The notes beneath the pieces were generated by a model. That model saw only the letters and a program-made list of their open reading frames with translations. It had not been told where the DNA came from and ran no database searches. Made by a program: the position numbers and the translations under genes. This document shows, piece by piece, positions 1-64,000 of a stretch of 64,000 nucleotides of DNA. The DNA comes from Desulfomonile tiedjei DSM 6799 (lineage in GTDB: Bacteria; Desulfobacterota; Desulfomonilia; Desulfomonilales; Desulfomonilaceae). Numbering within the stretch: position 1 is the first letter of the stretch; each line of letters opens with the position of its first letter. The stretch is taken from NCBI RefSeq assembly GCF_000266945.1, contig NC_018025.1, forward strand, positions 4,158,001 through 4,222,000. Reading direction: 5' to 3'.

Positions 1-470
1 CCCACGTCTACCCAGGTGCCCCCTGCACTATTCACGTCCGGTCCCACGGCAGGATATGCCGAACATGTCTTGCCTCCAACAACGCCGGCCGCAGCGAGTA
101 CCTGGGCTCCGTGACAGATAGCTGCTATCGGCTTGTTCGTTGCATCGAAATGCTTCACTATTTCGATCACTTCAGGGTTCAGGCGAATGTATTCCGGAGC
201 ACGCCCTCCCGGGATAACGAGAGCATCATACTCTTCGGCCTTCACATCCGCGAATGTGGCGTTAAGAGTGAAATTGTGACCGGGCTTTTCACTGTAGGTC
301 TGGTCGCCTTCAAAATCGTGGACTGCAGTACGGATCCTGTCACCTGCTTTTTTATCCGGGCAAATCGCATGGACCGTATGGCCGACCATGAGCAAAGCCT
401 GGAAAGGAACCATCACTTCATAATCCTCGACGAAGTCTCCCACAAGCATCAAAATCTTCTTGATTCCCAT
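1..470 (-). CDS. DJ-1/PfpI family protein (C-terminus cut by window edge)
   Basis: The frame runs leftward from ATG at 470 to the window edge without a stop (about 156 codons), so the C-terminus is missing. A strong Shine-Dalgarno (GGGAGGTGA) precedes the ATG. The translation begins [18 protein letters not shown] and carries the nucleophile elbow AAICHG with Cys119-His120, as in the DJ-1/PfpI class I glutamine-amidotransferase-like superfamily. Members are proteases, chaperones or deglycases of the cytoplasm. The preserved Cys-His pair and the early acidic DFVEDYE stretch suggest an active enzyme. The exact activity cannot be told from sequence alone. Confidence 0.88.
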
Positions 471-513
471 AGTCACCTCCCTGTGTTGTGATGCACAAAT
501 AGATCGGGTGTAA

Positions 514-647
514 TACCGATTTGTTTTTCTTTTTGTAATCTGGCAGGCTTGAGGTATCCTTCGCTGCGGACGACGCAAGGCCGTCTAATCACTCCGCTCA
601 GAACACCTCCGCCTTCGCCATCTCATATGCATAATTGCGAAATGGTA
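514..647 (+). repeat. MITE-like dispersed repeat, copy A
   Basis: This is the first of five copies of a ~134-bp intergenic element in the window. It starts TACCGATTTG and ends GCGAAATGGTA, so the two ends are imperfect inverted repeats and both finish in TA. The interior contains AGGCTTGAGGT and a partly complementary ACCTCCGCC, giving a hairpin potential. It lies between the DJ-1 gene and the second pstS. No coding capacity is evident. Confidence 0.8.
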
Positions 648-710
648 TAATGTCATTTTATTGTAATCGAAAAAAGGAAACAAAGGAAATCTTTTGCTTT
701 CTGCTGCTTG

Positions 711-1769
711 TCAACGGACCTCATCAACTGCTTTGGTCGCAAGTCCCACTATACGGGTCGGCAGACTGCAGAATCCGAGCGCCTCACTGTAGTGCTGTCC
801 CTCATCCAGGGCCCAGTGTACAAAATTCTTCACCAGCCCCCCTTTTGCTCCGTCAGAGTAGGTTTCGTAGAGCATTAACCAAGTATATGTCACTATGGGA
901 TAGGAATTCTCACCCGTAGGGTCCGGCAGAAACATGCGCAGGTTAGCAGGCATGTGCTCTGCAGAGTTCATCAGGGCTGCCTGCCCATTTGATGGCAGGG
1001 GCTCAACAAACTTACCGGACTTGTTCTCTACCAAGGCAAAGGCCAGGCCGGCTCGCTGCGCGAATCCGTATTCAACGTAGCCTATGGCTCCATCACTCAT
1101 CTTGATTCGGCCTGCAACCCCTTCGTTGCCGCGTGCGGCCATGGCATTGGGCGGCCAATTCACGAGCTTGCTGACGCCGGGACCACGGTCGCGCCATTCC
1201 TTGCTCACGGCACTGAGGTGGTTGGTAAAAGCAAACGTAGTCCCACTGCTGTCCACTCGCGTGACGAGGATGATGCTCGCGGCCGGAAGGCTCAGGCCTG
1301 GATTCGCTTGCTGTATTCGAGGATCGTTCCAGGTCTTGATCGTGCCTGCAAAAATACCTACATACACATCTCGCGGAAGCCTGAGTATGCCGTTGAGGCC
1401 TTTCAGATTATATGCGAGTACGATAATGCCCGCAGTAGCGGGGATCAGTTTGACTCCCCTGTTGACCTTGGTCATTTCTTCATCGGACATAGCTGCATCG
1501 CTTGCACCGAAATCCACCTGTTCCTTGAGAAACCTTTTGGTTCCTTCTCCGCTGCCGACAGATTCATAAAAAATGGCTTTATCAGGATTGTTCTTCTGAT
1601 ATTCCTCGATCCATTTACGGTAAAGGGGGGCCGGAAATGTCGCGCCAGCTCCGGAAATCTGTACTTCAGCCTGAGGTTTCGTAGTTTCCGGAGCGTTCTG
1701 CCCACAGGCAACGAGGAACAATGCTATTAGTGTCATTACAATAATAATGGACTGTGACCGAGCAATCAT
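711..1769 (-). CDS. pstS: Phosphate-binding protein PstS (lipoprotein form)
   Basis: This 352-residue protein is a periplasmic phosphate-binding component of the Pst ABC importer. The N-terminus is a lipoprotein signal ending in the lipobox LVAC followed by GQ, so it is probably lipid-anchored. The mature part opens with the PstS signature ISGAGATFPAPLY and contains the phosphate-loop-like segments SVGSGEGTKRF and DSSGTTFAF. It is the last gene of a minus-strand operon, 19 bp after pstB, and is a diverged paralogue of the first gene (4745-5788), which has an ordinary signal peptide. Two binding proteins serving one transporter could widen affinity or location. A low-affinity or sensing role is inference. 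Confidence 0.93.
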   Translation of the reverse strand: MIARSQSIIIVMTLIALFLVACGQNAPETTKPQAEVQISGAGATFPAPLYRKWIEEYQKNNPDKAIFYESVGSGEGTKRFLKEQVDFGASDAAMSDEEMTKVNRGVKLIPATAGIIVLAYNLKGLNGILRLPRDVYVGIFAGTIKTWNDPRIQQANPGLSLPAASIILVTRVDSSGTTFAFTNHLSAVSKEWRDRGPGVSKLVNWPPNAMAARGNEGVAGRIKMSDGAIGYVEYGFAQRAGLAFALVENKSGKFVEPLPSNGQAALMNSAEHMPANLRMFLPDPTGENSYPIVTYTWLMLYETYSDGAKGGLVKNFVHWALDEGQHYSEALGFCSLPTRIVGLATKAVDEVR

Positions 1770-1788
1770 GATGGAGCTCCCTAGAAAA

Positions 1789-2622
1789 TTAACTGAATTG
1801 ACCGCTCACGTACTCCTTCGTCAGTTCTTCTTGAGGATCGTTAAAGATCTGTTCGGTTGGACCATTTTCCACGAGAAAACCGGTCCTTCCGGCTTTGGAA
1901 ATGTCTACGGAGAAAAAGGCTGTCTCATCTGCTACACGCATTGCCTGTTGCATATTGTGGGTAACAATTGCAATCGTGTATTTTTCTTTGAGTTCCAGCA
2001 TTAACTCCTCGATAACACGCGTGGCGATCGGATCCAGAGCTGAACACGGCTCATCCATGAGCAAAACAGAAGGCTCCGTCGCAATTGCTCGTGCAATGCA
2101 AAGGCGTTGCTGCTGTCCACCGGAAAGGGAAAGCCCTCCGTTCCGCAGTTTGTCCTTTACTTCGTTCCAGAGTCCGGCACGTGTTAAGGCGTTTTCCACC
2201 TTTTCATCCATGACGCCCTTGAAACGATTCAGCCTGAGCCCAAATGCCACGTTTTCGTAAATACTCATGGCGAACGGATTGGGCTGCTGGAACACCATGC
2301 CTATGTACCGGCGAACCGCTACAGGATCGATCTGAGGCGCGTAAATGTCCTGACCGTGAAAGAGCAGTTCGCCCTTGAAGCGAAAAGAACGTATGAGATC
2401 GTTCATGCGGTTGATGCATCGAAGCACCGTACTCTTCCCGCATCCGGAAGGGCCGATGAATCCGGTGATCTTTCGAGATCCTATATTTATCTCGCTGTCG
2501 CGAACCGCAAGAAAATCGCCATAGTACAGTTCATCAATTTTGCATTTAATTGCGACTTCATTTTGACCGCCAATCGGCGACAGAGTCGCTCCATGCTGTT
2601 GGGATTTCCCGTTGGCCTTCAT
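1789..2622 (-). CDS. pstB: Phosphate ABC transporter ATP-binding protein PstB
   Basis: At 277 residues this is the cytoplasmic ATPase of the Pst phosphate importer. Walker [10 protein letters not shown] (near residue 57), the ABC signature LSGGQQQR, Walker B VLLMDEP and the switch histidine IVTHNM are all present, so it should be active. The length is slightly above the usual 250-260 because of an N-terminal extension of about 25 residues. The ATG overlaps the pstA stop by 4 bp (ATGA), indicating translational coupling. No phoU gene follows, which is unusual for pst operons. Confidence 0.97.
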
Positions 2623-3599
2623 TTTACAGCTCCTTTATTATTCCCCTGCCGCCCTATGACTCTTTTCACAACGAGCAACATGGTTACCATTTGTTCTTTG
2701 CGTTGGCCGATTGTACGGCTGATGATGTTGAGGACGAGAACGAGAGTAACGAGCACTAGCGAAGCGGTCCAGGCGAGTTCGATTTGATTCTCGTACGGCA
2801 TGCCGGAAAAATTGTAGATTAATACTGCAAGAGATGCCGTAGGTTGCATCACATCAACCCCCCCCTCGAACAACCAGTAACTGCTGAACAAAGCAGTGAA
2901 CAGCAACGGTGCTGTCTCGCCGGCCGCCCTCGCGACTGCAAGCATTACCCCTGTGATAATCCCCGGCATAGCAGTTGGAACGACTACTTTCCATACCACC
3001 TGGCTTGGTGTGCATCCCATACCGTGTGCAGCGTCCTTCATGATCCGAGGGACCATTTTCATGGCTTCTTCGGCAGTCAGCATTACAGTCGGGATCATAA
3101 GCAACGAAAGAGCAATGCCACCAGCCGGTGCGGAATACGTTCCTGTCACGAGGACAACCGCTGCGTAGGCGAAAACGCCTGCAAGGATTGACGGCAAACC
3201 GGTCAGTGTCTTGGCGCAAAACCGTGCCACTTGTGAGATGCGGCTATCAGGGCCAAATTCTGCAAGAAATATTGCCGCCATTATGCCCAGAGGCACGCTT
3301 ATAAGCATTCCTATACCGACCATAACTATTGTTCCGATAATAGCATTGCCGAATCCGCCGCCCATCTCAAAGGCTGTGGGGGGTAAAGAGCTAAGGGTTT
3401 CCCAGCTCAGTCTCGTTCCCCCGCGAATGATCAGCATGATAAGAACGGAAAAAAGCGGTACGCACGCTATTATTGCGAGGATCCACGTCCCCAGGCTAAG
3501 GAGAGCGCTGATCATAGAACTCCTCTCAAAAAAGGAGCGCTCTAATTTCGGCAATTGTATCTCCGCTGTTTCTTGTCGTAGAGGTTGCGTAGGGCTCAT
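2619..3599 (-). CDS. pstA: Phosphate ABC transporter permease PstA
   Basis: This 326-residue integral membrane protein is one of the two permeases of the phosphate importer. About six hydrophobic segments are visible. The cytoplasmic loop that contacts PstB is recognisable in [20 protein letters not shown] (EAA-type loop), followed by [14 protein letters not shown], a segment diagnostic of PstA. The N-terminal 30 residues are polar. It starts 4 bp after pstC and overlaps pstB by 4 bp, so the genes form one transcript. Confidence 0.95.
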
Positions 3600-3603
3600 T
3601 GTC

Positions 3604-4575
3604 TCAGCTCCGATGTTGGCTGGTCAGTGTGATTATGGCCTGACCGATAACATTGACTACAAGGGTGATGACCAGAAGGACAATAGCTGCATACATCAGA
3701 GCCTGCGTCTCAACGGTTCCCGCTTCCGGAAAGTTCAACGCAAGGAGTGCAGCGAGCGTGTTCGCAGGAGAAAAGAGAGACAGACTGATCTGATTTGAAT
3801 TTCCAACCAGCATGGCCAGTGCCATGGTCTCACCCAAAGCCCTACCCAGTCCAAGCACCAGTGCGCCGAAAATGCCGTGAGATGCCGTCGGAAGCATGAC
3901 TCTCAGGATCGCCTGCCAACGTGTCGTTCCCATGCCGTACGCAGCTTCTTTCACTTTGTGGGGAATGGCCAGCAGGGAATCCTGCGAGATCGCCGCGACA
4001 GTGGGCAAGATCATAATGGCAAGCACCAGCGCTGCTGGGAGCATTCCCGGACCGGCCAGAGAAGTGCTGAAGAAGGGAATCCAGTTCAGCTTGTCGTACA
4101 GAAAATCAGTTACAGGCCTCACGAGAGGAATCAGAACAAAAATGCCCCACAATCCGTACACAACACTGGGGATAGCAGCCAGCAATTCAATGATATTCTT
4201 GAATACGACTTGAAGAGTGGGAGGCATGAAATCCTGAGTCAGAAAAATTGCTATGACAATACCGGCAAATCCGCCTATCAAGAGCGCCAAAAGCGAACTG
4301 TACAGTGTTCCCCAGATGTGAGGCAGAATGCCGAAATGGGCTTTGTTGGCATCCCACGTTGTGTTTACCAGGAAACTCAGACCATATTCCCGCATCGCAG
4401 GGATCGCTTTCCCCCCTATCTCCCACAGGATGATGAAGAGCAGCAGGATAACGGCCGCAGTACATCCCCACGTTAAATAATGAAAACCGGTGTCTGACCA
4501 CATTTCGGCTTTCGTGGGAGGAGATGAAATAGACTCTTCGTCAACAATTACTCGTACAAGATGTCTTCCAAGCAT
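3604..4575 (-). CDS. pstC: Phosphate ABC transporter permease PstC
   Basis: This 323-residue membrane protein is the partner permease of PstA. It has a first transmembrane span near residues 34-52, a periplasmic loop with WDANKAHFGILPHIWGTLYS, the PstC-typical AAIPSVVYGLWGIFVL, and the EAA loop EAAYGMGTTRWQAILRVMLP. ALGETMA follows, as in other PstC proteins. It lies second in the operon, 170 bp after the first pstS. That gap shows no further gene and could hold a processing or attenuation site. Confidence 0.95.
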   Translation of the reverse strand: MLGRHLVRVIVDEESISSPPTKAEMWSDTGFHYLTWGCTAAVILLLFIILWEIGGKAIPAMREYGLSFLVNTTWDANKAHFGILPHIWGTLYSSLLALLIGGFAGIVIAIFLTQDFMPPTLQVVFKNIIELLAAIPSVVYGLWGIFVLIPLVRPVTDFLYDKLNWIPFFSTSLAGPGMLPAALVLAIMILPTVAAISQDSLLAIPHKVKEAAYGMGTTRWQAILRVMLPTASHGIFGALVLGLGRALGETMALAMLVGNSNQISLSLFSPANTLAALLALNFPEAGTVETQALMYAAIVLLVITLVVNVIGQAIITLTSQHRS

Positions 4576-4744
4576 GAGCTGTCACCATCGAATTCCGGAA
4601 AAGGGGAAAAGCCGCCTGTAAAAAGGCCGCTCTTCTCTCTATGATTCTGCCTAGTAATAGTGATGCGTTTCCGTGAATACGAATCAGGGTTGGGCGCAGA
4701 GAATCCGAAAGAGCCGATCCTGATTCATCGACAGGAAGGGCAGA

Positions 4745-5788
4745 TCACTTTATGTTGTTCGACGCTTTTATGACCTCTTTAATAACGTTGTCCGGCAAAG
4801 GAATGTAGCCCAATTTTTCGGAATTCTTCTGCCCTTCCGTCAAACAATATTCAACGACTTTGCGACAAATTTCAGCCTTCTTGGGGTCTTCATATTTCTT
4901 GTAAAACATCATCCAGGTGTAGGTGACAATGGGATAAGAGTCATCACCATCCGGATCCGGCAACCAGGCACGCATGTCTTCCGGGAGTTGCACTTTCGAC
5001 AGAGAAGCGGCTCCGGTCTCAGGGGTCGCTGCCACGTACTTGCCGGCTTTATTTTGGAGGAGAGCCGTAGGCGCTTTGGTCAAAATGGCATAGCCGTATT
5101 CTATGTACCCGATTCCTCCCGGGGTCTGTCGTATGGTTGCGGTGACACCGTCGTTCTTGGGAGCGGCCACAATCTTGTCGCTGTCGGGCCACTTTACGGT
5201 GGTACCGAACCCTGGACCTTTCGACCACTCTTCGCTGATGGCGCTCAAATGTTTGGTGAAAACGAATGTAGTGCCGCTGGCGTCAGCCCTTCGAACGACG
5301 GTAATATCCAGGTCGGGCAGCTTTACTCCCGGATTTTCCTTGCCTATCAAGGGATCGTTCCACTTCTTGATCTGCGCCATAAAAATCTTGGGGTACACTT
5401 CACGGCTCAGTTTCAGAGGCTGTGAAAGGCCCGGAAGATTATAGGCTATTACAATGCTTCCTGCGGTCATGGGAAGCAACTGGACTCCTTCTTTTACCTG
5501 GGCAATTTCCTCGTCTGTCATGGCAGCATCACTGCCGGCAAAATCTACAGTGTGATTTATGAAATCTTTGATTCCTGCCCCGCTCCCTTTGCCCTGGTAA
5601 TTGATCTGGACATCCTTATAGGCCTGATTGTATTGTTTGAACCATGTCGAATAGATAGGAAACGGAAATGTGGCACCGGAACCGGTCAATCGAACGTCGG
5701 CAATTGCCGAACCGGCAAACAATATTACGATAAAACACGAGATTACTGTCAAGACAGTAGAGAACTGCTTGCCCACCATTTTCTTCAT
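4745..5788 (-). CDS. pstS: Phosphate-binding protein PstS (soluble periplasmic form)
   Basis: The first gene of the pst operon encodes 347 residues with a Sec signal peptide (KK, a hydrophobic stretch, then GSAIADV) and the PstS start VRLTGSGATFPFPIY. Phosphate-loop motifs KGSGAGIKDF and DASGTTFVF are conserved. A good Shine-Dalgarno (GGGAGGA) precedes the ATG. As promoter-proximal gene it is probably the most abundant product. Expression should respond to phosphate starvation, but I could not find a convincing Pho box in the 200 bp upstream. Confidence 0.96.
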   Translation of the reverse strand: MKKMVGKQFSTVLTVISCFIVILFAGSAIADVRLTGSGATFPFPIYSTWFKQYNQAYKDVQINYQGKGSGAGIKDFINHTVDFAGSDAAMTDEEIAQVKEGVQLLPMTAGSIVIAYNLPGLSQPLKLSREVYPKIFMAQIKKWNDPLIGKENPGVKLPDLDITVVRRADASGTTFVFTKHLSAISEEWSKGPGFGTTVKWPDSDKIVAAPKNDGVTATIRQTPGGIGYIEYGYAILTKAPTALLQNKAGKYVAATPETGAASLSKVQLPEDMRAWLPDPDGDDSYPIVTYTWMMFYKKYEDPKKAEICRKVVEYCLTEGQKNSEKLGYIPLPDNVIKEVIKASNNIK

Positions 5789-6257
5789 TTGTATCCTCCC
5801 TTTATTCTTACCGCACGTGCCTCCTGCATCTTACGTTTCCAAGCCATCATTTGGGGCGCGTTTATAAAACAACCTAGGGAGAGAGTATTAGGAAAGCGTT
5901 ATTGAAATGTGAGCTTATCGTCAATGTGGATCCTCAACAAGATGGTACCACATTTTTACCAATGTTTCATAGACTGAAGAAAACAGCAATGTAGCTTTTT
6001 GCAACATAGAGATTACAATAATGGAGGCAACGCGAAGACATGCACGATCGAATGCGCCAGATGGACACCCATGGAGACTTTCAATCAGGTGGACACACAA
6101 GGGACTGTCAGGAAATCATACAGAACACTCTGTGATCGATTTTTGGATCGGACAAAGCGATTATTCGGGTCACGTACAATTAACAGGCTTTGACCTCCCG
6201 AGACGAACCTGCTCGAAGGACAATCTCTCCATAACAAATTTTGAATAAGCCTGCTCA

Positions 6258-6393
6258 TATCGATTCGCTTTTTCTTCTCCATAATCTGGCAGGCTTGAGG
6301 TATCCTTCGCTCTGGACGACGCAAGGGCGTCTGATCACTCCGCCCAGAACACCTCGGCCTTCGCCATCTTATATGCGTAATTACGAAATGGTG
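6258..6393 (+). repeat. MITE-like dispersed repeat, copy B
   Basis: Second copy of the ~134-bp element, in the pst upstream region. It starts TATCGATTCGC and ends ACGAAATGGTG. The core AGGCTTGAGGTATCCTTCGC is shared exactly with copies A and E. Confidence 0.8.
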
Positions 6394-6479
6394 TCAAGCG
6401 AACTATCCCGTGACAATTTCAATAGTTGGCTCTAAAAGTTCTTCAATTCTGACGAATGCTTTCCCCCCCTGCCAGGAGC

Positions 6480-6503
6480 CCGAAAAAGCTTTATCTTTTT
6501 CGG
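6480..6503. other. Hairpin CCGAAAAAG/CTTTTTCGG
   Basis: A perfect 9-bp stem (6480-6488 with 6495-6503) and a 6-nt loop, without a following T-tract on either strand. Its sequence resembles the terminator stems at 9075 and 35331. It may be a remnant of a terminator. Confidence 0.45.
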
Positions 6504-6603
6504 AATTCCGTAGTAAAAATACGTTACTTTGGGGAGCTGGGACAAGTTTTAAGTATAACTTCCTTTTGTGATAACTTTTTGAAAGTAGAGGGGAATCATC
6601 TCA

Positions 6604-9054
6604 ATGACAATGGATACGCGCATTAATCGCGCAGGCTATGTCGGACTCTTTATCGTAGCTTCGTCTGCCTTGATGTATGAAATTCTGCTTACACGCATAT
6701 TTAGCGTTACCATGTGGTACCATTTCGCGTTTATGGTTATTTCCATAGCCATGTTCGGTTTGACGGTGGGAGCAGTCTGTGTCTACCTTTATCCGAAATT
6801 CTTTCCTCGAGAGTTAACAAAATACCACCTGTCCTTGTACTCACTGCTTTTTTCAATTTCAATGGTTGCGAGCTTCGTCATCCAACTGTACGTCCCTTTT
6901 TCCTTTCCCTCGGATGACATCCTGTCGCTTTCCGTCGTGGCCAATTGGCTGTTCTGCTATTTCGTCATCTCTGTCCCTTTCATCTTCGGTGGCATTTGCA
7001 CGTGCCTGGCGCTTACAAGATTCCCCATGCAATTGAGTAAATTATATGCCGCTGACCTCGCAGGGGCGGCTGCAGGGTGCGTCATCATCATTGTCTCTCT
7101 GGAGACTACGGACGCGCCCACCACATTGATTTTTATTGCAATTTTTGCCTGTACGGGTGCGTTGTTCTTCCTTTACGGAGAGCAATTCAAGAGATTGACT
7201 GTTGCGGGACTCTTCTGCCTTGTATCCCTCAGCCTGTTGGCCGCAGGCCACTCCTGGTTGACCAGGGAAGGTACTCCATTATTGCAGATCAAGTATGTGA
7301 AAGGTGCGCTCGAACCACCTTCCCTCTATGAAAAATGGAACAGTTTTTCCCGGGTGAAGATCTTCGGCGATCCTGACTTCATGTGCACTCCTTTCGGCTG
7401 GGGATTGAGTCCGAAACCCGTCGGCGATACCCGCGTGCGACAATTGTGGCTCAATATCGATGCCCATGCAACCACGATACTGACGAAGTTTGATGGGGAT
7501 ATTCGGCCGCTCTCCTATCTGAAGTGCGATGTAACCAACTTGGCTCATTGGATTAAGCCGAATGCGGACGTTCTCGTCATTGGGGCAGGAGGCGGCAGAG
7601 ATCTGCTTTCAGCACTCGTATTCGACCAGAAATCCGTATTGGGTGTTGAGATGAATCCCGCTATAGTGTCGGCTGTCAACGGTCCATTCGGAGAGTTTTC
7701 GGGACATTTGGACAAACATCCCAAGATTCGGTTTGTCGTGGACGAGGCTCGCAGCTATGTCGCACGTGAGAACGATCGGTTCGATATTATCCAAATATCG
7801 TTGATCGATACGTGGGCGGCTACTGCCGCAGGCGCATTCGTATTGACCGAGAATTCTCTTTACACTCTGGAAGGGTGGAAGATTTTTCTCCAACACCTCA
7901 CGCCTGACGGCATTATTGCCGTCTCTCGAGGCAGCGCCGCGGAGAACTACCGAGTTGCGTCACTTGCGCGAGCAGCGCTCCTCTCCCTGGGAGTGTCCGA
8001 ACCGGAAAACAACATAGCTGTTGTCAAGTTTCGAACGGTGGCGACAACTCTCGCATCCAGATCTCCGCTGTCTGCACATCAGCTCGATACTCTTGAAAAT
8101 GTGTCCAAAGAAATGGGGTTCAACGTTGCATACAGCCCTCGAGGGGGAACGGATAAGTTTTATCCCCCTATAGTGAAAGGTGAAAATACGGGATCTTTTG
8201 AGGATCGTTACCTGATCGATCTGGCTCCTCCTACGGACGACAAGCCTTTCTTCTTCCACATGCTGAGGCCAACGGACTTTTTCCGCTTTTGGACCATGAG
8301 CGACAATTTAGGAATGGGGCGGAATGCAGGAGCAGTACAGATTTTGCTGCTCGTGATCATTGTTGTGACTATTCTAACAGGAGTATTCATCCTTTTGCCG
8401 ATCTTCGCCAAGGCAGGCCTGCCTGTGTATCGGAAAGCCGCTCCGTTCATGCTCTTTTTTGCAGGGATAGGCCTGGGCTTTATGTTTGTAGAGATATCTC
8501 AATTGCAGCGCTTCAACATTTTCCTGGGGCATCCTTCGTACAGCCTTTCGGTCGTGCTTTTTACGTTACTCCTGTCGTGCGGATTTGGCAGCTATCTGAC
8601 GTGGAAAGTCGATACGACAAGATCCTTTCGACCGACAGCGGTGAGGCTTATCATGCTGCTCGGAGCATTGCTCTTTTTCGGGCTCCTCACTCCGAAAATC
8701 ATACAAACCTTTCAGGCATCCGCCACGGTGGTCAGAATATTAATCGCGGTCGGCATTCTGACCCCGCTGGGATTATTCATGGGGATGGCCTTTCCCCTGG
8801 GAATGTCTGTCGCGTCCAGGACCCATCCGAACCTTGCGCCATGGTTATGGGGAGTCAACGGTGCAACATCGGTGTGCGGGTCCGTGTTGGCGCTTGGTGT
8901 CGCACTCTTTTTCGGAATCTCCACAGCTTTCTGGCTGGGTGCATGCTGCTACGTTATCAGCGGTATTGCCCTTTACTTCTCAATTTCCGGCAAGCAGACG
9001 GATTCGACGGCGGAAGAGTGTGCGGATCAGGGGGTTAGCTCACAGGTGGCGTAG
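6604..9054 (+). CDS. Multi-pass membrane protein with spermidine-synthase-like domain
   Basis: This 816-residue protein has about seven transmembrane helices (roughly residues 10-225), then a soluble Rossmann-type methyltransferase/spermidine-synthase fold (about 310-470), then another set of helices (about 565-800). The nucleotide-binding-like segment VLVIGAGGGRDLLSAL and the acidic VLGVEMNP are clear. The aminopropyltransferase catalytic segment is replaced by QISLIDTWAATAAGAF, so polyamine synthesis is not assured. Similar fused proteins are annotated as spermidine synthase-like membrane proteins of unknown substrate. A GAGGGGAA Shine-Dalgarno fits the ATG. It is a single gene divergent from pst. 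Confidence 0.85.
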   Translation: MTMDTRINRAGYVGLFIVASSALMYEILLTRIFSVTMWYHFAFMVISIAMFGLTVGAVCVYLYPKFFPRELTKYHLSLYSLLFSISMVASFVIQLYVPFSFPSDDILSLSVVANWLFCYFVISVPFIFGGICTCLALTRFPMQLSKLYAADLAGAAAGCVIIIVSLETTDAPTTLIFIAIFACTGALFFLYGEQFKRLTVAGLFCLVSLSLLAAGHSWLTREGTPLLQIKYVKGALEPPSLYEKWNSFSRVKIFGDPDFMCTPFGWGLSPKPVGDTRVRQLWLNIDAHATTILTKFDGDIRPLSYLKCDVTNLAHWIKPNADVLVIGAGGGRDLLSALVFDQKSVLGVEMNPAIVSAVNGPFGEFSGHLDKHPKIRFVVDEARSYVARENDRFDIIQISLIDTWAATAAGAFVLTENSLYTLEGWKIFLQHLTPDGIIAVSRGSAAENYRVASLARAALLSLGVSEPENNIAVVKFRTVATTLASRSPLSAHQLDTLENVSKEMGFNVAYSPRGGTDKFYPPIVKGENTGSFEDRYLIDLAPPTDDKPFFFHMLRPTDFFRFWTMSDNLGMGRNAGAVQILLLVIIVVTILTGVFILLPIFAKAGLPVYRKAAPFMLFFAGIGLGFMFVEISQLQRFNIFLGHPSYSLSVVLFTLLLSCGFGSYLTWKVDTTRSFRPTAVRLIMLLGALLFFGLLTPKIIQTFQASATVVRILIAVGILTPLGLFMGMAFPLGMSVASRTHPNLAPWLWGVNGATSVCGSVLALGVALFFGISTAFWLGACCYVISGIALYFSISGKQTDSTAEECADQGVSSQVA

Positions 9055-9074
9055 CAGAGTCTCAAAACTAAAAA

Positions 9075-9104
9075 CCCCCAGAAAAGCTTTAGCTCTTCCG
9101 GGGG
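9075..9104 (-). terminator. Rho-independent terminator on the minus strand
   Basis: Stem CCCCC.GAA.AGCT / AGCT.TTC.GGGGG with a TT loop. Read on the minus strand it is followed by GGGGGTTTTTAG, a classic T-tract. No minus-strand gene ends here except the tRNA-Gly fragment at 9130. This fits the idea that it was the original terminator of the tRNA-Gly gene before island insertion. It could also serve the plus-strand gene ending at 9054. Confidence 0.75.
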
Positions 9105-9129
9105 CCCGAAGTAAAGTAAAGTTACTCTC

Positions 9130-9155
9130 TGGAGCGGGAAAACGGGATTTGAACC
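9130..9155 (-). pseudogene. 3'-terminal fragment of tRNA-Gly (putative att repeat)
   Basis: The plus strand reads TGGAGCGGGAAAACGGGATT then TGAACC. This matches the 3' end (CCA, acceptor strand, part of the T-arm) of the intact tRNA-Gly at 35403-35477, apart from one extra A. Orientation is the same as the intact tRNA. No anticodon or D-arm follows. This is the pattern left when an element integrates at a tRNA 3' end. A decayed tRNA duplicate is the alternative. Confidence 0.7.
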
Positions 9156-9212
9156 TTTTTCACTGCCAAGTAATAGTCATAATATCAACCTATTACCTTA
9201 TCATAACTGCTA

Positions 9213-9230
9213 TTGCAGACACTTTGCAGA
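9213..9230 (+). repeat. 18-bp direct repeat near left island border
   Basis: TTGCAGACACTTTGCAGA is found here and at 35343-35360, in the same orientation, 57 and 42 bp inside the two proposed borders. It is itself an imperfect double repeat of TTGCAGA. It could be an arm-type integrase site. Confidence 0.7.
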
Positions 9231-9284
9231 ATCGATTGTCCTGACGCTAGCTGGACCTTTCGCAACCCACTGGTATTTAAGTGA

Positions 9285-9457
9285 GGATACCTTATGAGTC
9301 CCCGAATCTTGAATTCTCAAAATGGCCCCAGGTGTTCCACAGCGAACAACTCACCGCAGCGCTTCTGGATCGCCTTACCCATCACGCTCACATCCTGACC
9401 ATGAACGGAGAGAGCTATAGGTTCAAACAGAGCATGTCCAAAAAGAAGAAACAATGA
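9285..9457 (+). pseudogene. IS21-family IstB C-terminal remnant
   Basis: The frame ending in TGA at 9457 reads ...FSKWPQVF then TAALLDRLTHHAHILTMNGE and YRF. This is the C-terminus of the IS21 helper ATPase IstB (typically LLDRLTHHCHILEMNG). Only about 55 codons remain, and an in-frame stop lies just upstream. The Walker motifs and the partner istA are gone. It marks past transposition at the left end of the signalling block. Confidence 0.8.
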
Positions 9458-9464
9458 TTCTATG

Positions 9465-11510
9465 TTAGTCATGCTTGAGGTCTATTCGGACTTCAGCCCC
9501 CCGGCATCCTTCCAAAGTAATTTCGCCTCGAAATCTTTTGGCGAAAGCCTGTACGAGCTTAAGACCCAATGAAACACTCTTTTCCACGGTGTAATTCTCG
9601 GGAAACCCTACACCATCATCACGCACAACCAACTGATACTCGTTCCCTGAGATCCTCCGCAGAGTTATTTCTATGACACCTTCGCCCCCTTTGGGGAAGG
9701 CGTGCTTCAGAGCGTTTGTCACGAGCTCCGTTAGGATAAGGCCGCACGGAATAGCATTATCAATATCGAATACTACTGGCTGCATTTTTGTTGTAAGTGC
9801 TATTCTAGTATCTTCGTCACTTTGGAAGCCGATTAGGTCCTCCGCGAGTTCCGACAAATATTCGTCCATTCTGATTTTGCCCAGATCATCCGATTGGTAT
9901 AGTTTCTCATGGACACGAGCCATCGCAAGAACGCGTGCCTCCGCCTCTCTGAGGCTCGCCCTATGGTCCTCGTCAGCAATGTGGTCGGCCTGAAGAATGA
10001 GGAGCCCCGCAATCATTTGAAAGTTGTTTTTGACCCTGTGATGTAGTTCCCTGAGAAGCACTTCTTTCTCTATAAGGGAAGCCTTGATCTGGTCCTCGGC
10101 TTTCTTGCGTTCTGTGATGTCCTGGTGATGCCACAACTGGCCATAGCGGTTCCCGTCGATGAATATAGGAACGAAATCTCGTAGATAGGTCCGTCCATCG
10201 CTCATAGCGACTTCCTCAGCCTTTACCGGGCGTTGCTGAGCAACAATCTCCTGTATGCGAGCGACGGCTTCGGCAGGCGGGGCGTAAGAATCCCGGATTT
10301 TTTGAATCATTTCGCTCGGCGACAGCCCATGCAGGCCGCTGGGAACATCGTCCAAATCGAACATGTCACAGAAAGCTTGATTGGCAAACTCGATCTTGCC
10401 TTCTTCTGACACGAGCAGCACTCCAGAATGCAAGCCTGAAAGCATAGTGTAGAATCGTTGGAACGTAGCTCTTAGAATATCTTCCGTCCGCTTGCGCTCA
10501 CTTATGTCTCTTATGACGCCGCAAATGTGCCAACAATCAGTAGATTCATCGTGAATGAGCCGAGCGTTAGTAGAACACTGTGTCACTCTTCCATCCTTGC
10601 ACTTGAGAGAAAGCTCATGGTCCGAGACCGCTCCATCTTCAGAGAGCTTGGCAATGAGCAATTGTCTTTCCTCAGGAACATGATAGATGCTCAAAATCGA
10701 TGAGCCCACTAATTCCTCTCTTGAGAAACCAAGGACGGTCTCGACTGATGGACTGACTTCCACCACTGTGCCGTTGAGAAGGGTTTCCATATAAACATCC
10801 TGAATGTTTTCAAAGACTCGCCGGTGTCTCTCTTCACTCTCCCTAAGCGCTTCTTCCGCTCTTTTCCGTTCCGTGACATCTTCGAGCAGTCCGATTCCTC
10901 CGACCACTGATCCGTCTTGAGACACCATCGGGGCAAACTCGCACTTGATCGCTGAAGTCTTATTTCCCAGGACGGACGTGTAGTAATCTTCGTAATGGCT
11001 GTCTTCACCGGAGAGAGTCTTCCTAATTGCAGCAATGGCGTGCCGATCTTTCAAGTCTGCAAACAGATTCAGTCTGATGACATCTTCTCTCGAAGCGCCG
11101 ATCACATGTGCGAAATTGCTGTTACAAGCTGTGACTGCTCCGTGGTGGTCGAAATGGATGACCCCGATCGGGGCATTTTCAAAAATTAGCCTGTACTTCT
11201 CCTCAGCCTGCCTTAACTGGTCGTTCAAATTACGGAGTTGGCTTTGCATGATATCACCGATGTTGGTCAAGCGCATTGATTGGCTGAGCAGCTTCCTGTA
11301 TTTGTCCAAGAGGTTCCGATAGTGTGACGGCCATGCGTCATCCGAAGGAGCCAAGCATTCAATGAGTTCTTCGGCTGTTCGTATGGTTTCCTCTTCTTCG
11401 TGGAAAAGACTGTGATTCATAGCGGCAACCATTCCAATTAGTTCATAAAATCCGTTAGCTTGGCATAGATGCCTAACCCCACAATGAGCCAGTGGCGGCT
11501 GGCATCCCAA
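9465..11510 (-). CDS. PAS-domain sensor histidine kinase, HisKA_2 type
   Basis: 681 residues, cytoplasmic (no transmembrane span seen). After an N-terminal helical segment come three PAS domains (about 90-210, 215-335, 345-460). They are followed by a HisKA_2 dimerisation domain with the phospho-acceptor in LRELHHRVKNNFQMI (about residue 480) and an HATPase with LILTELVTNALKHAFP and DDGVGFP. There is no receiver, so it must signal in trans. The annotated first codon gives an odd leader. Met27 (11432) or Met32 (11417) is more likely the true start. It follows siaC on the same strand after 250 bp holding a repeat, so it may or may not share that transcript. Confidence 0.92.
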   Translation of the reverse strand: MGCQPPLAHCGVRHLCQANGFYELIGMVAAMNHSLFHEEEETIRTAEELIECLAPSDDAWPSHYRNLLDKYRKLLSQSMRLTNIGDIMQSQLRNLNDQLRQAEEKYRLIFENAPIGVIHFDHHGAVTACNSNFAHVIGASREDVIRLNLFADLKDRHAIAAIRKTLSGEDSHYEDYYTSVLGNKTSAIKCEFAPMVSQDGSVVGGIGLLEDVTERKRAEEALRESEERHRRVFENIQDVYMETLLNGTVVEVSPSVETVLGFSREELVGSSILSIYHVPEERQLLIAKLSEDGAVSDHELSLKCKDGRVTQCSTNARLIHDESTDCWHICGVIRDISERKRTEDILRATFQRFYTMLSGLHSGVLLVSEEGKIEFANQAFCDMFDLDDVPSGLHGLSPSEMIQKIRDSYAPPAEAVARIQEIVAQQRPVKAEEVAMSDGRTYLRDFVPIFIDGNRYGQLWHHQDITERKKAEDQIKASLIEKEVLLRELHHRVKNNFQMIAGLLILQADHIADEDHRASLREAEARVLAMARVHEKLYQSDDLGKIRMDEYLSELAEDLIGFQSDEDTRIALTTKMQPVVFDIDNAIPCGLILTELVTNALKHAFPKGGEGVIEITLRRISGNEYQLVVRDDGVGFPENYTVEKSVSLGLKLVQAFAKRFRGEITLEGCRGAEVRIDLKHD

Positions 11511-11672
11511 TGCTGTTGAGTTAATGTTACCTGTTCGCTCATGCCACGGGGGTGATCGTCACCCCGTCGAAGGCCGGGGTCCAGAAAATATCGAAAGAAC
11601 CGGATCCCGTCTTCCGACGGAATGACGAAGCAGTTGCGCCTCTCGGGCCAACCGCTTAAGTCAACAGGATTG
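11508..11672. repeat. Short element with IS4-like ends (MITE or solo remnant)
   Basis: The left end CAATGCTGTTGAGTTAA and the right end CTTAAGTCAACAGGATTG are close to the terminal inverted repeats of the IS4-like element at 54921-56433 (CAATGCTGTTGAATTAAG and CTTAAGTCAACAGCATTG). Only about 165 bp separate them, with no transposase. The interior includes another palindromic stretch (GTCGAAGGCCGGGGTCC). It fills the gap between the kinase and siaC. Confidence 0.65.
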
Positions 11673-11760
11673 GGGGTGACAAGTTAATCAAGCAATCGGA
11701 CAATGTATTGGCAATATACAAAGAGCAAATTGGTACCAAACATTCAGGGAATAAGGCCTG

Positions 11761-12162
11761 TTATTCGTTCTCGATTTTCACGAGATTGAAGGTGACTGCT
11801 TCCAAGTCTTCCATGAATTCTTCCCCACATTCCAGCGCGGTATCGTTGTCTTCAAGATAGCGCCAGTTGATCACCACCTTTCTGCCTTTCTTGGCGAATC
11901 GATCCAGCATATCGAACAAGTTGAGGAAGGCCTTGGAACTGCTGCTGTTCAAATAAATCATTTCCAGGTTTAATACGATCCCCTTGTCTTCGCACTCATT
12001 CAGGCATTCATTCACCCATTGCAGAATAGGTTCGTAATATCTAGCGGCGTTCTCCGGATAGGATTTACCTTTCAGCTCGAGTACGCCGGTCGCCGCATCA
12101 AAGTGCACAGAAGGTGTAGATTTTGTTGCATCTAGAATGAGATGGTTCACGGTATCCCTCAA
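11761..12162 (-). CDS. siaC: SiaC-type regulatory phosphoprotein (DUF1987)
   Basis: 133 residues of the DUF1987/SiaC family. In Pseudomonas aeruginosa SiaC is phosphorylated by SiaB, dephosphorylated by SiaA, and in the unphosphorylated state binds and activates the diguanylate cyclase SiaD. The motif GKSYPENAARYYEPI and the acceptor region IYLNSSSSKAF are present. Ser73 occupies the place of the phosphorylated Thr in LNTSS of the Pseudomonas protein. The TTG at 12162 overlaps the siaB stop (TTGA). A GTG at 12150 with GAGGG in front is a better-supported start. No SiaD gene is in the window, so its effector target is unknown. Confidence 0.88.
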   Translation of the reverse strand: MRDTVNHLILDATKSTPSVHFDAATGVLELKGKSYPENAARYYEPILQWVNECLNECEDKGIVLNLEMIYLNSSSSKAFLNLFDMLDRFAKKGRKVVINWRYLEDNDTALECGEEFMEDLEAVTFNLVKIENE

Positions 12163-12710
12163 ATCGATGTCACCATAGAGAAAAAGAATTTGTCATCATC
12201 CACAGGGATTAGGTTGAATTCCAGCGGCTTGCTCGCACGTCGTGCCATATCGATAAAGCCGAGCCCTGCGCCTTTGGATTTGCCTTCGCCAGATGCCATC
12301 TTACGCTGTTTTTTGTACAGGTCTTTGAGCTCTTCCTTGCTCATTTTGCGAAGTTCCTCGAGTCGCTTAGCGAGTATTTCCGCGCTTTGTTTGCCAACGT
12401 AATTTCCACAACAAACATAAAACTGGCCATTTGACTTTCCGACTGTAACGATGCCGAACCGAAGCTCCTCACCGCCGCTCTTCTCTGAAGAAATTTTTTC
12501 GGCTGAATGACTCAATATGTTCTGCATTTGTTCTACGAAGATCGGAAACACCTTGCTGATTGTGCTGGTCTGCGTCCCTTCAAGTTCCATCCTCTGCCAA
12601 AGCGTTTCCCCGATTCCTTCGACAATGCTTTGAGACACCGACCCGCAAAAGCAAAAAATTATTCCTTCTTTCATGAGGCTCTTGTAAAGTTCATGCACGG
12701 ATAATGCCAC
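12159..12710 (-). CDS. siaB: SiaB-family protein kinase
   Basis: About 183 residues, matching the SiaB/DUF6272 family, a GHKL-like serine/threonine kinase acting on SiaC. Recognisable segments are FCFCGSVSQSIVEGIGETL near the start, the nucleotide-pocket-like SKGAGLGFIDMARRA, and the end PVDDDKFFFSMVTSI. The longest open frame begins far upstream inside siaA. I chose GTG at 12710 because GGAGG lies 8 nt before it and it gives the family length. It overlaps the end of siaA by 20 bp and touches siaC, so the three are translationally coupled. Confidence 0.86.
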   Translation of the reverse strand: MALSVHELYKSLMKEGIIFCFCGSVSQSIVEGIGETLWQRMELEGTQTSTISKVFPIFVEQMQNILSHSAEKISSEKSGGEELRFGIVTVGKSNGQFYVCCGNYVGKQSAEILAKRLEELRKMSKEELKDLYKKQRKMASGEGKSKGAGLGFIDMARRASKPLEFNLIPVDDDKFFFSMVTSI

Positions 12711-13908
12711 TGCCTTGACCTCCTGGTACGGAAAAAGGATTGAATCCCACGAGGGTGATGTCATCCAGTTGCGGCTCGTCTCCTCTATATGTCTCAATTG
12801 CTTCCTGGATGTCCCGCATTTGATCCCGAAACGGTTTCTGGCAATTATCCAAGATGAGTCGCTTGAACCGCTTCTTGCCAAAAGGAAGCCGCCTCGGCCC
12901 TCCTGTTTGATGGAGTATCCCGTCAGTGCAAATATAGAAAATAGTATTGTCGTCGATCGCGACCGTGCGATTGACATATGAGAAGTTCAACTTGGAATTT
13001 TTGTACCCAACGCTCTGCCTGTCTGGAGGAACTTCATAAAGATCACCCTCTCTGCAGCACCAGAGCCCGATTCTGGCGCCGGCAAAGGTCAATTTCCTCT
13101 CAAGCTTATTCACTAAGCAGATCCCAATGTCCAGGCCATCGTCAGAAGAAGTCTCTTTATGGTGCTGATTCAGAGAGCTCTTGACGAGCCGATTAAGATG
13201 AGTCAGGAGGAGGGCGGGATCCTTGTACCCGACCTTTTCCACCGCTCGATCCAAACTTGCTCCGCTGATCATCGTCATAATTGCGCCAGGGACTCCATGC
13301 CCTGTGCAGTCTATTACCGAAAGCAGAAAGCCTTCCGGAACGGTCTCATATTTGTATATATCTCCACCAATCAGATCTTTGGGTTCCCAGATTATGAAGT
13401 AATCTCCCACATTGGAGGCCATTTCCTGTTGATTTGGCAGGAAAGCAGTTTGAATGGTTCGGGCATACCGGAGACTGTCCATGATCTCGGTATTTGCTTG
13501 CACCAAGCTGAGTTCGATCTCTCTCTTCTCTCTCAAAGAATCGATCATCGAGTTGAACGCATCTGAAAATCCTCCGAGGAAATCGACCCGCTGGCTCAAG
13601 TCGCCCATGGCTACTTGCTTTGTTTGCCAGGTTAAATGGCGCAGACTGGCGTGAAGTCGTTTGAATGGCGAAATCAGAAAATTCCTGCGTGGAGGCTCGA
13701 TCTCCAGAAGCCCCTTAGAAAGAGACGAAAGGAAATCGGAAGCTTCGGAAAATTTCTCGATAAAGTGATTCGTGGTCTCGCAGAGCTCTTTCAGTTCGTC
13801 ATCCAGGCACTGACCGTTTTGATCAAGAAGTCGCGCGGGGGTACCGTTGAGTAGACTCATGAGTGCTTGCTGCACTGATTTCACTATGGCTGATTGTGCT
13901 TGATTCAA
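12691..13908 (-). CDS. siaA: SiaA-like PP2C (SpoIIE) phosphatase
   Basis: 405 residues ending in a SpoIIE/PP2C phosphatase domain (about 170-390). Metal-binding aspartates are conserved: IGGDIYKYE, DCTGHGVPGA, SSDDGLDIG, CTDGILHQ and DDITLVGF. The N-terminal half is predicted helical with a HAMP-like piece (MGDLSQRVDFLGGF). Unlike Pseudomonas SiaA it has no transmembrane or periplasmic sensor domain, so the signal must be cytoplasmic, perhaps from the V4R protein 8 bp upstream. The ORF begins at TTG. A later start such as Met17 is possible. It is a paralogue of the receiver-phosphatase at 29915-31144. Confidence 0.88.
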   Translation of the reverse strand: MNQAQSAIVKSVQQALMSLLNGTPARLLDQNGQCLDDELKELCETTNHFIEKFSEASDFLSSLSKGLLEIEPPRRNFLISPFKRLHASLRHLTWQTKQVAMGDLSQRVDFLGGFSDAFNSMIDSLREKREIELSLVQANTEIMDSLRYARTIQTAFLPNQQEMASNVGDYFIIWEPKDLIGGDIYKYETVPEGFLLSVIDCTGHGVPGAIMTMISGASLDRAVEKVGYKDPALLLTHLNRLVKSSLNQHHKETSSDDGLDIGICLVNKLERKLTFAGARIGLWCCREGDLYEVPPDRQSVGYKNSKLNFSYVNRTVAIDDNTIFYICTDGILHQTGGPRRLPFGKKRFKRLILDNCQKPFRDQMRDIQEAIETYRGDEPQLDDITLVGFNPFSVPGGQGSGIIRA

Positions 13909-13916
13909 TTATGACC

Positions 13917-14444
13917 CTAGCTCTTCAAGTTTACAGAAAACCTGCAGGTTCTTTCCCCTGAGGCCCAGCAGTCTATTTCTCTGACCTCGAATTCCTTGCC
14001 TGTATACGTATCCAGTACTCCTGCGATGAATCCTTCATCGTAATCGCAAACCGTTTCGCCCTTCAAAGGGAGTCCCGAACAATCCAAGTCTTCATCAACG
14101 GTCAAAACAAATTCCATCTTCTCAAGATCAGCCTTTTCGATTCTGAGAATTCCAATTCTAAGCAGCTTCAGCTTTTCTTGAAGATCGGCAATAAACTCAT
14201 TGAATTCGAGTTTAACGTTAAGAACACTTTTGCAGAATTCCGAGCCAGCCAACTTGCCGGCCTTTACGAGGATTTGGCTGGCAGCCTGCGGATCATATTC
14301 GACAATCAGGACGTCCCTCATAGTGTACTGCATCAGTCTATAGACAGCTACGAGGGTAGTGGGGCCAAGGTTCGGCCTTCCTTGGTCTATGTTACCCAAG
14401 TCTTCCCACCGGAAGTGACTGGTTGTCCTGTCTTCTTTGAACAT
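13917..14444 (-). CDS. V4R-domain sensor protein
   Basis: 175 residues made up mainly of a V4R (4-vinyl reductase) domain, a small-molecule sensing fold found in many regulators. Typical elements are LGPTTLVAVYRLMQYTMRD, GKLAGSEF, then CDYDEGFIAGVLDTYTGKEF and the conserved end EIDCWASGERTCRFSV. The CWASGE...C cysteines are characteristic and may bind a ligand or metal. Shine-Dalgarno GGAGAA fits the ATG. Its position directly before siaA suggests that it provides the input for the Sia partner switch. That is inference from gene order. Confidence 0.88.
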   Translation of the reverse strand: MFKEDRTTSHFRWEDLGNIDQGRPNLGPTTLVAVYRLMQYTMRDVLIVEYDPQAASQILVKAGKLAGSEFCKSVLNVKLEFNEFIADLQEKLKLLRIGILRIEKADLEKMEFVLTVDEDLDCSGLPLKGETVCDYDEGFIAGVLDTYTGKEFEVREIDCWASGERTCRFSVNLKS

Positions 14445-14531
14445 TTGTCTTCTCCTGGGAAAGCAAATTCACATATATTAGTTTGGAAATTCCCTGTTGG
14501 TCAAGGATAAACGGCTTTTGGCTTTGTATCG

Positions 14532-16373
14532 CTACAAGACCTTGTTACGTGGAGAGACTCGCACTCTATGCTCGTGGTCCGGTGAGTAGAATCCCAATGT
14601 TTTCATCTGCCGCTTCAGCGAGTCTCTGCTTATTTTTAAAAGGCGAGCTGCCTCGGTCCTTTTGCCGCTGCATTTTTCAAGTGCTTGCTCTATGAGCGAC
14701 CTCTTCAAATCGTTCGCCATATTGGTCAACGATTCCCGGAGGGGAAACGTCGCAGTCCATGTCCAGTCAGTCTGAGAAACCTCGTCGTGGAATGCTTCAT
14801 CTTCGACCAAATCGATCTTGAGTTGTCCGCCTCGAGACAATATCAGAGATCTTTCAAGTACGTTTCGCAGCTCGCGAACATTCCCGGGCCAGGAATACCG
14901 GCAGAGTTTGCGCATCGCCACTGAATCGATTTCTGGGGTTCTGTCCAACTGCATCTCTGAGGTTAGCTCCTGCATGAGTTTTCGAGCCAGGATCGGGATG
15001 TCTTCAATCCTCTGTCTGAGAGGTGGCACAAAGACCGAATACACATTGAGCCTGTGAAAGAGATCAGCCCTGAATCTTCCCTCGGAAATCTCCTTCTCCA
15101 GGTCTCTGTTGGTGGCGGCGATCAGGCGTGCGCTTACCCTTATGGTCTTCTCTCCCCCAACTCGACTGAACGTCCTCGTGTCCAAAAAGGTCAGAAGCTT
15201 GGCCTGCAAAGAAAGCGGAAGCTCCCCAATCTCGTTAAGTAAAAGAGTTCCCCCCTCGGCAAGTTCCAGCAACCCACGTTTTCGCCTTGTTGCCCCGGTG
15301 AACGCACCAGCCTCATGTCCGAACAACTCGGATTCTGCCAATTCACGCGCCAGGGCGGCGCAGTTGATGGTGAAATACGGTCCGTCGGCACGTTTTGAAT
15401 GCTCATGGATGAAGCGAGCCAAGTGGTCTTTACCGCTACCACTTTCACCTGCGAGGAGCACAGTGCTGTCCGTTTCCGCAACGAGCAAAGCCTTGTCAAT
15501 GGTTTGGCGCATGGCTTCGGAAGTCGGACGATCCGGGACGATTCGATGCAATCTGGTCTGCACGTCCTTTCTATCTGTAATGTTCCGAAGGATGCCGCAC
15601 AGCCCGTTGATTCTCCCGGATGCGTTTCGAATGGGCACCTTGATTTCCAGGAACGTGGTGGGTATCCCATTAACCAGTCTCGTCCGCTCTTCTTCTACGG
15701 TTTCGCCTCGCAGAACTCTTTCAGCCACTTCTCTGTTATGTCTTCCTGCTTCTTCACCGAAAAGATCCTCATCCGTTAATTCCACGAGATCGGCAGCAGG
15801 CTTGCCAAACAGCCTTTCCACTGCTGGATTCACATGCGTGTATTGAAGGCTTGAGTTTTGTACGAAAATGCAATCCTGGGCGGCTTCGAATATGGCCCGA
15901 AGTCGCTCTTCACTCTCAGCCAGCGCTGCGGTGCGCTTTTCAACGATGACCTCCAAGTCGGCTCGGTGTCGCTTGATCTCATCCTGAGCAGCCTTCATCT
16001 TAAGCAGGGACTCCATGCGAACCTTCAACTCAACCTTGTCAACAGGTTTGGAGATGAAGTCGTTTGCACCAGCTCCCACCGCCTCCAATCGGTCTCGTTT
16101 GTTTGTAAGAACGGTGACCATGACGATCGGTATGTCAGAGCAATCCTGGGAGCTCCGAATACGTCGAGTCACTTCAAATCCATCCATTCCGGGCATCATC
16201 ACGTCCAAGAGTACCAGATCGAAGCTCATATCTAGCATTGCCAAAGCCTCGGTTCCGTTGGAAGCCACCTCGGACGAGTACCCAAGAGACTTCAGCATAG
16301 CTTGCAACAGATTTCGGTTGCGCTTCTCGTCGTCTACCACGAGTATATGTTTCCCAATGTTCATTGTTTTCAC
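14532..16373 (-). CDS. REC-PAS-sigma-54 activator with Fis-type HTH
   Basis: 613 residues: receiver domain (Asp57 in LVLLDVMMPGMDG), coiled linker, PAS (about 155-270), AAA+ sigma-54 interaction domain (about 285-510) with Walker A GESGSGKD and the sigma-54 contact motif GAFTGA (356-361), and a C-terminal Fis HTH (RTEAARLLKISRDSLKRQMK). The Walker B reads LLLNEIGELP, with Asn380 where most activators have Asp, so ATPase turnover may differ. The ORF starts at GTG. The ATG at 16364, with GGTGA 6 nt before it, is the likely start. It lies between hybrid kinase and V4R genes and is probably their transcriptional output. Confidence 0.93.
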   Translation of the reverse strand: MKTMNIGKHILVVDDEKRNRNLLQAMLKSLGYSSEVASNGTEALAMLDMSFDLVLLDVMMPGMDGFEVTRRIRSSQDCSDIPIVMVTVLTNKRDRLEAVGAGANDFISKPVDKVELKVRMESLLKMKAAQDEIKRHRADLEVIVEKRTAALAESEERLRAIFEAAQDCIFVQNSSLQYTHVNPAVERLFGKPAADLVELTDEDLFGEEAGRHNREVAERVLRGETVEEERTRLVNGIPTTFLEIKVPIRNASGRINGLCGILRNITDRKDVQTRLHRIVPDRPTSEAMRQTIDKALLVAETDSTVLLAGESGSGKDHLARFIHEHSKRADGPYFTINCAALARELAESELFGHEAGAFTGATRRKRGLLELAEGGTLLLNEIGELPLSLQAKLLTFLDTRTFSRVGGEKTIRVSARLIAATNRDLEKEISEGRFRADLFHRLNVYSVFVPPLRQRIEDIPILARKLMQELTSEMQLDRTPEIDSVAMRKLCRYSWPGNVRELRNVLERSLILSRGGQLKIDLVEDEAFHDEVSQTDWTWTATFPLRESLTNMANDLKRSLIEQALEKCSGKRTEAARLLKISRDSLKRQMKTLGFYSPDHEHRVRVSPRNKVL

Positions 16374-16404
16374 CGTATGCCATGAGCGAACCGATCGACG
16401 ACAC

Positions 16405-19083
16405 CTATCCTTCCGAGGTTCTCCTCAAGAGGTCACGAATCACCTGCCTCAACACGCGAAAGTCAAAGGGCTTCGAAATGTAGGCCGCACACCCGGTAGC
16501 CAGGCATTCTTCTTCATCAGCAGCCATCGCGCGGGCAGTGACCGCTACTACGGGAATGGCAGCGGTCTCCGGCGACTGCTTGAGAGCTCGGACAGCGGTC
16601 AACCCGTCCATCGCGGGGAGTTCGATGTCCATCAGGATCAGATCGGGCTTTTCTATCTTGGCGAGCAACAAACCGTCTTCCGCGTTTCTGGACTGTATTA
16701 CCCGATGTCCCGATTTCCGTAAGATCGCCGACATCAGATTCAAGTTCCGCTCAACATCCTCAACAGCAAGAATTGTGGAGGGCGTTGAAAGATTATTGGT
16801 ATGCGAGGATATCGTTTCGTAAACGCCGGGACCGGGCAGAAACGAATTCGGCGTGTTAGACTGTGGCTCAACTATTGGAATCGTGAAATGAAATGCGCTT
16901 CCTCGCCCTTCTCCTTCGCTTTCCACCCAGATTCCTCCGCCGTGAAGATTTACCAGACTCTTTGTTAAAGCCAAACCGATACCGGTGCCGGCTTCACTCC
17001 TTGTATATGATGAATCCACCTGCTCAAACATCTGGAAAATTCGCTCTCGATCCTCAGCCTTCAAGCCGATTCCGGTGTCTGTCACACTTACGATTACTTC
17101 GTCCTCTGTCCTGCGGAGGCCCACTGAAATTGCACCGCCGTCCGGCGTAAACTTGGCAGCGTTAGACAGAAGGTTATACATGATCTGTTTCAGTTTGACC
17201 TCGTCCGCCTGAATCTCCAGGTCTTCGAGCCCGCAGTCGACATTAAGGCTGATCGATAGCCCATGTTTCGTGGCTTTTTCTCTAATCATCGTGAGGCTGT
17301 GCTCTATCAACTGAACGACCTGCAATTCGGAGGCTTCCAGCTCCATCTTGCCAGCCTCAACTTTTGCCAGGTCCAGAATTCCGTTGATGAGATCGAGCAA
17401 ATAATGGGCGCTGTCGAGGACATCTCCAAGGTAAAGCGACTGCTCGTCATTGATTTCGCCTGCTGAATGATCCAGCAATAGCTCTGAAAAACCAATGATG
17501 GCATTCAAGGGCGTTCGCAGCTCGTGGCTCATATTGGTCAGAAAATCCGTTTTCGCTTGGTTTGCATACTCTGCAATCATACGTGCTTGTATGAGATCAG
17601 TGACATCGATGAATGATTCTATCCCTCCAACTATTTCTCCTTGTTCATTTGTCATCATCGAGGCATTTTTAAGCACAGTCAGAACGCGTCCATCCTTTGC
17701 TCTGAAGTTGGCTTGTACTTTGACGATATCTTTGCCGAGATTCGGTAGATGAAGTGCACAGTTAGCTTTGCACTGGTCGCCCCAAAAACTGCGACATGTT
17801 TTGCCGATTGCTTCTTCTTCGCTATATCCGGTCATTCGACAAAACTCGTTGTTTACTTCTGTGATCTTACCGCCAGAGTCCACAATAAAGATCGCGGTGG
17901 CGGCTGTGGCTAGGAGCTGCTGCTGAAGGTCATTTGCTCGTCGCAATTTGTCTTCGGCTCGCTTGCGCTCTGTTATGTTGCGTGCCGTGTATACGGATCC
18001 CATGATCGGGCCGTCCTTTATACGTATTGGCGAAATTCGAACGTCGAAAACTCCCCCGAGCCTATCTGCCACCACTTCGGACTGACATTCGCCAGAACTA
18101 TCAAGCATTTTGGCGTGCGGGCAATTGTCTGGGGAAACCGTTTGGCCATGCACGACCTCACAGCAATTCCGCCCGAGGGCTCGGTCTTGTTCGATTTTGA
18201 GAGCCTGACACATGGCGCGGTTCATGCGAACAATCCTGTGTTCCTCATCCAATATCATTGTGCAGTCGGACACCGCATCGAATGTCAGCTCCCACTGTGT
18301 TTTAGCTCGGAGGATCTCCTCTTGGGCAGCCGTTTCCGCCGTTATATCCTGATAGGTAGCGATGTGCTGACCACATCCAAGGATGACCGTCCGAAAACTA
18401 ATCATCTTGTGGGTTCCATCTTTGCATGTGACGACGAAGTTTTTTGGTTCAACCTCGCCCATCCGGCCCTTGCTTAGAGTCTCCCTTCTCCAATCTGAGC
18501 AGACTCTGTCTCGATAATTGTTGTCTGGAAAAGCCTTTTCGAACAATGTGTCGATGTCGGAAACGTCATCAGTCGTATAGCCAAATATCTCAGTGAACTT
18601 AGGGTTGAAATATTCAAAACTAGTGTCAGGGGCCATGACTGATATGCCAAAAGGAGCGGCCTCGCTTAAGTTCCTAAATCTTGCTTCACTTGCCTTAAGT
18701 CTCCGTTCCATCCGGTTCTTGTAGAGAGCCATCTCTATGGCGCTTCGCAGCTCCTTCTCCCCGTAAGGCTTGACAAGGTAACCGAGGGGTTCAGCCTCTC
18801 GAGCCCTCGCCAGAAGAGCCTCGTCCGTGAACGCAGTCGCATAGATCACCGGAACATCCAAGACGGTCCGCAAGTGGCACGCTGTTTCAACGCCGTCCAT
18901 CGGTCCCTCAAGTTTGATATCCATCAACACCAGGTCCGGCGGATCCTTTTCCGCGAGGGCGATTGCTTCCTCGCCAGTACTTACTATCGCTGCAATTTGA
19001 TAGCCTAACTTTGCAAGGCGATTCCTGAGCAGCATGGAGATCACAGGGTCGTCTTCCACGACAAGTATCTTAGGTCTCGACAT
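16405..19083 (-). CDS. Hybrid sensor histidine kinase REC-PAS3-HisKA-HATPase-REC
   Basis: 892 residues, soluble. Receiver (Asp55 in LVLMDIKLEG), three PAS domains (about 133-250, 265-380, 390-500), HisKA with acceptor His in NMSHELRTPLNAIIGF, HATPase with NLLSNAAKFT, DTGIGL and GTGIGLALT, and a C-terminal receiver (LILMDIELPAMDG). The third PAS has a cysteine-rich stretch (GKTCRSFWGDQCKANC) that could bind a metal or sense redox state. The ATG has GGAG 8 nt upstream and lies 4 bp after the preceding kinase. An operon with the sigma-54 regulator downstream (31 bp) is likely. Confidence 0.94.
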   Translation of the reverse strand: MSRPKILVVEDDPVISMLLRNRLAKLGYQIAAIVSTGEEAIALAEKDPPDLVLMDIKLEGPMDGVETACHLRTVLDVPVIYATAFTDEALLARAREAEPLGYLVKPYGEKELRSAIEMALYKNRMERRLKASEARFRNLSEAAPFGISVMAPDTSFEYFNPKFTEIFGYTTDDVSDIDTLFEKAFPDNNYRDRVCSDWRRETLSKGRMGEVEPKNFVVTCKDGTHKMISFRTVILGCGQHIATYQDITAETAAQEEILRAKTQWELTFDAVSDCTMILDEEHRIVRMNRAMCQALKIEQDRALGRNCCEVVHGQTVSPDNCPHAKMLDSSGECQSEVVADRLGGVFDVRISPIRIKDGPIMGSVYTARNITERKRAEDKLRRANDLQQQLLATAATAIFIVDSGGKITEVNNEFCRMTGYSEEEAIGKTCRSFWGDQCKANCALHLPNLGKDIVKVQANFRAKDGRVLTVLKNASMMTNEQGEIVGGIESFIDVTDLIQARMIAEYANQAKTDFLTNMSHELRTPLNAIIGFSELLLDHSAGEINDEQSLYLGDVLDSAHYLLDLINGILDLAKVEAGKMELEASELQVVQLIEHSLTMIREKATKHGLSISLNVDCGLEDLEIQADEVKLKQIMYNLLSNAAKFTPDGGAISVGLRRTEDEVIVSVTDTGIGLKAEDRERIFQMFEQVDSSYTRSEAGTGIGLALTKSLVNLHGGGIWVESEGEGRGSAFHFTIPIVEPQSNTPNSFLPGPGVYETISSHTNNLSTPSTILAVEDVERNLNLMSAILRKSGHRVIQSRNAEDGLLLAKIEKPDLILMDIELPAMDGLTAVRALKQSPETAAIPVVAVTARAMAADEEECLATGCAAYISKPFDFRVLRQVIRDLLRRTSEG

Positions 19084-19087
19084 GGTT

Positions 19088-20824
19088 TCAACTCCATCCC
19101 TGAACTTCAGCTTGCTTGAATATCATCGAAAATTCGGTGTGTTCGGATGTGTCAAAACGAACCTCGCCTTGAAGCTTCCTCGCGAAGGCAGCCACCAACT
19201 CCAGGCCCAATGAACCTGAATTCTCTGGTCGCATTTCCCCCAAAATCCCTATTCCGTCATCTCTGATCACAAGTTCGAATAAATCTCTGTCCAATGATCG
19301 AAGGCGTACTTGGACTGTGCCTCCTCCACCTTCAGGAAATCCATGTGTCATGGTGTTGCCTAGGAGTTCTGTAATGATTATGCCTATGGGAATAGCCGTT
19401 TCCAGACTGAAGCAGATCTTATCGACATGAATATCGAGAGCGATTTTCGCGGTGGATTCATCACTAAACCCTATCAAGTCGTTCACGAGATCTGTGACAT
19501 ATTCATCAATCCGTATTTGGGCTAGGTTGCCAGATCCGTAAAGCTTTTCGTGAACTAGAGCCATTGCCTTTATCCGAGCATTCGCGCTCCTTAGCACGTC
19601 GACCGCTTTTTGTTCGTCAACATGGTCGGCCTGAAGAGTGAACAGCGCCGAGATGACCTGCAAATTGTTCTTCACTCTGTGGTGGATCTCTCTCATTAGC
19701 ACCTCTTTTTCCTTCAGGGATGCTTTCAACCGTTCTTCCGCTATCTTTCTCTCTGTGATGTCCCTTGCAATAGCCTGAACTCCCGTGATCTGGGCATCTT
19801 TCAACAGGAGTTGCACGTTTTGGCCAATCCATATTGTGGTTCCATTTTTGGCAACAATTGGGAACTCGTAGTAAGTCTGAGGAGTTCTTTCGGCCATCTG
19901 CGACGAGTACCATTTAATGACCTCTTCAACGTGATCGGGATGAATAAGAAGGTAGTATGGTCGCCCCACAAGCTCTTCAACAGCATATCCGCTCTGGTTA
20001 AGGGCGACCGGGTTGAGATAAGTAAACCGCCCCCGGTCGTCAGTGGTATATATACTGTCATTGGCGCTTTCCACGACCCGTCGATATCGTTCTTCGGTCG
20101 CGACAAGCTCTCTTTCGACAGCTCTCCGCCTGCTAATTTCGGTTGTCAGCGCGTGGTTGTGCTTCTGCTCAAGAAGGAGTTGTCTCTGTTCAATCGTCAG
20201 ATCCTCCACGAGCGTCATTACCAGCCTTTCCGTTCCAAGCCTAATCGATCGAAACGTAATACGGCCCCAAATCTCGATGGGTTTGATACCTAAGGCAGCA
20301 TTCAAGACTCGTTGTTGTCGCGTGACAAAGACTTCCTTCACTGTTTCTTCCGCCTTCGCAGACTCCGTGAGATCAGAGAGTATGCTTGCGAATGGCTTTC
20401 CAACTATCTTTTCGTAGTCAGAACCCAATCTCTCACAAACCCGGTTTGCTGCAGCAATGTTGCAGGACTGATCGATTAGGAAAGCCATTATGGGTAGTGC
20501 CTGGAGTAGCTTTCCCAGGCTTGTTGTCCAGATCGTACAGCCCAGGTGAAAACTGCCTGACTCTGTGATATCCGATGAGAGTAGCTGAGTTAGGTCAAGT
20601 GTAACCGTATTTTGAGAATGAGGGTGTGGAAATGACGAAGGGTCGGAGCCTTCTGACCGATCGACCAGATCGATCTCAGCATCAGCCTCGGGGAACGCTC
20701 GCGAAATGCCGAGACCCACGCTTCGATTTGGCGAGCATGGTTCTGAATGCTCTCCACTGCGGCAATCTTCTTTCATACTTTTCTCCAGCGGATAGAACCT
20801 GAAAATGTTGACCATTGCCTCCAT
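19088..20824 (-). CDS. PAS sensor histidine kinase, HisKA_2 type, with LDL..SGSF leader
   Basis: 578 residues. A variable 75-residue leader is followed by LDLTQLLSSDITESGSFHL, a segment closely matched at the start of the kinase at 24583. A degenerate PAS (about 105-220), a second PAS (about 245-365), HisKA_2 (acceptor in MREIHHRVKNNLQVI) and HATPase (ITELLGNTMTHGFPEGGGG) follow. No receiver is present. The first ATG lies in a weak context. Met17 (20776) has TGGAG at good distance. It is the first gene of the minus-strand series that runs down to siaC. Confidence 0.91.
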   Translation of the reverse strand: MEAMVNIFRFYPLEKSMKEDCRSGEHSEPCSPNRSVGLGISRAFPEADAEIDLVDRSEGSDPSSFPHPHSQNTVTLDLTQLLSSDITESGSFHLGCTIWTTSLGKLLQALPIMAFLIDQSCNIAAANRVCERLGSDYEKIVGKPFASILSDLTESAKAEETVKEVFVTRQQRVLNAALGIKPIEIWGRITFRSIRLGTERLVMTLVEDLTIEQRQLLLEQKHNHALTTEISRRRAVERELVATEERYRRVVESANDSIYTTDDRGRFTYLNPVALNQSGYAVEELVGRPYYLLIHPDHVEEVIKWYSSQMAERTPQTYYEFPIVAKNGTTIWIGQNVQLLLKDAQITGVQAIARDITERKIAEERLKASLKEKEVLMREIHHRVKNNLQVISALFTLQADHVDEQKAVDVLRSANARIKAMALVHEKLYGSGNLAQIRIDEYVTDLVNDLIGFSDESTAKIALDIHVDKICFSLETAIPIGIIITELLGNTMTHGFPEGGGGTVQVRLRSLDRDLFELVIRDDGIGILGEMRPENSGSLGLELVAAFARKLQGEVRFDTSEHTEFSMIFKQAEVQGWS

Positions 20825-22093
20825 AGCCCGCTATCCTCTGCGGTTTTCACCGAGACCACTTTTGAGACATCCACTCGACAGGATACCCTATCAGCGTGTC
20901 GAGAAAAAATGAAAATCCACTGGGATAGCCCCTTACCTGAGATTATTGCACATATGGCATTAGAACCATAAATCCAGCGGGCTGTCATGCCGCTCCTGAC
21001 TTCTTCAAGGGAGCTGAGACGTGAGACTTACCACAGTAGTTGCTCACTGGACCGAAACGCTCTTTTTTTTCCTTCCTCCGCCAATGCCGCACCAACAATA
21101 ATTGCGGCGACGGCCACGATCCCAAACATAACCCGTACCGGAAAAATGAACTTTATTCAAAAATGCTCCTCCCCTGGTTTGTCTTGCATTAAAAGATCTC
21201 TGAACTCCCTGAATACTTTTTGATCATTCTTCATGAGTCTCATGCGATGTCCGTGATGCTTGAAGCATGAAGCATGCCAGTTTAGCTAACCTCTGACATC
21301 CTGACATAATGCTGCAGTGATCTTGATCCAGAACTATGGCTGTAGGAGTTTAACGAAGATCGAAAAGACGGAGCGGAGGGTCCGATTGACCCTACCTTCA
21401 TTTCTGATGGCAATAAGTACCTATAATAATGAATAATTATCTGCATGGGTCACACCCGCCCTAACTTGCACTGATACTCAAAGATCTGGGCCCGCTTCGC
21501 GGTATCGTCGGCCGTGTCATTTCCAGCCACTTCTGGGCCAGTTCTCAGAAGATGCGCCCCTCCACCACTTTTCATCGATCTCACCCCATATTGAGAGATT
21601 CATCTCAAGAATCGTTTACCATTGTACAGGGTCGGACCTCTCCAGCCCGAGGCCCCAGGGTCTCCTAGACCCACAAGCAACAAATCTAAAATATTACATA
21701 GCCTTGTCAATATGAGCGTCTGGGAACGAGTCTATGAGACCCAACTCATGTCTGTCGAACTGGCAGTTGGGACAAAAGAGGTTCCAAAATTCTCCACAAG
21801 AAACGCCGCGATATTACTGAAGATATTTCTTCAAGGGAAAGTCTCTTCATGTTTGGCACAGCACATGCAACCGCCCGACTACGCTGATGCAAACGCAGGA
21901 AGGGCTTCCGCGCGGTGCCTGCAATGCCAAGCGTGGTTGCTTGCGAAGGGACTATAAGAAACGGCGAGCAAGACCAATAGGATGACCACGGGGAATGGAG
22001 GTGCATGACGGGCTGGCGATTCCTCTGTTCGTTGCATAGAAATCGAAGATACGCATTCAATATTAGAAAATTGGCCCATAAGGAGGCATGATA
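20825..22093. other. 1.27-kb intergenic stretch in the island
   Basis: No supported gene. It separates the minus-strand kinase series from the plus-strand hemerythrin/PilZ series and should contain both promoters. Open frames on both strands lack Shine-Dalgarno sites and recognisable domains. A 34-codon frame on the minus strand near 21140-21040 could encode one membrane helix, but I do not call it. Confidence 0.6.
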
Positions 22094-22504
22094 ATGGCTG
22101 ACTGGATTTCCTGGACCTCTGATTTGACTCTCAATGTGCCAAAGATCGATGAGCAGCACCGAGAATTGATCCGTCAGTTTAACGATCTCGGAGAAGCCGT
22201 GTGGGATGGTAAAGGGCGGGAAGCCATAGGCGACATCCTTAGATTTCTTGCAGACTATACGGTCAAGCATTTCCGCGACAGAGAACCTCTCATGGATACG
22301 TTGAGTTATCCCAATTCTGACGCCCACATGAAGGTCCACGCCGCCTTGATAGAAGAGGTAAGTGAGTTTATCCGCAAGGTTGAAGTAGGCTCGGTCGAGA
22401 GCCAGCTGGTGATCTCGGTCGTTGACAGGCTGGGCCAATGGACGAGGCAGCACATCAGATTAGAAGATAAGGCTCTGGGCCAATATGTTCTCAGCAAAGA
22501 GTGA
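22094..22504 (+). CDS. Bacteriohemerythrin with substituted iron ligand
   Basis: 136 residues of the hemerythrin family, whose di-iron centre binds O2. The AAGGAGG site fits ATG 22094 (MADWISW) better than the ATG six bases earlier. Ligands His22 (KIDEQHREL), His59, His78, His82, His120 and Asp125 (HIRLED) are in place. The family pattern HFxxEE reads HFRDRE here, so the bridging Glu (His59+4) is Arg63, with Glu64 one residue later. Oxygen binding may therefore be altered or lost. First gene of a plus-strand group with PilZ proteins and a kinase; an oxygen or NO sensing role is inferred. Confidence 0.92.
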   Translation: MADWISWTSDLTLNVPKIDEQHRELIRQFNDLGEAVWDGKGREAIGDILRFLADYTVKHFRDREPLMDTLSYPNSDAHMKVHAALIEEVSEFIRKVEVGSVESQLVISVVDRLGQWTRQHIRLEDKALGQYVLSKE

Positions 22505-22604
22505 AGCTTGGGTGTATCTGTCATTCAGATGGAAGGTTTTGGCCGAAATTGCTGTGAATTCCGAATCATGTCTGTCGCCAGATGTGGGCTGATCAGGAGG
22601 GGGC

Positions 22605-23552
22605 ATGAACAAGCCTAAGATTTGTGCCAAGCAAGCTTTAGAAGATATTCAAGCAGGCAATGATGATGATTACCTCATGAAGAAATACAGGCTTTCGCCA
22701 AAAGGTCTCCAAAGCCTGTTCCAAAAATTGGGACAGGCTGGGATCATCAAGCATTTGAATGCACATGAGGTAATGGCAGACCTGAGAACTGGAATTAGCA
22801 GCCAAGGTCTCATGAAAAAATATGGGCTGACGTCAGAAGGACTGCAGAACCTGTTCCAGGAGCTCGATCGCGCAGGTCTTCTGAGGGGAACTGCTGAACA
22901 GCGCGGGGTGCCATCCAAGGTGGTCATCAACATTCACCGGATAGCGGAAGATATTCGGGTGGGTCTGACCAAGAGCCAGCTAATGCAGAAATACCATCTG
23001 AGCGCCCGAGGTCTAAGATGGATATCAATGACCCTCATCAGTTCGGGAGCGATCGCATGGTGGGAAATATACGACAGCCTTTGCGCAAATTACGAAGACC
23101 TGATTCCGGACAGGTTGAGGCAAACTAGGAGATACCCGCTGCCATTTCATTGCCCTGTCCATGAAGCGGACAATCCGCATGTGGTTGGACAATTGCGGGA
23201 CGTTTCCGAGAATGGACTGGGAGTCGTCGGCATGAGAGCCCGCACAGGCGACACGAAGAATCTTGTAATACAAGGTGATGAGTTCGGTGAGTTCGCCAGC
23301 TTTTCACTCGAGAGTACATGCCGTTGGATCACGAAAGACCAACGAGGAGTATTTGTGGCCGGGTTCGAGATTTCCCATATCTCGATTGGAAATTTGAAGG
23401 AATTCGAATTATTGCTTCATATAGTGAAGTCGCGAGTAGAGACAAACCGTTCCTCAGTGGGAGGCACGTGTTTCGCGGAGGTACCTGTCTCAGACGGGAG
23501 ACTGACGAGAAATGAGAAGCGGTCGGATATTGCGTCCGACTTAATGGATTGA
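22605..23552 (+). CDS. PilZ-domain protein with three tandem helical repeats
   Basis: 315 residues. The first 150 hold three copies of a ~35-residue module, for example DIQAGNDDDYLMKKYRLS and DLRTGISSQGLMKKYGLT, each continuing as (K/E)GLQxLFxxLxxAG(I/L). I do not know a name for the module; its spacing resembles a helix-turn-helix. A PilZ domain follows (about 180-285) with the c-di-GMP motif: RQTRR and DVSENG (DxSxxG). Strong AGGAGGGG before the ATG. It heads a cluster with two related genes and a kinase. A c-di-GMP-responsive adaptor is plausible. Confidence 0.8.
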   Translation: MNKPKICAKQALEDIQAGNDDDYLMKKYRLSPKGLQSLFQKLGQAGIIKHLNAHEVMADLRTGISSQGLMKKYGLTSEGLQNLFQELDRAGLLRGTAEQRGVPSKVVINIHRIAEDIRVGLTKSQLMQKYHLSARGLRWISMTLISSGAIAWWEIYDSLCANYEDLIPDRLRQTRRYPLPFHCPVHEADNPHVVGQLRDVSENGLGVVGMRARTGDTKNLVIQGDEFGEFASFSLESTCRWITKDQRGVFVAGFEISHISIGNLKEFELLLHIVKSRVETNRSSVGGTCFAEVPVSDGRLTRNEKRSDIASDLMD

Positions 23553-23580
23553 GAACAGGTTTGCGAGGTGTCGGTTCATA

Positions 23581-23814
23581 ATGCGAAAGATCGGTGCAAA
23601 AGAAATAACCGCTGATATCAGGGCCGGGATGGGCGACTACCAGCTAATGGAAAAATACAGACTTTCTGCAAAACAGTTGGAAATCATACTGAGGAAACTG
23701 CTGGAAGCTGACCTTATCACCCACATGCAACTCTATGAAAGAACGAGCCTGTCGGATAGTCAAATAACGAAGGCATTTGTCGATTCGCAACAAGCTGTCG
23801 GAGAATTAGAGTAG
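23581..23814 (+). CDS. Small single-module protein related to its PilZ neighbours
   Basis: 77 residues consisting of one copy of the repeated module (DIRAGMGDYQLMEKYRLS, then AKQLEIILRKLLEADLI) plus a short tail THMQLYERTSLSDSQ. It resembles the start of the next protein (ITHEELYRRSSL) and so looks like a truncated or stand-alone paralogue lacking PilZ. It lies 28 bp after the previous gene with GAGGT upstream. Function unknown; possibly a dimerisation competitor. Confidence 0.7.
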   Translation: MRKIGAKEITADIRAGMGDYQLMEKYRLSAKQLEIILRKLLEADLITHMQLYERTSLSDSQITKAFVDSQQAVGELE

Positions 23815-23824
23815 CGGCTCGGCG

Positions 23825-24586
23825 ATGAGCCACTCAATCCAGATTCGCCATTCCAGGAACATCGGACTAATGGATTCCAAACAACCAATTCCCGCAAACA
23901 TAGTGCTTCATGACATTCGTTCCGGTCTGGGGGATAATGGGATCATGGCTAAACATGGCCTATCGCAGAAAAGCCTTGAGACCCTTTTCCAGAAGCTCCT
24001 CGCCGCGAAGCTTATTACCCATGAAGAACTCTACAGGAGATCTTCCCTGTACAAGAAAAAGATGGACCGGATCGTGAGCCGATCGCACCTAAGGGCAGAG
24101 ATTGGAGTGAGCATCCCCATTTATGATGTCACATGCGGCAGGGTGGGACTAATGAGGGACATCTCAGAAAAAGGGCTGCGCGTGGCTGGAATCCCAGCAG
24201 AGAAGGGGGATGAGAGGACATTTCAAATTCCTGTCGGCATGCTCATGCAAGCTGATCCCTTGCTGGTGATAGCCGAATGCAGATGGGTTACGATAAAGGG
24301 CAAAGAAAGAAAATACCATGTGGCAGGATTCGAGATCAAAGTTGTGTCTATGAGCGACCGAAGGCTTCTCAAAAGCTTGGTCGATCTTTTGTTGGCGCGA
24401 GCTGCCAGTGGCAAGTCGGGGAGAGAGAGCCTTAAAGAGATCGCAGAATCCCATGTATGCTCTCCAACTGATATTCAGGAACTGTTTTTGAAAGAGGATC
24501 ACGGTGTTAGCCTGTCACATCAAAGCTCTGCGAAAAATGTTGCAGCACGTTGTTCCGCCGTGACAGACGCGGAGAGTACTAGATGA
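23825..24586 (+). CDS. PilZ-domain protein with one helical module
   Basis: 253 residues. One module (DIRSGLGDNGIMAKHGLSQKS...LFQKLLAAKLI) followed by a PilZ domain (about 75-200) with both c-di-GMP signatures, RSHLR (RxxxR) and DISEKG (DxSxxG). A C-terminal tail with SPTDIQELFLKED follows. Paralogous to 22605-23552 but with a single module. The stop overlaps the kinase start by 4 bp (ATGA), so PilZ protein and kinase are probably made together and may interact. The start may be the internal Met (LMDSKQ) rather than 23825. Confidence 0.8.
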   Translation: MSHSIQIRHSRNIGLMDSKQPIPANIVLHDIRSGLGDNGIMAKHGLSQKSLETLFQKLLAAKLITHEELYRRSSLYKKKMDRIVSRSHLRAEIGVSIPIYDVTCGRVGLMRDISEKGLRVAGIPAEKGDERTFQIPVGMLMQADPLLVIAECRWVTIKGKERKYHVAGFEIKVVSMSDRRLLKSLVDLLLARAASGKSGRESLKEIAESHVCSPTDIQELFLKEDHGVSLSHQSSAKNVAARCSAVTDAESTR

Positions 24587-26592
24587 ATTTTTCTGGTGAA
24601 AAGACTTCTCAAACGCTGGATTTAAACCAATTGTTTCCTTTGAGCCTTACCCAATCCGGGAGTTTCGACCTTAGGAGAATTCAATACAATTCCTTTGAGT
24701 CTGTGCTTCAGGCGCTGTCGATTCCTACCTTGCTTGTGGGTCGTAGCCACACTATAGAGTTGGCTAACGACTCTTTCATTTCGTTAGCGAACAACCTTGA
24801 TCCGGTCGGACTGAAATTTTCGTCGCTATTCTTGGACAACAAAGAGCTAGAGCATCAGCAGTGGCTAGAACATGCCATTGCAGAGAGAAAACACCACGTC
24901 AAAGAGACGATCCTACAATTTGGAGACAAGACCGTTTGGGTCCGTATGCACTTGCGAACCATCAGGTTGGCCACCGATCACATGCTCTTGGTTCAAATAG
25001 AGAACCTGACAGCGGAAAAAGAACTTTCGATGAGCCAGAAATACAAAAATCTCATCAACATTTTTCCCATAGGAGTCGCTGAATTTGCACCGAGAGAAAA
25101 ACTGTCAAGAAATCTTCGTCCAGATGAGCTATGGCGGGCTATGTTGACCTTTCGGCTGGTGGATGCAAATACCGAGTTCGCCAAGATGCACGGACATAGG
25201 TATCCAGACACGCTTGTCGGCCTTACGATGAGCCAATTCTTTCCAGATATAGGAAAGAGCAGGAGACTTCTCGCGAAATGGGTTAACAATGATTTTCAGA
25301 CACTTTCATTCGAGCGAAAAGAAAAGAGTTTCGGGCGGCCATCGTCGAATTTTGAAAACACGTTGATCTTGAATGCAAACGATCAAGCAATGCTGGGAAT
25401 CTGGTGGCTGAAGAGAGACATATCGGAAAGAAAAAGAATTGAGCGGGAAATGTTAAGGGCGCAAAAACTTGACTCCCTGGGACTCTTGGCCGGCGGGATA
25501 GCCCATGATTTCAACAACCTGCTGACAGCAATTCTCGGGAACATTTCTCTAGGCCTGAGCTATTCGGATGTCAGCCCAAAATCACTTGAACGGTTCCAAG
25601 CGGCGATTAGCGCCACAAATCGAGCTAGAGACTTGACAAACCAACTGCTGACCTTCTCGAAAGGAGGAGCACCTCTAAAGAAGCCAGGATCACTCGCTGA
25701 CTTACTCAAAGAATGTGCAGGCTTTATTCTCAGGGGCTCTAAAATTCGGTGTAAATGCTCGATCTCCAATAATCTGTGGGCAGTAGATATGGATCAAGGA
25801 CAAATCAGCCAGGTTGTCAACAACCTGCTCATAAATGCAGTGGATGCAATGCCCAACGGCGGGGTTGTGCTTGTCAGAGCCACGAATGCAGACATTCCCG
25901 ACAACGACAAGATTCCTCTGAAAAAAGGGAAATACGTAAAAGCCTCAATTACGGACAAAGGTTGCGGTATAAGGAAGGAAATTGCCCAAAAGATATTCGA
26001 TCCATATTTTACCACTAAGAAAAAAGGGAGTGGTTTGGGGCTGTCAACCTCATATTTTATAATTAAGAAACACGGGGGGATGATAACGGTTAGATCAAAA
26101 GTGGGCGTAGGTACGACTTTCCAATTTTTTCTCCCGGCCACATCGTCTAGCTCGAACCCTTCCGAGGAAACAGAGAAATTGTCTGTTGGAGCTGGTGGCA
26201 GAATCCTGTTCATGGACGACGACGTCCTTGTACGCGATATCGCTGTGGAGCTGCTGAGCAGTCTGGGGTATGAGGTCACACCGGCTTGCGATGGCGAGGA
26301 GGCCCTTGAACTGTGCAAGGCTGCAGTCGCACAGGGTAGATTGTTCGACGTTGCAATTCTTGACTTAACCGTCCCAGGGGCCATGGGAGGAGAAGAGACC
26401 GCCCCTAAAATGCTCGAAATCGATTCAAGTCTGAGGATTATCGCTTCCAGTGGATACGCTAACAGCATGGTCATGTCTGATTACGCATCTTACGGATTTA
26501 CAGCGATTCTGCCAAAGCCGTATGATGCAAAAAAATTGGCTGCAACAGTTGGCAAAGTAATCGCGAATAATCCTCCGGGTCATGAAGGATAA
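24583..26592 (+). CDS. Hybrid sensor histidine kinase (PAS-PAS-HisKA-HATPase-REC)
   Basis: 669 residues. Near the N-terminus lies LDLNQLFPLSLTQSGSFDL, matching the leader of the kinase at 19088. Two PAS-like regions (about 40-140 and 150-285) follow, then HisKA with His308 in LLAGGIAHDFNNLL, HATPase (NNLLINAVDAMP, DKGCGI, GSGLGLST) and a receiver (ILFMDDD, acceptor in VAILDLTVPGAMGG). No transmembrane span. Translationally coupled to the PilZ gene. The GGIAHDFNNLL-type kinase often signals through its own receiver or by exchange with other receivers. Confidence 0.92.
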   Translation: MNFSGEKTSQTLDLNQLFPLSLTQSGSFDLRRIQYNSFESVLQALSIPTLLVGRSHTIELANDSFISLANNLDPVGLKFSSLFLDNKELEHQQWLEHAIAERKHHVKETILQFGDKTVWVRMHLRTIRLATDHMLLVQIENLTAEKELSMSQKYKNLINIFPIGVAEFAPREKLSRNLRPDELWRAMLTFRLVDANTEFAKMHGHRYPDTLVGLTMSQFFPDIGKSRRLLAKWVNNDFQTLSFERKEKSFGRPSSNFENTLILNANDQAMLGIWWLKRDISERKRIEREMLRAQKLDSLGLLAGGIAHDFNNLLTAILGNISLGLSYSDVSPKSLERFQAAISATNRARDLTNQLLTFSKGGAPLKKPGSLADLLKECAGFILRGSKIRCKCSISNNLWAVDMDQGQISQVVNNLLINAVDAMPNGGVVLVRATNADIPDNDKIPLKKGKYVKASITDKGCGIRKEIAQKIFDPYFTTKKKGSGLGLSTSYFIIKKHGGMITVRSKVGVGTTFQFFLPATSSSSNPSEETEKLSVGAGGRILFMDDDVLVRDIAVELLSSLGYEVTPACDGEEALELCKAAVAQGRLFDVAILDLTVPGAMGGEETAPKMLEIDSSLRIIASSGYANSMVMSDYASYGFTAILPKPYDAKKLAATVGKVIANNPPGHEG

Positions 26593-26981
26593 GTCTCAGC
26601 TAAGTTAAGTGACTTGCCATTCCACTTTTGTGCTTCGTCCTGAAAAGGCATTCTCATTTGACTCGGAACGAAAGCCGCGTGCCTTGCTAGGAACCGGTAA
26701 AATGATTCACTATCGGCCTGTGTTCGGTGAGGGACAAGTAATTCCGGTTGACGGACGGACGCTCAATGGAATATGTTCAACACAAGCAAACAAAAGCATT
26801 TTAGCGATCCTCACCACAGTTTATTCCCTCGTGAGTTCTGTTGGGGGGACTGATGTCGGAGCCTTTGCCGAATTACGAGAGCTTTCCCGCCAGCGACTGA
26901 AGGAACCGGGACCAAAGGATTGAAGAACTGTCGCAGAATTGTCTCTGCAGCGGGCAAATAGACGAGAGAAGGGATAGGAGC
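26593..26981. other. Intergenic region before the DUF1254 gene
   Basis: About 390 bp. A 104-codon open frame (26609-26923) has no Shine-Dalgarno and no recognisable domain. I see no structured element. Confidence 0.5.
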
Positions 26982-29125
26982 ATGATCCGAGCACGGCTAC
27001 GGACTGCTTTGACTGCAGTCCTGAGCGTTATGGCGATGCTTCCGACCGACGGAGTAGTACGCTCCGCGGCCGAAACGCCGAGTGAGAAGGCACTGGCCGA
27101 AATTAAATACATCGCAGAGGAAGCATACCTCTACGGCTTTCCGATGATCGTTGGTTACAAGGTGCTCTACGAATACAATGTGGACCGCTCTTCCGGCCAG
27201 TTCAAAGCCCCCTTCAACCAGATCTCGAACGAAGCACGGGTGTTCACTCCAAAAGATACCACGATCAGCACCCCCAACAGCGACACACCATACTCAATGG
27301 TGCAACTGGATCTACGCTCTGAGCCGATGGTGTTATGCATGCCGGAAATTGAGAAGGCCCGATATTACGACGTGCAACTTGTGGACATGTACACCGACAA
27401 CTACGGCTATATCGGCAGCCGTACCACCGGCAATGGCGCGGGCTGTTACTTGGTCGCCGGACCGGACTGGAAAGGGGAAACGCCTCCAGGCATTCACAAG
27501 GTATTTCGAAGCGAGACACAATTCAGTTTGGCGATCTACCGAACGCAGCTCTTCAACCCCGACGATATGGACAACGTGAAGAAGGTCCAAGCGGGTTACA
27601 CGGTGAAGCCACTGTCGGAGTTCCTCGGTAAACCAGCACCGCCTCCCGCACCAGCCATCGACTGGCCGAAGTTCACTCCGGAGGCTTTTACCACTCGTTT
27701 TGCCGAGTACCTCGATTTCCTTTTGCAGTTCTGCCCGACGGTCGAAACGGCCGAGGTGGAAAAGCCGCTACGGGAAAAGTTTGCCCGGATTGGCATCGGA
27801 GCAGGCAAAAAGCTTCACCCCAAAGGTCTCACGCCTGAGATGAAGGCGGCTCTGAGCGACGCAATCAAGGAAGCCTTTGCGAAAATCGAGCAGACAGCGG
27901 ACAGCATCGGCACGGTCGTCAACGGCTGGCAGATAGGCTCGGCTGCAGGCAGTCGCGATTTTTACAAAGGCAATTGGGCTCTACGCGCCGCTGCCGCCAA
28001 ACTGGGCATCTACGGCAATGACGCAGCCGAAGCCACCTACCCGTTCACCCGGAGCGACATGAATGGCATTGTACTCGACGGCAGCAAGCATACCTACATG
28101 ATGACCTTCGCGCCGGGTCAGTTGCCGCCGGTGAACGCATTCTGGTCAATCACCATGTACGACGGTCGGACGCAGCTCTTGGTTGAAAACCCGATCAACC
28201 GTTATCTGATCAACTCGCCGATGCTCCAGCAGTTGAAGAAAAACGCGGACGGATCATTGACCATCTACATTCAGAAAGATTCACCGGGAAAGGATAAGGA
28301 GTCCAACTGGCTTCCCGCACCAGACGGCCCGATGTTCATCGTAATGCGTCTCTACTGGCCGAAGTCGGAGCCGCCTTCGATCTTCCCTCTCGGGAGGGGG
28401 ACCTGGCAACCGCCGGGCATAGTGCCAGTCCGTAATCTCAAAGCCAGGGATGTGAAGCGCTTTGGTGACAAATCGCTCGAAAACTTCATTCGTACAGACG
28501 AGCGTTATGGTCACGATGGTCTATTTCAGGGGCCTCGCGGTTGGGGATACTGGAATTACCCTGAATACCCCAGGCCGATCCAGAACCCGAACCTATGGCC
28601 AGACATGCAATCCACCTACTTCATTGGCCGGATGTCGATGCCCGCCGGCAGCAGTCTGACCCTTCGCTGCACCTATCCCCATGCGCGGTATTTGCAGGTT
28701 GCTCTCTACAGGGCCGAGCACAACACCTTTGTTTCAATTGGTGAGGCTCTCGCCGGGCAGGAGATCGAACCTGACCCTGGCTCCACGAACCCGTTCCGGG
28801 TCGGCGCTGACCGGCTCGCAGAGAAGCGCAACTTCACCCTTCAAATCCTGGCAGCGGACCCTCCGCTTGATCCGAAGGACCGCTAGAGGAACACGCTCTA
28901 CGCAGGTAAAGATGGAGCGCAGCTCGAGGCCGTGATTCGCATTTACCTCTCAGATCAGGGCAGCGACGGCACGGGATGGGGGCCTGCGTCAATGCCTTTT
29001 GGGAAACGTGAGCTGCCGACGTATGAGGCAACTCTCCATGACGGCACTAAGCTTACTGCGGCGCAAGTGGTCGAACAGTTCGCCAGACAAATCACCGGCG
29101 CCACCAACCCGCATATCATCGGGAT
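26982..29125 (+). pseudogene. DUF1254/DUF1214 protein interrupted by an in-frame amber codon
   Basis: A signal peptide (to about residue 30) precedes a DUF1254 domain (EEAYLYGFPMIVGYKVLYEY; PNSDTPYSMVQLDL), a DUF1214 domain (LPPVNAFWSITMYDG; IYIQKDSPG) and a third C-terminal region. TAG at 28884-28886 stops the frame after 634 codons, ending DPPLDPKDR. The same frame then continues with family-like sequence (NTLYAGKDGAQL, RIYLSDQGSDGTGWGP, LPTYEATLHDGTKLTA) to about 29125, where similarity breaks off. The protein is therefore probably truncated, although the 634-residue product could still fold. AGGAG precedes the ATG. These proteins are exported and of unknown function. Confidence 0.8.
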
Positions 29126-29131
29126 GTTTGA

Positions 29132-29665
29132 GAACAGGACGCAATTTATTTTGGCGGCAATACGAAAGCGTACCGTTATTTCTGGGATCCCAAGACCAGA
29201 AAGCTTTCGCAGGATGATTCATGGGTGGTCGAGGCGACGGTCAAGGGGCAGCATGCCACAGCCGCTCCGAGCATCATCGGAGACTGGATCATTATCCAAA
29301 CCAACGGCATCGGCAGCAAGGAGAAAGCATCGAGTGTCGTCGCTGTCCATCAGAAAGATCCGAAGAGGATGACGACTATTTTCCCGTTCGGAGAACTGAA
29401 GTCAGGCGAAATGAGCTTTGCGCCGCCCAAGCCCCAAACCGATCCCGAGAACAGCATGGTCTATTCCGCGGATGTGGGGATGGGCAAGGTGGCGGGAATC
29501 ACAATCGACCAGACCACTGGCGAGATCCTCGCCCAGTCGGATTTCTTTGAACCGCTCACTCCCAATTCGCTGACCACACCGGGTTTCGGCGGCCGAGTAT
29601 ACTTCCCGACTGAGAAGGGTTTCATCGTGCTGCAGGTCAGGCAGAAGGCCAAACTGCAACAGTAG
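29132..29665 (+). pseudogene. C-terminal fragment of a beta-propeller-like protein
   Basis: In a different frame from the DUF1254 remnant, an open frame runs from just after a TGA at 29129-29131 to TAG at 29665. It reads DAIYFGGNTKAYRYFWDPKT and PSIIGDWIIIQTNG, then SADVGMGKVAGITIDQTTG, the style of a PQQ- or quinoprotein-like beta-propeller. No start codon or N-terminal half exists. It abuts the DUF1254 remnant, so a deletion seems to have fused two gene remains. The longest ATG/GTG-initiated part (about 29225-29665) is unlikely to be translated. Confidence 0.65.
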
Positions 29666-29863
29666 CCGCCCAGTCAACATGTTGGGGGATGGTGAGGGAC
29701 CGAAATGTCCGGTTTTTTTTCTCTAATCGGACGTTTTCTGGGTTTCCCCTCCAACCGGGTCTTATTAGTGAACGTCATTGAAATTTGCGCCAACAGCCTA
29801 CCCGCAAGGGGCACGGATCGGTTCGAACTCTTGGTTATTACGCCATATTTTTGGTCGACTGAT

Positions 29864-29907
29864 AGTGAGCTGCATCGAGGCTAACGCCATTCTCGATGCA
29901 GCTCACT
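29864..29907. terminator. Perfect 16-bp stem downstream of the REC-phosphatase gene
   Basis: AGTGAGCTGCATCGAG (29864-29879) pairs perfectly with CTCGATGCAGCTCACT (29892-29907) around a 12-nt loop. It lies 8 bp past the end of the minus-strand gene (29915) and probably protects or ends that transcript. There is no clear T-tract on either side. Confidence 0.6.
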
Positions 29908-29914
29908 AATAGAA

Positions 29915-31144
29915 TCAAACAGTGAACCCTACGACCGTGATGTCGTCCAATTGTGGTTCATCGCCTCTGTAAGTCTCGATCGCCTTTTCAATGAGTTGTT
30001 TTTGCACGCAAAACGCTTCATCCCAATGGGACGACAGGAGACTCTCGAAATTCTTGCGGTCAAATGGAAGACCTTTTGGTCCGCCCGTCTGATCGATGGT
30101 ACCGTCCGTGCACATGCAAAAGGTTGTCCTCGCGTCGATTGAGACAGTATGATTTACGTAGTTGAAATCCAAGCTCGAACTCTTGTACCCCACACTCTGT
30201 TTGTCACCGCGGATTAACCTGGTTTCGCCATCACGAACACAATAAAGTCCAATCCTGGCTCCGGCAAAAACCAGTTCCTTGCGGACCGTGTCCACGAAGC
30301 ACAGGCCCGCATCCAGACCGTCATCAGAAGAAGTCTCTGCATGGTGCTGGTTGAGCGAGGTTTTCACCAACGAGTTGAGCTTGTTCAAGACAAGAGCAGG
30401 GTTGGTATACCCCACGTCTTCCAATGCTCGATCAAGATTCGCACCGGCGATCATCGTCACTATTGCTCCGGGGACACCGTGACCGGTGCAGTCCATCACA
30501 GCAACCACAAAGCCCTTTTCAAAGAACTTGAATTGGTACAAATCCCCCCCAATGACATCTCTAGGCTTCCATATGATGAAGTAATCACGCAAATGGGCTG
30601 CAATTTCCTGATCATTGGGAAGAAAGGAGGTTTGGATGGTATGGGCATACCAGATGCTCTCCATAATCCTCTTGTTGGCATCCATGAGGTCTGCATTGGC
30701 TCGCTGAAGAGCCTCGTCGGCCTTTTTGAGCTCAGCGATATTCTCTTGGATCAGGTCGCCCCTACGTTTTAGCTCCAGATGGTTCTTTACTCTGGCCTTG
30801 ACAATCGGCAGGCTAAACGGTTTGGTAACATAATCCACCGCGCCCAATTCCAGCCCCTGGGTTTCATCGTCCTCTTCTGCCTTGCCGGTTACGAATATTA
30901 CCGGAATATTGCTTGTAGATCCGTTATTCTTTAGCCTCCGACATACTTCATAGCCGTCCATCTCCGGCATCACGATGTCGAGAAGAATCAGATCCGGGCT
31001 CTTGGCCTTGGCTATTTCCAGAGCGGCCTTGCCGTTCTTGGCAAAATAGGTCGTATAGTCCGATTTGAGACCATCCATCAAGATCTTAATATTCTCGGTC
31101 ACATCATCCACTATCAATATCTCAGGCTTCGATCCATCGGTCAT
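29915..31144 (-). CDS. Receiver-PP2C (SpoIIE) phosphatase, SiaA/RsbU-like
   Basis: 409 residues: receiver domain (ILIVDD, Asp57-region LILLDIVMPEMDG) joined by a coiled coil (about 125-165) to a SpoIIE-type PP2C phosphatase (about 180-408). IGGDLYQF, DCTGHGVPGA, SSDDGLDAG, CTDGTIDQ and DDITVVGF retain the metal ligands. The phosphatase half is strikingly similar to SiaA at 12691 (for example SLNQHHAETSSDDGLD versus SLNQHHKETSSDDGLD), so both may act on the same SiaC. It follows the giant hybrid kinase by 9 bp with AAGGA before the ATG. Phosphorylation by that kinase probably controls it. Confidence 0.92.
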   Translation of the reverse strand: MTDGSKPEILIVDDVTENIKILMDGLKSDYTTYFAKNGKAALEIAKAKSPDLILLDIVMPEMDGYEVCRRLKNNGSTSNIPVIFVTGKAEEDDETQGLELGAVDYVTKPFSLPIVKARVKNHLELKRRGDLIQENIAELKKADEALQRANADLMDANKRIMESIWYAHTIQTSFLPNDQEIAAHLRDYFIIWKPRDVIGGDLYQFKFFEKGFVVAVMDCTGHGVPGAIVTMIAGANLDRALEDVGYTNPALVLNKLNSLVKTSLNQHHAETSSDDGLDAGLCFVDTVRKELVFAGARIGLYCVRDGETRLIRGDKQSVGYKSSSLDFNYVNHTVSIDARTTFCMCTDGTIDQTGGPKGLPFDRKNFESLLSSHWDEAFCVQKQLIEKAIETYRGDEPQLDDITVVGFTV

Positions 31145-31153
31145 GGGAAATCC

Positions 31154-34100
31154 TTAAATTGAAATTTCCAATCTTGCGGTAAGCTTTGCAAGAAGTTCAA
31201 GCGCTTGCTCGAATTCCAGGTCGTTGATCAGCGTCTCGATCTTGATCAACTGATCCAAATTCGCCGAGCCCACCAGAGGTTTCAAAGTCTTGAGGTGATC
31301 GATGGCTTCGCCGTTGTTTTCCTTTAGGAACATGGCGAGTTCCCTGACTACAGGGGAAACACGTGACACATCGATTCGTTGATCGCCTTCTTCAGAAACG
31401 GTGTCTTTCATAGCCGACGGTTCTTCGGCTATAATCCAGGCTTCGAGGGAATGGCGGAGAATCTCCTTTTCCTCCATCAATCTTGTCGCCAAATGGTGCA
31501 AGCGTTCACGTTGGCCGTTCTTGATGGCCGACTCCAATTCTCTGGCGGCAACAAATATACCGTTCGCCGAGAGATTCCCAGCAAGGCCCTTAAGGGCATG
31601 GGCTTTGTCTGCTGCCGTAGAGAGATCACCTTGCTCTATCAAGCTGTCTATTTCGCTTGGTACGAGAATGTATTTCTTTCCGAAATCTATGAGTAATTGT
31701 CTATAAAGACCCCGGTTTCCGCTAAGCCGCTTTAATCCTGCAGATATGTCTATGCCGTCAATCGTCTCGGGAAGGTCGCCCTCTACTGTATCGTGCTCTG
31801 CCGATCTTTCGTTCACGAGCCTAATGGCAGAACTCAGCGGTCTGTCCTTGGGTTTAATCCATCGTACCAGGACAGAGAATAACTGCGCGGGATCAATGGG
31901 TTTGCTTACGTAATCATTCATGCCTGCGTTGAGACATTCCTCTTTAGCTCCCCGCATCGCATGAGCTGTCATCGCAACGATGGGCAAATCCTTGAAACGA
32001 GGATTCTTCCGTATCACCGCTGTGGCCTCATACCCCCCCATCACCGGCATTTGCACGTCCATGAGCACAAGATCGTATTCAGAGGTCTCTACGGCTTCCA
32101 CAGCCTCTTTGCCGTTGTTTGCAATTTCCACGAACAATCCGGCGCCTGCCAGGATCTCGTTGGCTACCTGCTGATTCAACGCATTATCTTCCACAAGGAG
32201 CACCTTGGCGCCCTCGATCAGATCTGCGAAATCCGGTTCCACAGCCGGTGCAGCCGCACGCCTCTGTATTGTGCCTGTCGATGGTTCATGCCCGAATACT
32301 TGCATGATCGTGTCGAACATGAGCGACGGCGTGACAGGTTTCATCAGGAAGCCGTTAATTCCGACTTCTTCGGCGCGTGTCATCACGTCTTCACGGCCAA
32401 AGGCTGTAACCATTATGATTGAAGGAGCATGTTGCAGGTCTGCATCATTTCTTATTACTCTTGATGCTTCTATCCCATCCATTTCCGGCATCTTCCAGTC
32501 CATGACTACTAGGTCATAAGGAGCGTCTTGAGCAGAGGATCTCTTCAACTCGGAAATGGCGGCACGAGCCGAAGGGGCGGACATAACGCGGAACTTGAGC
32601 GAATCCAATTGCTCTACCAAGACTTCCCGTGCCGTGGGATTGTCGTCAACCACCAGCACCTTAAGGCCCTCGACACTTTGGGGTGGAACAAGTTGTCGTC
32701 TCTTCTCCCGGGACGCTCGGCCAAACTCGATGCTGAAGCTGAAAGTGCTTCCCCGACCCAGTTCGCTCTCAACGGATATTTGTCCTCCCATCATCTCCAC
32801 GAGGTGCTTGCTGATAGTCAGTCCAAGGCCGGTCCCTCCGAATTTCCGGGTCACTGAGGTATCAGCCTGGGAAAAGGCGGCAAACAGTCTTGTCATTTGA
32901 TCGGGGGTCATGCCGATTCCAGTGTCAGTCACTGAAAATTTAAGTACACAGTCGGTATAGCTGTTTTTCACATTCTCGACCTTTATAAGGATGTGACCGT
33001 GTTCCGTGAACTTTACGGCATTGTTGACCAGGTTTACCAAGACCTGTCCGAGACGAAGGGGGTCTCCAATCAAGGCCGCAGGGACGTTGCTTCCGATCTG
33101 GCTGATGAGCTCAAGGTCTTTCTCCGAGGCCTTAACCGATACCATGTTAGCGATGCCGTTGATGACTTCATCCAATTGAAAATCGATCGATTCAAGATCC
33201 AGTTTGCCAGCTTCTATCTTGGAAAAATCCAGGATATCGTTGATAATTCCAAGCAGAGTTTTGGCCGAGGAATCAATTTTTGATAGGTAATCACGCTGCT
33301 TCGAGGTGAGATCCGTCTTCAAAGCCAGACCGGCAAAGCCGATGATCGCATTCATCGGCGTCCGTATTTCATGACTCATCTTGGCTAGAAATTCACTCTT
33401 AGCCAGAGTGGCGAATTCGGCTTGAGTTCTTAATTGCTTGGCTGTCTCCAAAGCCTCTGCCAATGCCTCTTCAGCCTTCTTGCGTTCGGTAATGTTGAGA
33501 ATTGCCCCGATCAGGCCCCGAACATTGTCTTGAGAGTCGGTGAATGAAGCTTTATGGAAAACCACATTGTGAACCATACCTCGAGTGTCACTGAGGACCG
33601 ACTCATAGACCTGGACGCCGGGCTTAACAAAAAGTTCATTATCCTTTGCATGATATACTTTTGCCTGCTCCCGTGGAAAAAGGTCGAACACAGATTTGCC
33701 TACAAGGTCCTCGAGTTTCTTGCTGTAGAGCTCTCCGAACGCCTTGTTGAAGCCTAGATAGCGGCCGTCTGTATCTTTGTAAAATATTGGCACCGGAATG
33801 GCGTTCATCAGGGACGAGAGAAATGCGTCGGACTCTTTCAAAGCATTCTCTGCCTTCTTGCGTTCGGTGATGTCGAGAATCACACCGATCAGTCCGAGAA
33901 GATTGCCTCGCGAGTCATTGAACGTGGCCTTGTGGAAAACTACATTGTGTACGATGCCTAGGGCATCTTTCACCAGCGCCTCATAGCTCTGAATACCTGG
34001 ATTACGAAAGAGTTCGAGATCCTTTGCATGGTATACTTCTGCCAGCTCCTTCGGGGCAATATCAAAAACAGACTTACCGACAAGCTCGTCGATTGTTTTG

Positions 34101-34963
34101 CCGTAAAACTCCTGGTACGCCCTGTTGAAGCCGAGATAGCGGCCATCTGTATCTTTGTAAAATATTGGCACCGGAATGGCATTTATGAGGGACGAGAGAA
34201 ATGTGTCGGCCTCCTTCAATGCCTTCTCTGACTTCTTTCGCTCGGTGATGTCAAGAGCAACTGCTATGGTCTCCTTCATAGGGTCGGACAAGTCAGCGGC
34301 TTCCGCACTTATTGAGCCTTCGAAAATGCTCCCATCTTTGCGCCGGAACGCAACATCCACGTCGGATATCAGACCCGCCGTACCGGGGTTATAAAAGATT
34401 TTCCCAATGCGCTCGAACTCCTCACGGGAGGCATAGATCATTTCTACATCTTTTCCTGTGAAATCACTCTCGTCTTGATAGCCGAACATTTCTACAAATG
34501 TCCTGCTTACCCAAACGAAGCGTCGATTCCGCACACACACAATGCCCACAGGACATGCTGAGAGAATCCGATTCCCCATGGCTTCGCGCAGTTTAAGATG
34601 AGTTTCGATCTTGGCCTTGACAAGAGACAGGTTGACGGGTTTGGCTATATAATCGGCCGCACCGAGTTCAAGCCCCCTCGTCTCATCGCCCATCTCATGC
34701 ATGGTGTAAACGAACAAAACTGGAATATCCCGAGTGGTCTCATCCGCCTTTAGCCTGCGGCAGATTTCATAACCGTCCATGTCTGGCATGGTTGTATCCA
34801 GAAGAATCAGATCCGGTTTCCTGCTTCGCACGACTTCAAGCGCGGTACCACCGCTCGTGGCGAAGCAGCACGTGTAGTCGGACTCGAACGCTTCCATCAA
34901 GATTTTGATATCTTCGATCACATTATCCACAAAGAGTATGGTCGGCCTTGGGTTGTCGATCAT
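31154..34963 (-). CDS. Giant hybrid kinase REC-PAS3-HisKA-HATPase-REC-REC-HPt
   Basis: 1269 residues, soluble. Receiver (about 7-125), three PAS domains, HisKA (KMSHEIRTPMNAIIGF), HATPase (NLVNNAVKFT; DTGIGM; GTGLGLTIS), two receivers (VVMDWKMPEMDG; LVLMDVQMPVMGG) and an HPt domain (KAHALKGLAGNLSA). The first receiver has FVDN in place of the usual acidic pair, so it may bind Mg poorly. PAS2 and PAS3 are nearly identical (both contain IPVPIFYKDTDGRYLGFN), a recent internal duplication. AAGGGAA precedes the ATG. It is co-transcribed with the receiver-phosphatase downstream, which is probably its phosphorelay target. Confidence 0.94.
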   Translation of the reverse strand: MIDNPRPTILFVDNVIEDIKILMEAFESDYTCCFATSGGTALEVVRSRKPDLILLDTTMPDMDGYEICRRLKADETTRDIPVLFVYTMHEMGDETRGLELGAADYIAKPVNLSLVKAKIETHLKLREAMGNRILSACPVGIVCVRNRRFVWVSRTFVEMFGYQDESDFTGKDVEMIYASREEFERIGKIFYNPGTAGLISDVDVAFRRKDGSIFEGSISAEAADLSDPMKETIAVALDITERKKSEKALKEADTFLSSLINAIPVPIFYKDTDGRYLGFNRAYQEFYGKTIDELVGKSVFDIAPKELAEVYHAKDLELFRNPGIQSYEALVKDALGIVHNVVFHKATFNDSRGNLLGLIGVILDITERKKAENALKESDAFLSSLMNAIPVPIFYKDTDGRYLGFNKAFGELYSKKLEDLVGKSVFDLFPREQAKVYHAKDNELFVKPGVQVYESVLSDTRGMVHNVVFHKASFTDSQDNVRGLIGAILNITERKKAEEALAEALETAKQLRTQAEFATLAKSEFLAKMSHEIRTPMNAIIGFAGLALKTDLTSKQRDYLSKIDSSAKTLLGIINDILDFSKIEAGKLDLESIDFQLDEVINGIANMVSVKASEKDLELISQIGSNVPAALIGDPLRLGQVLVNLVNNAVKFTEHGHILIKVENVKNSYTDCVLKFSVTDTGIGMTPDQMTRLFAAFSQADTSVTRKFGGTGLGLTISKHLVEMMGGQISVESELGRGSTFSFSIEFGRASREKRRQLVPPQSVEGLKVLVVDDNPTAREVLVEQLDSLKFRVMSAPSARAAISELKRSSAQDAPYDLVVMDWKMPEMDGIEASRVIRNDADLQHAPSIIMVTAFGREDVMTRAEEVGINGFLMKPVTPSLMFDTIMQVFGHEPSTGTIQRRAAAPAVEPDFADLIEGAKVLLVEDNALNQQVANEILAGAGLFVEIANNGKEAVEAVETSEYDLVLMDVQMPVMGGYEATAVIRKNPRFKDLPIVAMTAHAMRGAKEECLNAGMNDYVSKPIDPAQLFSVLVRWIKPKDRPLSSAIRLVNERSAEHDTVEGDLPETIDGIDISAGLKRLSGNRGLYRQLLIDFGKKYILVPSEIDSLIEQGDLSTAADKAHALKGLAGNLSANGIFVAARELESAIKNGQRERLHHLATRLMEEKEILRHSLEAWIIAEEPSAMKDTVSEEGDQRIDVSRVSPVVRELAMFLKENNGEAIDHLKTLKPLVGSANLDQLIKIETLINDLEFEQALELLAKLTARLEISI

Positions 34964-35330
34964 GGGATTCCCTTAAGTTGAAAGTGCCCGGCTCTTGCCG
35001 TATTTTCGCGAGAACAGTCTGCGCTCATATTGCACGTAATTGTTGAGAAATTGCATCTGGCTCAACCTAATTGAGAGATTTCTTTCCGTTCGAAAAAAAC
35101 CCTTTGAGTTAAGCTACCGTAAGTTCCGCTAAACAAACGGTTATGGCAAAAACAATACCAAAACTCAAGAAGTTACAGCACCATAGCACTTTTCAAAGGC
35201 GGTCTCAAGTCAAATTGATTTAGCTGGCTGGGTCATTCTAATCCTGGGAACGAAGCTTGTTCCGAATCGAGGGTCAGGTCATCGCTCCGTAATTCTGTTG
35301 AGATTAAAGGAGGCGTGCCAGAACTGAAAA

Positions 35331-35375
35331 CCCCCGAAAAAGTTGCAGACACTTTGCAGACAACTTTTTCGGGGG
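35331..35375 (-). terminator. tRNA-Gly terminator
   Basis: A 15-bp stem CCCCCGAAAAAGTTG / CAACTTTTTCGGGGG with a 15-nt loop. On the minus strand it is followed by TTTTC and lies 28 bp past the tRNA 3' end. The loop and last stem bases contain the 18-mer (35343-35360) also found at 9213-9230. Confidence 0.8.
35343..35360 (+). repeat. 18-bp direct repeat near right island border
   Basis: TTGCAGACACTTTGCAGA, identical to 9213-9230 and in the same orientation, 42 bp from the tRNA 3' end. Confidence 0.7.
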
Positions 35376-35402
35376 CCGTATCTAGTGGTATTGATAACTT
35401 AG

Positions 35403-35477
<75 letters not shown>

Positions 35478-35570
35478 GACTGGATGGTTACTATAATTGA
35501 GGCGTCTTAACCTGTCAACCCCTTTGTCAGGAGTGATCTCCGTTTTTTGAACGCTCTTTGTGATCTTGCA

Positions 35571-35759
35571 TCAAAAGAGCGCACCGAAAACCTGTTCCTG
35601 TAATCGACGGGCCATTTCCGAGACCGTCAAGTAATGTAATCCTGTGCGTGCGTGCACTCTATCAAGACTATGCACGGTTATTCTGCCTCTGGAATCCATT
35701 TCTTGCAGTATCATTGCCTCCACTGCTGTTAATCGATGGTTATTGTTGGAAAAATTCAT
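35571..35759 (-). CDS. Small hypothetical protein
   Basis: 62 residues starting MNFSNNNHRLTAVEAMILQE, with SRGRITVHSLDRVH and a C-terminal helical VSEMARRLQEQV. GGAGG lies 4 nt before the ATG at 35759. The alternating helices suggest a small helix-turn-helix-like fold, but I recognise no family. It is between tRNA-Gly and the MOSC gene. Confidence 0.5.
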   Translation of the reverse strand: MNFSNNNHRLTAVEAMILQEMDSRGRITVHSLDRVHARTGLHYLTVSEMARRLQEQVFGALF

Positions 35760-35884
35760 CAAGCCTCCAAGGCAATTTCAACTCTTCGGTGCACCTTTCC
35801 TAAAAATAAGATCCGGACAAGAAGTGCACAAGTCAGATTCACAAATTTTTTTCGGTCGAAATTGCCCGGCGCAAGCGATAGGAG

Positions 35885-36322
35885 TCAGACCTGTTCGATA
35901 GAATCCCCGACAGTTACCGGTCCGCCCTCCAGGACTTTCGCAAACACGCCCTGTTCAGGCATGATGCATTCACCGACTTTATTGAAGATCGCGCAGCGGG
36001 TGTGACATTCCTTGCCAATTTGGGTCACTTCCAGAAGCACGGACTCACCTACCCGTAATCGGTCTCCAACTTTAACAGCAGCAAGGTCGAATCCGGTTGT
36101 AGTAAGATTCTCGGCAAAAGAACCCGGTTTCACATCGTATCCTTTGTCCTTCATGGTCTGGATCTGCTCGATGGAGAGCAGTGAGATCTGTCGGTGCCAA
36201 TCTCCCGCGTGGGCATCACCCTGTATTCCCAGATCTTTTTCCAGGACAGCGGATCCCGCGTCGGTCTTTGGAACACCTTTTTTCTTGCTCGTGCAGACGG
36301 CAATAATCTTTCCGGAGGGCAT
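35885..36322 (-). CDS. MOSC-domain protein
   Basis: 145 residues, essentially one MOSC domain (molybdenum cofactor sulfurase C-terminal type), which binds sulfur or molybdopterin-linked groups. Typical segments are KDLGIQGDAHAGDWHRQISLLS, GSFAENLTTTGFDL and the conserved cysteine in IGKECHTRC. Stand-alone MOSC proteins occur near molybdenum-cofactor genes. Here mogA lies 25 kb away. The C-terminus with QGVFAKVLEGGPVTVGD is intact. Role in sulfur transfer to molybdoenzymes is inferred from family. Confidence 0.88.
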   Translation of the reverse strand: MPSGKIIAVCTSKKKGVPKTDAGSAVLEKDLGIQGDAHAGDWHRQISLLSIEQIQTMKDKGYDVKPGSFAENLTTTGFDLAAVKVGDRLRVGESVLLEVTQIGKECHTRCAIFNKVGECIMPEQGVFAKVLEGGPVTVGDSIEQV

Positions 36323-36429
36323 TTAATTACTCACTGATTCCGACACGTTCCGCGTGCAAGCCATATGAGGCCTGCAGCGGACATATCGTTTATGCAGGTA
36401 AATGAGACAGGTCGATCAAAAGGCAATTG

Positions 36430-36562
36430 TACCGATTCGCTTTTCTTCTCATAATCCGGGAGGCTGGAGGCATCCTTCGCTCCAGACAACGTAAAGCCGT
36501 CCAATCACTCCGCTCAGGACACCCCAGACTTCGCTATCTTATGTGCACAACTGCGGGCGGTA
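36430..36562 (+). repeat. MITE-like dispersed repeat, copy C
   Basis: Starts TACCGATTCGC and ends GCGGGCGGTA, directly against the stop codon of the EF-G gene (36563). It is the most diverged copy (for example GACAACGTAAAGCC where others have GACGACGCAAGGCC). Confidence 0.75.
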
Positions 36563-38647
36563 TTAATCTTCTTCTTCCGCTTTCTTTCCTGAGGCTTCGA
36601 TGATCTTTTCAGCCAGATTCGCGGGGACTTCTTCGTAGTGCGAAAACTCTACTGAGAAAATTCCTCTGCCTGATGTCATGGAGGTCAGGTCTGAAGCGTA
36701 CTTGAGCACCTCGGCCATCGGCACCTGTGCTTTGACCACCTGGCTTCCGCCTTTGGAATCCATTCCCATGATGCGGCCGCGACGGGAGTTGAGATCGCCC
36801 ATCACGTCTCCCATGCAATCCTCGGGAACTATTACTTCAAGGTTCATGATAGGCTCAAGAAGGACCGGCATAGCGTCGAGCATTCCCTTCTTGAACCCTT
36901 TGGAAGCAGCAATCTTGAACGCCTGTTCTGACGAGTCCACGTCGTGATATTTTCCATCGAAAACAGTGACTCTCACGTCAACGACCGGATAACCGGCAAG
37001 CGAACCGCTGACCATGGCTTCGGAAACGCCTTTTTCCACTGCAGGTATGTATTGCCGAGGGATTACTCCGCCAACGATCTTGTCCACGAACTCGAATCCA
37101 GTTCCCCTGGACAGAGGCTCAAGCTCAAGCCACGCCACAGCGAACTGACCGCGGCCACCAGTCTGCTTTTTCAGTTTGCCCTCAACTTTGGACTTACCCT
37201 TGATGGTTTCCATGTACGGAACCTTTGGGGTCTTGAGGTTCACGTCTACGCCGAATTTTCGCTTCAGTTTTTCTACGGTTACTTCAATGTGAACCTGGCC
37301 CATACCTGAGATGAGGAATTCGTTTGTCTGCGGGTCCCTGCTAATGGTAAGCGTGGGGTCTTCTTCGCTGAGTCTGGTGAGACTCTGCATGATCTTTTCT
37401 TCGTCGCCCTTGGCTTTGGGTTCGATGGCAAAAGATATAACCGCCTGAGGCATAGGCGCTGCTGAGATGATGATTGGCGATTTCTCTTCAGTAAGGGTAT
37501 CTCCGGACAGGGTTTCCTTCAGCTTTGCCACTGCAACAATGTCCCCGGCCTGGGCTGAATCGAGAGATTTCTGATGCTTGCCCTGAATCGCAAGAAGCTG
37601 TCCGAACCGTTCCCGGGTTTCACGATTCGAATTGTAGAAGTTTCCATCCGGAGCGAGTTTTCCCGAGTATATACGGAAAAGGCTTAAACGCCCTGCATAG
37701 GGATCTGCCAGAGTCTTGAATACGTACGCGCTGAAAGGCTCGTCAGGCGAGGGTTTGCGAACCGCTTCATCACCATTCAAGGCACGTCCCGTTATGGCGG
37801 GCATCTCTGCCGGAGACGGGCAGGCATCGGAAAGGATGTCCAGAATGGGTTGAATCCCCTTGTTCATCAGGCCTGAAGAGAGCAACACCGGCATGAACAC
37901 TTTATTGAGAATTCCTTGCCTCAATGCATTCGCGAGCTCGTCGGCTCCGAGTTCTTCCCCTTCGAGGTACCGCTCCATGAGAGCATCGTCCACTTCAGCA
38001 AGGTCTTCTATGAGCACTTCTCTCCTGGTGTCCGCTTCTTCCTTCAAATCGCCGGGGATGTCCGCCCTGTTCACGTTGCGGCCGTCACCATCGAAAATTA
38101 GCGCTTTCATGGACAGCAAGTCCACAACGCCTTTGAAATTAGCCTCTTTGCCGATGGGAATCTGGAGCACGAGCGGTTTGACCTGCAAAATTTCTTTTAC
38201 GTCCGTGAGTACCTTTTCAAAATCGGCTCGCTCCCGGTCCATCTTTGTTATTGCTAACAATCTGGGAGCACCTTTGGCCTCAATCGCGGACCATACCTTT
38301 TCAGTGAGCGGTTTGATGGAATCTACCGCATCCACCGCCAACAAGGCCAAATCCACTGCCTGAAGAGCCGACAATACTTCTGCGGAAAAATTCGGATCGC
38401 CCGGAGTATCAATGATGTTTATCTTTTTTTTCTTCCACTCGATGGTGAAAAGCGAAGAATTTATCGTGAGTCCCCGCTTCACTTCTTCGGGCTCGAAGTC
38501 GAAATTCGAAGACCCATCGGTCACCTTGCCGACACGGTCGACGGCTCCCGAGTCAAAAAGCATGGCTTCACATAATGTCGTCTTTCCCGAACCCGCGTGG
38601 GAGACGACCGCGACATTACGAACATCTTCAGTCTTGTAATGCTTCAT
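36563..38647 (-). CDS. fusA: Elongation factor G homologue (EF-G2-like)
   Basis: 694 residues, a ribosomal translocase-type GTPase of the EF-G family. P-loop SHAGSGKTT, G2-region threonine in RGLTINSS, G3 DTPGDPNF and G4 TKMD differ from classical EF-G (GHVDAGKTT, DTPGHVDF, NKMD). They resemble the second EF-G group that exists beside the main factor. Domains II-V are present, including KFGVDVNLKTPKVPYMETIK and the C-terminal TSGRGIFSVEFSHYEEVP. ATG 38647 has GGGG 7 nt upstream. The open frame extends 17 codons further to a TTG without support. Whether it is the main translocase cannot be told from the window. Confidence 0.93.
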   Translation of the reverse strand: MKHYKTEDVRNVAVVSHAGSGKTTLCEAMLFDSGAVDRVGKVTDGSSNFDFEPEEVKRGLTINSSLFTIEWKKKKINIIDTPGDPNFSAEVLSALQAVDLALLAVDAVDSIKPLTEKVWSAIEAKGAPRLLAITKMDRERADFEKVLTDVKEILQVKPLVLQIPIGKEANFKGVVDLLSMKALIFDGDGRNVNRADIPGDLKEEADTRREVLIEDLAEVDDALMERYLEGEELGADELANALRQGILNKVFMPVLLSSGLMNKGIQPILDILSDACPSPAEMPAITGRALNGDEAVRKPSPDEPFSAYVFKTLADPYAGRLSLFRIYSGKLAPDGNFYNSNRETRERFGQLLAIQGKHQKSLDSAQAGDIVAVAKLKETLSGDTLTEEKSPIIISAAPMPQAVISFAIEPKAKGDEEKIMQSLTRLSEEDPTLTISRDPQTNEFLISGMGQVHIEVTVEKLKRKFGVDVNLKTPKVPYMETIKGKSKVEGKLKKQTGGRGQFAVAWLELEPLSRGTGFEFVDKIVGGVIPRQYIPAVEKGVSEAMVSGSLAGYPVVDVRVTVFDGKYHDVDSSEQAFKIAASKGFKKGMLDAMPVLLEPIMNLEVIVPEDCMGDVMGDLNSRRGRIMGMDSKGGSQVVKAQVPMAEVLKYASDLTSMTSGRGIFSVEFSHYEEVPANLAEKIIEASGKKAEEED

Positions 38648-39066
38648 TTGTACCCCTTGTGAAGCGGAGCACCCGTATGGTGTCCGACTTTGTGCCAATC
38701 AAAACTACAAATTAACCATAAATGAACAGAAAAAGTCAAGCAGGCTCCTGTGTTTTTCCCTGGATTCATCCGTTTCCGAGGAATAATTTAAACATACCCT
38801 CCCTCAACCGCATAGAGGTTCGGGGGCGTAAGAGATCTGCTGTGGAAGACGAGACGGACAGAAATGTGCTTCGGGGCACAACTCTACAATTGATCATTGG
38901 TAAATTCTGATGCTAAATTATCATCTTGACTATACTCATGGAGATATTACTCCACCATATATTCATATTGAATCTCACCTATATTGACAATCATCTATTA
39001 TAACTGATATAATAATGCTTGAGATTATCTCCATTTAGTTGTCGACTATACCTGGAGGCCCTTCAC
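38648..39066. other. Divergent intergenic region upstream of EF-G gene
   Basis: About 420 bp, AT-rich on its right half. It holds a strong sigma-70-type promoter for the rightward gene (38984-39013). Confidence 0.6.
38984..39013 (+). promoter_or_regulatory. Sigma-70-type promoter
   Basis: Consensus -35 TTGACA (38984-38989), 18-bp spacer and consensus -10 TATAAT (39008-39013). It drives the small secreted protein starting at 39067, leaving a leader of roughly 45 nt. Confidence 0.8.
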
Positions 39067-39357
39067 ATGATTGCGAGAAAAAAGCTGTTCCTTCTCATTT
39101 TTGCACTTCTTTTCTGTTTCATGAGCCTGTCTGCGCACGCAGCGGAACGCTATGGGCCCTGGAAGTACTACGCGCCGTACTATTTTCCGCCAAATGGCTG
39201 TCATGGAGAGTGCTGGTCACCTTGCGATTTTCTTCCGGTGTACGAGTCTCCGCTTCCCGCAAGGCCCAGTTACGATACAGGAGGTCGAGTGCCCAAGGTT
39301 CCGGCTCCGATACGAAAAGTAGCCCCGAACCGAGCTGCATTGCATTTCGGCTATTGA
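39067..39357 (+). CDS. Small secreted Tyr/Pro-rich protein
   Basis: 96 residues. A clear Sec signal peptide (MIARKKLF, hydrophobic core, then SLSAHAAERYG) gives a mature peptide of about 70 residues. It is rich in Tyr and Pro with two near-adjacent cysteines (GCHGECWSPCDF). TGGAGG lies 9 nt upstream of ATG 39067, and an excellent promoter precedes it, so it is probably well expressed. No family recognised. The three cysteines could bind metal or form a disulfide in the periplasm. Confidence 0.7.
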   Translation: MIARKKLFLLIFALLFCFMSLSAHAAERYGPWKYYAPYYFPPNGCHGECWSPCDFLPVYESPLPARPSYDTGGRVPKVPAPIRKVAPNRAALHFGY

Positions 39358-39779
39358 ACTCTGCTCCGCCACGCGGTACGCAATTCAGCTTCCCTCGCCC
39401 ATAGAAATTCGGGGACGAAACTTTTTGAAAGATTCGTCCCAGAACGCCACCTCAAAATCTTCTAATGCTGATAATGATCGCAGCGAGTTAGCTGTCTTTG
39501 GCGAGTGAACAACGAAGACGGCTGAAAAAGTTGCTTGAAACTCTATAAGAAATGGATTGTACCGTTACCTCCGCTGATGCATCCTCAATGGAATAGAATA
39601 ACTCCTTTCGGGGCTCTAACCGTCCTGGAGGGACGGACCACTTGTAGCCACGGGTGTAAAACCCGTGGACAATGGCTGAGACGGCATAAAGTACCCATGA
39701 CCCTGAAGGGGTCCACCACTTGTTGGACGATTGGTCGACCCCTTCAGGGTCGCCACATTGTTTTTTGCTATGATCTACT
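39358..39779. repeat. Cluster of palindromic repeats left of the IS1182-like element
   Basis: Three hairpins are visible: CCGTCC-tgga-GGACGG (about 39621-39636), CCACGGGT-gtaaa-ACCCGTGG (about 39648-39668), and CCCTGAAGGGGTC ... GACCCCTTCAGGG (about 39702-39750). The right flank of the IS carries related sequence (GCCCCCGTTGGGGC). No gene is supported. Confidence 0.65.
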
Positions 39780-41484
39780 CCGTGGGTTGATGAAAGCGTC
39801 TCAAAACCTGCGCACTGCGGCGAATCACGCAAGCCGGACGGGAGGACCTGCTTCTGGGAAAAAAGCAGTCCCGTCAAGTGAAGATCAGGCGAGGTTCGAT
39901 CCGAGTGTACTGTCCGTTATAAGGTCATGGTCTCCCTCCGGCTGCTTACGTGAATGCCACCTCGCCGGATACCCAATGGTGGTAGAGCTTCCTGAGATTT
40001 ATGGTCGTGCAAATAAGGTCCCACTGGGCCTTTACGTTGTCGATTCCGGCCACGGTCCATCGCCGAAAGCTTAATGCGCTCTTGATCCAGGCAAACGGTG
40101 GCTCGATAATCTTCTTTCGAGTCTTCAGGCGCTCTTTGTTCTCTGGTTTTTCCCTCTTGCTGCGGTGTCGTTCTAGGGCCGCCTCGTAAACGCTGAGGTC
40201 TATGAGGCGTCCGTTCTTGCTCTTGGAGCATTTCCAGCGATTGGGACACGTTAGAAAATCCTTGCAGTGATACCTGCGAACCTCATTGTGGTTCTTGCCG
40301 TTAATTTTCCGCTGATGAAAAGGCAACAAGCGCCCTTCAGGGCATATGAAGCAATCACGCTCCTGATCAAAGACGAACCGGGATCGGTGATAGAGATCCT
40401 CATCCGCACCTCTCTCGGAAACAATTTCCCCTGACGATTTCCCGATAAGAATGCCGTATTCTCGCTCATGGGCCAGACCTATCTGCCCTGAGGAAAAATA
40501 TCCCCCGTCCGCCACATTTTCCTCTGCCACAGCGCCCAGATTCTCTTTCACCTTGTCGAGCATGGGGACCAATTGCCCGTTGTCGGCCCCATCCGTGACC
40601 ACATCTGCGGCCACGATAAGGCCGCTCTTTTGGTCGGCAACCGCCTGAGCGTTGTACGACAAGTCTTTGGTCCGGCGATTCTTCATAAAGCGAGCTTCCG
40701 GTTCCGAAGGGTGAACTGACTTCTTGTCCGATTCATCCAACTCCTTCAGAGCCTCTTGTATCCGCTGTTTCCGTTTCAATCCGTCTTGCATGGACTGCGG
40801 AAGGCGATACTCACCGGTCTCTTCCCGCTCGGCTCTCTCTATCTCAGTCATCGCATCGGCAATCGTGCGGTCCAATCTCTCCGAAACACTTTCCAGAAAC
40901 CTCTCCAGGTGCTCACGACCCCGAGCCTTGTCGTTGGATGAGACGGCTTGGATCTTGGTCCCGTCCACGGCATGAAGAGCTAGACCGATCAGATCGGCCT
41001 TCAGAGCAACACGAATCGACTGTCTGAACAGATGCCTCAATGATTTCTTGTTCGCCTTGAAGAATCGCCATAAGGAATTATGATCCGGAGCATTCATCCC
41101 CGTCAGCCAAATCAGCCCCATATTCTCAAGGCAACCCTTTTCAAGCTTACGGGTACTCCTGATCCGATTGAAGTATCCGAAAAGCCACACCTTCAACAGA
41201 AGATCTGGCGCATACGGAGGACGTCCTGTATCGCTGTCGGGAACCTCGATTCCCAACTCGGACAGATCCAAGGAATCCACGAAATCTCGGATAAAGCGCG
41301 CCGGGTGATCCTTAGCCACCCAGTCTTCCACTGACGGCGGAAACATCAAGATCTGTTCGTAATCGGCCCGGATCTGTTTGCCCATGACAGCCTCGTGGTT
41401 GTTGAATTCCTCTCCTTTCTAGTACATCTCTTGGCAAATCGCGAGCCCAAAATGGAGTTTTGAGACAGTTTCTGACACCCACGG
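39780..41484 (-). mobile_element. IS1182-family insertion sequence
   Basis: About 1.7 kb around one transposase. Left end 39780-39807 and right end 41457-41484 are inverted repeats matching at 22 of 28 positions, with the inner GTTTTGAGAC and the outer ACCCACGG exact. The outer eight bases could belong to the flanking repeat family rather than to the IS, so the ends are uncertain by about 10 bp. No convincing target duplication is seen. Confidence 0.8.
39946..41385 (-). CDS. IS1182-family transposase
   Basis: 479 residues, full length. The N-terminal DUF772-type region (YAPDLLLKVWLFGYFNRIRS) is followed by the DDE transposase core (VDGTKIQAVSSND; NVADGGYFSSGQ; a late E in KIIEPPFAWIK with FRRWTVAGIDNVKAQW), and a zinc-binding-like CPEGR..C..C stretch between. 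No frameshift is evident, so it may be active. It catalyses transposition of the surrounding element. Confidence 0.93.
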   Translation of the reverse strand: MGKQIRADYEQILMFPPSVEDWVAKDHPARFIRDFVDSLDLSELGIEVPDSDTGRPPYAPDLLLKVWLFGYFNRIRSTRKLEKGCLENMGLIWLTGMNAPDHNSLWRFFKANKKSLRHLFRQSIRVALKADLIGLALHAVDGTKIQAVSSNDKARGREHLERFLESVSERLDRTIADAMTEIERAEREETGEYRLPQSMQDGLKRKQRIQEALKELDESDKKSVHPSEPEARFMKNRRTKDLSYNAQAVADQKSGLIVAADVVTDGADNGQLVPMLDKVKENLGAVAEENVADGGYFSSGQIGLAHEREYGILIGKSSGEIVSERGADEDLYHRSRFVFDQERDCFICPEGRLLPFHQRKINGKNHNEVRRYHCKDFLTCPNRWKCSKSKNGRLIDLSVYEAALERHRSKREKPENKERLKTRKKIIEPPFAWIKSALSFRRWTVAGIDNVKAQWDLICTTINLRKLYHHWVSGEVAFT

Positions 41485-41610
41485 CTATTATTGGGACGCC
41501 CCCGTTGGGGCTCCCCTTAGGCTGCATCCGCTACCATAAATCAGCGGCGGAGCTAAAAGAATAATCGAACAATCAAATAGAAAATTGAGTGAAACGGCAG
41601 AAGGATCTGT

Positions 41611-41743
41611 TACCATTTCGCAATTATGCATATAAGATGGCGAAGGCTGAGGTGTTCTGAGCGGAGTGATTAGACGGCTTTGCGTCGTCCGGAGCGAAGG
41701 ATACCTCCAGCCTGCGGATTATGAGAAGAAAAGCGAATCGGCA
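41611..41743 (-). repeat. MITE-like dispersed repeat, copy D (inverted)
   Basis: Inverted relative to the other copies: on the plus strand it starts TACCATTTCGC and ends GCGAATCGGCA. It lies 45 bp upstream of the HTH gene at 41789 and could influence its expression. In this orientation an RNA could form GGCTGAGGT / ACCTC.AGCC with an inner GACG / CGTC stem. Confidence 0.8.
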
Positions 41744-41788
41744 TGTATTCACGAGTAGTGTTACCAGAAAAGATCTGAAGGTGATCAT

Positions 41789-42103
41789 ATGAGGAAAGAA
41801 TTATTTGAAGATCTGTTCGACAGCGTGCAGGAAGGTGTGTCTATTCTGAAAGGAGAAAAAGAGCCTTCCAGGACTTTTGTTTTAAATGTTCCAGATATAA
41901 AAGAACTCCGTGAAAAGAAAAAAATGTCTCAGGCTGAATTAGCTTCGTTAATTGGGATCAGCGTTAAAACACTTCAAAATTGGGAACAACGGAGGAGAGT
42001 CCCGCGAGGACCTGCCGTGAGATTGCTGCAAATTATTTCGACAGACCTGAATGCAGTCCGAAAGGCACTGGAGAAGATAAAGAAGGCTGAAAGCACTGCT
42101 TGA
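41789..42103 (+). CDS. HTH regulator, HigA/NadS-type antitoxin-like
   Basis: 104 residues with an XRE-type helix-turn-helix (about 40-95: IKELREKKKMSQAELASLIG then VKTLQNWEQ). The N-terminal LFEDLFDSVQEGVSIL resembles antitoxins of the HigA/NadS group. Shine-Dalgarno AGGTGA is well placed. Such proteins normally follow a RelE/HigB-type toxin, but none is present upstream. The 300 bp before it are a repeat and IS flank, so this is an orphan. Confidence 0.82.
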   Translation: MRKELFEDLFDSVQEGVSILKGEKEPSRTFVLNVPDIKELREKKKMSQAELASLIGISVKTLQNWEQRRRVPRGPAVRLLQIISTDLNAVRKALEKIKKAESTA

Positions 42104-42243
42104 CTTTGTCTCAAAATTTCGTCGCAACCGGGCGTTAATGCGGTTTATCTCCTTAAGCCGACTAAATACTCGCCTTGCAACCCGTTTTCTTCCCTCCTCG
42201 GCTGTCTCTTGCTGTTTCGCTATCCAGGGAGATCGGTTCTTCC

Positions 42244-43557
42244 CTACTCTTTTGCAGACGGGTTTTCCACGACTATCGTTTTGACGTTCGAAATTCTTCC
42301 GGAGGGCTTGTGTACCATGCGTATCTGATAAATTCCCGGCGGTAATCTCAGATTTGCAGAGTAATTCCCTTGTTCGTCCGTGGCCACTTCTCCGAAATCC
42401 TGCCAGGGACTCTGAGATGTCTGAATAGTGAGCACTGCGTTCCGCAAGTCAGGGAATCCTCCGCTCACATATAATTCATCTGAGGATACATCCGCCATGA
42501 GCGTATATTTGGTTTCAACTTTGTCTGCCGGAAGATCGTATTTTCTGGAAGTTCGGTCCTGCAAGCGGTCTTCGAGTTTTCTCACGAAGCGCATTGAGGA
42601 AGCTTTGTAGGGGGCTGAAAACGGGTTGTTTCCATCCAGTAATTCCGCCCAATCAAATTTCAAGCTGATATTGCCTTCGATTTTATAATGTTCGCCTTTC
42701 CGGCTGTCCATTCCATGCTCGAACTTTGCTCCCAACATACCGTCTCGAGTCTTAACCGACAATGCGGTCTTGTAACCGTTATGGTTGTTGATGTTTCCTT
42801 TGTATGTGTGAGCAGAACCGTCAAACTCGATATCCAGAAAATCGACAAAGGAAGGGAAAAGAAATTTGATTTTGGCGTCGACACCGCCGGGAAGCGATTC
42901 TTTGATCAACATGTCACGATCCGAACCAAGCACGGTATTCTCACTCACCGGCATGTACACATTGGCCGAAAACGTCAGATCCGAATGCCAGCCCGGCAGC
43001 GCGGAAAATTCAATGCCCGCCCCTATTTCACGGAGAAAATCTCTATCGGAAAATCGCGTTCTGGCCCAGTCGTGAAATCCGTAAATCCCCACCATGATTT
43101 CAGGGGAGAGCACTTTCCGATAGCCTGCGCTGACAGAAACGTTCTCATGTAATCCGTCGACATTTATTCGAGGAAGCAGAAACATGGTTCTGTTCACCTG
43201 TTTATTGACCGGAAGGAAGAGGTCTGCCCTGAACGTACCCGTGTTCTTCCAAGCATCGAAACCTGCATTGAATTCAAGATTCCGATGCACCACCTCTGGC
43301 AAGACTTTTTTCATGCCCAACTTCAAAGTGGAATTTACGGAATACTCGGGGAAACCCGTTTCGGATTTGTAGGGATTGGGACGGATTTTCCCTGGATGTC
43401 GCTTTAAGTTGTGGTATTCGATCTCATTTTCCGGTGGCGAGAATTTCGCGGCAGGAAGCCCTGCAGAAGCGATTCCGTACGAAGAGACGACAAGGATGAA
43501 AATGAGGTAGATAAATAATTGCAAGGAATTACCTTCTATGGTGAAATTTTGATTCAT
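42244..43557 (-). CDS. Inverse-autotransporter-like outer-membrane barrel protein
   Basis: 437 residues. Signal peptide (about 1-32), then a region resembling the inverse autotransporter beta-domain (invasin/intimin type): alternating strands such as LLPRINVDGLHENVSVSAGY, VGIYGFHDWARTRFSDRDF and GAGIEFSALPGWHSDLTFSA. A C-terminal Ig-like/carboxypeptidase-regulatory-like domain (about 345-430: VLTIQTSQ; DEQGNYSANLRLPPGIYQIR) follows. It is short for the family, with one passenger domain. TTGACA lies upstream at 43593-43598 on the minus strand, with a weak -10. Function in surface attachment is inferred. Confidence 0.7.
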   Translation of the reverse strand: MNQNFTIEGNSLQLFIYLIFILVVSSYGIASAGLPAAKFSPPENEIEYHNLKRHPGKIRPNPYKSETGFPEYSVNSTLKLGMKKVLPEVVHRNLEFNAGFDAWKNTGTFRADLFLPVNKQVNRTMFLLPRINVDGLHENVSVSAGYRKVLSPEIMVGIYGFHDWARTRFSDRDFLREIGAGIEFSALPGWHSDLTFSANVYMPVSENTVLGSDRDMLIKESLPGGVDAKIKFLFPSFVDFLDIEFDGSAHTYKGNINNHNGYKTALSVKTRDGMLGAKFEHGMDSRKGEHYKIEGNISLKFDWAELLDGNNPFSAPYKASSMRFVRKLEDRLQDRTSRKYDLPADKVETKYTLMADVSSDELYVSGGFPDLRNAVLTIQTSQSPWQDFGEVATDEQGNYSANLRLPPGIYQIRMVHKPSGRISNVKTIVVENPSAKE

Positions 43558-43851
43558 CCTTTATCTACATCGATATAATTTTCTTGCCTTATTGTCAAGC
43601 GAATTGAATTAAGACTGGAGTGCATTTAATTGTGGGTAGAGACGACATTCTGGTGCTATCATTGTCAACCGAATCCGCGTTGCATCGATATTCGAGGCAG
43701 CGGTTCTAGGTGGCTGATGTATACCATGTACTCACGTTCGACTTGACACCAACCGTGAATGCGGTTTAACCAGATATCCGGAGGCATGCATGGAGCTGAT
43801 GCTCTCTGCTGAAGCTTCGACAGGAAGATCGGTTCCGCCAGGGAACGATTG

Positions 43852-44976
43852 ATGGATGAAGGAAACACTGATTTCATGAACAGAGTTATTTCCCCGCATA
43901 TTCTCGCCATTCCTCCGTATGTGGCAGGAAAGCCTGTTGCCGAGCTTCATCGGGAAATGGGGATTCCTGACGCGATCAAAATGGCATCAAATGAAAACCC
44001 TCTGGGCCCTTCTCCTCTGGCCATGCGAGCCGTGGAAGACAGGCTCGAGTCCGCGCATATTTATCCGGAGTCTTCTGCGCCAGAGCTCAGGGCGGCCTTA
44101 TCCGACAAATTCGGCCTTCCCGCGGATCATTTTATTCTCGGGAACGGTTCTGATGAAATTATGGAAATGGCTGCACATCTTCTCATAAGACCAGGTGATG
44201 AGGCCATCATGGGAGAGAACGCCTTTTCCATGTACAGGATCTCCGTTGAAGCCTTTGCAGGCAGAGCAATCAGGATTCCCCTGAAAAAATATGCCTATGA
44301 TCTTCCTGCAATGGCAAAAGCGGTGACAGATCAAACCCGGTTGATATTTATCGCAATTCCGAACAGCCCCACAGGAACGATTGTTTCCCGGGCTGAATTC
44401 GACGCTTTTGTTCGCGATTTGCCCACAGAAAGGCTGCTCCTGGTCATCGACGAAGCGTATCGCGAATACGTGGGCGAACAGGTGGACTGTCCTCAAGGCA
44501 TTGACTATATCAACGGATCTTTACCCGTACTGGTATTGAGAACGTTTTCCAAGATTTTTGGACTTGCAGGACTCAGAATCGGTTTCGGCATGGCTCAGAC
44601 ATGGTTGATCGAATTGCTCAACCGCATAAGACCGCCGTTCAATGTGAATGCGCTGGCTCAATGGGCTGCACTGGCGGCTCTGGAAGATGATGATCACCTG
44701 CAGAGAACTCTTCGGGTGACCGGAGAAGGTCTGCAGTACTTGAATCGTGAGCTACGGGCGCTCGGCTTTGAAGCCGTTCCATCCCATGCCAATTTCATCA
44801 CCTTTTGCACGGGCGGGAATGCCGCCCCCATATACGAAGGACTGTTGAAGGAAGGTATCATCGTCAGACACCTCAAATCCTTCGGAATGGAGAACTGCAT
44901 ACGAGTAACAGTCGGAAGAGATTGGGAAAACAAGCGCTTTATCAAGGCACTCAAGAAAGTAATGGAATCCCTGTAG
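43852..44976 (+). CDS. hisC: Histidinol-phosphate aminotransferase
   Basis: 374 residues, a class II PLP-dependent aminotransferase converting imidazole acetol phosphate to histidinol phosphate (histidine synthesis). SNENPLGPSPLA near the N-terminus, NSPTGT, the DEAYREYV aspartate/tyrosine and the PLP lysine in TFSKIFGLAGLRIGF are family hallmarks. ATG 43852 has AGGGA 8 nt upstream. The longer frame begins at a TTG one codon earlier. It is apart from other his genes and followed 64 bp later by cmk. Confidence 0.94.
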   Translation: MDEGNTDFMNRVISPHILAIPPYVAGKPVAELHREMGIPDAIKMASNENPLGPSPLAMRAVEDRLESAHIYPESSAPELRAALSDKFGLPADHFILGNGSDEIMEMAAHLLIRPGDEAIMGENAFSMYRISVEAFAGRAIRIPLKKYAYDLPAMAKAVTDQTRLIFIAIPNSPTGTIVSRAEFDAFVRDLPTERLLLVIDEAYREYVGEQVDCPQGIDYINGSLPVLVLRTFSKIFGLAGLRIGFGMAQTWLIELLNRIRPPFNVNALAQWAALAALEDDDHLQRTLRVTGEGLQYLNRELRALGFEAVPSHANFITFCTGGNAAPIYEGLLKEGIIVRHLKSFGMENCIRVTVGRDWENKRFIKALKKVMESL

Positions 44977-45040
44977 TCTCATCTTCACGAGGAAATAAGG
45001 TATATATCATAATATCGGAGTCCAAGCCGGTTATGCTTTT

Positions 45041-45739
45041 ATGAGCTGTTCTTCAAAAAACCTGGTGATTGCAATCGACGGACCGGCAGGAGTCGGCAAA
45101 TCCACCTTGGCCAGGAAGTTGGCGGAGCGTTTGAGTTTCTTTCTTCTGGATACCGGTGCGCTTTACCGAGTAATGGCATTGGATCTCTTGCGCAAAGGGA
45201 TTTCCCCTGAGATTCCGGAGATTCCGGAGGAGCTCCTGAATGATTGCGATATCAGGATCGAACACGAAAATGCCCAAATGCGGCTTTTCTTGCGAAACGA
45301 GGATGTGACTGCCCTCATTCGAGAGGAGCACGTCGGAATCGCTGCGTCAAAGTTTTCTATGAGGCCTGAAGTGCGCAGGGCGTTGCTTTGGCTCCAGCGA
45401 CGCACCGCGGAAACGGGCAATATCGTGGCGGAAGGCCGTGACATGGGATCCGTGGTGTTCCCGTGGGCTCAGGCAAAATTTTTCTTGACCGCCGACCTGG
45501 AGGTACGTGCGTGGCGACGATTTCAGGAACTGACTGATAAAGGAATAAAAATCGAATTCCAGGACGTGCTTGAAGATATGCGCGCACGCGACTTCCGGGA
45601 TCGGACTCGATCCGAATCTCCACTCGTCCAGGCGGAAGACGCAATTTCGGTGGACACGACCCATATGAGCGCAGATCAAGTCTTGGACCGGATTATATCG
45701 ATTATTCGAGAGCACACGGGTCTTCTCGGAAAAGCGTGA
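45041..45739 (+). CDS. cmk: Cytidylate kinase
   Basis: 232 residues, phosphorylating CMP and dCMP with ATP. The P-loop is GPAGVGKST at residues 15-23. LDTGALYRVMA, VAEGRDMGSVVFP and the C-terminal ARDFRDRTRSESPL (lid arginines) are conserved. It lies between hisC and rpsA, and cmk-rpsA adjacency is widespread in proteobacteria. The start has a weak Shine-Dalgarno. Cytoplasmic. Confidence 0.96.
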   Translation: MSCSSKNLVIAIDGPAGVGKSTLARKLAERLSFFLLDTGALYRVMALDLLRKGISPEIPEIPEELLNDCDIRIEHENAQMRLFLRNEDVTALIREEHVGIAASKFSMRPEVRRALLWLQRRTAETGNIVAEGRDMGSVVFPWAQAKFFLTADLEVRAWRRFQELTDKGIKIEFQDVLEDMRARDFRDRTRSESPLVQAEDAISVDTTHMSADQVLDRIISIIREHTGLLGKA

Positions 45740-45805
45740 GAAGGGATTTTTCCGGCTAAAGTGAGAAATAGGTTTCAAAAATGTCGTATTCCCCGGAAGT
45801 TTTTC

Positions 45806-45834
45806 TTGTCATATTGAGTCAAAACTTATATATA
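45806..45834 (+). promoter_or_regulatory. Sigma-70-type promoter for rpsA
   Basis: -35 TTGTCA (45806-45811), 17-bp spacer, -10 TATATA (45829-45834). It starts transcription about 50 bp before the rpsA ATG, giving rpsA a promoter of its own in addition to read-through from cmk. Confidence 0.6.
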
Positions 45835-45890
45835 TTATAGATTATCCTTCGTTGAGCAAGACGCGGGAAAAAGAGTCCGGGGGTGGCTGG

Positions 45891-47627
45891 ATGGAAAACT
45901 TGGAAACCCAAACAAACAACTTTATCACTGACGAGGGCGAGCATGAAATGGCTCGCGAAGAAGATTTTGCCGAACTTGTGGAGAGTAGCTTTCACAAAGT
46001 CCAGGAAGGGGAAGTCGTAACTGGTATCGTAGTTCAGGTTACTTCGGATTACGTGATGGTCGATGTAGGATCGAAATCCGAAGGCCAAATCCCTTTAGAG
46101 CAGTTTTTGGATGAAAAAGGGGAGCTTACGGTCAAGGTTGGCGACGAAGTCCAGGTCTTTTTGGAGGATACCGAAGAATCCTCGGGCCAGGTGAAAATCT
46201 CGAAATCGAAAGCGGACAAGATCCGCATCTGGGAAGAAATTGCTGCAGTATGCGAAACAGAAAGGACCATTGTCGGCAGAGTAGTTGCCCGCGTTAAAGG
46301 TGGCCTGCAAGTTGATATCGGTGTGCCTGCTTTTCTCCCCGGTTCGCAAGTCGATTTGAGGCCTGTGAGAAATTTCGAGAAATACATTGGTGAGTCATTC
46401 GAGTTCAATGTTCTCAAGTACAATAGAAAACGCGGAAACATTGTGCTCTCGAGAAAACCTCTGCTCGAAAAACAAAAGGAGGAACGCAAAAACCTGATAC
46501 TCGGAACTATGGAGGGTAGCGGGTTATTTGTCGGAACAGTAAAAAATATCACCGATTATGGTGCTTTTATAGATTTGGGTGGTATTGACGGGCTTCTCCA
46601 TATCACGGATATGTCCTGGGGCAGGATAAATCATCCATCGGATGTGCTGAAAGTGGGCGATCAGATTCAGGTCAAGGTTCTCAAATTCGATCAGGACAAG
46701 GAACGCGTTTCCCTTGGCATGAAACAGATACAGCCCGATCCATGGGAGAACGTGGAAGAACGCTATCCGAAAGAATCCGAATGGACAGGCAAAGTCGTTA
46801 GTATCACCGATTACGGGGTATTCGTCGAACTCGAAAAAGGCGTCGAGGGCCTGGTACACATTTCTGAGATGACATGGACCAAAAAACCCAGACATCCCTC
46901 CAAACTCGTGCAAGTGGGAGACGAGGTGGATGTTATGGTCCTGAACGTCGATAAGGAACAAAAGAGAATCTCCCTCGGTATGAAACAGCTCAAGCCCAAT
47001 CCTTGGGACGTCATTGCGGAAAGATATCCTGAAGGAACCAAGATCGAGGGCAAGATCCGGAACGTTACGGATTTTGGCGTTTTCGTGGGAATCGACGAAG
47101 GTATAGACGGCCTTGTTCACATATCCGACATCTCATGGACCCAGAGAATCAAACATCCCGGAGAGTTGTACAAAAAGGGCCAGACCGTTCAGGCGGTTGT
47201 CCTGAATATTGACAAGGAAAACGAGAGATTTTCTCTGGGCATTAAACAGATGCAGGAAGATCCCTGGGAAACCATTCCGGATCGTTATCCTCCTGGAGCA
47301 AAGGTTCGTGGAAAGGTTACATCCGTTACGGATTTCGGTGTTTTTCTTGAAATCGAGGAAGGCATTGAAGGCATGATCCACGTTTCCGAGCTTTCCAAAG
47401 AGAGGGTGAATTCGCCTTCCGATTTCACCAAGGAAGGTGAAGAATTGACCGCAATGGTCCTGAAAGTGAATAAGAAAGACAAAAAGATTGCACTGTCGAT
47501 CAAGAGTCTCGAAAAAACAGGAGATTATGAGCAGGTGAAAGGCTATATGCACAGCCAGGAGGTTGTTGCGTCAAACCTGGGAGATTTGCTCAAAGAGAAT
47601 TTGGGATCGAATTTCGGTAAAGAGTAG
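45891..47627 (+). CDS. rpsA: 30S ribosomal protein S1
   Basis: 578 residues with six S1 (OB-fold) RNA-binding repeats. The first two are divergent (ribosome-binding) and four are canonical, each with (T/S)DYG(A/V)F or TDFGVF, then HIS(D/E)M and SLG(M/I)KQ. It binds mRNA on the small ribosomal subunit and helps initiation. The frame is open upstream to a TTG at 45852, but ATG 45891 is preceded by GGGGGTGG and gives the usual N-terminus. A terminator follows at 47667. Confidence 0.97.
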   Translation: MENLETQTNNFITDEGEHEMAREEDFAELVESSFHKVQEGEVVTGIVVQVTSDYVMVDVGSKSEGQIPLEQFLDEKGELTVKVGDEVQVFLEDTEESSGQVKISKSKADKIRIWEEIAAVCETERTIVGRVVARVKGGLQVDIGVPAFLPGSQVDLRPVRNFEKYIGESFEFNVLKYNRKRGNIVLSRKPLLEKQKEERKNLILGTMEGSGLFVGTVKNITDYGAFIDLGGIDGLLHITDMSWGRINHPSDVLKVGDQIQVKVLKFDQDKERVSLGMKQIQPDPWENVEERYPKESEWTGKVVSITDYGVFVELEKGVEGLVHISEMTWTKKPRHPSKLVQVGDEVDVMVLNVDKEQKRISLGMKQLKPNPWDVIAERYPEGTKIEGKIRNVTDFGVFVGIDEGIDGLVHISDISWTQRIKHPGELYKKGQTVQAVVLNIDKENERFSLGIKQMQEDPWETIPDRYPPGAKVRGKVTSVTDFGVFLEIEEGIEGMIHVSELSKERVNSPSDFTKEGEELTAMVLKVNKKDKKIALSIKSLEKTGDYEQVKGYMHSQEVVASNLGDLLKENLGSNFGKE

Positions 47628-47666
47628 GTAGGTTTTCGCCGCATTATAAACGGCGTTTCCGAATTA

Positions 47667-47697
47667 GGCGCAATATGACACGTATTGCGCCTTTTTT
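47667..47697 (+). terminator. Rho-independent terminator of rpsA
   Basis: Perfect stem GGCGCAATA / TATTGCGCC with a 7-nt loop followed by TTTTTT, 40 bp after the rpsA stop. Confidence 0.93.
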
Positions 47698-47713
47698 ATG
47701 TACGAGTTCGCAG

Positions 47714-47779
47714 TCAAAGCAGTAAAATTCAGGGAAACACTTCTTACAAGAAGGGTTTCCCCGAATTTTACTGCTTTGA
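47714..47779. repeat. 66-bp near-perfect palindrome between rpsA and cca
   Basis: TCAAAGCAGTAAAATTC pairs with GAATTTTACTGCTTTGA, then GGGAAAC with GTTTCCC and CTTCTT with AAGAAG. There are two single-base mismatches and a loop of about 2-4 nt. It lies between the convergent genes and may act as a terminator for cca or be a small palindromic insertion. Confidence 0.75.
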
Positions 47780-47791
47780 ATCGCATATGAA

Positions 47792-49243
47792 TTACGATTC
47801 CCTTGCCGGAGACTCGGAATTAAGCATTGCTGCGGCTGCTTCGAGTGCTTCTTCTTTCGTGGTCACCTCGCCTGCATCCTGGAGTTCTCCGATATGTTTT
47901 AGAATCCGTCCGATATCGGGACCCGGCGTGAGGCCCAGACTATCCATAATATCATGACCGCTCAAAAGCGGTTTTGGCGGGGATTGTTCCGTGTCGAAAC
48001 AGATTTCCAAAGCGCTGACAACTTGTTCCCGTGCTCTTTCCTCGCTTTCCGGAGTTCGGGCTGGCCCTCGGGTTGCAGCAAGATCCGCCAGAAACAGGAG
48101 CAGCAGCCCCGAGGTGTCGTCCCCGAATCTTCTGCACAAGCGCAGGACTGCTCTTTTCGTCACCTGCTCACCGGTGAATATCGTGGGACGCATGTGTCCT
48201 TCCACGAGGTTTCCGAGGATTGAGCTTTCTCTGTTGGCGAGCTTCAGCCTCTCGCCATAACGGTCTACAATCTCCTTTGATACCTTCTCGTGACCGAAAA
48301 ATCTCACACGACCCGTAGGATCGATGAACCTGGATTCAGGTTTGCCGGAATCATGAAATAGAGCGGCCATTTTGAGCAGTGTGCGTCGAGGCCTTCCCTT
48401 CACGGGACAGTCATTCAGGTACTCTTTTATCCATGGCCCCAGGCTGCCGAAAAGGGATTCCGGGTCGAGCATGAGCTTTTCAAGTTGGCGAACAGTCTCG
48501 AGAGTGTGACCCCAGACGTCCAGATGATGAAATTCATTCTGGGTGCAGCCTCGCATGGCAGTCGTAACTGGGAATAATATTTCGATCACGCCTGCTTTAT
48601 CCATGATTTCCAGAGCTTCGATTGATGAATCCGCAGCCAACAATGCGAACAGCTCGTCACGTATCCGCTCCGGAGAGATTTCCGCAAGTCGCGTGACTTC
48701 TTGTTGCATGTCGATCAAAGTTGCCGGATCGAGCGCAAACTGGAGGTTCGCCGCAAACCTGAAGGCCCTGAGAATGCGAAGAGGGTCATCATGGAACGAT
48801 CGTTCGGAACAAGCACGTATGGTTTTGGAAAGAATGTCCCTTCGTCCGTCCACCACATCCACAATGCGATCCATGCTGTGGGTCAGGAAATCCTGAACCC
48901 TGACAGCGAGAGCGTTCACAGTGAAGTCTCTCATTCTCAGATCTTTTCTGATATCGGATCCTTTGAAAGACGACACATCTATGGTGACAGGCTCTTCGGA
49001 GACCAATACGATTCGGCCGGTTCCGAAGAAATCGTCCAAAGGAACAAAGCTGGCTCTATGACGATCGGCCCAATGCTTCGAGAGGAGGAATCCGTTTCCG
49101 GCAACTGCTATATCAAGATCGGTCCAATGAACCTCACCCATGAGGTAGTCGCGCAATGCGCCCCCAACCACATAGGATTCCGGTTCTTCATCGGCGATGT
49201 CTCTCAGCAGTGATTTCAGACGGGGGTCGAGGAAAGTCTTCAT
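47792..49243 (-). CDS. cca: CCA tRNA nucleotidyltransferase / poly(A) polymerase family with HD domain
   Basis: 483 residues. The class II nucleotidyltransferase head has GGALRDYLMG, the metal-binding DLDIAV and RMRDFTVNALAV. The neck has DPLRILRAFRFAANL. An HD phosphohydrolase domain follows (ALFHDSGKP, about residue 295), then a C-terminal helical region. It either adds CCA to tRNA 3' ends or is a poly(A) polymerase. The two cannot be separated with certainty here, although the tRNA-Gly in the window already encodes CCA, which would leave a repair role. Convergent with rpsA. Confidence 0.92.
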   Translation of the reverse strand: MKTFLDPRLKSLLRDIADEEPESYVVGGALRDYLMGEVHWTDLDIAVAGNGFLLSKHWADRHRASFVPLDDFFGTGRIVLVSEEPVTIDVSSFKGSDIRKDLRMRDFTVNALAVRVQDFLTHSMDRIVDVVDGRRDILSKTIRACSERSFHDDPLRILRAFRFAANLQFALDPATLIDMQQEVTRLAEISPERIRDELFALLAADSSIEALEIMDKAGVIEILFPVTTAMRGCTQNEFHHLDVWGHTLETVRQLEKLMLDPESLFGSLGPWIKEYLNDCPVKGRPRRTLLKMAALFHDSGKPESRFIDPTGRVRFFGHEKVSKEIVDRYGERLKLANRESSILGNLVEGHMRPTIFTGEQVTKRAVLRLCRRFGDDTSGLLLLFLADLAATRGPARTPESEERAREQVVSALEICFDTEQSPPKPLLSGHDIMDSLGLTPGPDIGRILKHIGELQDAGEVTTKEEALEAAAAMLNSESPARES

Positions 49244-49435
49244 GGCAAAGCACTGCCTCTTGGGGATTTTAGAACCCCTTCAAACTACCATATGCAGCGA
49301 CATGCAGGGCAAGATTTTAAGACAGATTATTACGATGTTTCCGGAACGAATGATTGCGAGACCGCAACGCCCGGCCTCAGCGTTGATCACTGGATACTCA
49401 TGAAAGGAATGAGCAGAGGGAGAGTAATCGAAGAT

Positions 49436-50224
49436 CTAAAGTTGGGCTTGGACCAATTCGAATCTGATGGTCCCCACAATGGGCGATGAAGTAAGCACCA
49501 GAGGAATCCGCGCTTCATCATCGGAAATCCAGAGTTTTCCGGTACCAACCTCACTCTTGTCACCGTGGAGCTTCACCAATCTCAAATTCAGACATACTGC
49601 CGGATGCTGGCCCGTCTGCAGGTTCAACCGGTCATTTCCAAGGTACGTGACGAACAGTCTGGATTTTCCTTTTCCGTCGTATATGTCCACAAACATGGGT
49701 TTCGTGAAGTCTTTTCGGTTTCTGAGCAGAAACGCGGCAGAAATGGGATCGTAAACTCCCGCGCACTGTTCCGCGTGATTCTCTTTCTCCTTCCCCTTCA
49801 CCTTATCGACATTCACGAGTTTGGTTTTATGATCGAATGTCAGGGCGACCAGTTCAGGGCTCCCCAAATTCGATCTAAACGCATAATTGTACGTCAACGG
49901 CTGGAAGGTCTTGTCTGAAAACGTGGCCTGTATTCGACTCCACATTTCGGTTATAGCCTTCAACACTCCATCGGAGACCGCTTGCGCAGTGACGTCTATA
50001 ATCCTTCCATTTCTTTTCGTAGCAATATCGCCGTGGCCTGCCTGGCTACCGTTCCAGGTAACCACGTAACGGAGAATCTCGGTCCGGTCTGCGGTCTGTC
50101 CTTCAGGAACAAGCACACTGAAACAGGCGAGAAATATGGCTGCGGCAAAGAACAGCCTTCCCGCATTCTGAATAGCACGATATAATTTCAGATTTTTTCC
50201 CTTCTTCAATGCAACATTGAACAA
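49436..50224 (-). CDS. DUF3108 exported protein
   Basis: A DUF3108-family protein of about 260 residues. An N-terminal hydrophobic signal (AAAIFLACFSVLVP, then EGQTADRTEI) leads into the domain (VVTWNGSQAGHGDI; PLTYNYAFRSNLG; DPISAAFLLRNR; LWISDDEARIPLVL). The longest frame starts at 50326 inside the upstream gene. I place the start near TTG 50224, and CTG 50191 with AAGAAGGG before it is an alternative. Family members lie in the periplasm and are linked to cell-envelope genes. The preceding lipoprotein gene and L,D-transpeptidase fit that setting. Function unknown. Confidence 0.75.
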   Translation of the reverse strand: MFNVALKKGKNLKLYRAIQNAGRLFFAAAIFLACFSVLVPEGQTADRTEILRYVVTWNGSQAGHGDIATKRNGRIIDVTAQAVSDGVLKAITEMWSRIQATFSDKTFQPLTYNYAFRSNLGSPELVALTFDHKTKLVNVDKVKGKEKENHAEQCAGVYDPISAAFLLRNRKDFTKPMFVDIYDGKGKSRLFVTYLGNDRLNLQTGQHPAVCLNLRLVKLHGDKSEVGTGKLWISDDEARIPLVLTSSPIVGTIRFELVQAQL

Positions 50225-50241
50225 TCCGCAGGCGGCATTGC

Positions 50242-50667
50242 TTATCGGTTTCGACGCCAATAAAACTTCTTGTTCACTTCCGGCATGAAGATGACGAGTT
50301 GATCGCCGGAAATTTGATAAGGCCATTTTACGGTATTACCCATATCGTCCGTGATGCTGATTTCACTTTTTTCGAGACTGTATTTGCCGGTGCGGCTCTT
50401 CGTCGCGTTGGAGTCTTCCTTATCCATTCGGTTAAAGACAACTTGTCCGCCGTTCGTGAATTCGATCATAGTCTTTGTGGCTTCCCTCGGTTTTTCCTGG
50501 TCGCCTTTATCATTGACCTGATACTGGAGTTCCCAGGTATCTACGAGAGCCTTGTCGCCACCGGCTTCTGTCGATTGACGCGGGATCATGGATAGGCACG
50601 ACGCGAACAAAAGAGAGGACAGAAAAACCGCCATCCCTAGTGCACGTCCTACATGAACTGGTTTCAA
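50242..50667 (-). CDS. Small lipoprotein
   Basis: 141 residues with a lipoprotein signal ending in LLFASC. The mature part (LVDTWELQYQVND; TMIEFTNGGQVVFNRMD; TGKYSLEKSEISITDD; GDQLVIFMPE) has the pattern of a lipocalin-like beta-sandwich that measures or stores small hydrophobic ligands. The resemblance is weak. It lies between the L,D-transpeptidase (43 bp) and the DUF3108 gene, all on the minus strand, so the three may form an envelope operon. Confidence 0.75.
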   Translation of the reverse strand: MKPVHVGRALGMAVFLSSLLFASCLSMIPRQSTEAGGDKALVDTWELQYQVNDKGDQEKPREATKTMIEFTNGGQVVFNRMDKEDSNATKSRTGKYSLEKSEISITDDMGNTVKWPYQISGDQLVIFMPEVNKKFYWRRNR

Positions 50668-50710
50668 GATCTTCCTCTGCGCGGAATTGATGATCCCCGG
50701 ATGTCCTTAC

Positions 50711-51697
50711 TCACCAAAGGCTACGGAACGGTTGTTTTTCCTCCGTCCCTGCCGACTCAGCGGATGGAGGAGTACGTTCTACTCGTGCGGCTATAGCTTC
50801 CGTCGGTCTTGCTGCCATTTCTGTCTGCTTGGGTTCGGTCGGCTTTGCAGCCGTCTGGATCGGGAACTCCCCTCTAGCCAATCGGGTCAGGAACGCTTGA
50901 TCCACGATAATGCAATACGAACCTTTCTGAAGAGTATGAAACACTGCTTCCGCGTCTTGCCAATCGAGGCCGAGACATCCGTGTGTGAGCCTGCCTCCGG
51001 TGGCCTCTGCGTAATGTATGTATTTCATACCATGAAATACCAGCTTGTAACGGAAAAATCCAGGCACCCGTCGATCTTCCCACCTCTTGGGGATGGGCTC
51101 GTTTTCTTCGATAAAGTACCAGTCAGGTCTGATCCAGTCGGCGACGGGGACCTTCTCCGTTATCGGATATATGCCTACAGGAGTTTCAAAATGTCCGACT
51201 TGTGTCTTACCCTTCCCTATTGCAACCGGCCCGATCCTCAGGAGTCTGCCGCCCGCATCGTAAAGATAGAATTGAAAACTTCTTTTATCAATAATTATAA
51301 ACGGTTTTCCGTTTCGCTGTCGTATGAGACTTCCCATATACCGCGCATCGCCCATTACCCCTTGTACCTGCTCTTCACTATAATTCTGGGCGTACGGATT
51401 GTCGTACATCTGCTGTTGAGCTTGTTGCGGAGGAGCTTCGTTTCTCGAGCGTCGTCGACTTTGTGTCTGGCGCGATATCTGATCCCGGAGAATTCTCTCT
51501 GCACCCCGATGGTCGTATTGAAGATCCCCAGGGGGATACTGAGCATATTGTTCCTGCTCAGGCGATCCATAATATTGCTGATAATAATCAGGCTGATACA
51601 TCTGAGCCTGGGCTGGGGTCATCAAAAAGAACAACGAGAGAATAATCCCCAGAAATTGCAGCATATTACCTGTGATTAAAACCCTCTTCTCTCGCAT
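50711..51697 (-). CDS. L,D-transpeptidase (YkuD domain)
   Basis: 328 residues. Signal peptide (to about PAQAQ, residue 31), a Gln/Tyr-rich linker, a YkuD catalytic domain (about 125-270) and a Pro/Ala/Thr-rich tail. The catalytic segment reads GGRLTHGCLGLDWQDAE, with the nucleophile Cys and His kept. The usual (S)HGC(V/I)R has Thr for Ser and Gly in place of Arg. KLVFHGMKYIH provides the upstream His. It forms 3-3 peptidoglycan or protein crosslinks in the periplasm. A strong promoter lies at 51737-51765. Confidence 0.88.
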   Translation of the reverse strand: MREKRVLITGNMLQFLGIILSLFFLMTPAQAQMYQPDYYQQYYGSPEQEQYAQYPPGDLQYDHRGAERILRDQISRQTQSRRRSRNEAPPQQAQQQMYDNPYAQNYSEEQVQGVMGDARYMGSLIRQRNGKPFIIIDKRSFQFYLYDAGGRLLRIGPVAIGKGKTQVGHFETPVGIYPITEKVPVADWIRPDWYFIEENEPIPKRWEDRRVPGFFRYKLVFHGMKYIHYAEATGGRLTHGCLGLDWQDAEAVFHTLQKGSYCIIVDQAFLTRLARGEFPIQTAAKPTEPKQTEMAARPTEAIAARVERTPPSAESAGTEEKQPFRSLW

Positions 51698-51736
51698 GGA
51701 TGCGAAAACTCCTTCATAACCCTGAAATTATTTCCA

Positions 51737-51765
51737 CTTATAGTTTAATTTACCCGCGCTGTCAA
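51737..51765 (-). promoter_or_regulatory. Sigma-70-type promoter of the L,D-transpeptidase gene
   Basis: On the minus strand TTGACA (51765-51760), 17-bp spacer and TATAAG (51742-51737), about 40 bp before the ATG. A GG..GC pair upstream (TGGCAC, TTGCA at about 51798-51814) resembles a sigma-54 site but has the wrong spacing. Confidence 0.75.
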
Positions 51766-51818
51766 CTGCCCTTCACGAATCGAATCTCGCATGCAAGCAC
51801 ATGTGCCAAGGTCCATGT

Positions 51819-53180
51819 TTAAGCCAGTAGTCCGTATTTCTTCAATTTATACTGCAGGTTACTCCGGGAAATGCCTAAAATCTTAGCTGCTTGTGCTTGT
51901 ACATTCCCGGCATTCTTTAATGCCTGTCTGATTATCCGTTCTTCTATCGCGTCCAGAGTCTCCGCGAGACCTTTTTCCCCCGACACCAGTGTATCCAGTT
52001 CTGCCTCGATTTCAGGGGTTTGTCGTAATTCCAGGGGCAGATCCTCGGGCATTATCGCATCCCCCCTGCACAGGACCAGGGCCCGTTCGATCACATTCTC
52101 CAGTTCCCTTACGTTGCCGGGCCAGGAGTAACTGTACAGTGCGGACATCACATCCGGGTGGACTTCCTTTATGGGGCGATCCAGTTTCTCACAAAACTTA
52201 TTGAGGAAATGCGCCACGAGAAAGGGAATGTCTTCCCGACGTTCTCTCAGAGGGGGCATGTCGATCCGCACCACGTTCAGCCTGAAAAACAGATCCCCCC
52301 GGAACCGGTTGTTCTCTACTTCTTCCTTCAAATCCCTGTTCGTGGCGGCAATGATGCGAACGTCAACTCGAATGTCTTTGTTGCCACCGACTCGCTGAAA
52401 TTCGTGCTCCTGCAGTACCCTGAGCAATTTCACCTGCAGATTGAGAGACATTTCTCCCACTTCATCGAGGAATAGTGTCCCCTGATCGGCAAACTCGAAT
52501 TTGCCCTGCTTGAGGGAAGCTGCTCCGGTAAACGCTCCCTTTTCATATCCAAAGAGTTCGGATTCCAGGAGACTCTCTGACACTGCTCCGCAGTTAATGG
52601 GAACGAACGGAGATTTATTCCTGGAGCTGGCCTTATGGAGCCCGCGAGCTACAAGTTCCTTGCCGGTTCCCGATTCGCCAGCAATGAGCACGGTTGTGGG
52701 GGTATCAGCAACCCGTTTCATGAGGGTAAACACGTTCTCCATCGCCTTGGATTTGCCGATGATATTTCCCCAGACACTCCCAAGCTCGGATTCCAGGTGG
52801 CGGATGTTCTTGACAAGAGAGCGCCTCTCCACTGCACGGGCCACGGCACGTTTCACGTCACGGTTGTCAAAAGGTTTTTGAATGTGGTCCAGAGCACCTT
52901 TCTTCATTGCATCTACTGCCTGGTCCACTTCGGCAAAGGCGGTCATCAGGATGACCGGAAGATCCGGGTCCAGAGCGGAAATTCTCTCGAGTAACTCGAT
53001 GCCGGTCATTCCAGGCATTTTTATGTCGGACAGCACGGTATCCACCGGTGAATTTGCGATAATCTCGATGGCCTTGGCACCGGAAGATGCTGTGAGCACA
53101 TCATAGCCTTCGTCCATGAGCAGATCTTCCAGGACTATGAGGTAGTTCTTTTCATCATCTACAATCAAAACAGTGCTCAT
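51819..53180 (-). CDS. NtrC-family sigma-54 response regulator
   Basis: 453 residues: receiver (acceptor Asp in TVLSDIKMPGMTG), AAA+ domain (Walker A GESGTGKE; GAFTGA in YEKGAFTGAA; Walker B TLFLDEVGEM; R-finger region FRLNVVRIDMPPLRERR) and Fis-type HTH (QAQAAKILGISRSNLQYKLK). All key residues are standard, so it should remodel sigma-54 RNA polymerase when phosphorylated. It is 78 bp downstream of its partner kinase on the minus strand. Targets unknown. Confidence 0.96.
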   Translation of the reverse strand: MSTVLIVDDEKNYLIVLEDLLMDEGYDVLTASSGAKAIEIIANSPVDTVLSDIKMPGMTGIELLERISALDPDLPVILMTAFAEVDQAVDAMKKGALDHIQKPFDNRDVKRAVARAVERRSLVKNIRHLESELGSVWGNIIGKSKAMENVFTLMKRVADTPTTVLIAGESGTGKELVARGLHKASSRNKSPFVPINCGAVSESLLESELFGYEKGAFTGAASLKQGKFEFADQGTLFLDEVGEMSLNLQVKLLRVLQEHEFQRVGGNKDIRVDVRIIAATNRDLKEEVENNRFRGDLFFRLNVVRIDMPPLRERREDIPFLVAHFLNKFCEKLDRPIKEVHPDVMSALYSYSWPGNVRELENVIERALVLCRGDAIMPEDLPLELRQTPEIEAELDTLVSGEKGLAETLDAIEERIIRQALKNAGNVQAQAAKILGISRSNLQYKLKKYGLLA

Positions 53181-53258
53181 GCCGGATTATCCCGAATAGA
53201 AGATAAAAAAATCATTATACTGCCTCGACCGGAATGTCGAAAGTTATTGCGATCGCCG

Positions 53259-54683
53259 TCAATCAGCGCCGCCAGCAGGAAGAAAGACCGAAAAAACAGT
53301 TCCTTCTCCTTCCCGGCTGGATACCGTAATTTCACCATTGTGCGCCGCAATTATGTTGTGAACGACCGAAAGCCCCAGTCCGGTCCCCATTTCATGAGTT
53401 GTGAAAAATGGAGTGAATATTCTGGGAATATCTTCCGGTTTTATTCCCTGGCCGGTGTCGGAGAAATCGATCCTGATCGTTCCGTTTTCCGGCGTAACGG
53501 TTACAGCGAAAACACCGTCACTCTGCATTGCCTCGAACGCATTGATCGCCATATTGAGAAAGGCCTGATACAAAAGATCCCTGTCTCCCATCACTATGGG
53601 AACCAACCCATTAAGATCGTTATCTTTCCAGGTGATCCGCCGTGCGTCGGTCTCCTGGATGAGATTGTCTCTCACCCGCGAAATCGCGTCACGAACGTCG
53701 ATCGGTTTCAGCTCAGGCGATCGAGGTCTCGCGAAATCCAGGAAATCAGTCAAGATATTGCTGAGCCGGGTGGCTTCTTCCACGATAACACCAGAGAGTT
53801 TTCGTACTCTCGCTGGATCGGGATTGGTTTTCTTAACCAGCATTTCCGCCGAAGATTTCACAATACCCAACGGATTGCGAATCTCATGAGCAATGGTTGC
53901 AACCATTTGGCCTATGGAAGCGAGTTTCTCGGACTGCTGAAGTTGTTCTTCCAGATGCTTCTGTTCACGGGCTCGAAGGAGGAGGATACGTTCGCCGCGC
54001 CTGACTATCAAGATGAGAGCTATGAAAAGAAACGCCATGAGTCCGACAGCAACAACAATGATTGCGACAATCGAACGCTGGACACTTGTATACTGATCGG
54101 TGACATCCTGAGTTATCTGGATGACTCCGTAAATGTTTCCAAGCATCCAATAGTTGCCGGTAACCTCTCGCAGCGGATAATATGTTTCCGTCATCCGCTG
54201 GCCGTACCAGCGGGCCTCAGGATTCGAATCCTGCCGGATATGGGTCACATCTTTGCCGCCCAAAGCACTCTCAAGCGCATTATTTCTCGGTTCTTCCTTT
54301 CCGATCAGGTCGTACTCGCTGCTATAGATAATCTTCCGTTGGCGATCGATTATCTTGATGCGCTGAATCTTCAAACCGTACGTGAAATCCTTAATGAGCG
54401 AATCGAGTGCTCCAAATTGGTCCCATTTACGAAGATCCACGGGTATGCCGCGGCTCTTCAGCGGTGCGTAAAAACCGACATAAATGTTGTAATTCAGATT
54501 TTCTGAAACAAGCCTCGCGTAGCTATCTGCGCTTCGGAGTAGTGTTTCAACGCTCTTTGAATAGAGAAACGCGCCCATAAGAGCGGTTACGATGGCAATC
54601 ACCACAAAACCGGAAAAAATGAAATATTTGACTAATCTAAACGGGCCGCCGCCAATTCCGGCGGCAGTGGTGTCCGGGATCAT
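53259..54683 (-). CDS. Membrane sensor histidine kinase partner of the NtrC-type regulator
   Basis: 474 residues. TM1 (about 19-41), a periplasmic sensor of about 150 residues, TM2 (about 197-218), a coiled linker, HisKA with the acceptor in TIAHEIRNPLGIVKSS, and HATPase (NMAINAFEAMQ; FSDTGQGI; GTGLGLSVVHNII). The sensor includes IKIIDRQRKIIYSSEYDLIG, typical of a single Cache/PAS-like fold as in ZraS-type kinases. With the regulator downstream it forms a conventional envelope-sensing two-component system. Confidence 0.95.
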   Translation of the reverse strand: MIPDTTAAGIGGGPFRLVKYFIFSGFVVIAIVTALMGAFLYSKSVETLLRSADSYARLVSENLNYNIYVGFYAPLKSRGIPVDLRKWDQFGALDSLIKDFTYGLKIQRIKIIDRQRKIIYSSEYDLIGKEEPRNNALESALGGKDVTHIRQDSNPEARWYGQRMTETYYPLREVTGNYWMLGNIYGVIQITQDVTDQYTSVQRSIVAIIVVAVGLMAFLFIALILIVRRGERILLLRAREQKHLEEQLQQSEKLASIGQMVATIAHEIRNPLGIVKSSAEMLVKKTNPDPARVRKLSGVIVEEATRLSNILTDFLDFARPRSPELKPIDVRDAISRVRDNLIQETDARRITWKDNDLNGLVPIVMGDRDLLYQAFLNMAINAFEAMQSDGVFAVTVTPENGTIRIDFSDTGQGIKPEDIPRIFTPFFTTHEMGTGLGLSVVHNIIAAHNGEITVSSREGEGTVFSVFLPAGGAD

Positions 54684-54848
54684 CCCGTCTCCTCTGGCAG
54701 AAAATCAAAACCGACTGCAATGTATCATCAGGCTCAATCATCGTAAAGGAAAAGGCAGCTCAAGCGGTCGAGCCTTCCGGAGCGGAATAATATAGCTGTT
54801 ATCGAAAGTCTTGACGGAATCCAATGCCTGCAATGAGAAGAATCAGTA

Positions 54849-54920
54849 GCGCCGGCGTCCCTGCCGGCGATAACTTATTGCTTTGTTTGGTGAATTGTTC
54901 GCCGGCACGGAGGCCGGCGC
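54849..54920. repeat. GC-rich cruciform repeat, split by the IS4-like element
   Basis: GCGCCGGC (54849-54856) pairs with GCCGGCGC (54913-54920). Inside are the hairpins GCCGGC-gtccct-GCCGGC and GCCGGC-acggag-GCCGGC. Its last 12 bases are duplicated at 56434-56445 by insertion of the IS. A relative is GGTCGGC-gtctct-GCCGACC at about 60416-60435. Confidence 0.75.
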
Positions 54921-56445
54921 AATGCTGTTGAATTAAGGAAAGGGTTCTTGATTTTTCACGTTTAACCTCCGAGAATTCAGAAGGAATTGTGTTGACATGC
55001 GGGTAGTTACGCGCGATAAATTCTTTCAAAACAAGCTGCTGAAAGGATTTTATTATGGCACGCATTATGCTTTGAAGAACCATGCCAACTTAGCGCGTAC
55101 GCTGAAAAATTTCTTCACATTATTCCCGGACAAATCGACCCTTCCAAGAAACGCTCGCCTCAGGACTTTACTCGAAACAGAAAACTCGCCTTTGGAAAGC
55201 TTATCACCTTCATCTTGTCCATTGCCGCCAGTGGAAAGGGTAAAGGAGTGGACATGAAATCCGGTGAATTCTTTCGACATGCCAGAATTCTTGGCCTTTG
55301 GCCTGACGCCGAGGCGATCCATCGAAGCGCGCTCACCAAGGCGCGCAAAAAGGTGGATTGGAGGATCTTTCGGCAAATACTCGATGATGCGGTTGGTCTG
55401 GCTTATGAGTGTTGGCCTAAGAGCCCGAAGGACGAGTGGCATGGTATGTCCACTCATGCGATAGATGGCTCCGACTATACGCTTCCAGCCGCCGATGAGC
55501 TCAGGGCCGAGTTTGATCCTGAGAGCGGACTTGGGCAAGCGGGCAAAGGACATTATCCTCAGTGTCTTGTATGCACGCTCTATGACGTCTTCAGACGTCT
55601 GCCCATCGCAAGAACTGTGGTCCCGGTGAATTCTTCGGAGCGGGACCAAGCCAAACATCTCCTGCCCCTCGTGCCTGAGGGAAGTGTCTTGCTCCTGGAT
55701 CGAGGTTACCCAGGATATGAATTTCTCAGCTACCTTTTGGACAAGTTCAAAGGCTATTTCGTGATACGTTGCCCCGCAACGTCCACCTTCGCCACAGTAA
55801 AGGAATTCATTCGGAGCGGGAAGAGCGAAGCCGAAATCGTGATTCCTCCGACATCGAACTATCTCAGCCAGGTGACGGCTGAACAACGAAAGGCCGCCAA
55901 GCCCATCAGAGTGAGAGTCATCAGACTGTCCAATCCTGACGGAACCCTCTCGGTTCTCCTGACGAATCTTTACGACAAGGTGGAGTTTCCGAGACAGGAG
56001 ATCACTGACCTCTATTTCAGGCGATGGGAAATCGAGAGCTATTTCCGGGATGAAAAGATTGGGCTCGAAATCGAAAAATTTCATGGCAAAACCTGCAACA
56101 GCGTCCTGCAAGAACTCTTTGCAGCTGCGATCATGGCTGTGATCTCAAGAACTCTCATGGCCATTTCCACCCAGTTACTCGGTGGAGAGCTCGGAGAACC
56201 TCAGTTCAAGAATGCGGTCATGACGCTCGCGTCTGAAGCCGCCGTGCTCGCCGCAGACGATCCTGAAAGAGCCATCGAAATCTTTCAGGATATTCTCAAA
56301 GAAATCTATCGTGTCAAATACTATCGACCAAACAGTCAGCGACCACCCCAACCAAGGGTGAACAAGCAAAGCAAAAACAAATGGCTTTACCGCAGGTACA
56401 AAAATGTCCCCGCAGCTTAAGTCAACAGCATTGGGAGGCCGGCGC
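54909..56445 (+). mobile_element. IS4-family insertion sequence with 12-bp target duplication
   Basis: Element 54921-56433 (about 1.5 kb). Ends AATGCTGTTGAATTAAG and CTTAAGTCAACAGCATT are inverted repeats with one mismatch. The direct repeat GGAGGCCGGCGC flanks it (54909-54920 and 56434-56445), the 10-13 bp length expected for IS4-family target duplications. The exact duplication implies a fairly recent insertion. Confidence 0.9.
54997..56420 (+). CDS. IS4-family transposase, apparently read through a -1 frameshift
   Basis: The main frame (from about 55107 to 56420) has the IS4-type DDE core: HAIDGSDYTLPA, LLLDRGYPGYEFL, and the YREK-like YFRRWEIESYFRDEKIGLEIE. Its N-terminal part, HIIPGQIDPSKKRSPQDF, is open but has no start codon. 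An ATG at 54997 in the +1-offset frame encodes RDKFFQNKLLKGFYYGTHYA and LKNHANLARTLKNF. It can join the main frame by a -1 slip at A AAT TTC (55107-55113), a canonical slippery heptamer in register. The joined product is about 474 residues. A simple mutational frameshift is the alternative. The internal start near 55215 would lack the N-terminal domain. Confidence 0.75.
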
Positions 56446-56506
56446 TACCAATTGCTGGGAACTGCTCTTCACAATCCGTGATTACTTTCGAGAATCGGTA
56501 TAATAT

Positions 56507-57985
56507 CTATAGTTTCGCCCTTTTTGTATTCTGGACGGTTAGATGGTGAGATAATCCTTGAAAAAATAAGGCGTTCCGCACATACCCGGTTTTGTGAAAG
56601 ATTCTGGGAAGGAGGAACGCCAGTTGAAGAGATCTATACCAGATCCGTTCGGGATTGACGAGATTCATTTCAGAGCGTGTTTCAGCGCACCGAGTTTCCG
56701 TATCTTCGTTGCGCTGGTGGTCGGTTGGGTGCTCACTATGGGCAAGCACACTATCAGCCAGGTGATTCTGACCATGAGACTCCATGAATCCAAGCACTTC
56801 GCCAGCATCTACCGATTCCTCGGCAAGGGACGATGGGAGACTGACTTTGTCTCCTATTTCGTCTTCAGAATGTTGGTAGAAACGCTGATTGCAGAAGGGA
56901 TCGAGATCCTTGTGGTGATTGACGACACCTTGAACAAGCACACTGGCAAGAAGATCTGTGGCGCGGGCTGGCAGCATGATGGTTCACTCCCAAAGCATAC
57001 TAAGCAAAAGGGGTATGGAGTGTGCTTTGTCATCATAGGACTGGCGATTCGCCTTCCCGGCATCAGCGATCGCATGTTTTGTCTGCCATACGCTGCCCGC
57101 CTTTGGTGGCCGCCAAAGGCCAAGTTTAATCCCAAGAGCCTGCCCTACAAGACAAAACCCGAACTTGGATTGGATCTTATAAATCTGACTCATTCATGGC
57201 TCCAAGAGGGAGAAAGACTGAGAATTGTGTTCGACCTGGGATACTGCTGCGATACCATCCTCAAAGCACGACCCAAGAATGTGCACATTACAGGGAGGCT
57301 GAGAAAGGATGCAGCTTTGTTCGCTGTGCTGGAACCTGCTCCATTTACAGTGATGGGCAGACCTCGCAAGAGAGGCGCTCGACTGCCCTCCCTGGAAACG
57401 ATGTTCCAGGACCCCAATCTGGGGTGGAATGAGATTAGGGTCTTCTGCTATGGAAAACAAACTAAGCTCCTGATACATCAGTTCACGGCGCTATGGTATC
57501 ATAGCGCAGGGCAACAGCCTCTTTCGATCGTGTTGTGCCATGACCCGGCCGGCCACCATGCCAATATGGTGTTTTTCGATACGGACCCTCAGGCTGCACC
57601 ACAGCAGATTATCGAGCGCTACGCTGCACGCTTTAGCATTGAGATGACCAATCGAGAGACCAAGAACCTCCTGGGTGCGGCTGAACCTCAGTGTCGGAAA
57701 GAGACCTCGGTAACCCGTGCCCCTATGTTTGCTTACTGGGCCTACTGCTTTGTAGTGCTTTGGTTCGTTGGGCAATTCGTCACTGCAAAGAACCTCGTTG
57801 CCGACCCGGCTCCCTGGTACTGCCGGAAAAAGTCGTTCACCTTTTCAGACATGCTGGCAGCAGCTCGAAGGAGTCATTTCTCGCTGAGAATTTATTCGAA
57901 AGCCAGCCGAATCAATAAGTTCGAAAAACTCAACGGCCCGCGCTCCACGCGCGGACTCGACCATGCAAGAATCGCGAAACTATAG
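56507..57985 (+). mobile_element. IS701-like insertion sequence
   Basis: Short inverted repeats CTATAGTTTCGC (56507-56518) and GCGAAACTATAG (57974-57985) bound one transposase whose stop codon lies in the right end. ATAATAT is directly repeated on both sides (56500-56506 and 57986-57992), a possible 7-bp target duplication in AT-rich DNA. It lies only 62 bp from the IS4-like element. Confidence 0.82.
56624..57985 (+). CDS. Transposase (IS701-like DDE)
   Basis: About 453 residues. The catalytic core is recognisable: VVIDDTLNKHTGKKI (first Asp), RIVFDLGYCCDTIL (second Asp) and IIERYAARFSIEMTNRETKN (late Glu), with the TMGKHTISQVIL segment near the N-terminus. AAGGAGG lies 8 nt before TTG 56624, a better start than GTG 56594. 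The reading frame is intact and its TAG is the last base triplet of the element. Probably functional. Confidence 0.85.
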   Translation: MKRSIPDPFGIDEIHFRACFSAPSFRIFVALVVGWVLTMGKHTISQVILTMRLHESKHFASIYRFLGKGRWETDFVSYFVFRMLVETLIAEGIEILVVIDDTLNKHTGKKICGAGWQHDGSLPKHTKQKGYGVCFVIIGLAIRLPGISDRMFCLPYAARLWWPPKAKFNPKSLPYKTKPELGLDLINLTHSWLQEGERLRIVFDLGYCCDTILKARPKNVHITGRLRKDAALFAVLEPAPFTVMGRPRKRGARLPSLETMFQDPNLGWNEIRVFCYGKQTKLLIHQFTALWYHSAGQQPLSIVLCHDPAGHHANMVFFDTDPQAAPQQIIERYAARFSIEMTNRETKNLLGAAEPQCRKETSVTRAPMFAYWAYCFVVLWFVGQFVTAKNLVADPAPWYCRKKSFTFSDMLAAARRSHFSLRIYSKASRINKFEKLNGPRSTRGLDHARIAKL

Positions 57986-58108
57986 ATAATATAGCAAACG
58001 TCAGAATTTTTGTCCGATTGCGAAAAGCGCTTCTCGAAAATCGGTGCGTGCCGTGCCTCCCCAATGACATCTTTGATCTCTCGCGTGTCCAAACGAGTTT
58101 TTGTACGG

Positions 58109-59482
58109 TCAATGTCTCCGGGGTTCCTCTTTCTTGCGCGAGACTACATAGAGCATGGTGAATCCTGCCAGAAACGATATGAGGGACCCGGCAAATATAC
58201 CGATCTTGGCTGTAGCGAGTTCCGGTGTACCGGCAAAGGCAAGGTTTGCAATAAAGAGAGACATCGTGAACCCGATTCCGCAGAGAATGGAGCCCGCATA
58301 TATGTGCCTCAGATCGAGTTGTTCCGGCAGTTCCGCTATGCGGGTTCTAATCGCCAGCCATGAGGCAAATGAAATGCCCAGCGTTTTTCCGAGGACCAGC
58401 CCGGCAATCGTTCCCAGGACCACAGGATCGCTAAGCGCCGGCAACAAAGTACTCAACTGCAGACTGACTCCCGCATTGGCCAGAGCGAAAATCGGCACAA
58501 TGAGGAACACTACCCATGGGTGCAGGTGAAATTCCAGCCTGATCAGGGGCGGCTCCACTTTCCTGCACAGGGTCGCAAGAGATCTGACTGCAGATTGATG
58601 TTCGGAATTCGTATACACACTGTAACCACAGGATCCCGCACATTGAAATTGACTGAGCACTGCGGATGCCCTGTTCAAAAAATCGTCCGTATCATATCTG
58701 GAACGCGCGGGAATGGTCATAGCAATCAACACTCCGGCCACTGTGGAATGTATTCCGGAAAGATGCACAAAGAGCCAAAGCGGAATACCTACAAGCGCAT
58801 AAGGAAGTGTTTTGCGAAAACCCAGGACATTCATCACGACAAGAACAAGAAGCAGAACAGCAGCTATGGACAAGTAATGAACGGATATGTATGAAGTGTA
58901 AAAAAGTGCGATTACCAGAACAGCGCCGAGATCGTCCGCAATTGCAAGCGCAGTGATGAAGACAATGAGGCCGCGAGGAATTCTCGAGCCCAGAACGGTC
59001 ATAGCTCCAATCACGAACGCTATATCCGTGGCCATGGGAATTCCCCAGCCGCGCAAACCGGGTCCTGCAGGGTTCAGGGCAAAATAGATGAGTGCGGGAA
59101 CCAGCATGCCTCCCACGGCTGCACTGACAGGCAAGAAAGCCTTCCGGAATGAGCCGAGTTCACCGACCAGAACTTCACGTTTGATCTCCAGGCCGACGAG
59201 AAAGAAGAACAGAGCCATAAGACCGTCATTTATCCAAAAATGTAAGGGTCTATCCAAGACGATTCCGGCAGCGCCGATCAAGGTCCGAATATGCCAGAGG
59301 TTTTCGTAGCTTTCCGAGAAACCTGAATTCACCCAGATCAAAGCTGCTGCGGAGGCCAAAAGAATAAGGATTCCGCTGGATGCCTCTTTTTCCGCAAAAA
59401 GCTCAAAAGGGCGCAGCAACAAACGCCCTAACTGCTCGCCTTCTCTGAATATTTTCTTTTTCATGAAAACAGGTTCAATCAT
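58109..59482 (-). CDS. nhaA: Na+/H+ antiporter NhaA
   Basis: 457 residues, a multi-pass inner-membrane antiporter exporting Na+ in exchange for protons. Signatures: INDGLMALFFFLVGLEIKREVL, GIPMATDIAFVIG (the substrate-binding aspartates), ALAIADDLGAVLVIALFY (paired Asp) and GIGFTMSLFIANLAF. A ~60-residue loop with two cysteines (FQCAGSCGYS) lies in the middle; extended NhaA forms carry such loops. AAGGA precedes the ATG. Single gene facing the IS. Confidence 0.95.
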   Translation of the reverse strand: MIEPVFMKKKIFREGEQLGRLLLRPFELFAEKEASSGILILLASAAALIWVNSGFSESYENLWHIRTLIGAAGIVLDRPLHFWINDGLMALFFFLVGLEIKREVLVGELGSFRKAFLPVSAAVGGMLVPALIYFALNPAGPGLRGWGIPMATDIAFVIGAMTVLGSRIPRGLIVFITALAIADDLGAVLVIALFYTSYISVHYLSIAAVLLLVLVVMNVLGFRKTLPYALVGIPLWLFVHLSGIHSTVAGVLIAMTIPARSRYDTDDFLNRASAVLSQFQCAGSCGYSVYTNSEHQSAVRSLATLCRKVEPPLIRLEFHLHPWVVFLIVPIFALANAGVSLQLSTLLPALSDPVVLGTIAGLVLGKTLGISFASWLAIRTRIAELPEQLDLRHIYAGSILCGIGFTMSLFIANLAFAGTPELATAKIGIFAGSLISFLAGFTMLYVVSRKKEEPRRH

Positions 59483-59719
59483 CGACGATCCTTAATCCAC
59501 TGCAGTTTCTTTATTAAGACATGTGAAAATGACGACGTGGCAAGTTGCTTTCCGCCGGCCTCCCGGACAGCGTGCACCTTATTCCAGTGGATTGACCACC
59601 ATTAAATTGAAAATACAGGAAGCTTCCGGAGAGAATCGCCCGATCGAGATTGCTCTCTAGAATTCGTCAGCTCCCTTTGATATACACTACAATCTCATGC
59701 AATTCTTTGGAGAGTCAAC

Positions 59720-60319
59720 GTGCTAAACATTCAAATTCTGGTATTGTCTTTGATCCCACTCCTTTCGGGCATCGTACCCGACGATAAGAGCGCATTGTCT
59801 TCAACTGCTCTCTTCGGCATGGAGGACAGCGTAACCGAGCAGTTCCTTGTCGGAACCTGGAAGTACTCTGAGGATCTGTTTCGATGGGGGTTGGCGGACA
59901 AAGAGAAGGCTCGGATAAAACCGTCTAAAACTCAGGCCTTTATGAAATTACGAGAAGACGGCACCATACATATGGTCAATTTCTTTCGACCTACGAACGG
60001 ACACTGGCATTTGACTCCTGAAGGAATAGCCATTAGCGGTCCGGGGTTTCCCGATCGGTTCCAGATCTTGCCTGTGAGGAAAAGAGACAAAGACAGGATA
60101 TGGCTTCTGCTGCCGTTTGCAAGTGGATCGATCGGCATTGGGATGCTACGAATTCCTGATGAAGATCTTTCAGCTATCGAAAAAAAGTTTCAGTCCGATA
60201 CCAAGCGAGAAAGGCTCAGAAGTTCGGGTGAGTCAATGCGCCGCAAGGCCGAACCTGACGTGCAGGAGTCTACTTCTCTCATTCCGGAAACGAATGGGCA
60301 ATCAGATTCTTCACATTAG
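59720..60319 (+). CDS. Exported protein of unknown function
   Basis: 199 residues. The N-terminus (LNIQILVLSLIPLLSGIVP) looks like a signal peptide or anchor. The body TWKYSEDLFRWGLADKEK, KLREDGTIHMVNFFRPTNGHW and ISGPGFPDRFQIL suggests a lipocalin-like or beta-barrel fold that many small envelope proteins share. The C-terminal 45 residues are polar and probably disordered. The start is GTG at 59720 with GGAGAG 7 nt upstream. No family assigned. Confidence 0.65.
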   Translation: MLNIQILVLSLIPLLSGIVPDDKSALSSTALFGMEDSVTEQFLVGTWKYSEDLFRWGLADKEKARIKPSKTQAFMKLREDGTIHMVNFFRPTNGHWHLTPEGIAISGPGFPDRFQILPVRKRDKDRIWLLLPFASGSIGIGMLRIPDEDLSAIEKKFQSDTKRERLRSSGESMRRKAEPDVQESTSLIPETNGQSDSSH

Positions 60320-60853
60320 TGCTTGCTCGAATCGTCTCTCCCCCCTTTGTTAAAGGAGAGGAATGGGGGCATGGGCGTTAAAACAAAAGCACCCACTCTC
60401 AACTTTTTGGTGGAGGTCGGCGTCTCTGCCGACCCATATTGATGAAAAACGCTCGCGAACAGCTAGGCATCCACCATTCAGCAGCTAGCTAATCCTTGTC
60501 ATTGCGAGGAGCGCAGCGATCCCGCGTCTCGCGGGACAATCGCCTGGTACTCAGGCGCTTAATTTCAGGCGATTGCTTCGCTTCGCTCGCAATGACAGCC
60601 ATTCGGACTCTTTGGCAAAAACGATGAGGTTCGCTTTGATCATCACACCCTGAGCCGGATCCTTGTTTTAACGCTTATGAAGAATGGGGGGATTTTGAGT
60701 GCAGTTTGGCCTAATAGGCTGTATTGCGGGATAGACCAGAGTCTTTGACAATCACTCTATTCGCATATTTTCCACTGGAACGGAGACGGGTGACTACCAA
60801 TCTCGAAGAACATAATCCGCGATTACTCTTGAGAATCACTGCATGAGCAGGAC
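60320..60853. other. Repeat-bearing intergenic region
   Basis: About 530 bp, no gene supported. It contains a small hairpin (GGTCGGC/GCCGACC, about 60416-60435) and the palindromic element at 60497-60595. Confidence 0.6.
60497..60595. repeat. GTCATTGCGAG-type palindromic repeat
   Basis: Outer arms GTCATTGCGAG and CTCGCAATGAC are perfect inverted repeats, extended by AGCGA/TCGCT with small loops. The interior holds CCGCG..CGCGG and CGCC..GGCG hairpins. It looks like a REP/MITE-type element and may stop transcription from either side. Confidence 0.8.
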
Positions 60854-61348
60854 CTACTTTTCTTCAGACCGGGTAGTTCGTTTCAGGAGGGCGTCTTTTT
60901 CGAGTATTCGCCTGATTACTTCTTTCACACCGGCATCTCTTACCGGTTCCAGAAGAGTTCTCACCATGCGAACATCCTCGGGTGTCAGCTCTTGCGGTTG
61001 AGCATTGGAAGACGTTTGAGGTTCCTGTTTGGCCCAGGATCTCTGATGAAAACGGATGTCAGTTATTGCTGCTTCCCTACCCTTCACATGTTCATTCAGC
61101 TTTTCGATGAGAACCGTTTTCACCGCTGAGAGTTCATTCATCCACACTGAAGAATCAACGATGACATGAAGTGTAGAGCCGGCTACCCGCTCAGCCTTCG
61201 CATGCCGGGCAATCGGAGCGTCGACGATCTTGGGCCAGAGCTTGACGAGAGCATGTTTGGACAGCGCGTTTTGCAGACCAAACTCCGAGAGCAGCTTACC
61301 AAGAACCGAACCTGCCTTGACAGGCTCTTTGAGTCGATTTCGCTTCAT
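60854..61348 (-). CDS. DUF721 (DciA-like) protein
   Basis: 164 residues from ATG 61348, directly after the mogA stop (TAGAATG); the longer frame reaching 61399 overlaps mogA without support. The DUF721 domain (about 10-110) shows VLGKLLSEFGLQ, LVKLWPKIVD, HVIVDSSVWMNELSAVK and EAAITDIRFH. DciA proteins load or interact with replicative helicase DnaB in bacteria lacking DnaC/DnaI. The C-terminal 60 residues are helical and charged. Role in replication initiation inferred from family. Confidence 0.82.
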   Translation of the reverse strand: MKRNRLKEPVKAGSVLGKLLSEFGLQNALSKHALVKLWPKIVDAPIARHAKAERVAGSTLHVIVDSSVWMNELSAVKTVLIEKLNEHVKGREAAITDIRFHQRSWAKQEPQTSSNAQPQELTPEDVRMVRTLLEPVRDAGVKEVIRRILEKDALLKRTTRSEEK

Positions 61349-61349
61349 T

Positions 61350-61865
61350 CTACGGTGTCGCGCACTCTGATGGGTCGCCCTGGAGCTTGGATATTGCATG
61401 CTCGAGAGCGGGAAGCACCACTTCCAGGTTTTCCCGGGCTCCGCGGGGACTGCCGGGCAGATTGATAATCAGGGTCCTGCCGCGGACCCCTGCCACTGCC
61501 CTGGAAATCATTGCATGAGGTGTTTTCTTGAGGCTTTCCGCACGCATGGCTTCAGCCATGCCCGGCACCAGGCGGTGACAAATTGCGGATGTGGCTTCCG
61601 GTGTCACATCCCTGGGCGACAATCCCGTGCCACCGGTTGTCAGGATCAGATCGGCCTGGTACTGATCGGCCCAGGTGACAAGCATCTCCTGTATGGATTT
61701 TTCCTCGTCCGGAACTACTGCGGTCCACTCAGTTTGAAAGCCTCGGGACCGGAGGATTTGCTCCAATTCCGGTCCCGAGGTGTCTTCTCGAAGTCCTTGT
61801 GAGGATCGATCGCTAACGGTGAGGATCCCCGCACGCAGCTTTATCGAAGATTTCGTAGCTTTCAT
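61350..61865 (-). CDS. mogA: Molybdopterin adenylyltransferase
   Basis: 171 residues of the MogA/MoaB family, adenylating molybdopterin before metal insertion. GILTVSDRSS, DLILTTGGTGLSPRDVTPEA and the end INLPGSPRGARENLEVVLPAL are diagnostic. The ATG overlaps the speD end by 53 bp, long for a coupled pair. A CTG in LRAGIL just before the core is possible, but ATG 61865 gives the standard length. Supports the presence of molybdenum or tungsten enzymes in the host. Confidence 0.93.
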   Translation of the reverse strand: MKATKSSIKLRAGILTVSDRSSQGLREDTSGPELEQILRSRGFQTEWTAVVPDEEKSIQEMLVTWADQYQADLILTTGGTGLSPRDVTPEATSAICHRLVPGMAEAMRAESLKKTPHAMISRAVAGVRGRTLIINLPGSPRGARENLEVVLPALEHAISKLQGDPSECATP

Positions 61866-62229
61866 GTTCTTCGTCTCGGGCGGTCGGTATTCCTCTCTGG
61901 AAATCGCGCACCTGCGCCTCTTCTGCTTCCAATTCCTGCTTCAGGAATCCAGCCGCTTTCCACGGATCCACTTTGGCCCCGCACGTGAAGATGTCCACTG
62001 CCGCATAGCCGAGTTCAGGCCATGTGTGGATGGTTAAATGAGATTCCGCTATAACCACGACGCCGGAGACGCCCTGAGGATTAAAGTCTTGAAATGCTGT
62101 TCTCAGGACAGTCGCACCAGCGACCTCCGCGCCTTGAACCATTATCTTTTCAAGGTAATCAAGGTTGTCGATCTTTTGCCTGTTACAGGACCAGAGCTCG
62201 ATCAGAAGATGAATACCTAAAGCTTTCAT
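61813..62229 (-). CDS. speD: S-adenosylmethionine decarboxylase proenzyme
   Basis: 138 residues of the prokaryotic type, which self-cleaves to form a pyruvoyl cofactor and makes the aminopropyl donor for spermidine. The cleavage site is AESHLTIHTWPE with Ser63; His68 and the catalytic Cys83 (FTCGAK) are in place. ATG 62229 (MKALGIH) has GGGGG upstream; the frame extends 30 codons further without a signal. It could supply the substrate for a spermidine synthase, but the only synthase-like gene here (6604) has an atypical active site. Confidence 0.95.
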   Translation of the reverse strand: MKALGIHLLIELWSCNRQKIDNLDYLEKIMVQGAEVAGATVLRTAFQDFNPQGVSGVVVIAESHLTIHTWPELGYAAVDIFTCGAKVDPWKAAGFLKQELEAEEAQVRDFQRGIPTARDEEHESYEIFDKAACGDPHR

Positions 62230-62792
62230 CGTCATCCCCCGTACCGAGTGGGCTGTTGCCTCTCGTAAGTATATAGTTACAGAAATACCGCCCGTAACCC
62301 GCACTGTCGAAGCAGCCAAGGAAACAAGGACAGCCTCCGCCGTACTGAATCTGTCGATACAGTTATCCCCTTCAGATTGTCAGTCCGAACAGGGAAAAAT
62401 GAATAGGAGTGGAAGCGCGCTTCCTCACTCCCGGAGGCTAGGGTCTTAATCTTACGAGGAGGAAATCAAAGATTTCCCCGCTCAGGTAAACCCCTCCGCA
62501 CACTGATTTTTTGTGATAATGAGTCGTAATGGGAAAGACGGAATACGCGTAACCGGCGAAGTGGTCTTCCCCACACCAACATGCGTTGTGAGATGTAATC
62601 CGGTTCATATTCCAGTCCCTGGGGAGTGAACCCCTGATGATGTATAAGCGTTCTCTTTTGTCTTTTTTTACTGTCTATTGTCAAGTAAAAAAGATCCGCG
62701 AACAGCCTGAATTTTACAGTTTTTCTTTCTTTTTTTCCCCGGTTCTGCCAGAGCTGATTTTCTTGTGAAAATCTCCCGCACAGCCGGTAAAA
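62230..62792. other. Intergenic region upstream of speD
   Basis: About 560 bp. It carries the speD promoter region and a 72-codon minus-strand frame (62466-62684) without a Shine-Dalgarno that I do not call. No other structure stands out. Confidence 0.5.
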
Positions 62793-63008
62793 CTAATACA
62801 GTTCCGATCCGCAATTCGAGCACTTCTTGTGAAACTTGCTGACCGTTCCTTCCCACCCGCACATTGCGCATTCCTTATGAATGTGGGTTTCGGAACCTGC
62901 ATGCTGCTCCACCGCGGCTCCTTTGAACAGCGCCCGAAACAGCGTCACTCCCAGAAACAGAATCACTATACCAGCGATTCCTGCCATAACCATACTCGTT
63001 GTGCTCAT
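62793..63008 (-). CDS. Small membrane-anchored zinc-ribbon protein
   Basis: 71 residues. One transmembrane helix (about 8-26: MAGIAGIVILFLGVTLF) and a cytoplasmic zinc ribbon CAMCGWEG...CSNCGSEL (two CxxCG knuckles). A histidine-rich HIHKE precedes it. AGAGAG lies before the ATG. Unknown function. Its neighbour, the PrsW-like protease, also ends in zinc ribbons. Confidence 0.78.
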   Translation of the reverse strand: MSTTSMVMAGIAGIVILFLGVTLFRALFKGAAVEQHAGSETHIHKECAMCGWEGTVSKFHKKCSNCGSELY

Positions 63009-63078
63009 ACTCTCTAACCGTCGATGTCAATCAGAATAGATCAGTGTATTCCAACCTGCTGAGATGTGCAATACCTCA

Positions 63079-63211
63079 TCAGATTCGCTTTTGTTTTTGT
63101 AATCTGGCAGGCTTGAGGTATCCTTCGCTCCGGACGACGCAAGGCTGTCTAATCACTTCGCCCAGAACACCTCAGCCTTCGCCATCTTATATGCATAATC
63201 GCGAAATGGTA
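63079..63211 (+). repeat. MITE-like dispersed repeat, copy E
   Basis: Starts TCAGATTCGC and ends GCGAAATGGTA, abutting the stop codon of the protease gene (63212). Core AGGCTTGAGGTATCCTTCGC is identical to copies A and B. Confidence 0.8.
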
Positions 63212-64000
63212 TCAGATGCCGGGCCCCGCAAAGTTGGTTTCATCAGACGCAATTTTCAGGACCGAGCCGCAGGTCGGGCACACATCATATTCTAAATCCA
63301 CGAGTGCACGACATTTGGCGCAAAAGCGAGGAGTATCAGGCAGCGAGCCGGGCACTCTGAAGCCGCATCGAGAACATTGAGTCGCCTGTTCGGATATCAA
63401 TACTGCACAATTTGGACAGAGGACAAGCACCCCTTCCCCCAGCGGTTCGTAGGGATAGCCGTTTCGTAACCTGCTCACCAGGTGGCTTGTCAGCCATCCC
63501 ATAAACAGCATGAGAGGAACAAGAGAGACTACAGCTATGGACGGATTGTAAGCCACAATGGCATTGTAAATTCCATGCAGGAGAATTGAGGCTGTCAAAC
63601 CTTCTCCCACTTTAACCAATTCACCATCCTTCCGAAAACGCGCCAATCCGAGAGAGTATCCCCACATTACTGAAAACATGATGTGCGCAGGGGTGGCGTA
63701 CACGAGTCTCAGAACAAATACTTCAGGGCCGAGAAGAGCCATGTACACGACGTTCTCTACGGAGGCGAATGCGCATCCCGCAGTGGCTGCAAAAAGAAGG
63801 CCGTGCATAGGATTCGTGAAATGGCGGCTGCGGTAAACCCCTGCCCATACTGCGACTAATTTGGAAAATTCTTCTATTGGCGCAATCAACAAGAATCCCA
63901 CTGCTGTGGATGTCAAGTACGTATCTTGTTGAAGAATTGCCCCTGTGACGTGCTCGATGAGCCCCGCGGGAATTGTGCAAAAACATCCCCAGATGAAGAC
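63212..64000 (-). CDS. PrsW-like membrane protease with C-terminal zinc ribbons (5' end beyond window)
   Basis: The frame is open to the right edge. The visible 263 codons include CFCTIPAGLIEHV, then the PrsW-family motif APIEEFSKLVAVW, NPMHGLLFAATAGCAFASVEN with a second Glu, and SILLHGIYNAIV with the conserved His. These residues are characteristic of CAAX-like intramembrane proteases (PrsW cleaves anti-sigma factors in Bacillus). Four or more membrane helices are visible. The C-terminal 80 residues carry two zinc ribbons (CPNCAV..CSRCGF and CAKCRA..CPTCGS), an extension not usual in PrsW. The 5' part is missing. Confidence 0.85.
   Translation of the reverse strand, partial: VFIWGCFCTIPAGLIEHVTGAILQQDTYLTSTAVGFLLIAPIEEFSKLVAVWAGVYRSRHFTNPMHGLLFAATAGCAFASVENVVYMALLGPEVFVLRLVYATPAHIMFSVMWGYSLGLARFRKDGELVKVGEGLTASILLHGIYNAIVAYNPSIAVVSLVPLMLFMGWLTSHLVSRLRNGYPYEPLGEGVLVLCPNCAVLISEQATQCSRCGFRVPGSLPDTPRFCAKCRALVDLEYDVCPTCGSVLKIASDETNFAGPGI

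Follow-up and report, generated by a model that had tools for sequence, protein, structure and literature searches.

A predicted helix-turn-helix-like module shared by adjacent PilZ proteins defines a large family in the Desulfomonilaceae with a putative role in protein docking

Introduction

Three adjacent genes (p1, p2 and p3) of the window analyzed here, a stretch of 64,000 nucleotides from the chromosome (6,500,104 bp) of a Desulfomonile-type genome of 6,527,027 bases, encode copies of a short sequence module, which is followed by a PilZ domain in p1 and p3, stands alone in p2, and lies immediately upstream of a gene encoding a hybrid histidine kinase. A preliminary description of this locus had presented the module as an unnamed unit of roughly 35 residues, either a compact helix-turn-helix or an adaptor domain, that might be used for interaction. 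The locus hence raises the question of what this module is, how widely it is used, and what it contributes next to PilZ domains and a kinase.

Results

The module in the window

A profile built from module copies located elsewhere in the genome, with those of the window excluded, recovered the five copies originally proposed (three in p1 and one each in p2 and p3) as its sole matches among the 369 open reading frames (ORFs) of the window, with E-values ranging from 6e-14 to 3e-21 and a next best value of 0.22 (Table 1). The module spans approximately 45-50 residues, rather than the 35 first estimated, with consensus AKEIVADIRAGLTDAELMEKYGLSAKGLQSLLRKLLEAGLLTPEEL and conserved residues at D7, R9, G11, L17, M18, K20, Y21, L23, S24, L28, L35 and E45. 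A further, degenerate module suspected by eye at the C-terminus of p3 (KEIAESHVCSPTDIQELFLK) was left unscored by the module profile and was discarded.

The genes are separated by 28 bases (p1-p2) and 10 bases (p2-p3), and the start of the kinase gene overlaps the p3 stop codon, an arrangement that makes the four genes look like a single operon. A plausible alternative start for p3 lies at Met16 (nucleotide 23870, in the region 23825-23872), and with this start the distance of the p3 module from the N-terminus would match that of most other family members. At another locus (L039), a relative of p2 shows 75% identity.

Table 1. Genes, module copies and PilZ domains of the p1-p2-p3-kinase locus (window coordinates).
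Feature	Coordinates	Strand	Description	Basis
p1	22605..23552	+	315 aa; three modules, then PilZ	ORF, profile and Pfam
p1 module copy 1	22626..22754	+	aa 8-50	i-E 4e-17, profile without window copies
p1 module copy 2	22761..22886	+	aa 53-94; head to tail with copy 1	1.4e-15
p1 module copy 3	22935..23069	+	aa 111-155; adjoins PilZ	6.5e-14
p1 PilZ domain	23115..23405	+	aa 171-267	Pfam PF07238, 36.2 bits
p2	23581..23814	+	77 aa, stand-alone module (23596-23733, aa 6-51)	profile E 3e-21
p3	23825..24586	+	253 aa; one module (23897-24031, aa 25-69), then PilZ	2.3e-18
p3 PilZ domain	24080..24382	+	aa 86-186	Pfam PF07238, 24.7 bits
Hybrid histidine kinase gene	24583..26592	+	669 aa, PAS-PAS-HisKA-HATPase-REC	ORF and Pfam

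A large family with many partner domains

Searching the whole chromosome with the profile returned 72 module matches at E-values up to 1, and an iterated profile applied to the fetched loci yielded 70 module copies on 53 ORFs, among which L080 and L108 are short and doubtful. The module is therefore present in the three adjacent genes to which it had been ascribed, but it is not limited to them, and the scale of the family, with some 70 copies here and around 100 in one relative, had not been foreseen. Most module proteins (40 of 53) carry a single copy, with two copies in 9 and three in 4. The first copy begins within the first 60 residues in 51 of the 53 proteins, and the last copy ends 50 residues or fewer from the C-terminus in only seven, mostly very short ones.

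According to Pfam, the module is joined to PilZ, HD-GYP-type HD_5, PQQ/BamB propeller, ankyrin, pentapeptide and Rce1-like CAAX protease domains, as well as to Yip1, zinc-ribbon/membrane, kinase-like, PAS/HisKA/HATPase/REC and LuxR domains, amounting to more than ten unrelated partner types. A STAS partner scored below the Pfam cut-off, a DUF4388-like partner (L041) was read by eye, and some module proteins are stand-alone copies devoid of any second domain. We also observed that a four-cysteine element (CPACGxPQ...CPxCGxxxSK) often follows the module, as in L085, L123, L063, L126 and others; Pfam zinc-ribbon matches were absent or weak in the proteins with this element that were scanned.

Sequence searches with the module against Pfam, NCBIfam, PHROGs and the PDB returned nothing over cut-off, in agreement with its having been called unnamed, and the best sub-cut-off matches were to the NCBIfam CD3324 family (E 0.003; 17.6 vs 65 bits) and to Pfam HTH_45 (E 0.0011; 19.3 vs 25.5 bits). 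We dismissed PDB sequence matches near E 0.001, which covered 12 residues of designed armadillo repeats. The SHOCT and SHOCT_2 profiles did not match p1, p2 or p3, and the best SHOCT_2 score among 20 other proteins scanned was 19.5 bits (L103), against a cut-off of 24 bits. The open-access papers searched contained nothing on the module or on PilZ in Desulfomonile. The module family is real, large and undescribed in the libraries searched, even if its predicted fold is a familiar one.

Predicted fold and the case for DNA binding

The preliminary description had held that a failure of structure prediction to produce a fold would count against the module; a fold was obtained with AlphaFold. The p2 model, calculated from p2 together with 34 module sequences, contains helices at residues 6-14, 19-25 and 30-42, plus a lower-confidence helix at 48-70, with a mean pLDDT of 77 that rises to about 90 across residues 11-50. 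In the p1 model, three units of three helices each precede a PilZ barrel, which is followed by a C-terminal helix. The core of the module is hence predicted to be a three-helix, helix-turn-helix-like fold, which fits the original suggestion of a compact helix-turn-helix or adaptor domain. Structural matches to the module were weak (Foldseek E >1; best VIA Z 5.9) and mostly involved helix-turn-helix and winged-helix proteins.

A first alternative to be weighed treats the module as a genuine helix-turn-helix that binds DNA, with p1 and p3 as transcription factors controlled by c-di-GMP and p2 as a small DNA-binding cofactor. The predicted core is common to many DNA-binding domains, the structural neighbors of the module are nearly all helix-turn-helix or winged-helix transcription factors, the sub-cut-off Pfam matches of module proteins point to winged-helix families, and the profile weakly matches Rrf2-type regulators. 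However, wing strands are not predicted, and the net charge of the module averages -0.16 (range -7 to +9; n=70 copies), with no consistent basic character, which is a mild counter-argument. The polar columns with the strongest conservation (D7, R9, K20, E45 and R49) all fall outside predicted helix 3, within which the polar columns (26, 29, 30 and 33) are more variable; these conserved residues are presumably exposed at the surface, but they could instead form internal salt bridges of the module. Moreover, among the partners are PQQ propellers and ankyrin repeats, as well as membrane proteins, a CAAX-protease-like protein and entire hybrid kinases, and two module proteins (L081 and L072) already possess a LuxR or phosphorelay output of their own. 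Taken together, the charge of the module, the location of its conserved polar columns and the range of its partners favor protein docking over DNA binding, and we regard the latter as rather unlikely.

PilZ domains

Both PilZ domains exceed the Pfam PF07238 cut-off (22.5 bits) and retain the two c-di-GMP motifs (RxxxR and D/NxSxxG) attributed to them from the outset, with RQTRR at 23118-23132 and DVSENG at 23199-23216 in p1, and RSHLR at 24080-24094 and DISEKG at 24158-24175 in p3. The best structural match of the p1 model is the PilZ domain of YcgR with c-di-GMP (Z 12.9), with MrkH at Z 12.6; p1 and p3 would presumably bind c-di-GMP through PilZ. The association between PilZ and the module extends well beyond this locus: 12 of the 15 PilZ matches of the genome sit in module proteins, and in four other genera a module lies within 900 bases on the same strand for 34 of 45 PilZ matches.

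A recurrent link to hybrid kinases

The 860-residue protein encoded at L072 aligns with the window kinase through residues 191-855 (698 columns; E 6e-55) and with p3 through residues 6-176 (E 2.5e-18), indicating that counterparts of p3 and the kinase are naturally fused in this protein. The same module-PilZ-PAS-kinase-REC fusion is present at a locus from a metagenome-assembled genome (L126). Relatives of the kinase also adjoin genes for module-ankyrin (L090), three-module-PilZ (L067), module-PilZ (L073), module-PQQ (L063) and module-DUF4388-like (L041) proteins, and they recur in a paralogous cluster (L087; C1:2123500-2137000) composed of three-module-PilZ (p1-like), p2-like, kinase and module-PilZ (p3-like) genes. 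In this cluster, the p2-like gene encodes the module plus a cysteine pair, and an upstream ORF (9050-10003) appears by eye to be transposase-like.

Within the genome, 7 of the 20 matches to the N-terminal PAS family of the kinase have a module gene within 5 kb, compared to 1.4 in rotations; once the fusion and the cluster of the window are removed, these figures become 4 of 17 and 1.1, a value reached in 106 of 5000 rotations. In four other genera, 16 of 49 such matches fall within 5 kb vs 4.2 expected (Poisson P 9e-6, under a model that ignores general gene clustering and with fusions included). Across five genera, the proximity of the kinase family to module genes thus exceeds expectation about fourfold, although only a minority of module genes have a kinase of this family nearby (10 of 52 within 5 kb). 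We also noted that both kinases of the window (24583-26592 and 19088-20824) share, at the N-terminus, a PAS region of approximately 150 residues with a TxSGSF signature, present 20 times in the genome; this kinase family itself merits description.

Module evolution and self-association

On a tree of the modules, which is quick and rough given the short sequences, partner labels change 22 times, against 27.7 after shuffling, and none of 300 shuffles was as low. Changes between PilZ and all other partners number 11 vs 21.4, and those between partner-proximal and earlier copies number 6 vs 10. These reduced numbers suggest that whole architectures were duplicated, with repeated exchange of partners.

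The partner signal in the module sequences also speaks for a second alternative, in which the module would be solely a homo-oligomerization device, its copies binding one another without a common heterologous hub. Tandem and stand-alone copies and the promiscuity of the module would further agree with it, since they resemble SHOCT, a proposed oligomerization domain (PMC3581485). Nonetheless, one kinase family recurs in the vicinity of different partner domains, which points to a heterologous partner common to some copies at least, and we deem exclusive self-association unlikely. That the module binds RNA, or marks proteins for regulation or turnover through recognition by an adaptor or protease, is highly improbable. 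Its N-terminal position and the weak superposition of tandem modules on SelB tandem winged helices (rmsd 9.2, Z 5.2) would agree with such a role, but they lend it no specific support, the SelB Z-score being within the range of common arrangements.

Distribution across genomes

Desulfomonilaceae genomes contain from zero to about 100 module copies each; those of genus g5 lack the module and encode 0-1 PilZ proteins, compared to 6-17 in module-rich genomes. When 395 genomes of the phylum were searched with the profile, strong matches were confined to the Desulfomonilaceae, with no convincing member outside the family, and the weak outside matches that were read corresponded mostly to Rrf2-type helix-turn-helix regulators, plus one 148-residue protein (L117). 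The latter, from a genome of another family (f41) of the same phylum, has a weak module-like stretch (26.6 bits) and could be a remote relative of the module. Scanning 84,980 species genomes for the consensus, with an exact peptide word required and remote relatives thus possibly missed, returned 12 Desulfomonilaceae loci and a single 17-residue match in Oscillospiraceae, and the plasmids and phages searched contained no module match. Among the genomes searched, convincing copies of the module are therefore restricted to the Desulfomonilaceae lineage.

Discussion

The explanation that we prefer, and to which we would give an even chance, is that the module is a lineage-specific protein-docking domain that plugs sensors into complexes, conveying at this locus a c-di-GMP input to a hybrid kinase. 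Single or in tandem, and usually N-terminal, it would tether sensor and scaffold domains (PilZ, ankyrin, PQQ, pentapeptide, zinc-ribbon/membrane and others) to each other or to common hubs. Its occurrence in some 53 proteins, its N-terminal position, its diverse partners and its stand-alone copies support this reading, whereas the overlap with the kinase gene, the fusions, the recurring neighborhoods and the proximity statistics point to a family of PAS-containing hybrid histidine kinases as one recurrent hub. At this locus, the PilZ domains of p1 and p3 would bind c-di-GMP and the modules of the two proteins would attach them to the kinase encoded alongside, p2 serving as a free adaptor; the docked proteins would then tune the phosphorelay of the kinase. 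We infer the protein-protein nature of the docking, the binding partner of the module and the regulation of the kinase from these associations, which lend indirect support to the interaction and adaptor roles advanced in the preliminary description and leave their partner putative.

A broader reading, which we offer tentatively as a possibility, is that the Desulfomonilaceae evolved a private plug-in signaling architecture, in which a docking module derived from a helix-turn-helix and present in 30-100 copies per genome would accept partner domains as interchangeable inputs, connecting c-di-GMP receptors as well as ankyrin, PQQ, zinc-ribbon and membrane sensors to common complexes of hybrid kinases. 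A module confined to one family, reaching as many as about 100 copies in a genome yet absent from the curated libraries searched, would account for many otherwise unannotated proteins. If docking holds true, a bacterial lineage would have built a modular signaling network from one small helix-turn-helix unit, providing a handle on c-di-GMP input into the histidine kinases of these sulfate-reducing bacteria, and the idea is directly testable with a single 77-residue protein (p2).

In relation to known systems, the module shares its predicted three-helix core with winged and plain helix-turn-helix domains (Lrp, ArsR-like, Rrf2 and MarR; VIA-align Z up to 5.9), but it differs from them in having no predicted wing, net positive charge or over-cut-off sequence match, and in that its partners are mostly not transcription factors. 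Effector-associated and death-like adaptors are small, promiscuous domains that also occur alone and tether varied partners. They have been described as adaptor domains of bacterial conflict systems (PMC8195603, PMC7159879). The partners of the module are signaling and scaffold domains rather than conflict effectors, and the comparison drawn here is one of mode of use. SHOCT is a very short, promiscuous bacterial domain of about 30 residues, found on many unrelated proteins, that lies within 50 residues of the C-terminus in 89% of SHOCT proteins and for which oligomerization or nucleic-acid binding has been proposed (PMC3581485). The module is likewise short, promiscuous and present on many unrelated proteins; in contrast, it spans 45-50 residues, is N-terminal, has a predicted helix-turn-helix core and produced one sub-cut-off SHOCT_2 match only. 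The two also have a similar AG(L/I)IT..EL ending. Lastly, the PilZ domains of p1 and p3 carry both motifs, as in YcgR and MrkH, but their N-terminal partner consists of one to three modules.
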